A stretch of DNA of 21,046 nucleotides from a virus: positions 1 to 21,046 of the IMG/VR virus record IMGVR_UViG_3300046450_001225. One strand, given 5' to 3'. The position numbers and the translations under genes are program-made. This document shows positions 1 to 21,046 of this stretch, piece by piece. Every line of letters starts with the position of its first letter. The stretch's first letter is position 1. Under the pieces are notes generated by a model. That model was not told the origin of the DNA. It searched no databases and saw nothing but the letters and a program-made list of their open reading frames with translations.

Positions 1-1
1 T

Positions 2-100
2 GATGGCGGAAATGACTTCCCGGTTATAAAAACTGGTATTAAATGTATAGGAGTAAAAAGTCCTGAAGAAACGATAAGTATCCTAAGAACACTCATATAA
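2..100 (+). CDS. 3' end of a truncated gene, possibly HAD-like hydrolase
   Basis: An open frame enters from the left edge and ends at TAA 98-100, giving the last 32 residues of a protein. The fragment begins DGGNDFPVIKTGIKC and ends SILRTLI. The DGGND string resembles the acidic motif IV of HAD-superfamily phosphatases (GDGxND), and the following hydrophobic strand plus PEET helix fits the C-terminal end of that fold. This rests on one short motif, so the family is a guess. The preceding sequence is outside the window, and the start cannot be seen. It runs on the same strand as nearly all other genes. Confidence 0.5.
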   Translation, partial: DGGNDFPVIKTGIKCIGVKSPEETISILRTLI

Positions 101-128
101 TTGCAAACAACCTTAGACACAGTATAGA
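101..128 (+). promoter_or_regulatory. Possible sigma70-like promoter ahead of the structured leader and tRNA-Gly
   Basis: TTGCAA (101-106) and TATAGA (123-128) are separated by 16 bases, each matching four of six consensus positions. They lie directly after the stop of the previous gene and ahead of a non-coding stretch and a tRNA. Matches this weak occur by chance in AT-rich DNA, and phage genes often use other promoters. Confidence 0.25.
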
Positions 129-255
129 TTGACTTAGAGACGAGTGCCACCGAGAGGTATTGCAGGCTTTCACATGACTTGTTGGCATTCAATGTGACGA
201 GCAGAACTTTTAAGTGTCGGTTTTAGGGTCGGCCTTAAAGATAAGGCTGTGTTCT
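101..255 (+). other. Non-coding stretch with hairpins and a possible pseudoknot upstream of tRNA-Gly
   Basis: No open frame of note lies here. Three pairings are visible: TCACAT (170-175) with ATGTGA (192-197), enclosing a 16-base loop; TGCCA (145-149) with TGGCA (183-187), which lies inside that loop, so the two would form an H-type pseudoknot; and GCCTTA (232-237) with TAAGGC (242-247) around an AAGA loop, a compact hairpin eight bases before the tRNA. There is no U-run after the last hairpin, so it is not a standard terminator. It could be a small RNA, a tRNA leader or a processing signal. I recognise no RNA family. Confidence 0.4.
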
Positions 256-326
256 GCGTTAGTGGTGTAATGGTAACACACCTGCTTGCCAAGCAGGAGA
301 CTTGGGTTCAATTCCCAGCTTTCGCA
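256..326 (+). tRNA. tRNA-Gly, anticodon GCC
   Basis: A 71-base cloverleaf can be drawn. D stem GTGT/ACAC; anticodon stem CCTGC/GCAGG around loop TTGCCAA (anticodon GCC at 287-290 region); four-base variable loop AGAC; T arm TTGGG/CCCAG around TTCAATT; discriminator A326 followed by genomic CC but no final A. The acceptor stem GCGTTAG/CTTTCGC has two adjacent U-U mismatches at pairs 4 and 5, so it is a weak stem and the tRNA may be decaying or need host processing. The opposite-strand HNH gene ends inside its T arm. Confidence 0.85.
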
Positions 327-877
327 CCTTGGTTGTTGTCAACGACCTTTTGACAAAACTCTACAAAATCGTCCAAAGACATATCTGTTTTAGCTAAATT
401 AGCTTCGCGAGTTGCTATGTTGCAGTTCTTTAACGAGTTATCTCCGCCTTTTGATACGGGAATTATATGGTCTAGATGCCAATCTTTAGTGTTGTCAAGA
501 TCAATCTTTTCACCCGTAAGGTAGCACTTGGGGGTTGAGCCAATTTTATTTATGAGTTCTTCGTAAGTAAATAGCGGCAATTCTTCTCTCCTTGTAAAGT
601 TGTTGACTTTGTTGCGGATGCGTAATTTAAGCTCCCTAGAAATAGGGTTTGTTGTTGGGACACTTTTCCTCTTAGAAAAACGGTCTATCTTTTTGCTGAT
701 GGTTATCATTGTTTTATTTGTTTCTCTATAGGCTTTTATTCGTTCTTTAACACCAGAGCCTAAATGATAACAGACGGTCCCCTTAGAGCATTTAAGTTCG
801 GCACATATTTCATTGTATGTTTTACCCTCTGCTCTCAAGTCTAAGATTTGTTGTTTTATGCCTCTTGGGGCTGTCAT
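308..877 (-). CDS. HNH homing-type endonuclease with N-terminal helix-turn-helix
   Basis: A 189-residue protein, the only clear gene on the minus strand. Residues 8-38 form a resolvase-like helix-turn-helix (ILDLRAEGKTYNEICAELKC, then SKGTVCYHL). A basic linker follows. The HNH nuclease lies at about 115-165: CYLTGEKI, then HLDHIIPVSKGGDNS with H134, D136 and H137, and the downstream asparagines of NCNIATREAN. Phage HNH proteins of this layout are usually free-standing homing endonucleases that nick or cut a site in related phages and carry their own gene in by repair. The ATG at 877 is preceded by GGAG seven bases upstream on the minus strand. Its last six codons overlap the 3' part of tRNA-Gly(GCC) on the other strand. 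Being antisense to its surroundings suggests independent insertion. Confidence 0.93.
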   Translation of the reverse strand: MTAPRGIKQQILDLRAEGKTYNEICAELKCSKGTVCYHLGSGVKERIKAYRETNKTMITISKKIDRFSKRKSVPTTNPISRELKLRIRNKVNNFTRREELPLFTYEELINKIGSTPKCYLTGEKIDLDNTKDWHLDHIIPVSKGGDNSLKNCNIATREANLAKTDMSLDDFVEFCQKVVDNNQGAKAGN

Positions 878-910
878 GGTACGACTCCAAAAAAAAGAAA
901 ATAATCGTTG

Positions 911-929
911 GGTGCGACAATCGAACCCA
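911..929 (-). pseudogene. Possible tRNA 3'-end remnant, inverted relative to tRNA-Gly(GCC)
   Basis: Read on the minus strand this stretch is TGGGTTCGATTGTCGCACC. The 3' part of tRNA-Gly(GCC) is TGGGTTCAATT, nine further bases (CCCAGCTTT at 314-322), then CGCACC. The fragment therefore shares the T-arm start with one change and the CGCACC end, but lacks most of the second T-stem strand. It lies just upstream of the HNH gene, in the same orientation as that gene. No 5' half of a tRNA is present. The T-arm motif is common to all tRNAs, so the likeness may be coincidental. Confidence 0.25.
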
Positions 930-931
930 CA

Positions 932-960
932 GTAATAATACAGTTTTTCTGGTATTATAC
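932..960 (+). repeat. Imperfect hairpin between HNH gene and tRNA-Gly(UCC)
   Basis: GTA-TAATAC-AG pairs with CT-GTATTA-TAC around a TTTTT loop (944-948), with one bulged base on each side (A935, G951), giving about 11 base pairs. It lies 15 bases before tRNA-Gly(UCC), in the divergent gap between the minus-strand HNH gene and the plus-strand genes. It could mark transcript ends or processing. There is no clean U-tract after it in either direction. Confidence 0.4.
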
Positions 961-975
961 ATGAAAAATTAATTT

Positions 976-1047
976 GCGTCAGTCGTATAGGGGTTATTAT
1001 CTCGGATTTCCAATTCGATGACCAGAGTTCGATTCTCTGCTGGCGTA
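976..1047 (+). tRNA. tRNA-Gly, anticodon UCC
   Basis: A 72-base cloverleaf: acceptor GCGTCAG/CTGGCGT (G-U at the first and fifth pairs), D arm around AGGGGTT, anticodon stem TCGGA/TTCGA around loop TTTCCAA, giving anticodon UCC, variable loop TGAC, T arm CAGAG/CTCTG around TTCGATT, discriminator A. The 3' CCA is not encoded (ACTT follows). The D stem is weak (GTAT with TTAT). It sits only 18 bases ahead of the cupin start codon, so tRNA and cupin are probably cotranscribed and separated by processing. With the GCC tRNA upstream, all four glycine codons can be read. Confidence 0.85.
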
Positions 1048-1050
1048 CTT

Positions 1051-1059
1051 AGGAAAGGA
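1051..1059 (+). promoter_or_regulatory. Ribosome binding site that fixes the cupin start
   Basis: AGGAAAGGA lies six bases ahead of ATG 1066. A longer in-frame ATG at 1018 falls inside tRNA-Gly(UCC) and has no such site, so translation should start at 1066. Confidence 0.75.
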
Positions 1060-1065
1060 CTAAAT

Positions 1066-1545
1066 ATGGACAGTGACAGAGCATTAGAGATTCTTGCTGA
1101 GGAAATTGAAAAACGGGTTGGTAATAGCATCGACAAGAAAATAAACGATAAGGAATGGCATAGTATTTTACGAGACCCAAACATTGGGAAAGTTGTCGAG
1201 AGACAGTGGGGCTATTACAAGATCCTACATCAGGGTGATGGATACTCAGTAAAAGAGCTGACTATTCTCCCCGGCAAATCATTATCAGACCAGAGACACT
1301 TTAAGAGAGACGAGTATTGGTTTGTTCTCCAGGGTGAGCTTTGGGTTGATCTAGAATACGCCAAAACAAAAAAGTCGATCTACAGAAGTGCTGGTGCTCA
1401 CAAAAATACCCTTTTTATTACTAAGAGGACATGGCATAGACCATACAACGCTGGAAATAAAGATACAATCATCATCGAAACTTGGGTCGGTGACTCAACA
1501 GAAGAAGATATTGAGCGGCGAAACATAATATACCTTATTCTATAA
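1066..1545 (+). CDS. Cupin protein of the type II mannose-6-phosphate isomerase family
   Basis: A 159-residue protein whose cupin core starts near residue 65. Motif 1 is PGKSLSDQRHFKRDEYWFVL, with candidate metal ligands Q76, H78 and E83 and the closing G90. Motif 2 has H124 (TWHRPYN). The end, IIIETWVGDSTEEDIERR, matches the end of the C-terminal isomerase domain of bifunctional ManC-type mannose-6-phosphate isomerases (IEVQxGxxxxEDDIVR). Proteins of this kind interconvert fructose-6-phosphate and mannose-6-phosphate, or bind related sugars. The N-terminal 60 residues are a helical extension with no match I can name. The gene is followed after 17 bases by the first DUF1501 gene, suggesting one transcript and a shared role in sugar or surface chemistry. 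Substrate is not shown by the sequence. Confidence 0.85.
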   Translation: MDSDRALEILAEEIEKRVGNSIDKKINDKEWHSILRDPNIGKVVERQWGYYKILHQGDGYSVKELTILPGKSLSDQRHFKRDEYWFVLQGELWVDLEYAKTKKSIYRSAGAHKNTLFITKRTWHRPYNAGNKDTIIIETWVGDSTEEDIERRNIIYLIL

Positions 1546-1562
1546 TTTTCAGGAGAATAGCA

Positions 1563-2813
1563 ATGCTAGACATTAACTTTAGTCGAAGAGATTTTCTCAG
1601 AATCGGAGCGGGCTTTGGAGCTGGCTTTGGAGCGATTCCGTTTTCTGACGCCATAATGGCACAAGAGCAAATACTAATTCCGAATAATAGGTCTGTTGTA
1701 TGGGTATGGCTTGGTGGAGGCCCGACACAGTTCGAGACCTTTCACGCCCCAACCCAGTCAGTCCCCGACCCCTACAAGCCTGTGTCTGGTATTGTGACGC
1801 ATAAAAATGGCTTGGCATTCGGAGGCTTGTTTAAAGACCTAATCAAACAGGGTGACAATCTGACTGCGGTCAACTCCTTTTCTCATGGAGACTCATCCCA
1901 TCGACAGGCAACACACTGGATGATGACGGGACACCGCAACCCTAAAAGGGAGAATACTGCTGACTCAGAATATCCAGGCCACGGAGCTATTGCATCTTCA
2001 GTATTTGGCTCTAACCACCCTTCAAATGGAATGCCCGCCTATGTAAAACAGGGAAAGATTGAAGGAGAACAACCAACCTTTTTGGGTGGAGCACACAACC
2101 CCTTTGATCCGACCAATAAAGAAAATTTGACTCCCAGAGTGCCTACCAGCCGATTTTCAGAGAGAAAGGGTTTGCTTGACTCTTTAGACAGTCGCGGTAA
2201 AGTTTTCTCCCCAGACGCTGAATCATTCAGCAAGATAGGCAATACTGCCTATAATGTTATTCTTGGTAATGCGAAAGATGCATTCGATCTTGACCAAGAG
2301 CCGGAAGCGATGCGAGAAATGTATGGAAAGGGCGGCATTGGAGACCAAATGTTGCTTGCTCGTAGGCTGTCGCAGTTTGGAACTAAGTTTGTCACCGTTC
2401 ATTATGGCGGCTGGGACATGCATGGCAATATCAAAAATGCATTAGAGGGTAAAGTTCCCCCTCTTGACAAAGCTCTCGCGGCTTTTGTTAAGGATATTTA
2501 TCAAAGTGGAATGTCCGAAGATACCCTTCTTGTTGTTACCGGAGAGTTTGGAAGAACTAGGCTGAATGGTAACGGTGGCAGAGATCACTGGCCTTCCATC
2601 ACTCCTATGCTATTATCTGGCGGGAAATACGATCACGGTCGAGTCATTGGGAAGGCTGACAAATCCTATGTGCCAACAGAAGATAAGGTTGGGCCAATTG
2701 ATATTGCGGCAACACTGTTTGATCACTTTGAAATCGACAAGCAGATTCAAAGAACTGATCAAGGAGGAAGACCTAGATACCTACTCGAAGGAGAAGGAAA
2801 GTTGTTCTTATGA
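1563..2813 (+). CDS. DUF1501 protein 1, Tat-exported, sulfatase/phosphatase-like fold
   Basis: A 416-residue protein of the DUF1501 family, which is placed in the alkaline phosphatase/sulfatase superfamily; no specific reaction is established. A twin-arginine signal opens it (SRRDFLRIGAG at 7-17, then a glycine-rich hydrophobic stretch, with a possible cleavage near AMA/IMAQ at about 31-34), so export of folded protein is expected. Conserved blocks: WLGGGPTQFETF (49-60), GGWDMH (282-287), EFGRT (328-332) and GRDHW (339-343), the last three with likely metal ligands. It differs from its two neighbours where the usual DPKP or DLKP follows the first block: here it reads HAPT. ATG 1563 is preceded by AGGAG. 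The stop overlaps the next start. Three tandem divergent copies inside a phage-type genome are unusual. Confidence 0.93.
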   Translation: MLDINFSRRDFLRIGAGFGAGFGAIPFSDAIMAQEQILIPNNRSVVWVWLGGGPTQFETFHAPTQSVPDPYKPVSGIVTHKNGLAFGGLFKDLIKQGDNLTAVNSFSHGDSSHRQATHWMMTGHRNPKRENTADSEYPGHGAIASSVFGSNHPSNGMPAYVKQGKIEGEQPTFLGGAHNPFDPTNKENLTPRVPTSRFSERKGLLDSLDSRGKVFSPDAESFSKIGNTAYNVILGNAKDAFDLDQEPEAMREMYGKGGIGDQMLLARRLSQFGTKFVTVHYGGWDMHGNIKNALEGKVPPLDKALAAFVKDIYQSGMSEDTLLVVTGEFGRTRLNGNGGRDHWPSITPMLLSGGKYDHGRVIGKADKSYVPTEDKVGPIDIAATLFDHFEIDKQIQRTDQGGRPRYLLEGEGKLFL

Positions 2814-4066
2814 AAAGACGAAACTTTTTACACGCTGGTATCTTAGGCGGCTTTGGCCTATCTCTAGCTAGAGCCGATCAAAAATTCTACGACAGCAAAG
2901 AGGGGCCAGCTAAGAGCGTTATTTTCATATATCTACCCGGAGGAATGGCTCATCAGGAAACCCTAGACCCTAAACCATTCGCCCCGATAGAATATCGTGG
3001 ACCTCTTGGTAGCATAAGTACCAATGTTCCCGGTATCCGTATTGGTGAGCTGTTAAAAAACACAGCAAAGATCACAGACAAAATTTCTATAATTCGTAGC
3101 ATTACACACGGTGAAGCAGCTCATGAACGTGGCACACACAATATGTTTACTGGCTACAAACCTAGTCCAGCCCTTCAATACCCATCTATGGGTTCAGTGG
3201 TTGCACATGAGTTTGGATCTCGCAAGAACCTTCCGCCCTACGTCTGTATACCAAATCCACCTAATGAATTTGCGGGCACTGGATATTTAAGTAGTTCATA
3301 TTCTGGTTTTGGCTTAGGTTCCGATCCAGCAAGCGATGACTTTCAAGTTAGGGATTTGAAGGTTCCAGTTCCAGACGAAAGATTCAATAGAAGAAAAAGA
3401 GTTTTGGATATTGTTAACGCAGACTTTAACACAAAGCAAAACGCTGACTCTCTAGATGCTGTTAATTCCTTTTATAAAAAAGCATATAGCCTAATTGGTA
3501 GCGAACAGGCTCGTGATGCGTTCAACATGGAAAAGGAGTCTTCCGCTTTGAGGGATAAATACGGAAGAAACACTGCTGGTGCTCGAATGTTACTAGCTCG
3601 CCGCTTAGTAGAGGCTGGCACTAGATTCGTAACCCTCACTTATGGTGGTTGGGATATGCACAACTCTATCGCTGGCGGAATGAAAAACCAATTACCAGCA
3701 TTTGATCAGGGGTTTTCTACACTAATTGAAGATTTGCATGATCGCGGATTATTGGACTCTACACTTGTGTGCGTAGTCTCCGAATTCGGACGCACCCCAA
3801 AAATTAACGCAACCGCTGGGCGAGACCACTGGCCAAAGGTGTTTAGTACAATTATGGCTGGAGCAGGAATCAAACAAGGTATTACATACGGAACTTCAAA
3901 CGCCACGGCTAGTGATCCAGAAGAAAACCCTGTTTCCATAGAAGATTGGGCAGCAACTATCTACAATAGGCTGGGAATCACGGCTGACAAGGAGCTAATG
4001 GCTCCCGGAGACCGCCCAATAGAAATCGTTGACGGCGGTAAAATTATACAAAACTTAATCATATAA
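2810..4066 (+). CDS. DUF1501 protein 2, Tat-exported
   Basis: A 418-residue DUF1501 protein. The signal is very short before the twin arginine (MKRRNFLHAGILGGF, residues 1-15) and probably ends around LARA at 19-23. Family blocks follow in order: YLPGGMAHQETLDPKP, the HERGTHNMFTGYKPSP block with its histidines, LLARRLVEAGTRFVTL, GGWDMH, EFGRTPKINATAGRDHWP. These carry the acidic and histidine residues typical of the family. Its start overlaps the stop of the first copy by ATGA, so the two are translationally coupled. It is clearly related to but divergent from both neighbours, which argues for an old duplication or separate acquisitions rather than a fresh tandem copy. Known family members are exported proteins of unsettled function, often next to cytochrome-type DUF1549/DUF1553 proteins; no such partner is present here. 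Confidence 0.93.
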   Translation: MKRRNFLHAGILGGFGLSLARADQKFYDSKEGPAKSVIFIYLPGGMAHQETLDPKPFAPIEYRGPLGSISTNVPGIRIGELLKNTAKITDKISIIRSITHGEAAHERGTHNMFTGYKPSPALQYPSMGSVVAHEFGSRKNLPPYVCIPNPPNEFAGTGYLSSSYSGFGLGSDPASDDFQVRDLKVPVPDERFNRRKRVLDIVNADFNTKQNADSLDAVNSFYKKAYSLIGSEQARDAFNMEKESSALRDKYGRNTAGARMLLARRLVEAGTRFVTLTYGGWDMHNSIAGGMKNQLPAFDQGFSTLIEDLHDRGLLDSTLVCVVSEFGRTPKINATAGRDHWPKVFSTIMAGAGIKQGITYGTSNATASDPEENPVSIEDWAATIYNRLGITADKELMAPGDRPIEIVDGGKIIQNLII

Positions 4067-4094
4067 GAGCAGAAGCTGCCGGAGAAAATCAAAG

Positions 4095-5312
4095 ATGAAG
4101 TATACAAGACGGAACTTTCTGTCGTCACTAGCTGGTGTCGTCTCTTTAACCAAAGCACTGAAGGCTAATGAAGACAAATTAAAAAAGAACGGCAAATCAG
4201 CTATCTTACTGTGGATGGGGGGTGGACCATCCACTATGGACATCTGGGATCTCAAACCAGATTCTAAAACCGGCGGCCCATTTAGACCAATCTCCACATC
4301 TGGGGATGTTGAAATATGCGAACATATGCCATTGATGGCAAAGCAGATGCACAACATGGCTATCGTTCGCAGCATGAGTACTCGTGAAGCAGACCACATG
4401 CGAGGCAGATATTATATGCATACGGGCTATGTGCCTAATCCAAACATAACCCATCCAAGCTACGGTTCAGTTCTCTCAAATCAGCTAGACAGAGAGCTTA
4501 TGATACCCCAGTTTATATCTATAAACGGCGGAAGTATGGGACCTGGATTTTTAGGTGCGGAGTATGCACCACTGGTTTTGAATAGTGACGGAAATATACG
4601 AAATTTAAAGATGAAAATAGACGAAAGGTTTTATCAAAGAGCAGCAATGCTAGACATGATTGAAACCAATTTCATAAACTCTAACAGAGGATCAATGCCC
4701 AAAGAACACCAGAAGTTGTTGAAAAAGACATTTAACGTCCTAACTAGTACAGATATGGACGCCACAAAAGTAGCTAATGAACCTCAATCAGTGCGTGATA
4801 GATACGGAGATAACAACTTTGGTAAAGGGTGTCTGATGGCTAGACGCCTTGTTGAGGCCGGTGTTCCATTTATTGAGGTTGGCTTAGGTGGGTGGGACAA
4901 TCATCAAAATATTTTCCCCACATTAAAAGACACGAAACTCCCAGTATTAGATCGAGGAATGAGTGCTCTAATAGAAGACTTGGAGCAGCGAGGTCTTTTA
5001 AAAGATACTGTTATTATATGGATGGGGGAATTTAGCCGAACCCCACGGATTAATGCCAATGCTGGTCGTGATCACTGGGCAGCAAGCTGGAGTGTCGTGG
5101 TAGGAGGAGGAGGTATGAACGGAGGCATTTCTGTCGGGAGTACCAATGAAGACGGAAAGAGAGTAGAAGGCATGGCGTATTCGTCCCAAGACATAATGGC
5201 TTCTGTTTGTAACGCTCTAGACATTTCCCTTAAAACTACTTTTACAAGTAATAGCGGGAGACCCATGAAAATTGCAAACTCAGGAAGAGTTATAAAAGAG
5301 CTATTTGCTTAA
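4095..5312 (+). CDS. DUF1501 protein 3, Tat-exported, closest to the planctomycete form
   Basis: A 405-residue DUF1501 protein with twin-arginine signal TRRNFLSSLAGVVSL (4-18) and a possible cleavage near ALKA (22-25). The opening blocks LLWMGGGPSTMDIWDLKP, then ICEHMPLMAKQM, then SMSTREADHMRGRYYMHTGY read like chromosomal planctomycete members as I recall them. GGWDNH, EFSRTPRINANAGRDHW and the family C-terminus are also intact. GGAG at 4082-4085 lies about nine bases ahead of the ATG. A 28-base gap separates it from copy 2, while copies 1 and 2 overlap. Of the three it is the strongest pointer to a Planctomycetes host or donor. Enzyme activity and substrate cannot be read from the sequence. 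Confidence 0.94.
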   Translation: MKYTRRNFLSSLAGVVSLTKALKANEDKLKKNGKSAILLWMGGGPSTMDIWDLKPDSKTGGPFRPISTSGDVEICEHMPLMAKQMHNMAIVRSMSTREADHMRGRYYMHTGYVPNPNITHPSYGSVLSNQLDRELMIPQFISINGGSMGPGFLGAEYAPLVLNSDGNIRNLKMKIDERFYQRAAMLDMIETNFINSNRGSMPKEHQKLLKKTFNVLTSTDMDATKVANEPQSVRDRYGDNNFGKGCLMARRLVEAGVPFIEVGLGGWDNHQNIFPTLKDTKLPVLDRGMSALIEDLEQRGLLKDTVIIWMGEFSRTPRINANAGRDHWAASWSVVVGGGGMNGGISVGSTNEDGKRVEGMAYSSQDIMASVCNALDISLKTTFTSNSGRPMKIANSGRVIKELFA

Positions 5313-5496
5313 TATTAACACAATCAATGATGATGGATCATGGCGTTGTATTGTCTCAACCAGTGAAGCATGTAAAGAGAAGGAATATCAAGAGACCATT
5401 GCTCGAAAGTTTGAGTACATGACTTTTCGAGACCTTCTCAAGTTTTGGAAGAAGCATTGCCAGCATCACAACTTTATTATTAAGTGGTTTTTATGA
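5305..5496 (+). CDS. Small ORF of uncertain reality between DUF1501 protein 3 and the phosphoesterase
   Basis: Up to 63 residues, reading LNINTINDDGSWRCIVST and ending FIIKWFL. It fills the 180 bases between its neighbours and its stop overlaps the likely start of the next gene as ATGA, which favours a translated gene. Against it: no ATG near the 5' end. TTG 5305 (AAGAG five bases upstream, overlapping the previous gene) is one option; the only ATG lies at 5419 and would leave 25 residues. Composition is rich in charged and aromatic residues. No family recognised. It may be a decayed gene. Confidence 0.4.
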   Translation: MLNINTINDDGSWRCIVSTSEACKEKEYQETIARKFEYMTFRDLLKFWKKHCQHHNFIIKWFL

Positions 5497-6137
5497 TAGA
5501 GAGCAAAATGATTACTATTATTGGGGATGTTCACGGCAAACAGCTTAACCACCTAGACCTTATCGAACACCACGACCACACCCTCCAACTAGGCGACCTG
5601 GGTTTTTGTTATAAGTACTTAGATGAAGTAGACCCAGAAAAACACCAATTCCTCCCCGGAAACCACGATAATTATGACACCTGTTATGATTATAAACACT
5701 GTATTGGTGATTTTGGATCACGCACACTAAACCATGTAGAGTTTTATTTTGTGCGTGGTGCGTTTAGTATTGATTGGCCTTGGAGAGTTAGCCAAGAACA
5801 AAAAGGGTTTGGGAAAAGCTGGTGGGAAGATGAGCAACTTAGCCTGATTCAAGCAAAAGCCTGTTTGGAAGAGTATGCAGACACTAAACCAGACCTTGTC
5901 ATTACTCACACTATACCAAGAGAAGTCTCGAAGATTATCGGTAACCCCGGAGCGTTAAAGGCTTTTGGGTTCGATCCAGACACTTTTACTACTAATACTC
6001 AAGAACTGCTTCAGTCTATGCTTGAGGCACACCAACCAGACGTCTGGGTAGGAGGTCATTTTCACAAGAGCTACAAAATTAAACATTGCGGAACTCATTT
6101 TATTGGTCTAGCGGAGCTGGAAGCGTACGAACTTTAA
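5493..6137 (+). CDS. Calcineurin-like metallophosphoesterase
   Basis: A 214-residue metallophosphoesterase with the expected metal-site motifs in order: GDVHG (11-15), LGDLG (33-37), GNHDN (56-60), THTIP near residue 135, and GHFHKSY near residue 188. Such enzymes use two metal ions to hydrolyse phosphomonoesters or phosphodiesters; the fold includes lambda phosphatase, Ap4A hydrolases and Mre11-like nucleases. At this small size it is a bare catalytic domain, so a nucleic-acid substrate is not implied. ATG 5493 overlaps the preceding stop (ATGA). ATG 5508, directly before MITIIGDVHG, fits the family start equally well. Small phosphoesterases of this kind are common in phages; target unknown. 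Confidence 0.9.
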   Translation: MIESKMITIIGDVHGKQLNHLDLIEHHDHTLQLGDLGFCYKYLDEVDPEKHQFLPGNHDNYDTCYDYKHCIGDFGSRTLNHVEFYFVRGAFSIDWPWRVSQEQKGFGKSWWEDEQLSLIQAKACLEEYADTKPDLVITHTIPREVSKIIGNPGALKAFGFDPDTFTTNTQELLQSMLEAHQPDVWVGGHFHKSYKIKHCGTHFIGLAELEAYEL

Positions 6138-6166
6138 TTTGATAAAACAGAAGAAATCAAAGCATT

Positions 6167-6373
6167 ATGAGAATTGACATAGACAGGCTTTTATCAGAAG
6201 GGTGGAAATTCTTCGACTTAGGCCAAAATAAAGTGTTAGGCCCTCCGGGCGATTCAGCCTTATTCACTCAGGCTGCTTGTCTGGAGACCGCAACATATAA
6301 GGGGAAGACTATAAGGTTTTTTAAGTATAGTGACTTTCCGTGGGAAGATTATATTAGACAGGATAAAAAATGA
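6167..6373 (+). CDS. Small hypothetical protein, 68 aa
   Basis: No family recognised. The protein starts MRIDIDRLLSEGWKFFD and ends WEDYIRQDKK, soluble, with several aromatic residues and no cysteine pairs or membrane segment. It is the first of a run of three genes joined by ATGA overlaps (with 6370-6627 and 6624-7025), which supports translation. The upstream 29 bases hold no strong ribosome site (AGAAG about 12 bases ahead of the ATG). Confidence 0.7.
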   Translation: MRIDIDRLLSEGWKFFDLGQNKVLGPPGDSALFTQAACLETATYKGKTIRFFKYSDFPWEDYIRQDKK

Positions 6374-6627
6374 TGATATTGTTTGTATTGTACGTACTAA
6401 GCGTACTGATGTGTATGTTTGGCATGTTTTGTTTAGAGGTGTGGAACGTGAGAGCCTCTAAGCACTCTTTTGATGTTCAGGATCTAGGATTTGGGTGTCT
6501 AGTATCGTTAATCCCAATAGCGAACGTTGCTATAGTGGTTGGGTATTCCGCATCTTCTCTAGAATTAGATGAAGTAATCAACAATTTTATGACCACCCTT
6601 ATTAAGGGCAAAAAGGACAAAGAATGA
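6370..6627 (+). CDS. Small membrane protein with two predicted transmembrane helices
   Basis: An 85-residue protein. The first hydrophobic segment covers residues 2-24 (MILFVLYVLSVLMCMFGMF) and the second about 42-61 (GCLVSLIPIANVAIVVGYSA). A short loop with charged residues links them and the tail is lysine-rich (KGKKDKE), so the C-terminus probably faces the cytoplasm. Starts and stops are both in ATGA overlaps with the flanking genes. No family recognised. In phages, small membrane proteins of this type include antiholins, superinfection-exclusion factors and anchors for replication proteins, but nothing here selects one. Confidence 0.75.
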   Translation: MMILFVLYVLSVLMCMFGMFCLEVWNVRASKHSFDVQDLGFGCLVSLIPIANVAIVVGYSASSLELDEVINNFMTTLIKGKKDKE

Positions 6628-7025
6628 AGGTAGTAGTTACAGGACAAAGTACGGACACAGTCGATTTAGCTGAAGCATTTGATCATTACGGCATCAAGCC
6701 TACGGTTATTTTATCTGCTGGAGAGACAGACCTAGAAAAAGCCGCTGAAAAATGGGGCACAGATGAGGGAGTAGAGGTAGACAGTAGACAGCCCAATTGG
6801 AATGATCTAACTGTAGAGAAGTGTACTCCAAGAGATGGTAAGTATGGACAGTACAATGCACGGGCAGCATTTAATCGAAACGATGATCTTGCTTTGGATT
6901 GTGATTGTGTCTTGACTATTGATCAAGATTCACGTTCTAGTGCTTCTATTGTAGAAGCCGCTGAGAAAATTGATAAGGACGTGTATGTGTGGCCCGTAGT
7001 TGAGGGTGATGATGTCCCATTCTAA
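6624..7025 (+). CDS. SLOG/DUF2493 (YspA)-like protein
   Basis: A 133-residue protein that looks like a shortened Rossmann-type SLOG domain. It opens MKVVVTGQSTDTVDLAEAF, has a glycine-containing turn followed by a DLEKAAEKWGTDEGVEV helix-strand pair (36-52), then the GKYGQYNARAAFNRNDD segment (72-88), matching the GK..GxxRNxxM block of DUF2493/YspA proteins, and a strand ending VLTID. SLOG domains bind nucleotide-derived ligands; those of the DprA/LOG/YspA group include nucleotide-processing and DNA-linked members. Phage copies are common and uncharacterised. Its ATGA start is coupled to the membrane protein gene. The usual GGARGAD signature is replaced by SAGETDL, so ligand binding may differ. 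Confidence 0.6.
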   Translation: MKVVVTGQSTDTVDLAEAFDHYGIKPTVILSAGETDLEKAAEKWGTDEGVEVDSRQPNWNDLTVEKCTPRDGKYGQYNARAAFNRNDDLALDCDCVLTIDQDSRSSASIVEAAEKIDKDVYVWPVVEGDDVPF

Positions 7026-7470
7026 ACTAGACCCAGAACCTCTTTGGTACGAGGACGTAAAAGACGCTAAACAACTAGAAGATGAGTGGGAAGGTCCGAT
7101 AGTTGAGTTTATTCGTACTGATGAGATGCCGACAGAAAATGCTACTGGCTACTTATTGGGTGAGATTAAAGCTATTAATTATCATGGTGGCGAAAATGGG
7201 ATTTCTGACTTTTTAGATGATCCAACCTATTGGGAATATCACCAAAGACAGTTTCCTCATACGTTTCGTCTCGATGATCTAGTTCCTCCCGCTGAGAACA
7301 CGACTATTGGACGATTACAGTTGTGCTGGTTTAAGATTAGGACTGGCTTGTTTAAGTGGGCCACCTCTGTACTAAAGGATAGTCTTACGAAGTACCGCAC
7401 AAGTATGAAACCACAAGATTATTTTGTTCAGCGGGTTAAAAATGAGTCCATCTTACCAAAAGGCAAATAA
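7012..7470 (+). CDS. Hypothetical protein, 152 aa
   Basis: No family recognised. Residues begin MSHSKLDPEPLWYEDVKDA; the middle has an acidic aromatic stretch (FLDDPTYWEYHQRQFPHTFR), and the last third is basic (KWATSVLKDSLTKYRTSMKP), ending LPKGK. I place the start at ATG 7012, five bases after GAGGG, rather than upstream TTG. It overlaps the end of the SLOG-like gene by 14 bases, and its TAA shares a base with the ATG of the next gene. Confidence 0.7.
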   Translation: MSHSKLDPEPLWYEDVKDAKQLEDEWEGPIVEFIRTDEMPTENATGYLLGEIKAINYHGGENGISDFLDDPTYWEYHQRQFPHTFRLDDLVPPAENTTIGRLQLCWFKIRTGLFKWATSVLKDSLTKYRTSMKPQDYFVQRVKNESILPKGK

Positions 7471-7871
7471 TGCCAACCTATGAAATGAGATGCAACAACG
7501 AAGACTGCAAACATGAGTTTGAAGTATTTCAAAAGAGTTCTGCAAAAGCTAAACTGAAGTGTCCTGCGTGTGGCAAAATGAAACTAGAGCGGTTAATCTC
7601 AGCCTGCTATGGTCACGTTGCTGCAACTCAGGGAGACATGAAGACTATTGGTGATCTAGCCAACTTTAATAGAGACAACAAGAGTAAGGGGGAGAAGCAA
7701 GCAGCAGATCAAGACTATGCTGGATCATCCAGACTCGCTACAGAAAAACTGAGACAAGACAAAGAAGGCGTAGACCATTCATTCTTTGGTGCCTCTGAAA
7801 CAGACATGACGAAAATCGGGAAATTATCCGAGAAGAAACAAAAAGACTACATAGCAACAGGTAAATTATGA
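7470..7871 (+). CDS. FmdB-type zinc ribbon protein
   Basis: A 133-residue protein whose first ~42 residues match the FmdB/CxxC_CXXC_SSSS zinc ribbon: MPTYEMRCNNEDCKHEFEVF with C8 and C13, then CPACG with C31 and C34. The first pair is spaced by four residues instead of the usual two. The rest (50-133) is hydrophilic and lysine-rich with no recognised domain, ending KKQKDYIATGKL. FmdB-like proteins are annotated as regulators from one original study, but most are uncharacterised; in phages they are frequent small accessory proteins. Start overlaps the previous stop (TAATG) and its own stop overlaps the next start (ATGA). Confidence 0.8.
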   Translation: MPTYEMRCNNEDCKHEFEVFQKSSAKAKLKCPACGKMKLERLISACYGHVAATQGDMKTIGDLANFNRDNKSKGEKQAADQDYAGSSRLATEKLRQDKEGVDHSFFGASETDMTKIGKLSEKKQKDYIATGKL

Positions 7872-8131
7872 ACTATGGCGATAGAGGCAAAGAGACCACT
7901 GATGAAGATCAGAGGGTATTTGCACGGGAACTAACAAATGAGTTTGGAAGCAAGTACTTTGTGCTGTTTTATGGTGGAAAACCAGTAGACCCCGGAAACA
8001 TGCCTCATAGAAATCCAGAGCGTTTTGTGCTTCGGTCAGTTACTGAGCCTATGTTTAGAGGCTACCTAGTATTCCTAGACGGACGACAGCAGAGAATCCT
8101 TCGAGAAATTAATCGATTACAACATATTTGA
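7868..8131 (+). CDS. Hypothetical protein, 87 aa
   Basis: No family recognised. It is a soluble, mixed-charge protein (MNYGDRGKETTDEDQRVFAR at the start; PGNMPHRNPERFVLRSVTEP in the middle; QQRILREINRLQHI at the end). The start is coupled to the FmdB-like gene through ATGA. No cysteines, no membrane segment. Confidence 0.7.
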   Translation: MNYGDRGKETTDEDQRVFARELTNEFGSKYFVLFYGGKPVDPGNMPHRNPERFVLRSVTEPMFRGYLVFLDGRQQRILREINRLQHI

Positions 8132-8139
8132 GGTAAAAC

Positions 8140-8451
8140 ATGGCACAGAAGTATAAGAAGACATTGAACGATATGGACCGATTGTGGATTGATCACAACA
8201 AAGAAATGGGTGTTGATGATCTAAGCAAGAAGCTCAAGGCTACAGCCGATACTATCAGAGAGTATCAGGACAATAAGCCCGCACCGCAGCACATTACCAC
8301 AACTAAATCAAAACCTAACCGCTTTGCTAAAAAGGGTGGAGCTGTTGTTATGACTGAAGCTCAGTCTGAATTGTCAGACACAACACGACGGTCACGACCA
8401 GAGTACATGAAATCATGCGTTCACACGTTTGATACTAAGGAAGAAGACTAA
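8140..8451 (+). CDS. Hypothetical protein, 103 aa, basic, possible small helix-turn-helix
   Basis: The first 45 residues (MAQKYKKTLNDMDRLWIDHN, then MGVDDLSKKLKATADTIREY) look like two or three helices of the kind seen in small DNA-binding domains, with the DLSKKLKATADTIREYQ part resembling a helix-turn-helix. The middle is basic (KSKPNRFAKKGGAVV), and the tail is acidic. A specific family is not recognised and the DNA-binding idea is weak. AGG sits nine bases ahead of ATG 8140. Confidence 0.7.
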   Translation: MAQKYKKTLNDMDRLWIDHNKEMGVDDLSKKLKATADTIREYQDNKPAPQHITTTKSKPNRFAKKGGAVVMTEAQSELSDTTRRSRPEYMKSCVHTFDTKEED

Positions 8452-8456
8452 AGCTT

Positions 8457-8999
8457 ATGGTTCAGGAAATGGTTAAACATGTATACATTCAAGATGAAGA
8501 AATAGTAAAGATCGACTATAAAACTGATCTATGCTATAGTCCTGAATGGCTAAATGCTAACGATTGTCCGGGCTGGCAAGTTGAACTTAATACCGGTCAA
8601 ATGGTATATGAAGATGATGGTAGGCCAGACTATGTTCCCTCAGCTTGGGAGCGTCTGGCTTATCACTGTTCTCAGACCGAAGACTTCATTGTTAATATGT
8701 GGATTCGGTTCCGTGACCATGTTGAGTGCGTAGGCTCGGATAAAGAAGGCTTCTTTCTTTACAAAGAAGTTAGGGCTGCTCCCAATTGGGACAAAGAGGT
8801 GTTTCTATACATTGCTGGATTCTATGAAGATGGAGTCATTAAGTGCAAGAAGTGGAAATTACCAGAAATCATTGTAGACGAAGAAGAGGAACGGGAAGCA
8901 CCAGGCGGTATCACACAAGTGTTAGGTCTCCCGGCCTTGATAAGGAAAAAAGATGTATCCACTGAAGTATCACAAAGAGACAGGAACGAGCAAGAATAA
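8457..8999 (+). CDS. Hypothetical protein, 180 aa
   Basis: No family recognised. It is rich in tryptophan, tyrosine and acidic residues, with an acidic run (IIVDEEEEREAPGG at about 140-153) and a charged tail. The N-terminal half reads like mixed beta strands (YSPEWLNANDCPGWQVELN). ATG 8457 is used here; ATG 8469 is a second possibility. Its last 47 bases overlap the next gene in another frame, which is common in this tightly packed region. Confidence 0.7.
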   Translation: MVQEMVKHVYIQDEEIVKIDYKTDLCYSPEWLNANDCPGWQVELNTGQMVYEDDGRPDYVPSAWERLAYHCSQTEDFIVNMWIRFRDHVECVGSDKEGFFLYKEVRAAPNWDKEVFLYIAGFYEDGVIKCKKWKLPEIIVDEEEEREAPGGITQVLGLPALIRKKDVSTEVSQRDRNEQE

Positions 9000-9390
9000 C
9001 GCCGCAAATTACATCGTTGAACTTGTATCACAGCGAAAAGCACGAGACCTCGGGATTCTTCTTGAGAACGCTTATTGGAAAGACGCAGTATGGCAAAAAT
9101 TTTATAGAGAACAGAAACAGGCTGCTCATACCCTTTTGGGACTATTTGAGGAGTCTGTCGTCGTATCTACAATTATTGAGATGAGAAGTGTCTACTCGTT
9201 ACGACCTAAATTCGTTAAGGATAAAATGGTTGAGGTGTCTTCTTTAAAGAGGGCAAAAGCCAAGCAGAATAAACTAAGAATAGAACAAGAAAAACAAACA
9301 CCAGAATTAATTAAAGAAAACGTACAAACCGGAACAGGTAGAAAGCCCTTTAATGGCAAAAAAAGCAGCAAAGGCGAAGAAGCTCCTTGA
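8953..9390 (+). CDS. Hypothetical protein, 145 aa, helical
   Basis: No family recognised. The protein starts MYPLKYHKETGTSKNNAANY, has a helical core (RKARDLGILLENAYWKDAVW, then QKFYREQKQAAHTLLGLFEE) and a long lysine/glutamine-rich tail from about residue 95. AGGA lies six bases ahead of the ATG. It begins inside the previous gene and its last 38 bases overlap the start of the RecA-like gene, so it belongs to the same transcript as the recombination genes. A role with RecA is possible from position only. Confidence 0.7.
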   Translation: MYPLKYHKETGTSKNNAANYIVELVSQRKARDLGILLENAYWKDAVWQKFYREQKQAAHTLLGLFEESVVVSTIIEMRSVYSLRPKFVKDKMVEVSSLKRAKAKQNKLRIEQEKQTPELIKENVQTGTGRKPFNGKKSSKGEEAP

Positions 9391-10459
9391 CCCCGAACTA
9401 TCAGCAAAAGAAAAGTTTGCGGCGGTTCGTAAGTCTGTTGAAAAAGAGTATGGAGCGGGAACAGCACTAAAAGCATCAGAGGTCAAGACAAAGAAAAAGT
9501 TTTTGGTTCCTGTTAGTCCAGCACTAGATATTGGACTGTGCGGTGGGGTTCCTAGTGGTAGCTGGATTATGATGTCTGGTCCTGAAAAATCTGGAAAAAG
9601 CACGCTAGCACTACAAATTGTAAAAAATGCACAAAAACTATTTGGTTGTGAGACCCTCTTCTTAAATGTGGAGAGCCGCTTCAAAAAACAAAGCACAACA
9701 TCAATTGAGGGTATCGACCTTGATAAGGTATTAGTAGTAGAAACTACAGCAGACAAGATTATGTATGCTGAGGATTACCTTGAGGTTGCTGAAGAGATTA
9801 TCACTAATACCTATGGTAGTATTATCATCTTTGATTCATTATCAAGAATGTATACTAGAGCAGGTGGAGACTCAGAGGTTAGCGGTACAAAACGACCCAC
9901 AGCCCAAAAGTTAATGTCTGACTTTGTTTCTCGTATGGGGGGCATGGTAGCTGCACGAAACCATATTGTTATCTGTATTGCTCAAATCTACGCTAATACA
10001 AGTGGTTACGGGGCACACACAGTTATCTCAGTTCCTAACTGTATTCGGTTCCAGTCTGATATCATTATGCATATCAAGAGGACTGAGCCTTGGAAAGCGG
10101 GTTCAGGAACAAATGAGACCCAGATTGGTAACATACTAGATTGGAACATTGTTCAGAATGCTATTGGTCAACCACCATTTGGGCTAGTCCAAAGCTATCT
10201 AAAATTTGGTGTTGGTGCTGGTACTACTGAGGAACTCTTTAATCTTGCGGTAGACTGTATGATTATTGAGAAGGCTGGTTCATGGTTTAACTTCAGCGAT
10301 GGATCAAAAGCACAGGGAGAAGCTAAGGCTTGTCAGTATCTAGAAGAGAACCCAGAGTTCTTTGGTGAGATCAGAAAGCAAGTTATAGAGCACACGCAGG
10401 ATGCAGAAGTGCTAGAAGATTTCATGACGGTCGATGAGACTATTGAGCAGGTCGCATGA
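9353..10459 (+). CDS. recA: RecA-like recombinase
   Basis: A 368-residue strand-exchange ATPase. Walker A is GPEKSGKST (76-84); the E of NVESRF (107) fits the catalytic glutamate position; Walker B is IIIFDSLS (157-164). The C-terminal part keeps the bacterial RecA signature AGSWFNFSDGSKAQGEAKA followed by NPEFFGEIRKQVIE. It therefore resembles bacterial RecA more than T4 UvsX. The first 30 residues are lysine- and alanine-rich (MAKKAAKAKK). It would coat single-stranded DNA and promote pairing in replication-coupled recombination. The ribosome site before ATG 9353 is weak (AGG some 14 bases upstream), and the start overlaps the previous gene, so coupling may be needed. Its stop overlaps the next start as ATGA. 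Confidence 0.92.
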   Translation: MAKKAAKAKKLLDPELSAKEKFAAVRKSVEKEYGAGTALKASEVKTKKKFLVPVSPALDIGLCGGVPSGSWIMMSGPEKSGKSTLALQIVKNAQKLFGCETLFLNVESRFKKQSTTSIEGIDLDKVLVVETTADKIMYAEDYLEVAEEIITNTYGSIIIFDSLSRMYTRAGGDSEVSGTKRPTAQKLMSDFVSRMGGMVAARNHIVICIAQIYANTSGYGAHTVISVPNCIRFQSDIIMHIKRTEPWKAGSGTNETQIGNILDWNIVQNAIGQPPFGLVQSYLKFGVGAGTTEELFNLAVDCMIIEKAGSWFNFSDGSKAQGEAKACQYLEENPEFFGEIRKQVIEHTQDAEVLEDFMTVDETIEQVA

Positions 10460-10863
10460 TAATTGAGGGATTAGATGGTAAAAAACACAAACTAAAGGTT
10501 AAGAACCGAAAAAAAGGACGCAAGTCCAAACTACATATTAAGGCTAGAAAACTCATAGAGAGTATCTTTGTAGAAACCTTCTATGAAGAGGTTAGTCTAG
10601 TGGGATCAAAGACCAAAAGGAACTCTCTACTCTATGCGGATTTCCTGTGTGTAAAAGCCAGGGTTATCATTGAAGTACATGGGCAACAGCACTATGACTA
10701 CATACCTCACTTTCATAGTAGTAAATTAGCCTTCACAAAAGCAAAGTTGAGAGATAGAACCAAACAAGAGTGGGCAGAGCTAAATTCGTTTACGTTTATA
10801 GAGCTGCCCTACAATAAGGAATCAGAATGGGAACAGCTAATCAGGAACTCACTCAGTACCTAG
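10456..10863 (+). CDS. Small PD-(D/E)XK endonuclease, Vsr/DUF559-like
   Basis: A 135-residue protein. The N-terminal 30 residues are strongly basic (KVKNRKKGRKSKLHIKARK). The nuclease core is LLYADFLCVKARVIIEVHGQ, with D62 and E73 in the D...ExH/DG arrangement of Vsr-like and DUF559-like folds, then HYDYIPHFH and a helix-strand ending FTFIELPYN. The usual lysine after the E is histidine here (EVH), as often seen in that group, so activity is likely but not proven. Directly coupled by ATGA to the RecA-like gene, it is a candidate for processing recombination intermediates or nicking DNA. I cannot assign the DNA structure it cuts. Confidence 0.72.
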   Translation: MIIEGLDGKKHKLKVKNRKKGRKSKLHIKARKLIESIFVETFYEEVSLVGSKTKRNSLLYADFLCVKARVIIEVHGQQHYDYIPHFHSSKLAFTKAKLRDRTKQEWAELNSFTFIELPYNKESEWEQLIRNSLST

Positions 10864-11288
10864 CGGATATAGCAAAGATGGCACCGAAGACTTATTCTGA
10901 TGTGCCAGAGAAGATACAAGAGATTCTTGAGGCTTCCTATGATGAGAGATTACAGTGGGGAGTTGAAGAGTCAGCACAGTATTGCTTCGAGCTTCAAAAG
11001 TTTGAGATGTTCTTAAAGAAAGAAGTTAACAAAAGCAATAGTAAAATAGCATATGCAGAAAAGCTACTGAATAAGAATAGAGGGCTTCACGCTTCCAAGT
11101 GGGGTGATAAGTTCACCAAGTGGGACGAGAAGGTGTGCAAGTACGAAGCACAGGATTCGGTGTGTCAAGCACTGCTACAGGTGGTATTAGACACTCAGGT
11201 TTATATCAATGAAATTAAAGGTATGGCCTTTGTTTTAACGGACCTGTGCAAGACACTGAACAACATAGTTTACATTAAGCGAGGTTAA
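10827..11288 (+). CDS. Hypothetical protein, 153 aa, helical
   Basis: No family recognised. Almost entirely helical in appearance, with charged repeats such as YDERLQWGVEESAQYCFELQ and FLKKEVNKSNSKIAYAEKLL. No membrane segment or metal motif. AGGA lies seven bases ahead of ATG 10827. It overlaps the nuclease gene by 37 bases and ends one base before the next gene, in the middle of the recombination/replication run. Confidence 0.72.
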   Translation: MGTANQELTQYLADIAKMAPKTYSDVPEKIQEILEASYDERLQWGVEESAQYCFELQKFEMFLKKEVNKSNSKIAYAEKLLNKNRGLHASKWGDKFTKWDEKVCKYEAQDSVCQALLQVVLDTQVYINEIKGMAFVLTDLCKTLNNIVYIKRG

Positions 11289-11289
11289 T

Positions 11290-11868
11290 ATGAGTCCACT
11301 TGAAAAAATCAAGATGGGTCTTGAAGAAGACGATTTAAACATTGTTCGACAAGGATACTATGAGTTAACTGGCGACTCTGTCTTTGCCGAAGATATACAA
11401 GAGGAGGCCATAGTTTCCGTCTCCACAAAGAGCACAGTTGCGACTAAAAAAGCACCGGTCAAACGTAAGAAGGCCACAAAGCGTAAGAAAGCAACCAAGA
11501 AAAAGGCTGCTCCAAAACGAAAGAAGGCCGCTACTAAGAAAGCTCCAGCTAAACCTAAAGGTAAAGGCTTAGGGTTTACTTTAGTAGATGAAAAACCAGA
11601 CGGTATTGAGGGGCGTGCTCAATTTACAGGAAATCTATTTGAGTCCGAAGCGGGACACGCGGAACCCCTATCTGATGAAGAAGCTAAGAAGCTTGGTAAC
11701 TTAATCGGTGTGGGCGGAAATAAGCCCCAAATGAATGTTGAGAAATACCAACCTATGGAAAAGGTGTGTGATAAGTGTCGTCGAGTAGTTTCAGTAAACC
11801 CAGCACACGTGGTGCATAGTTCAACGTATTTTTATTGTGATCCATGTTTAAGTAAGAGGTCTGGATGA
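11290..11868 (+). CDS. Lysine-rich linker protein with C-terminal zinc ribbon
   Basis: A 192-residue protein of three parts. Residues 1-30 (MSPLEKIKMGLEEDDLNIVR) form a short acidic helical module of a type I have seen at the N-termini of phage proteins. Residues 53-93 are a lysine/alanine/proline repeat like the tail of histone H1 (units KRKKATK, KKAAPKRKK, KKAPAKPKGK). Residues 160-186 form a CxxC-19-CxxC zinc ribbon (CDKCRR and CDPC). The basic tail would bind DNA or RNA non-specifically and the ribbon may bind a partner. It lies immediately ahead of the helicase gene and overlaps it by ATGA, so a loader or DNA-binding accessory role is possible. Family not recognised. Confidence 0.75.
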   Translation: MSPLEKIKMGLEEDDLNIVRQGYYELTGDSVFAEDIQEEAIVSVSTKSTVATKKAPVKRKKATKRKKATKKKAAPKRKKAATKKAPAKPKGKGLGFTLVDEKPDGIEGRAQFTGNLFESEAGHAEPLSDEEAKKLGNLIGVGGNKPQMNVEKYQPMEKVCDKCRRVVSVNPAHVVHSSTYFYCDPCLSKRSG

Positions 11869-13232
11869 AAGATCTGATTGCAGAGAAAGCTATTTTAGCT
11901 GGCATATGTAAATTTGGAATGGGAGGCATCAATGAAGTTGGTGACATAGTTGGAGAACATACGTTTTCTAGTTCCCAGAACAAGGCTGTATTTTCCTGTT
12001 TGACGAAAGTACTAGAGAAACAAGAAATTGTAGACATTGCCTCTGTGATGAGTGCTGCGTCAGACCTAAATGTATATTCGATTCTGGAAAAGAACGAAGC
12101 GTTACTGGATGACCTGTTTAACTTTCAGGTAAAAATTGAGTCATTAAGAAACTTTGGGGAGAGACTTAAAAGAGTACAGCTAATTACCAGTGCTCAAGAG
12201 TTACTACAAGAGAGTCACGCAAAACTACAAGCCTTTAATGGAGACGAAAGCATAGACGAGATTTATGCCACAATGGAAACGCCCATTATCGACTTTGCTT
12301 TAGGTGGTGACGAGGAAGAGACATCCCTACTGTATGAAAATATAGAAGAGTATATTAAGTATTTAGAAGAAAACCCATGTGATTTCGTAGGTATCTCTAC
12401 TGGGTTTCCTCTTATTGATAATATGATGGGTGGCGGCATTAGACGCAAATCTATCAGTCTGTGGGGATGTAGAACTGGTGGTGGCAAGAGTATCATGGCT
12501 GGTATGATTTCCCGACACAACGCTAAACAAGGTATTCCAGTACTTATTATTGATACTGAGATGTCATCTGAGGACTTGATCTCTAGAAGTTTAGCTGCGG
12601 CTAGTGATACACACATCTCTAATATCGAACACGGTAAGTTTGAGGACTCTGCTACCAGAGTGCAGATTGCTGGAAAAGAGCTAAAAGAGTATCCTGTCTA
12701 TTATCGTAGCGTAACGGGTAAGAGCTTTGAAGAGCTTCTATCTATTGCGAGACGCTGGATTCTTAAGGTTGTTGGTAGCACCAATGGTGTAACCAATGAG
12801 TGCCTAATCATTTATGACTACTTCAAGCTAATGGATCAGTCAGAGATGGGACAGATTCAGGAGTATCAAGCGTTAGGTTTTCAAATCTCTAAACTCCACG
12901 ATTTCTGTTTTAAGTACGATGTACCAGTACAAGCCTTTGTTCAAACTAACCGAGAAGACAACGTGTCACAGTCGGATCGTTTACAGTGGTTAGCATCTAG
13001 TGTGTCTATCTTTTCGGATAAGACAGAGGATGAGATTAATGAGGATGGAGCAGAGTATGGGAATATGAAGCTTCGCTCCCTTAAACAACGCTTTGGTCCG
13101 GGACTACCTCCGTGGTCTTATATCACTATGAATAAAGTTGGACACCTAGCCACTATTAAAGAGCTAGGAACAAGCAATGATATTCTCTTAAGTAAGGAGA
13201 AAGATGCTGAAGATGAAGACGAACCATTCTGA
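11865..13232 (+). CDS. DnaB-like replicative helicase
   Basis: A 455-residue protein with both DnaB parts. The N-terminal helical domain (1-145) opens EKAILAGICKFG; the RecA-type C-terminal domain starts near DFVGISTGFPLIDNMMGGGI (173-192). Walker A is GCRTGGGKS (201-209), the catalytic glutamate lies in DTEMS (230-234), and the Walker B strand is ECLIIYDYFKL near 305-320. AFVQTNRE and LRSLKQRFG fit the DnaB sensor and arginine-finger regions. It would form the hexameric 5'-3' helicase at the phage fork. Its start overlaps the zinc-ribbon gene, and the next gene (primase) begins inside its 3' end, matching the physical coupling of helicase and primase. Confidence 0.92.
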   Translation: MKDLIAEKAILAGICKFGMGGINEVGDIVGEHTFSSSQNKAVFSCLTKVLEKQEIVDIASVMSAASDLNVYSILEKNEALLDDLFNFQVKIESLRNFGERLKRVQLITSAQELLQESHAKLQAFNGDESIDEIYATMETPIIDFALGGDEEETSLLYENIEEYIKYLEENPCDFVGISTGFPLIDNMMGGGIRRKSISLWGCRTGGGKSIMAGMISRHNAKQGIPVLIIDTEMSSEDLISRSLAAASDTHISNIEHGKFEDSATRVQIAGKELKEYPVYYRSVTGKSFEELLSIARRWILKVVGSTNGVTNECLIIYDYFKLMDQSEMGQIQEYQALGFQISKLHDFCFKYDVPVQAFVQTNREDNVSQSDRLQWLASSVSIFSDKTEDEINEDGAEYGNMKLRSLKQRFGPGLPPWSYITMNKVGHLATIKELGTSNDILLSKEKDAEDEDEPF

Positions 13233-14151
13233 TATTGTTCACGCTTTACCAAAAATTGTACACCAACTAGGTATTAAGTCTAGGTACTGTGGAGAATACT
13301 GGCAGTGTCAGTGTCCTTTACATGGGTCTACTAAGTACAACTCTATGACTATCTTTAAAGACGGGGGATGGAAGTGTTGGACCTCTAACTGTAATGAGAA
13401 GTGGGGAACCCAATTAGACGGATTAGTCCGTGGATTAGGAGCAGACCCCGAAAAACTACTTGCTGGCGTGCAGTATAACGTACAGTATAATCCAGAAGAG
13501 ATCGATCTTAATCTTCCCGTTTTAAGTATCACAAGGGAAGAGTTACGAACAAGACTAAAAATACCTTCCCCATACTACTTACAGCGTGGAGTGTCAGCAG
13601 AGCTCTTAGACAGGTTTGACGTGGGGGATTGTTGTAAAGCCCAAATGAAGAATAGAGCGGTCTTTCCAATCTATAATAAGGATTGGGGGCTGCTGGGGTG
13701 TGCTGGTCGTACCACGCTTGACAAGAGCTACATCCAGAAATGGAAATACTCTAAGGGGCTGAAGTCCAGTAGAACGTTCTTCGCTTTAAATCACGCTCAT
13801 GACTCTTTAGTGGCTAAAAAAACAGCGATTATCGTTGAGGGGCAGAGCGATACTATGGCATTACAGGGATTTGGTATCACAAATGCAGTAGGTGCGTTCG
13901 GAGCCAAGCTAAGCATTGGACAAGCCAAGCTTCTAAAAGAGCTAGGGGTCACAAATATAGTGTTGGCTCTAGACCCAGACAAACCAAAAGAGCGTAACGG
14001 TAAAATGATTGAGGGCACTGGTCCTATGAAGACACGACAGATCATTAAACAGTATGAAGACCGCTTTAATATTACTCCTGTTACGTTACAGGGTGATCCT
14101 GACGAAATGACACATTCTGACGCAGAAAGGTATTTTGGTAAATATGTCTGA
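13204..14151 (+). CDS. DNA primase, short form with zinc finger and TOPRIM domain
   Basis: A 315-residue primase. The zinc-binding domain has C37, H40, C58 and C63 (CQCPLHG and CWTSNC), with C35 as a spare cysteine. The TOPRIM domain has E212 in IIVEGQSDTMAL and the DPDK aspartates at 257 and 259 (IVLALDPDK). Its length fits phage primases of the T7 gp4 N-terminal type; the C-terminal helicase-binding domain of bacterial DnaG (usually ~600 residues) is absent. It would lay RNA primers for the DnaE-type polymerase. AGGAG lies four bases ahead of ATG 13204; ATG 13213 is an alternative. It overlaps the helicase gene by 29 bases. Confidence 0.9.
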   Translation: MLKMKTNHSDIVHALPKIVHQLGIKSRYCGEYWQCQCPLHGSTKYNSMTIFKDGGWKCWTSNCNEKWGTQLDGLVRGLGADPEKLLAGVQYNVQYNPEEIDLNLPVLSITREELRTRLKIPSPYYLQRGVSAELLDRFDVGDCCKAQMKNRAVFPIYNKDWGLLGCAGRTTLDKSYIQKWKYSKGLKSSRTFFALNHAHDSLVAKKTAIIVEGQSDTMALQGFGITNAVGAFGAKLSIGQAKLLKELGVTNIVLALDPDKPKERNGKMIEGTGPMKTRQIIKQYEDRFNITPVTLQGDPDEMTHSDAERYFGKYV

Positions 14152-14464
14152 AGTTAGCTTTGAAACCTTTGCACGACAAGTGATCCACGCATTAAAAGAG
14201 ATTGAAACTGATCTTAAGTACACTACCACAAGTCGAGAAACGTGGTTTAATTTCTTAGAGGATGAGCTTGACTTAGACCTTGAGATAGTTATGCCTTACC
14301 GTACTTATGAAGATTTTGTAGACGGGTTTATTGCTCCTGCTATGGAAGACACCGGGGCTGATCGAACAGCATGGCTGTGTTCTAACACTAGACAACAGAG
14401 TTATAGGGACTGGCTACAATGGGTGGCCAGAGTAGACTCTGGTACTATTTGGGGAGAAGCATGA
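14144..14464 (+). CDS. Hypothetical protein, 106 aa, acidic
   Basis: No family recognised. An acidic helical protein (LEDELDLDLEIVMPYRTYED in the middle) ending DSGTIWGEA. ATG 14144 is chosen over an upstream in-frame TTG at 14135; both lie inside the end of the primase gene. Its stop overlaps the next start as ATGA. Confidence 0.68.
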   Translation: MSEVSFETFARQVIHALKEIETDLKYTTTSRETWFNFLEDELDLDLEIVMPYRTYEDFVDGFIAPAMEDTGADRTAWLCSNTRQQSYRDWLQWVARVDSGTIWGEA

Positions 14465-15018
14465 TAACAGAACTAAAAGATGTGGTGGATTGTGTCTTCA
14501 CTAAAAAGACTTGTGAGACTACGGGGTATCTTACACATTGTGCAAAAGGTGAAGAGGTCACGATTCCTTGCGACAACGATTATGATGAGCAGGGAGACAT
14601 AGATGCACACATGCAAACGATTATTGCGGCGGGTTGTGATAGAAACATTGTTGTGTATGACACAGAGTCTGATAGTATGTCAGATAGACTAACCGCACTA
14701 CTATGTGTGATAATGAGCAGGAACCGCTCAGAAATGAGCACTGTATTAAAGATGCGACTACGTCCTACTATTATCTTAGTGGATAAGAAACACGAAGCAT
14801 TTAAACCTAAGCTCAACAATCCACACATTGTATTCTGTGATTTGCAGAGATACGAAAGCTTCTATATTGATCAAATGTGTGCAGCACATGCACCAAAGAA
14901 AAAAGAAATGGTAATTGCCTTGGACGCTCCACACCAATCATTTCTATCAATTGACTCTACTTATGGTAGAGGAGTGGGCGTAATTAATGGTGACCGAGTT
15001 TTACTAGGGAGTATTTAG
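14461..15018 (+). CDS. Hypothetical protein, 185 aa
   Basis: No family recognised. It reads like an alpha/beta protein (IVVYDTESDSMSDRLTALLC, then RPTIILVDKKHEAFKPKLNN, then PHIVFCDLQRYESFYIDQMC) with many cysteines in the first half, not in a clear zinc pattern. GGGGAG four bases ahead of ATG 14461 and the ATGA overlap with the previous gene choose this start over the longer ATG at 14419. It sits between the primase gene and the dNMP kinase gene. Confidence 0.72.
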   Translation: MITELKDVVDCVFTKKTCETTGYLTHCAKGEEVTIPCDNDYDEQGDIDAHMQTIIAAGCDRNIVVYDTESDSMSDRLTALLCVIMSRNRSEMSTVLKMRLRPTIILVDKKHEAFKPKLNNPHIVFCDLQRYESFYIDQMCAAHAPKKKEMVIALDAPHQSFLSIDSTYGRGVGVINGDRVLLGSI

Positions 15019-15019
15019 A

Positions 15020-15766
15020 GTGCAGATTATTGGAATTGCTGGTTCAGCCAGAGCCGGAAAAACAACTTGTGCGAACTTTATCGTTGGTACTAAGATGAAA
15101 TCATTAGGTATGATTGACGAGTTCAAGATTGATGAGAACGGAAAGCTTTTCGTACAGGCAGATGAGATTCAGGATGATGACTCTATTATTAATGTCAGCC
15201 GTGAATTTAACGCTAAGAACAACGTAAGGAACCCAGAGTTTGAATTGTGGGCACAGCATGACTTGTGGCCTCACGTTAAAGTCTATTCTTTAGCGGACCC
15301 ACTTAAGTTCTTCATGATGGACACCTTTGGTTTAACGGTAGAACAATGCTTTGGTGAAGACAAGTACACTGAAATCGATATGGAGTGGGACCGGGTACAG
15401 TTCTTACCCGGAGCCACTAAAAAGAAGGGGAAGATGACTGCCCGAGAGGGAATGGAAGTTGTTGGTTCCTGTTTTATTAGACAGGTACAAGAAGATGTAT
15501 TAGTTAGTGCTGCACTAGTTAAAATGATGAGAGAGCTGCCAGGCATTGCTATTGTTGATGATGTACGAGCAGACTTTGAAGCCGCCGGTATTCAAGAGGC
15601 TGGTGGTAAAGTGGTTCGACTAACTCGTGGTCTAAGCAAGAATATCTCCGAACAAACAATCGACAAGATCGAACCGGACTTTCTGCTTGACAATGACAAT
15701 ATGTCAATTGATGAAGCACATGCTGAACTACTAGCAACCCTGAAAGGTTGGGAATATGAAGTGTAG
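15020..15766 (+). CDS. Deoxynucleoside monophosphate kinase (T4 gp1-like)
   Basis: A 248-residue P-loop kinase close in length to T4 gp1 (241). P-loop GSARAGKTT is at 8-16. The strand-helix SLADPLKFFMMDTFG is the family's acceptor-side motif (A.PLK...FG). Near the end, IVDDVRADFEAAGIQEAGGK with following VVRLTRG is the family's (S/D)DVRF.NEA...GG.V.R.R block. It would phosphorylate deoxynucleoside monophosphates, feeding phage DNA synthesis. The start is GTG 15020, with GGAG eight bases upstream; the previous gene ends at 15018. Substrate range, and any tolerance of modified bases, is not visible. Confidence 0.85.
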   Translation: MQIIGIAGSARAGKTTCANFIVGTKMKSLGMIDEFKIDENGKLFVQADEIQDDDSIINVSREFNAKNNVRNPEFELWAQHDLWPHVKVYSLADPLKFFMMDTFGLTVEQCFGEDKYTEIDMEWDRVQFLPGATKKKGKMTAREGMEVVGSCFIRQVQEDVLVSAALVKMMRELPGIAIVDDVRADFEAAGIQEAGGKVVRLTRGLSKNISEQTIDKIEPDFLLDNDNMSIDEAHAELLATLKGWEYEV

Positions 15767-16901
15767 ACCAACGGTCTCCAAAAGCTCAATGGATAATGTA
15801 AATACGTGTGAGCTACGCTATTTCTATGAGTACATACTGAAGTATCGCGGCGAAGGCGGCGTAAAGACAGTTATGGGAAGTGCTATTCACTGCGTTGCAG
15901 AGTCACTTGCTAGAGTTAAGCTGAATATCCAGAATGGAAGCACAGACTTTTTCATTGAGATGGATGACATTGGTCGAGTTGATTATAACCCTGAGACTTG
16001 GATGACTCCCCGGACGTTATCTGATATTGAGGTTGACACAATCAACAAGAACCGTAAGAACAAGAGCAACTTCAAAGATCAGAACAAGATTGAGTATGGT
16101 GCTGTACGACACGGTGAAGCATTGGTGGAAGAGTTAATTGAGAGAGCCTTCCAGCATTATGAACTACCTCGACTCATTGCTGAAGCAAAAGAGAAGGGAA
16201 AAAAAGACCCATTCGAAAGAAACTATCGAGAGTATTCATGGATGCTGTTTGAACAGTTTGATCCCAGAGTACAAAACGTAGTAGACGTTGAATTTGACTT
16301 TGAGCTACCTCTTCCATATGAGTGGGCCAAAGATGAAAATGGAGACTATATTAAGCTCAAGGGGTTTATTGACCTTATTACAGAGCCAGAACCCGGCGTA
16401 CTTGTTATCACGGACTACAAGACTGGCGAAAGAGTTAATTTTCCCAGTTTTGAAACGAAAACATACCGAGACATCAAAAAAGACCTTCAGCTTAGTATGT
16501 ACTGTCATGCACTACAAACACTCTTTCCCGACAAAATGATTATTGCTAATCTATTCTTTGTTCGTGATGGTGGAGTGTTCTCTGTTACCTTTGATGCTAA
16601 TGAGAATGCTGTCAACGTTAACCAGATTGTAGAAGAGCACTTGGAAAAGGTTCGTGGGTGTGTAACTCCAACCTTACTATCTCCTGTGATTGCAACGGCT
16701 TCTCAGGAAACCATCGATAACTTTCAGTTTAAGGATACCCGAAATGGAACCATTAGTTCCGCCTGTATGTATCTTTGTCCCGCTTTTAAGAGTAAGCAGT
16801 TCGGTTCTGATTGTGATTGTAAGTTCCTAAGCTCTAAGATTGCGGAAATCGGAATGGACGCTGTTGAAGAACAATATAAAAAGGGCAACTTTGAAGTTTA
16901 G
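15756..16901 (+). CDS. RecB/Cas4-type PD-(D/E)XK nuclease
   Basis: A 381-residue nuclease. The opening SSMDNVNTCELRYFYEY is the S.S...F..CP..Y.Y box of this group, with C18. Further motifs: GSAIHCVAES (H45, E49), LKGFIDLI (D206), VITDYKTG (D220, K222) and QLSMYCHAL (Q245, Y249), the full motif set. At the C-terminus C337, C341, C353 and C355, with C18, could bind an iron-sulfur cluster as in Cas4 and AddB, though spacing differs from the standard C-x2-C. No CRISPR array or Cas gene is present, so an end-resecting recombination exonuclease is more likely. The gene overlaps the kinase gene by 11 bases and precedes the polymerase gene. Confidence 0.85.
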   Translation: MKCRPTVSKSSMDNVNTCELRYFYEYILKYRGEGGVKTVMGSAIHCVAESLARVKLNIQNGSTDFFIEMDDIGRVDYNPETWMTPRTLSDIEVDTINKNRKNKSNFKDQNKIEYGAVRHGEALVEELIERAFQHYELPRLIAEAKEKGKKDPFERNYREYSWMLFEQFDPRVQNVVDVEFDFELPLPYEWAKDENGDYIKLKGFIDLITEPEPGVLVITDYKTGERVNFPSFETKTYRDIKKDLQLSMYCHALQTLFPDKMIIANLFFVRDGGVFSVTFDANENAVNVNQIVEEHLEKVRGCVTPTLLSPVIATASQETIDNFQFKDTRNGTISSACMYLCPAFKSKQFGSDCDCKFLSSKIAEIGMDAVEEQYKKGNFEV

Positions 16902-16910
16902 GGAACAACT

Positions 16911-18590
16911 ATGATTTCTTTTATCACAACTGACTATTCACTATGTTCAACGTTTAAGCCTGAGAACATGAGTAATCAATGTATTTTGTGTGACACAAAC
17001 CTTAGTGGAGTGGTGGAATACTACAACGAGTGTAAGAAGAAGAAGCTTAAGCCAGTTATTGGGTATCGTGGTGATGAAATCTATGTGGCCCTAAATAAGG
17101 AAAACTATGATGAGTTGTTGCAGGCATTCTCAAATGATAGAGTTCCCGACGTATTGACTATTTTAGGTGCTCCATTTAGTAAGCTAGCGAATCTAGTTAC
17201 TGATAGTTATTACCCATACGCCCCAAATGAGGATGCTTGGGAACTAGCTAAGGAATATATTCGAGGATTAGGTGCCACAGCTAACACAATGATTGGGATT
17301 ACCCCATACAGCTCTGAGGCTGACAACGGCCTGAGAGACCTTCTAAGAGACCTAGCGAAGCATCTAGGACTCAAGACATGTGTGGTAGATAGCGTCCATT
17401 ACGACTCATATACGGAGGTCTCAGGGGAGACTGAGTACGAACCCCACAAAGATCACCAGATTTTGGTCTGTCATAGGACAAAAAAGAACATTGATCAGTC
17501 CGCAGAGATGCCTGATGAGTACAAGCGTTTCTTTTTAAGTAAACAATACTTCCCACAGGACTGGTCAAACCTAAACGAGTACGATGGCTGTCGCTGGATC
17601 GTTGACACAGTAGAAGAGTATGAGATTTTAGCTGAACCTCAACTTCCTCACTTTGACAATGCTACAAAAACCTTAACTAATCTAGCTAGAGAAGGCTGGA
17701 GAGAAAAGGAAATGTCGAAGCATGCAGACTGGCCAGTGTATAGAGACAGGATTAAAGAAGAGATTGGGGTTATTAATCAGTCTGGCTTCTCTGCTTACTT
17801 CTTAGTATTAGAGGACGTATGTAAATGGATTGATGCACAGGGCTGGATGAGAGGTCATGGTCGTGGTTCTGCTGGTGGTTGTCTAATCTCATATTTGACA
17901 GGTATTACTAAAGTAGACCCTCTGCATTATGATTTGCTTTTCGAGCGTTTTTTCTCAGAGGACAGAGCTAAAGCACGTCAGTTACCCGATATTGATATTG
18001 ACGTTCCTAAGTTTAAAAGACAGGCTATCTTCACATATCTACAAGAGACGTATGGACATGACTCTGTTGCACAGATGGTAACCTTCGCTGCATTACAGGG
18101 GAGATCAGCGTTAACTGCGACACTCAAGTTTAATGATTCATGTAGCTTTAGTGAGATTAAAGAGATTACTGAGCTATTACCCCACAAGGATAAAGTTAGT
18201 GATCAGATGGAGACTGTTAGTGAGCATAGCTTGATTCGCTGGACTCTGGACTACTTACCTGAGAAGTTAGCTAACTATGCTAGAGTTGAGGATGGTAAAA
18301 TTGTAGGAGACTACGCTCTTGAGTTTGAACAGGCTATTCGTCTGGAGAAGCTCAAAGTAGAGACTAGTAAGCACGCTTCGGCCATTATCGTGTATAACGG
18401 CAAGATTCAAGATGTGTGTCCTATGATTAAGGATAAGTCAAGCGATGAAAAGATTACTGGATTATCAATGTCTGATGGTGAGGCAGTTGGGCTTGTCAAG
18501 TTGGATTTGCTCGGGCTCGCAACGCTGGATAAGTTGATGCTTATTAATAAGTTACTAAAGGCGAAAGAGGAGAAGAATGTCAAGTCTTGA
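16911..18590 (+). CDS. dnaE: DNA polymerase III alpha subunit (DnaE), N-terminal part of a split gene
   Basis: 559 residues covering the PHP and palm regions. Residues 1-240 align with the PHP domain but are degenerate: the usual HSxYS and TDHGN metal motifs read TTDYS and CDTNLSG, while SVHY (161-164) remains. Palm motifs: GRGSAGGCLISYLTGITK (317-334), LFERFF, then LPDIDID with D360 and D362 (E. coli D401, D403), SKHASAIIV, and VKLDLLGLATL with D532 (E. coli D555). So the full catalytic triad is in this half. It stops at KAKEEKNVKS, just where the linker to the fingers begins. The start has GGGA seven bases upstream. The rest of the protein begins at 20019 after a ~1.4 kb insertion. No intein end is seen. 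Confidence 0.93.
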   Translation: MISFITTDYSLCSTFKPENMSNQCILCDTNLSGVVEYYNECKKKKLKPVIGYRGDEIYVALNKENYDELLQAFSNDRVPDVLTILGAPFSKLANLVTDSYYPYAPNEDAWELAKEYIRGLGATANTMIGITPYSSEADNGLRDLLRDLAKHLGLKTCVVDSVHYDSYTEVSGETEYEPHKDHQILVCHRTKKNIDQSAEMPDEYKRFFLSKQYFPQDWSNLNEYDGCRWIVDTVEEYEILAEPQLPHFDNATKTLTNLAREGWREKEMSKHADWPVYRDRIKEEIGVINQSGFSAYFLVLEDVCKWIDAQGWMRGHGRGSAGGCLISYLTGITKVDPLHYDLLFERFFSEDRAKARQLPDIDIDVPKFKRQAIFTYLQETYGHDSVAQMVTFAALQGRSALTATLKFNDSCSFSEIKEITELLPHKDKVSDQMETVSEHSLIRWTLDYLPEKLANYARVEDGKIVGDYALEFEQAIRLEKLKVETSKHASAIIVYNGKIQDVCPMIKDKSSDEKITGLSMSDGEAVGLVKLDLLGLATLDKLMLINKLLKAKEEKNVKS

Positions 18591-18984
18591 AAAAAACGGC
18601 CCAATCCTGTTTGTGAAACCTTTTGCATCAGCGGACGCCTTAGAGATTGGTTCTTGTTTAAATGCACAAGAAGCTTATGTCCTAGAGAGAGTCTATCCTG
18701 ATTATTCTGTAACCTGCCTAAACAAAGACGGAAAGCTCAATAAGCAACACTTGGGCCAGTTTAAGACAGAGTCTGCTCTTTTTCAAGAGATTGTGCTGAT
18801 GGGAAAACAGTGTGCTGATTTATTGAGGGTAGACTATATCGAGTGGAGCAAAACACTATATCGTGCAGGAGATGAGAACCTTGCGTTTGTTTGGTGTACT
18901 CCCGCTTTTGGAAAGATCATATCTTCTCCTAAAAATCTGAAGAGATTTCGCAGCATTGTGGAGGAAATCAGTGAAAAGATTTAA
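18577..18984 (+). CDS. Hypothetical protein, 135 aa, inside the polymerase split
   Basis: No family recognised. A soluble mixed protein starting MSSLEKNGPILFVKPFASAD, with a strand-rich middle (EAYVLERVYPDYSVTCLNKD) and a helical end (KNLKRFRSIVEEISEKI). It has an AGGAG a few bases ahead of ATG 18577 and overlaps the end of the polymerase N-part by 14 bases. Its position between the two polymerase halves makes it either cargo of an inserted element or a gene that moved into an existing gap. Confidence 0.72.
   Translation: MSSLEKNGPILFVKPFASADALEIGSCLNAQEAYVLERVYPDYSVTCLNKDGKLNKQHLGQFKTESALFQEIVLMGKQCADLLRVDYIEWSKTLYRAGDENLAFVWCTPAFGKIISSPKNLKRFRSIVEEISEKI
18960..18964 (+). promoter_or_regulatory. 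Ribosome binding site selecting GTG 18971
   Basis: GGAGG lies six bases ahead of GTG 18971, the standard spacing. The in-frame ATG at 18956 lies before this site and has none of its own, so the shorter GTG-start product is favoured. Confidence 0.7.
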
Positions 18985-19174
18985 AGTTTTCTTATGTGCG
19001 TATGATGGACAAATCAACACAAGACTATTTGAGCTATTAGCACTAGACGAAGAACTGGTTAGATCAGTGGCTAGTTTAACTATTGACACGATGTGGCCAG
19101 ACTCAACCAGTTCCAGTATACTTATTGATGAGAGTAGACTGTGCCTTGATATGTTAGAACCGAGTATGAATTAA
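18971..19174 (+). CDS. Small hypothetical protein, 67 aa, GTG start
   Basis: No family recognised. It reads MKRFKVFLCAYDGQINTRLF and ends LDMLEPSMN. The start is set by the GGAGG noted above and overlaps the previous gene by 14 bases. The frame ends at TAA 19172-19174, where an HNH-like fragment opens in another frame. A frameshift joining the two is possible in principle (CLDMLEP would sit where many HNH proteins have SLDRID), but the upstream residues show no HNH features, so I treat it as separate. Confidence 0.6.
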   Translation: MKRFKVFLCAYDGQINTRLFELLALDEELVRSVASLTIDTMWPDSTSSSILIDESRLCLDMLEPSMN

Positions 19175-19304
19175 TGACAAACATCAAATCGAGGGGAACG
19201 TACAGTGGGTACACAAGGCCGTTAACCAATTAAAAATGCAGCTAAAAAACGACGTATTTTTAGACTGGATAGAAAAAATCTATAACTATAGGATAAAACA
19301 ATGA
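19170..19304 (+). pseudogene. Remnant of an HNH homing endonuclease C-terminus
   Basis: A frame open from after TGA 19167 to TGA 19302-19304 reads INDKHQIEGNVQWVHKAVNQ and then LKMQLKNDVFLDWIEKIY. The GNVQWVHKAVNQLK core followed by an FLDWIEKI helix matches the ends of phage HNH homing endonucleases (GNVQWVHKDINxMK...F...C..I). There is no upstream start (only ATG 19236, leaving 22 residues), and the catalytic HNH part is missing. Its stop overlaps the start of the exonuclease gene as ATGA. It lies between the polymerase halves, the usual kind of target for homing endonucleases. The match is from memory of the family, not from a search. Confidence 0.68.
19290..19298 (+). promoter_or_regulatory. 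AGGATAAAA leader of the exonuclease gene, repeated before the second polymerase half
   Basis: The nine bases AGGATAAAA lie two bases before ATG 19301. The identical nine bases lie immediately before ATG 20019 (20010-20018). Each supplies an AGGA ribosome site. The shared leader may be chance, or may come from one copied junction when the polymerase gene was split. Confidence 0.5.
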
Positions 19305-20011
19305 AAAAATCACATATCGCCGTGCTAGATCTAGAATCGAGCGGCCTTTCTCCTATCAGCGTAGGAGAATATAAAAAGGCACAGATTACAGAAATATCCA
19401 TAACGATGATGGACGCCAACACGTTGGAGATAAGCAAAAATAACACGTTCAACAGCCTCGTTTGGATAGAGCAAGACCTAGACAGGTGCGAAGAACTGGG
19501 GTTAGAGCCCCTATCTGATAAACTAGCCGAAAAAACCCATAAGAACAAAGACGAGCTTTTAAAGGCCCCAAAGGAAGAAATTGTTTGGGAGAAGATGAAG
19601 CAGTTCTTGACCAAGTTTAAGACTGGAAATTCAAAGTGGAACCGGCCAATTTTATCAGGTTGGAACGTATCTGGATACGATCGAAAGCTTCTGGACGAAA
19701 GGTGTCGTCGGTACAAAGACTGGGATGAAAAGACTCAGCAAAACACTTTATTTAGTCCCAAACTAGAGATAGATATGATGTATTTCTACTATTTATTGGT
19801 AGAGAATATCCCCAGTGTAAATTCTATCTCTCTTGATAATGCTCGTACAATGTATGATCTGCCCTCGACAGACTTAAACCACACGGCAAAAATCGACACA
19901 CTAGAAACGGCTTTAATCTTGCAAAAAAATATGCGGTGGTTACGCAAGTTATCCTCAAGAAAGAAGTTCGAAGGAACTATGTCTAACACCAATATTAATG
20001 ATTACCTTTAG
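19301..20011 (+). CDS. DEDDh 3'-5' exonuclease (DnaQ-like), candidate proofreading subunit
   Basis: A 236-residue DnaQ-fold exonuclease with all catalytic motifs: ExoI VLDLESSGL (D10, E12), ExoII LSGWNVSGYDRKLL (N122, D127), ExoIII HTAKIDTLETA (H194, D199). The ExoII glycine-tryptophan in place of GHN is a small departure. DnaE-type polymerases have no intrinsic proofreading exonuclease and use a separate epsilon protein or the PHP domain. Here the PHP is degenerate and this gene lies between the two polymerase ORFs, so it is likely the proofreader. The tail (MSNTNINDYL) has no clear clamp-binding motif. The start has AGGA seven bases ahead and overlaps the HNH fragment's stop. Its TAG ends eight bases before the next start. 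RNase T-like tasks remain possible. Confidence 0.87.
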   Translation: MKKSHIAVLDLESSGLSPISVGEYKKAQITEISITMMDANTLEISKNNTFNSLVWIEQDLDRCEELGLEPLSDKLAEKTHKNKDELLKAPKEEIVWEKMKQFLTKFKTGNSKWNRPILSGWNVSGYDRKLLDERCRRYKDWDEKTQQNTLFSPKLEIDMMYFYYLLVENIPSVNSISLDNARTMYDLPSTDLNHTAKIDTLETALILQKNMRWLRKLSSRKKFEGTMSNTNINDYL

Positions 20012-20018
20012 GATAAAA
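20010..20018 (+). promoter_or_regulatory. AGGATAAAA ribosome site of the second polymerase half
   Basis: AGGA lies five bases ahead of ATG 20019, and the full nine bases equal those before the exonuclease gene. The site shows that the second half has its own translation start and need not be read through or spliced from the first. Confidence 0.6.
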
Positions 20019-21046
20019 ATGATTGATTTCTACAGTCTGCCAAGCGACAAAAAAACCTGGGATTTGCTTGCAACAGGCAAGACCGCTGGTGTCTTCCAGC
20101 TAGATAATGAAAACTTAGGCGGTAGATTTGCTCGAAAGATTCGTCCAGAGAGCATTGAGGATATTGCTGCTATTACCACTATTATCCGTCCTGGTACATT
20201 AAATGCTGAGATGGAAGATGGTGAGTCAGCAGCTATTCATTATGAGAGACGACATAGAGGCGTTGAGCCAGTTGAAAGCTTTCATGAGTTGTTGGACGAC
20301 ATCCTGTTAGACACACAGCAGATTATTCTCTATCAGGAACAGACAATTAGAATTGCTAGGCAACTAGCTGGTTTTGATGGTGCTCAAGCTATGAAACTGA
20401 TGAAAGGTATCGGTAAGAAAAAAGCCGACCTTATCATGGCACTTGAGAAAGACTTTGTATCAGGCTGTGTTAATAACAACATTAAAGAGGAAGACGCACA
20501 GAAAATCTTTGACGTTATCAAGAAGTCTGCACGTTACTCCTTTAATAAGTCACATGCTGTGTGTTACTCTGAGTTGAGCTATTGTGATGCGTTTGCTAAG
20601 GCTAATGAGACAATCACATTCTATGTTGCTTCATTACAGATGGCTAGACATAAGACTGATAGCAAGACTCAAATCAAGAAGCTAGTTAAAGAGGCGGCAA
20701 CACTAGATATTGTATGTAAGCCACCAAGACTAGAAAATTGCTATGTGGATTTCACCGAGGTAGGAGACAAGATTTACTTTGGTATCTCTAACATTAAGGG
20801 GATTGGAGAAAAGAAGGCTCAAGAGATTGTAGATATGGCACCCGGACCAAAGACTTGGTACGAATGCCTGTTTCAAATCTTGGCGGCAGGAAAATCCACA
20901 GCACTAGGGTCTATTAAGGCTGGAGTGTTTGCTAGATACAAGGTTCCTGTTCGTCGTCAAATTGATGACTTTAATAACCTGAGTCTCCTATCTATTGGAG
21001 AAAAAAAGTATGCTATTGAGCACTATCGAGAGTTTACTGATGCTGT
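20019..21046 (+). CDS. dnaE: DNA polymerase III alpha subunit (DnaE), C-terminal part of a split gene, runs off the window
   Basis: At least 342 residues without a stop at the right edge. It begins MIDFYSLPSDKKTWDLLATG, which aligns with the IPLDDxxTxxLLxxG block that directly follows the end of the first half in intact DnaE. Then come TAGVFQLDN, TTIIRPGTL, ILYQEQTIRIA, KLMKGIGKKKADLI, ARYSFNKSHAVCYSELSY and the second helix-hairpin-helix GISNIKGIGEKKAQEIV. These are the fingers, clamp-proximal and DNA-binding parts. The FNKSH site, where the cyanobacterial DnaE split intein lies, is uninterrupted, so this is a different break point. The clamp-binding tail and OB domain would lie beyond the window. 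It must assemble with the product of 16911-18590 to form a working enzyme. Confidence 0.93.
   Translation, partial: MIDFYSLPSDKKTWDLLATGKTAGVFQLDNENLGGRFARKIRPESIEDIAAITTIIRPGTLNAEMEDGESAAIHYERRHRGVEPVESFHELLDDILLDTQQIILYQEQTIRIARQLAGFDGAQAMKLMKGIGKKKADLIMALEKDFVSGCVNNNIKEEDAQKIFDVIKKSARYSFNKSHAVCYSELSYCDAFAKANETITFYVASLQMARHKTDSKTQIKKLVKEAATLDIVCKPPRLENCYVDFTEVGDKIYFGISNIKGIGEKKAQEIVDMAPGPKTWYECLFQILAAGKSTALGSIKAGVFARYKVPVRRQIDDFNNLSLLSIGEKKYAIEHYREFTDA

Follow-up and report, generated by a model that had tools for sequence, protein, structure and literature searches.

Among uncultivated, mostly aquatic phages, a large group encodes its DnaE-type DNA polymerase in two ORFs, A and B, separated at the joint between palm and fingers, and a gene for a DnaQ-like exonuclease, X, lies between them. 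This A-X-B order was found at 228 loci examined, which hold 158 distinct A sequences. A single polypeptide is the usual, though not strictly defining, state of a C-family polymerase; here two ORFs encode it at all 228 loci. Since the cut is clean and an exonuclease gene sits between the halves, the enzyme is very probably an assembled complex and not one chain. We privilege with considerable confidence the hypothesis that A and B are separate stable polypeptides of one C-family replicative polymerase, which would associate without a peptide bond while X provides proofreading. Physical assembly of A with B, activity of the pair and binding of X are what we infer from the genes.

The two halves and the break between them

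The window, the whole stretch of 21,046 bases analysed, is an IMG/VR virus record whose features are compiled in Table 1. The sequence-only reading of this DNA had described a DnaE-type polymerase in two ORFs with a separate start for each half, and both are present as described: purine-rich stretches lie upstream of the starts (AGGGAACAACTATG for A, AGGATAAAAATG for B) and A has its own stop. That reading overlooked the three ORFs, the exonuclease gene among them, that fill the separation of about 1.43 kb between A and B. The second ORF that it reported is real, but its truncation at the contig end had also gone unseen: starting at the ATG at 20019, 342 of about 503 residues are present and the rest is lost. 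The complete B is 503 aa long in the relative L003 (L003:11396-12907).

Table 1. Features of the window discussed in the text (positions in the 21,046-base record)
Feature	Length	Position	Strand	Remarks
HNH endonuclease with helix-turn-helix end		308-877	-	between two tRNA-Gly genes
RecA-like gene, DnaB-like helicase, Toprim primase, dNMP kinase, PD-(D/E)XK nuclease		before A		
DnaE-A (PHP domain and palm/thumb, C-family Pol III alpha)	559 aa	16911..18590	+	Pfam
ORF U	135 aa	18577..18984	+	overlaps the end of A; 51% identity in L003
Break region		18591..20018		U, small ORF and X inside; without intron, without intein
Small ORF	about 67 aa	18972..19174	+	conserved in L003
X, DnaQ-like DEDDh 3'-5' exonuclease	236 aa	19301..20011	+	Pfam RNase_T, PHROG 192
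DnaE-B (fingers, FNKSH block, helix-hairpin-helix)		20019..21046	+	Pfam PF17657 (DNA_pol3_finger), 2.9e-32

Window A matches PF07733 (DNA_pol3_alpha) at 3.7e-61 as well as PF02811 (PHP). It carries the catalytic aspartates D360, D362 and D532 and has a C-terminal helix after the segment VKLDLLG. ORF U has no Pfam or PHROG match, and the region of the small ORF (18995-19189) shares 79% nucleotide identity with L003. The active-site aspartates had been placed all in the first half and the fingers and helix-hairpin-helix (HhH) parts in the second; Pfam and the catalytic columns of 83/83 representatives agree with this. Pfam, PHROG and Foldseek assignments show that the domain order PHP, palm, thumb, fingers, HhH, OB is retained across the two chains, the C-terminal OB-like part being visible only in L003 B because window B is truncated.

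When A and B of L003 are joined in silico, the product aligns with Taq Pol III alpha without gaps through the junction; the alignment with E. coli alpha opens a gap of 4 residues there. In the coordinates of PHROG 405, a profile of intact DnaE, the last position covered by window A is 619 and the first covered by L003 B is 623. The palm-fingers break is clean and no block is lost, as the sequence-only reading had supposed in stating that almost no residues were missing: a large missing block was looked for in these comparisons with Taq, E. coli and PHROG 405, and none was found. The first ORF was also said to stop just after the block of the third catalytic aspartate (KxDxL; E. coli K553-D555), and 13-33 residues follow that block in 86 representatives. 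Likewise the second ORF does open close to the next conserved block, with B starting 4-15 residues ahead of the D-KTW block in most members and 28-39 residues ahead of it in a subgroup. In measurable intact chains the same linker is about 24-39 residues long. By alignment to E. coli the break falls near residue 580-590, which we take to be just past the palm, given the domain boundaries that we assume for 2HNH.

The subgroup with the longer start (L210, L214, L222, L227, L230, L234, L236-L238, L240-L242, L246, L250, L255, L257, L259, L263 and L264) has an N-terminal extension of B of about 30-40 aa, with a conserved CGCxF-like motif and one further Cys. This extension at the broken end of B is possibly a small zinc-binding docking element.

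Spread and origins of the A-X-B arrangement

The same split, which the sequence-only reading proposed to look for in related genomes, was found first in L003 (75/81% identical) and then widely. L003 is a 64.8-kb contig in which A is followed by a TagD-like ORF, U and a small ORF, then by X and B. It was the only locus recovered by single-sequence scans of viral contigs; a scan with an alignment of X then opened up the family and yielded 80 loci, all with A-X-B order where the sequence sufficed (L077 ends before B). Recruitment through X is biased, so the scan was repeated with B alone, and A-X-B order is present in 80/80 of the nearest relatives that it returned. Pairwise identity falls to 31% for A, 29% for B and 26% for X, and the distance matrices of A and B are correlated (r = 0.88). 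No cultured phage in INPHARED exceeds 60% identity, and the matches to X there are Bacteroides phages only, at about 26-28%. A SAR202 MAG includes the contig of one A-X-B member, and a Flavobacteriales MAG that of another; both contigs are possibly mis-binned.

The distance between A and B differs from member to member, and the interval gathers cargo genes, which code for an epimerase, UDP-glucose dehydrogenase, adenine methylase, UDG and HTH proteins. The idea that a homing endonuclease generally caused the break is unsupported because the ORFs between A and B vary.

In a careful tree of 49 rows the A-X-B group, including L006, forms a clade with 100/100 support. The two-ORF DnaE of Corynebacterium phage P1201 is sister to the intact DnaE of PotatoChip (100/100), and the broken DnaE of L008 is sister to the intact DnaE of Sundance (100/99). 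Since each has an intact DnaE as its sister, the same linker was broken at least three times. A single origin of all two-ORF DnaE is rejected (AU p = 7e-116), as is a grouping of L008 with the main A-X-B clade (AU p = 0.008). A common origin is not rejected for the two-ORF DnaE of phage phiT1 (AU p = 0.23), which is perhaps a further independent palm-fingers break. L006 is nested inside the A-X-B clade in both the DnaE and the X trees, a placement which suggests that its gene was re-fused from the split state; a tree that keeps it outside the split clade, as an unbroken sister, is less favoured but not rejected (p = 0.075). Within this lineage the A-X-B break probably arose once.

A probable two-chain polymerase with its own exonuclease

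The catalytic aspartate columns (E. coli D401/D403/D555) are kept in A of 83/83 representatives and of the window, the same 83/83 show no change in K553 or in the GS of the GRGS block, and the fingers block is strictly kept. A, X and B are apparently under purifying selection, with dN/dS about 0.007-0.037 among pairs with estimable dS and some change; the values are approximate because dS is near saturation, mostly >1, and several pairs from the same contigs are repeated in the list. AlphaFold2 folds each half confidently alone (pLDDT 87.6 for A, 88.0 for L003 B), and Foldseek matches A to E. coli and Taq alpha and L003 B to Pol III alpha. A census of the Pfam families of A, B and C polymerases gave one PF07733, one PF17657 and no PolA or PolB in 12/12 A-X-B virus records searched (65-224 kb). 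The A+B pair is the only recognisable A/B/C-family polymerase in these records, which are linear fragments by their IMG/VR classes, so that a second polymerase could lie outside them. The sole record with an additional intact DnaE and a PolA is the SAR202 MAG, a bacterial bin.

Window X matches PF00929 (RNase_T) at 5.5e-05, its 24.2 bits lying just above the cut-off of 24, and falls in PHROG 192, 'DNA polymerase exonuclease subunit', at 2.2e-13. Its DEDDh residues D10, E12, D127, H194 and D199 are kept in 83/83 representatives. The gap from X to B is 7 nt in the window and the two genes overlap in many relatives (median spacing -4 nt; 55 of the measured members overlapping or <=30 nt apart); X thus often appears positioned for translational coupling to B. 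The metal ligands of the PHP domain are lost in the window and in many relatives, while they are seemingly kept in roughly 25. This loss fits a role of X as proofreader, and X is probably the proofreading subunit that replaces the PHP domain.

We propose that these phages, with genomes of roughly 100-220 kb, would build their polymerase from DnaE-A (PHP, palm, thumb) and DnaE-B (fingers, HhH, OB fold), with the gene of the DnaQ-type X held in the same operon between the two. A and B would be made separately and joined noncovalently through the palm-fingers interface, which is intramolecular in ordinary DnaE; X would probably be part of this assembly and supply its proofreading. The break probably came about through an insertion into, or a fission of, a surface linker that was broken independently in other phages too. 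Noncovalent reassembly is the most likely reading and has a precedent in gp43 of Aeromonas phage 25, a split family-B polymerase whose two proteins are reported to co-purify and to be active (PMC2988022). A bolder version, which we entertain but consider doubtful, has palm, fingers and X forming an obligate multi-subunit replicase that is ancestral in a large phage clade, X, whose gene immediately precedes B in most members, helping to bridge or gate the assembly and the linker acting as a recurrent joint of fission and re-fusion, as exemplified by the re-fused L006 and by L202, where DnaE is in three pieces.

Phage polymerase genes often contain group I introns, and the 1.4 kb could be one, removed at the RNA level to restore a single reading frame. 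Rfam did recover, as a positive control, the group I intron that Alicyclobacillus phage KKP_3916 carries in its DnaE region (L019:2700-3033), but at the gathering threshold it reported none in the window, L003 and seven other A-X-B loci. Lowering the threshold to E <= 1 on the break gave sub-threshold matches only, the one intron match of the window being weak and scoring 14.9 bits against a cut-off of 50. Moreover, A, X and B overlap or are separated by two gaps of <=30 nt in ten members, leaving almost no non-coding DNA, and in all cases A ends at a stop and B opens with a start of its own. RNA-level splicing, which the sequence-only reading had named as a danger to its claim, is very improbable. 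Sequencing error, also named there, is excluded by conservation of the break over 158 distinct A sequences. The record is a metagenomic contig and B runs off its end; invariant active sites and low dN/dS nevertheless argue, with the shared break, against an assembly artefact or a decaying pseudogene, to which we attach next to no probability.

No more credible than an artefact is a cryptic split intein that trans-splices A to B, even if the DnaE of the same clade does carry split inteins at other sites: L006 and L202 have one at GRG|S, L102 one at FNK|S. In L006 (L006:2783-7533; also in L127) an ORF lies between the intein halves at GRG|S (N-intein CFLPDTNVK..., C-intein ...VEGLGVHN|S), palm and fingers are in one ORF, and X is upstream. 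In L102 (L102:8297-11144) the B half is split at FNK|SH with split-intein ends, presumably about three residues from the cyanobacterial DnaE intein site. At the palm-fingers break, little sequence is left: the residues after KxDxL in A number 13-33, and B offers 4-15, or 28-39 with CGCxF. The searches that bring up the split inteins of L006, L202 and L102 detect no N-intein after A and no C-intein HN/SN end before B; in L202 (L202:3742-8518) intein ends flank GRG|S, and the palm-fingers junction lacks them. The sequence-only reading was right that intein ends are absent from the break and that its site is not FNKSH. Finally, the host polymerase might copy the genome while A and B have other roles, such as repair. 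The degenerate PHP metal site of the window would suit such roles, but the strict conservation of catalytic residues and fingers block, together with the DnaB-like helicase, Toprim primase, RecA-like and dNMP kinase genes alongside, makes this unlikely. The two-chain polymerase with X as proofreader is the reading that we retain.

Known split polymerases and further observations

Split phage polymerases of families B and A are already known, as is a cyanobacterial DnaE with a split intein. Gene 43 of the T4-like Aeromonas phages 25 and 44RR likewise divides a phage replicative polymerase between two ORFs whose products are not spliced. It differs in belonging to family B and in the homing endonuclease or untranslated spacer associated with the split, which is reported in individual phages (PMC2988022), whereas in A-X-B it is an old lineage trait. 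The OM43 phages MEP401 and MEP402 have a split family-A polymerase, shared by most of group I (PMC10580990); as in A-X-B a small ORF separates its two ORFs, but the exonuclease domain is fused to the N-terminal half. Cyanobacteria also use two genes for DnaE, whose products are joined by protein trans-splicing at another site, whereas A-X-B has no intein. According to GenBank annotation the same palm-fingers linker is broken in P1201 (gp59/gp58) and in Rossellomorea phage phiT1 (gp20/gp18), which, unlike A-X-B, have no exonuclease between the halves; P1201 is an independent case, grouping with intact DnaE. The open literature that was searched yielded no account of a phage DnaE split without splicing, and other papers may describe one. 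Within that literature, the clade-wide splicing-free split of DnaE, the nested exonuclease gene and the recurrent fission at one joint appear to be new.

If the two-chain reading is true, a replicative DnaE can persist as two proteins, with no protein splicing to join them, through deep evolutionary time. The repeatedly used palm-fingers break point would then offer natural split points for the assembly of Pol III alpha from parts and a route to testing how palm and fingers cooperate. The A-X-B gene order is a marker for a widespread group of uncultivated phages, whose polymerase is otherwise logged as fragments by gene callers.

Other interruptions and annotations were noted in DnaE genes. 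The DnaE of Microbacterium phage Hiddenleaf (L032:2008-5359) is annotated as ORFs of 345 and 767 aa, broken upstream of the palm. The polymerase pieces of KKP_3916 are annotated as hypothetical proteins. In L007, from the same clade as L006, L202 and L102, the RPG block of the fingers is followed by a contiguous intein that contains an HNH-like motif (L007:5026-7380).

Elsewhere in the window, positions 1201-5328 hold three DUF1501 genes in tandem and the greater part of a cupin/mannose-6-phosphate-isomerase-like gene, adjoining a tRNA-Gly. The 4128 bp of this segment match the relative G001 (L270:4690-8817) at 98.2% identity, compared with 72-84% for the other window sequence shared with G001. 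The cassette is apparently a sharply bounded recent exchange.
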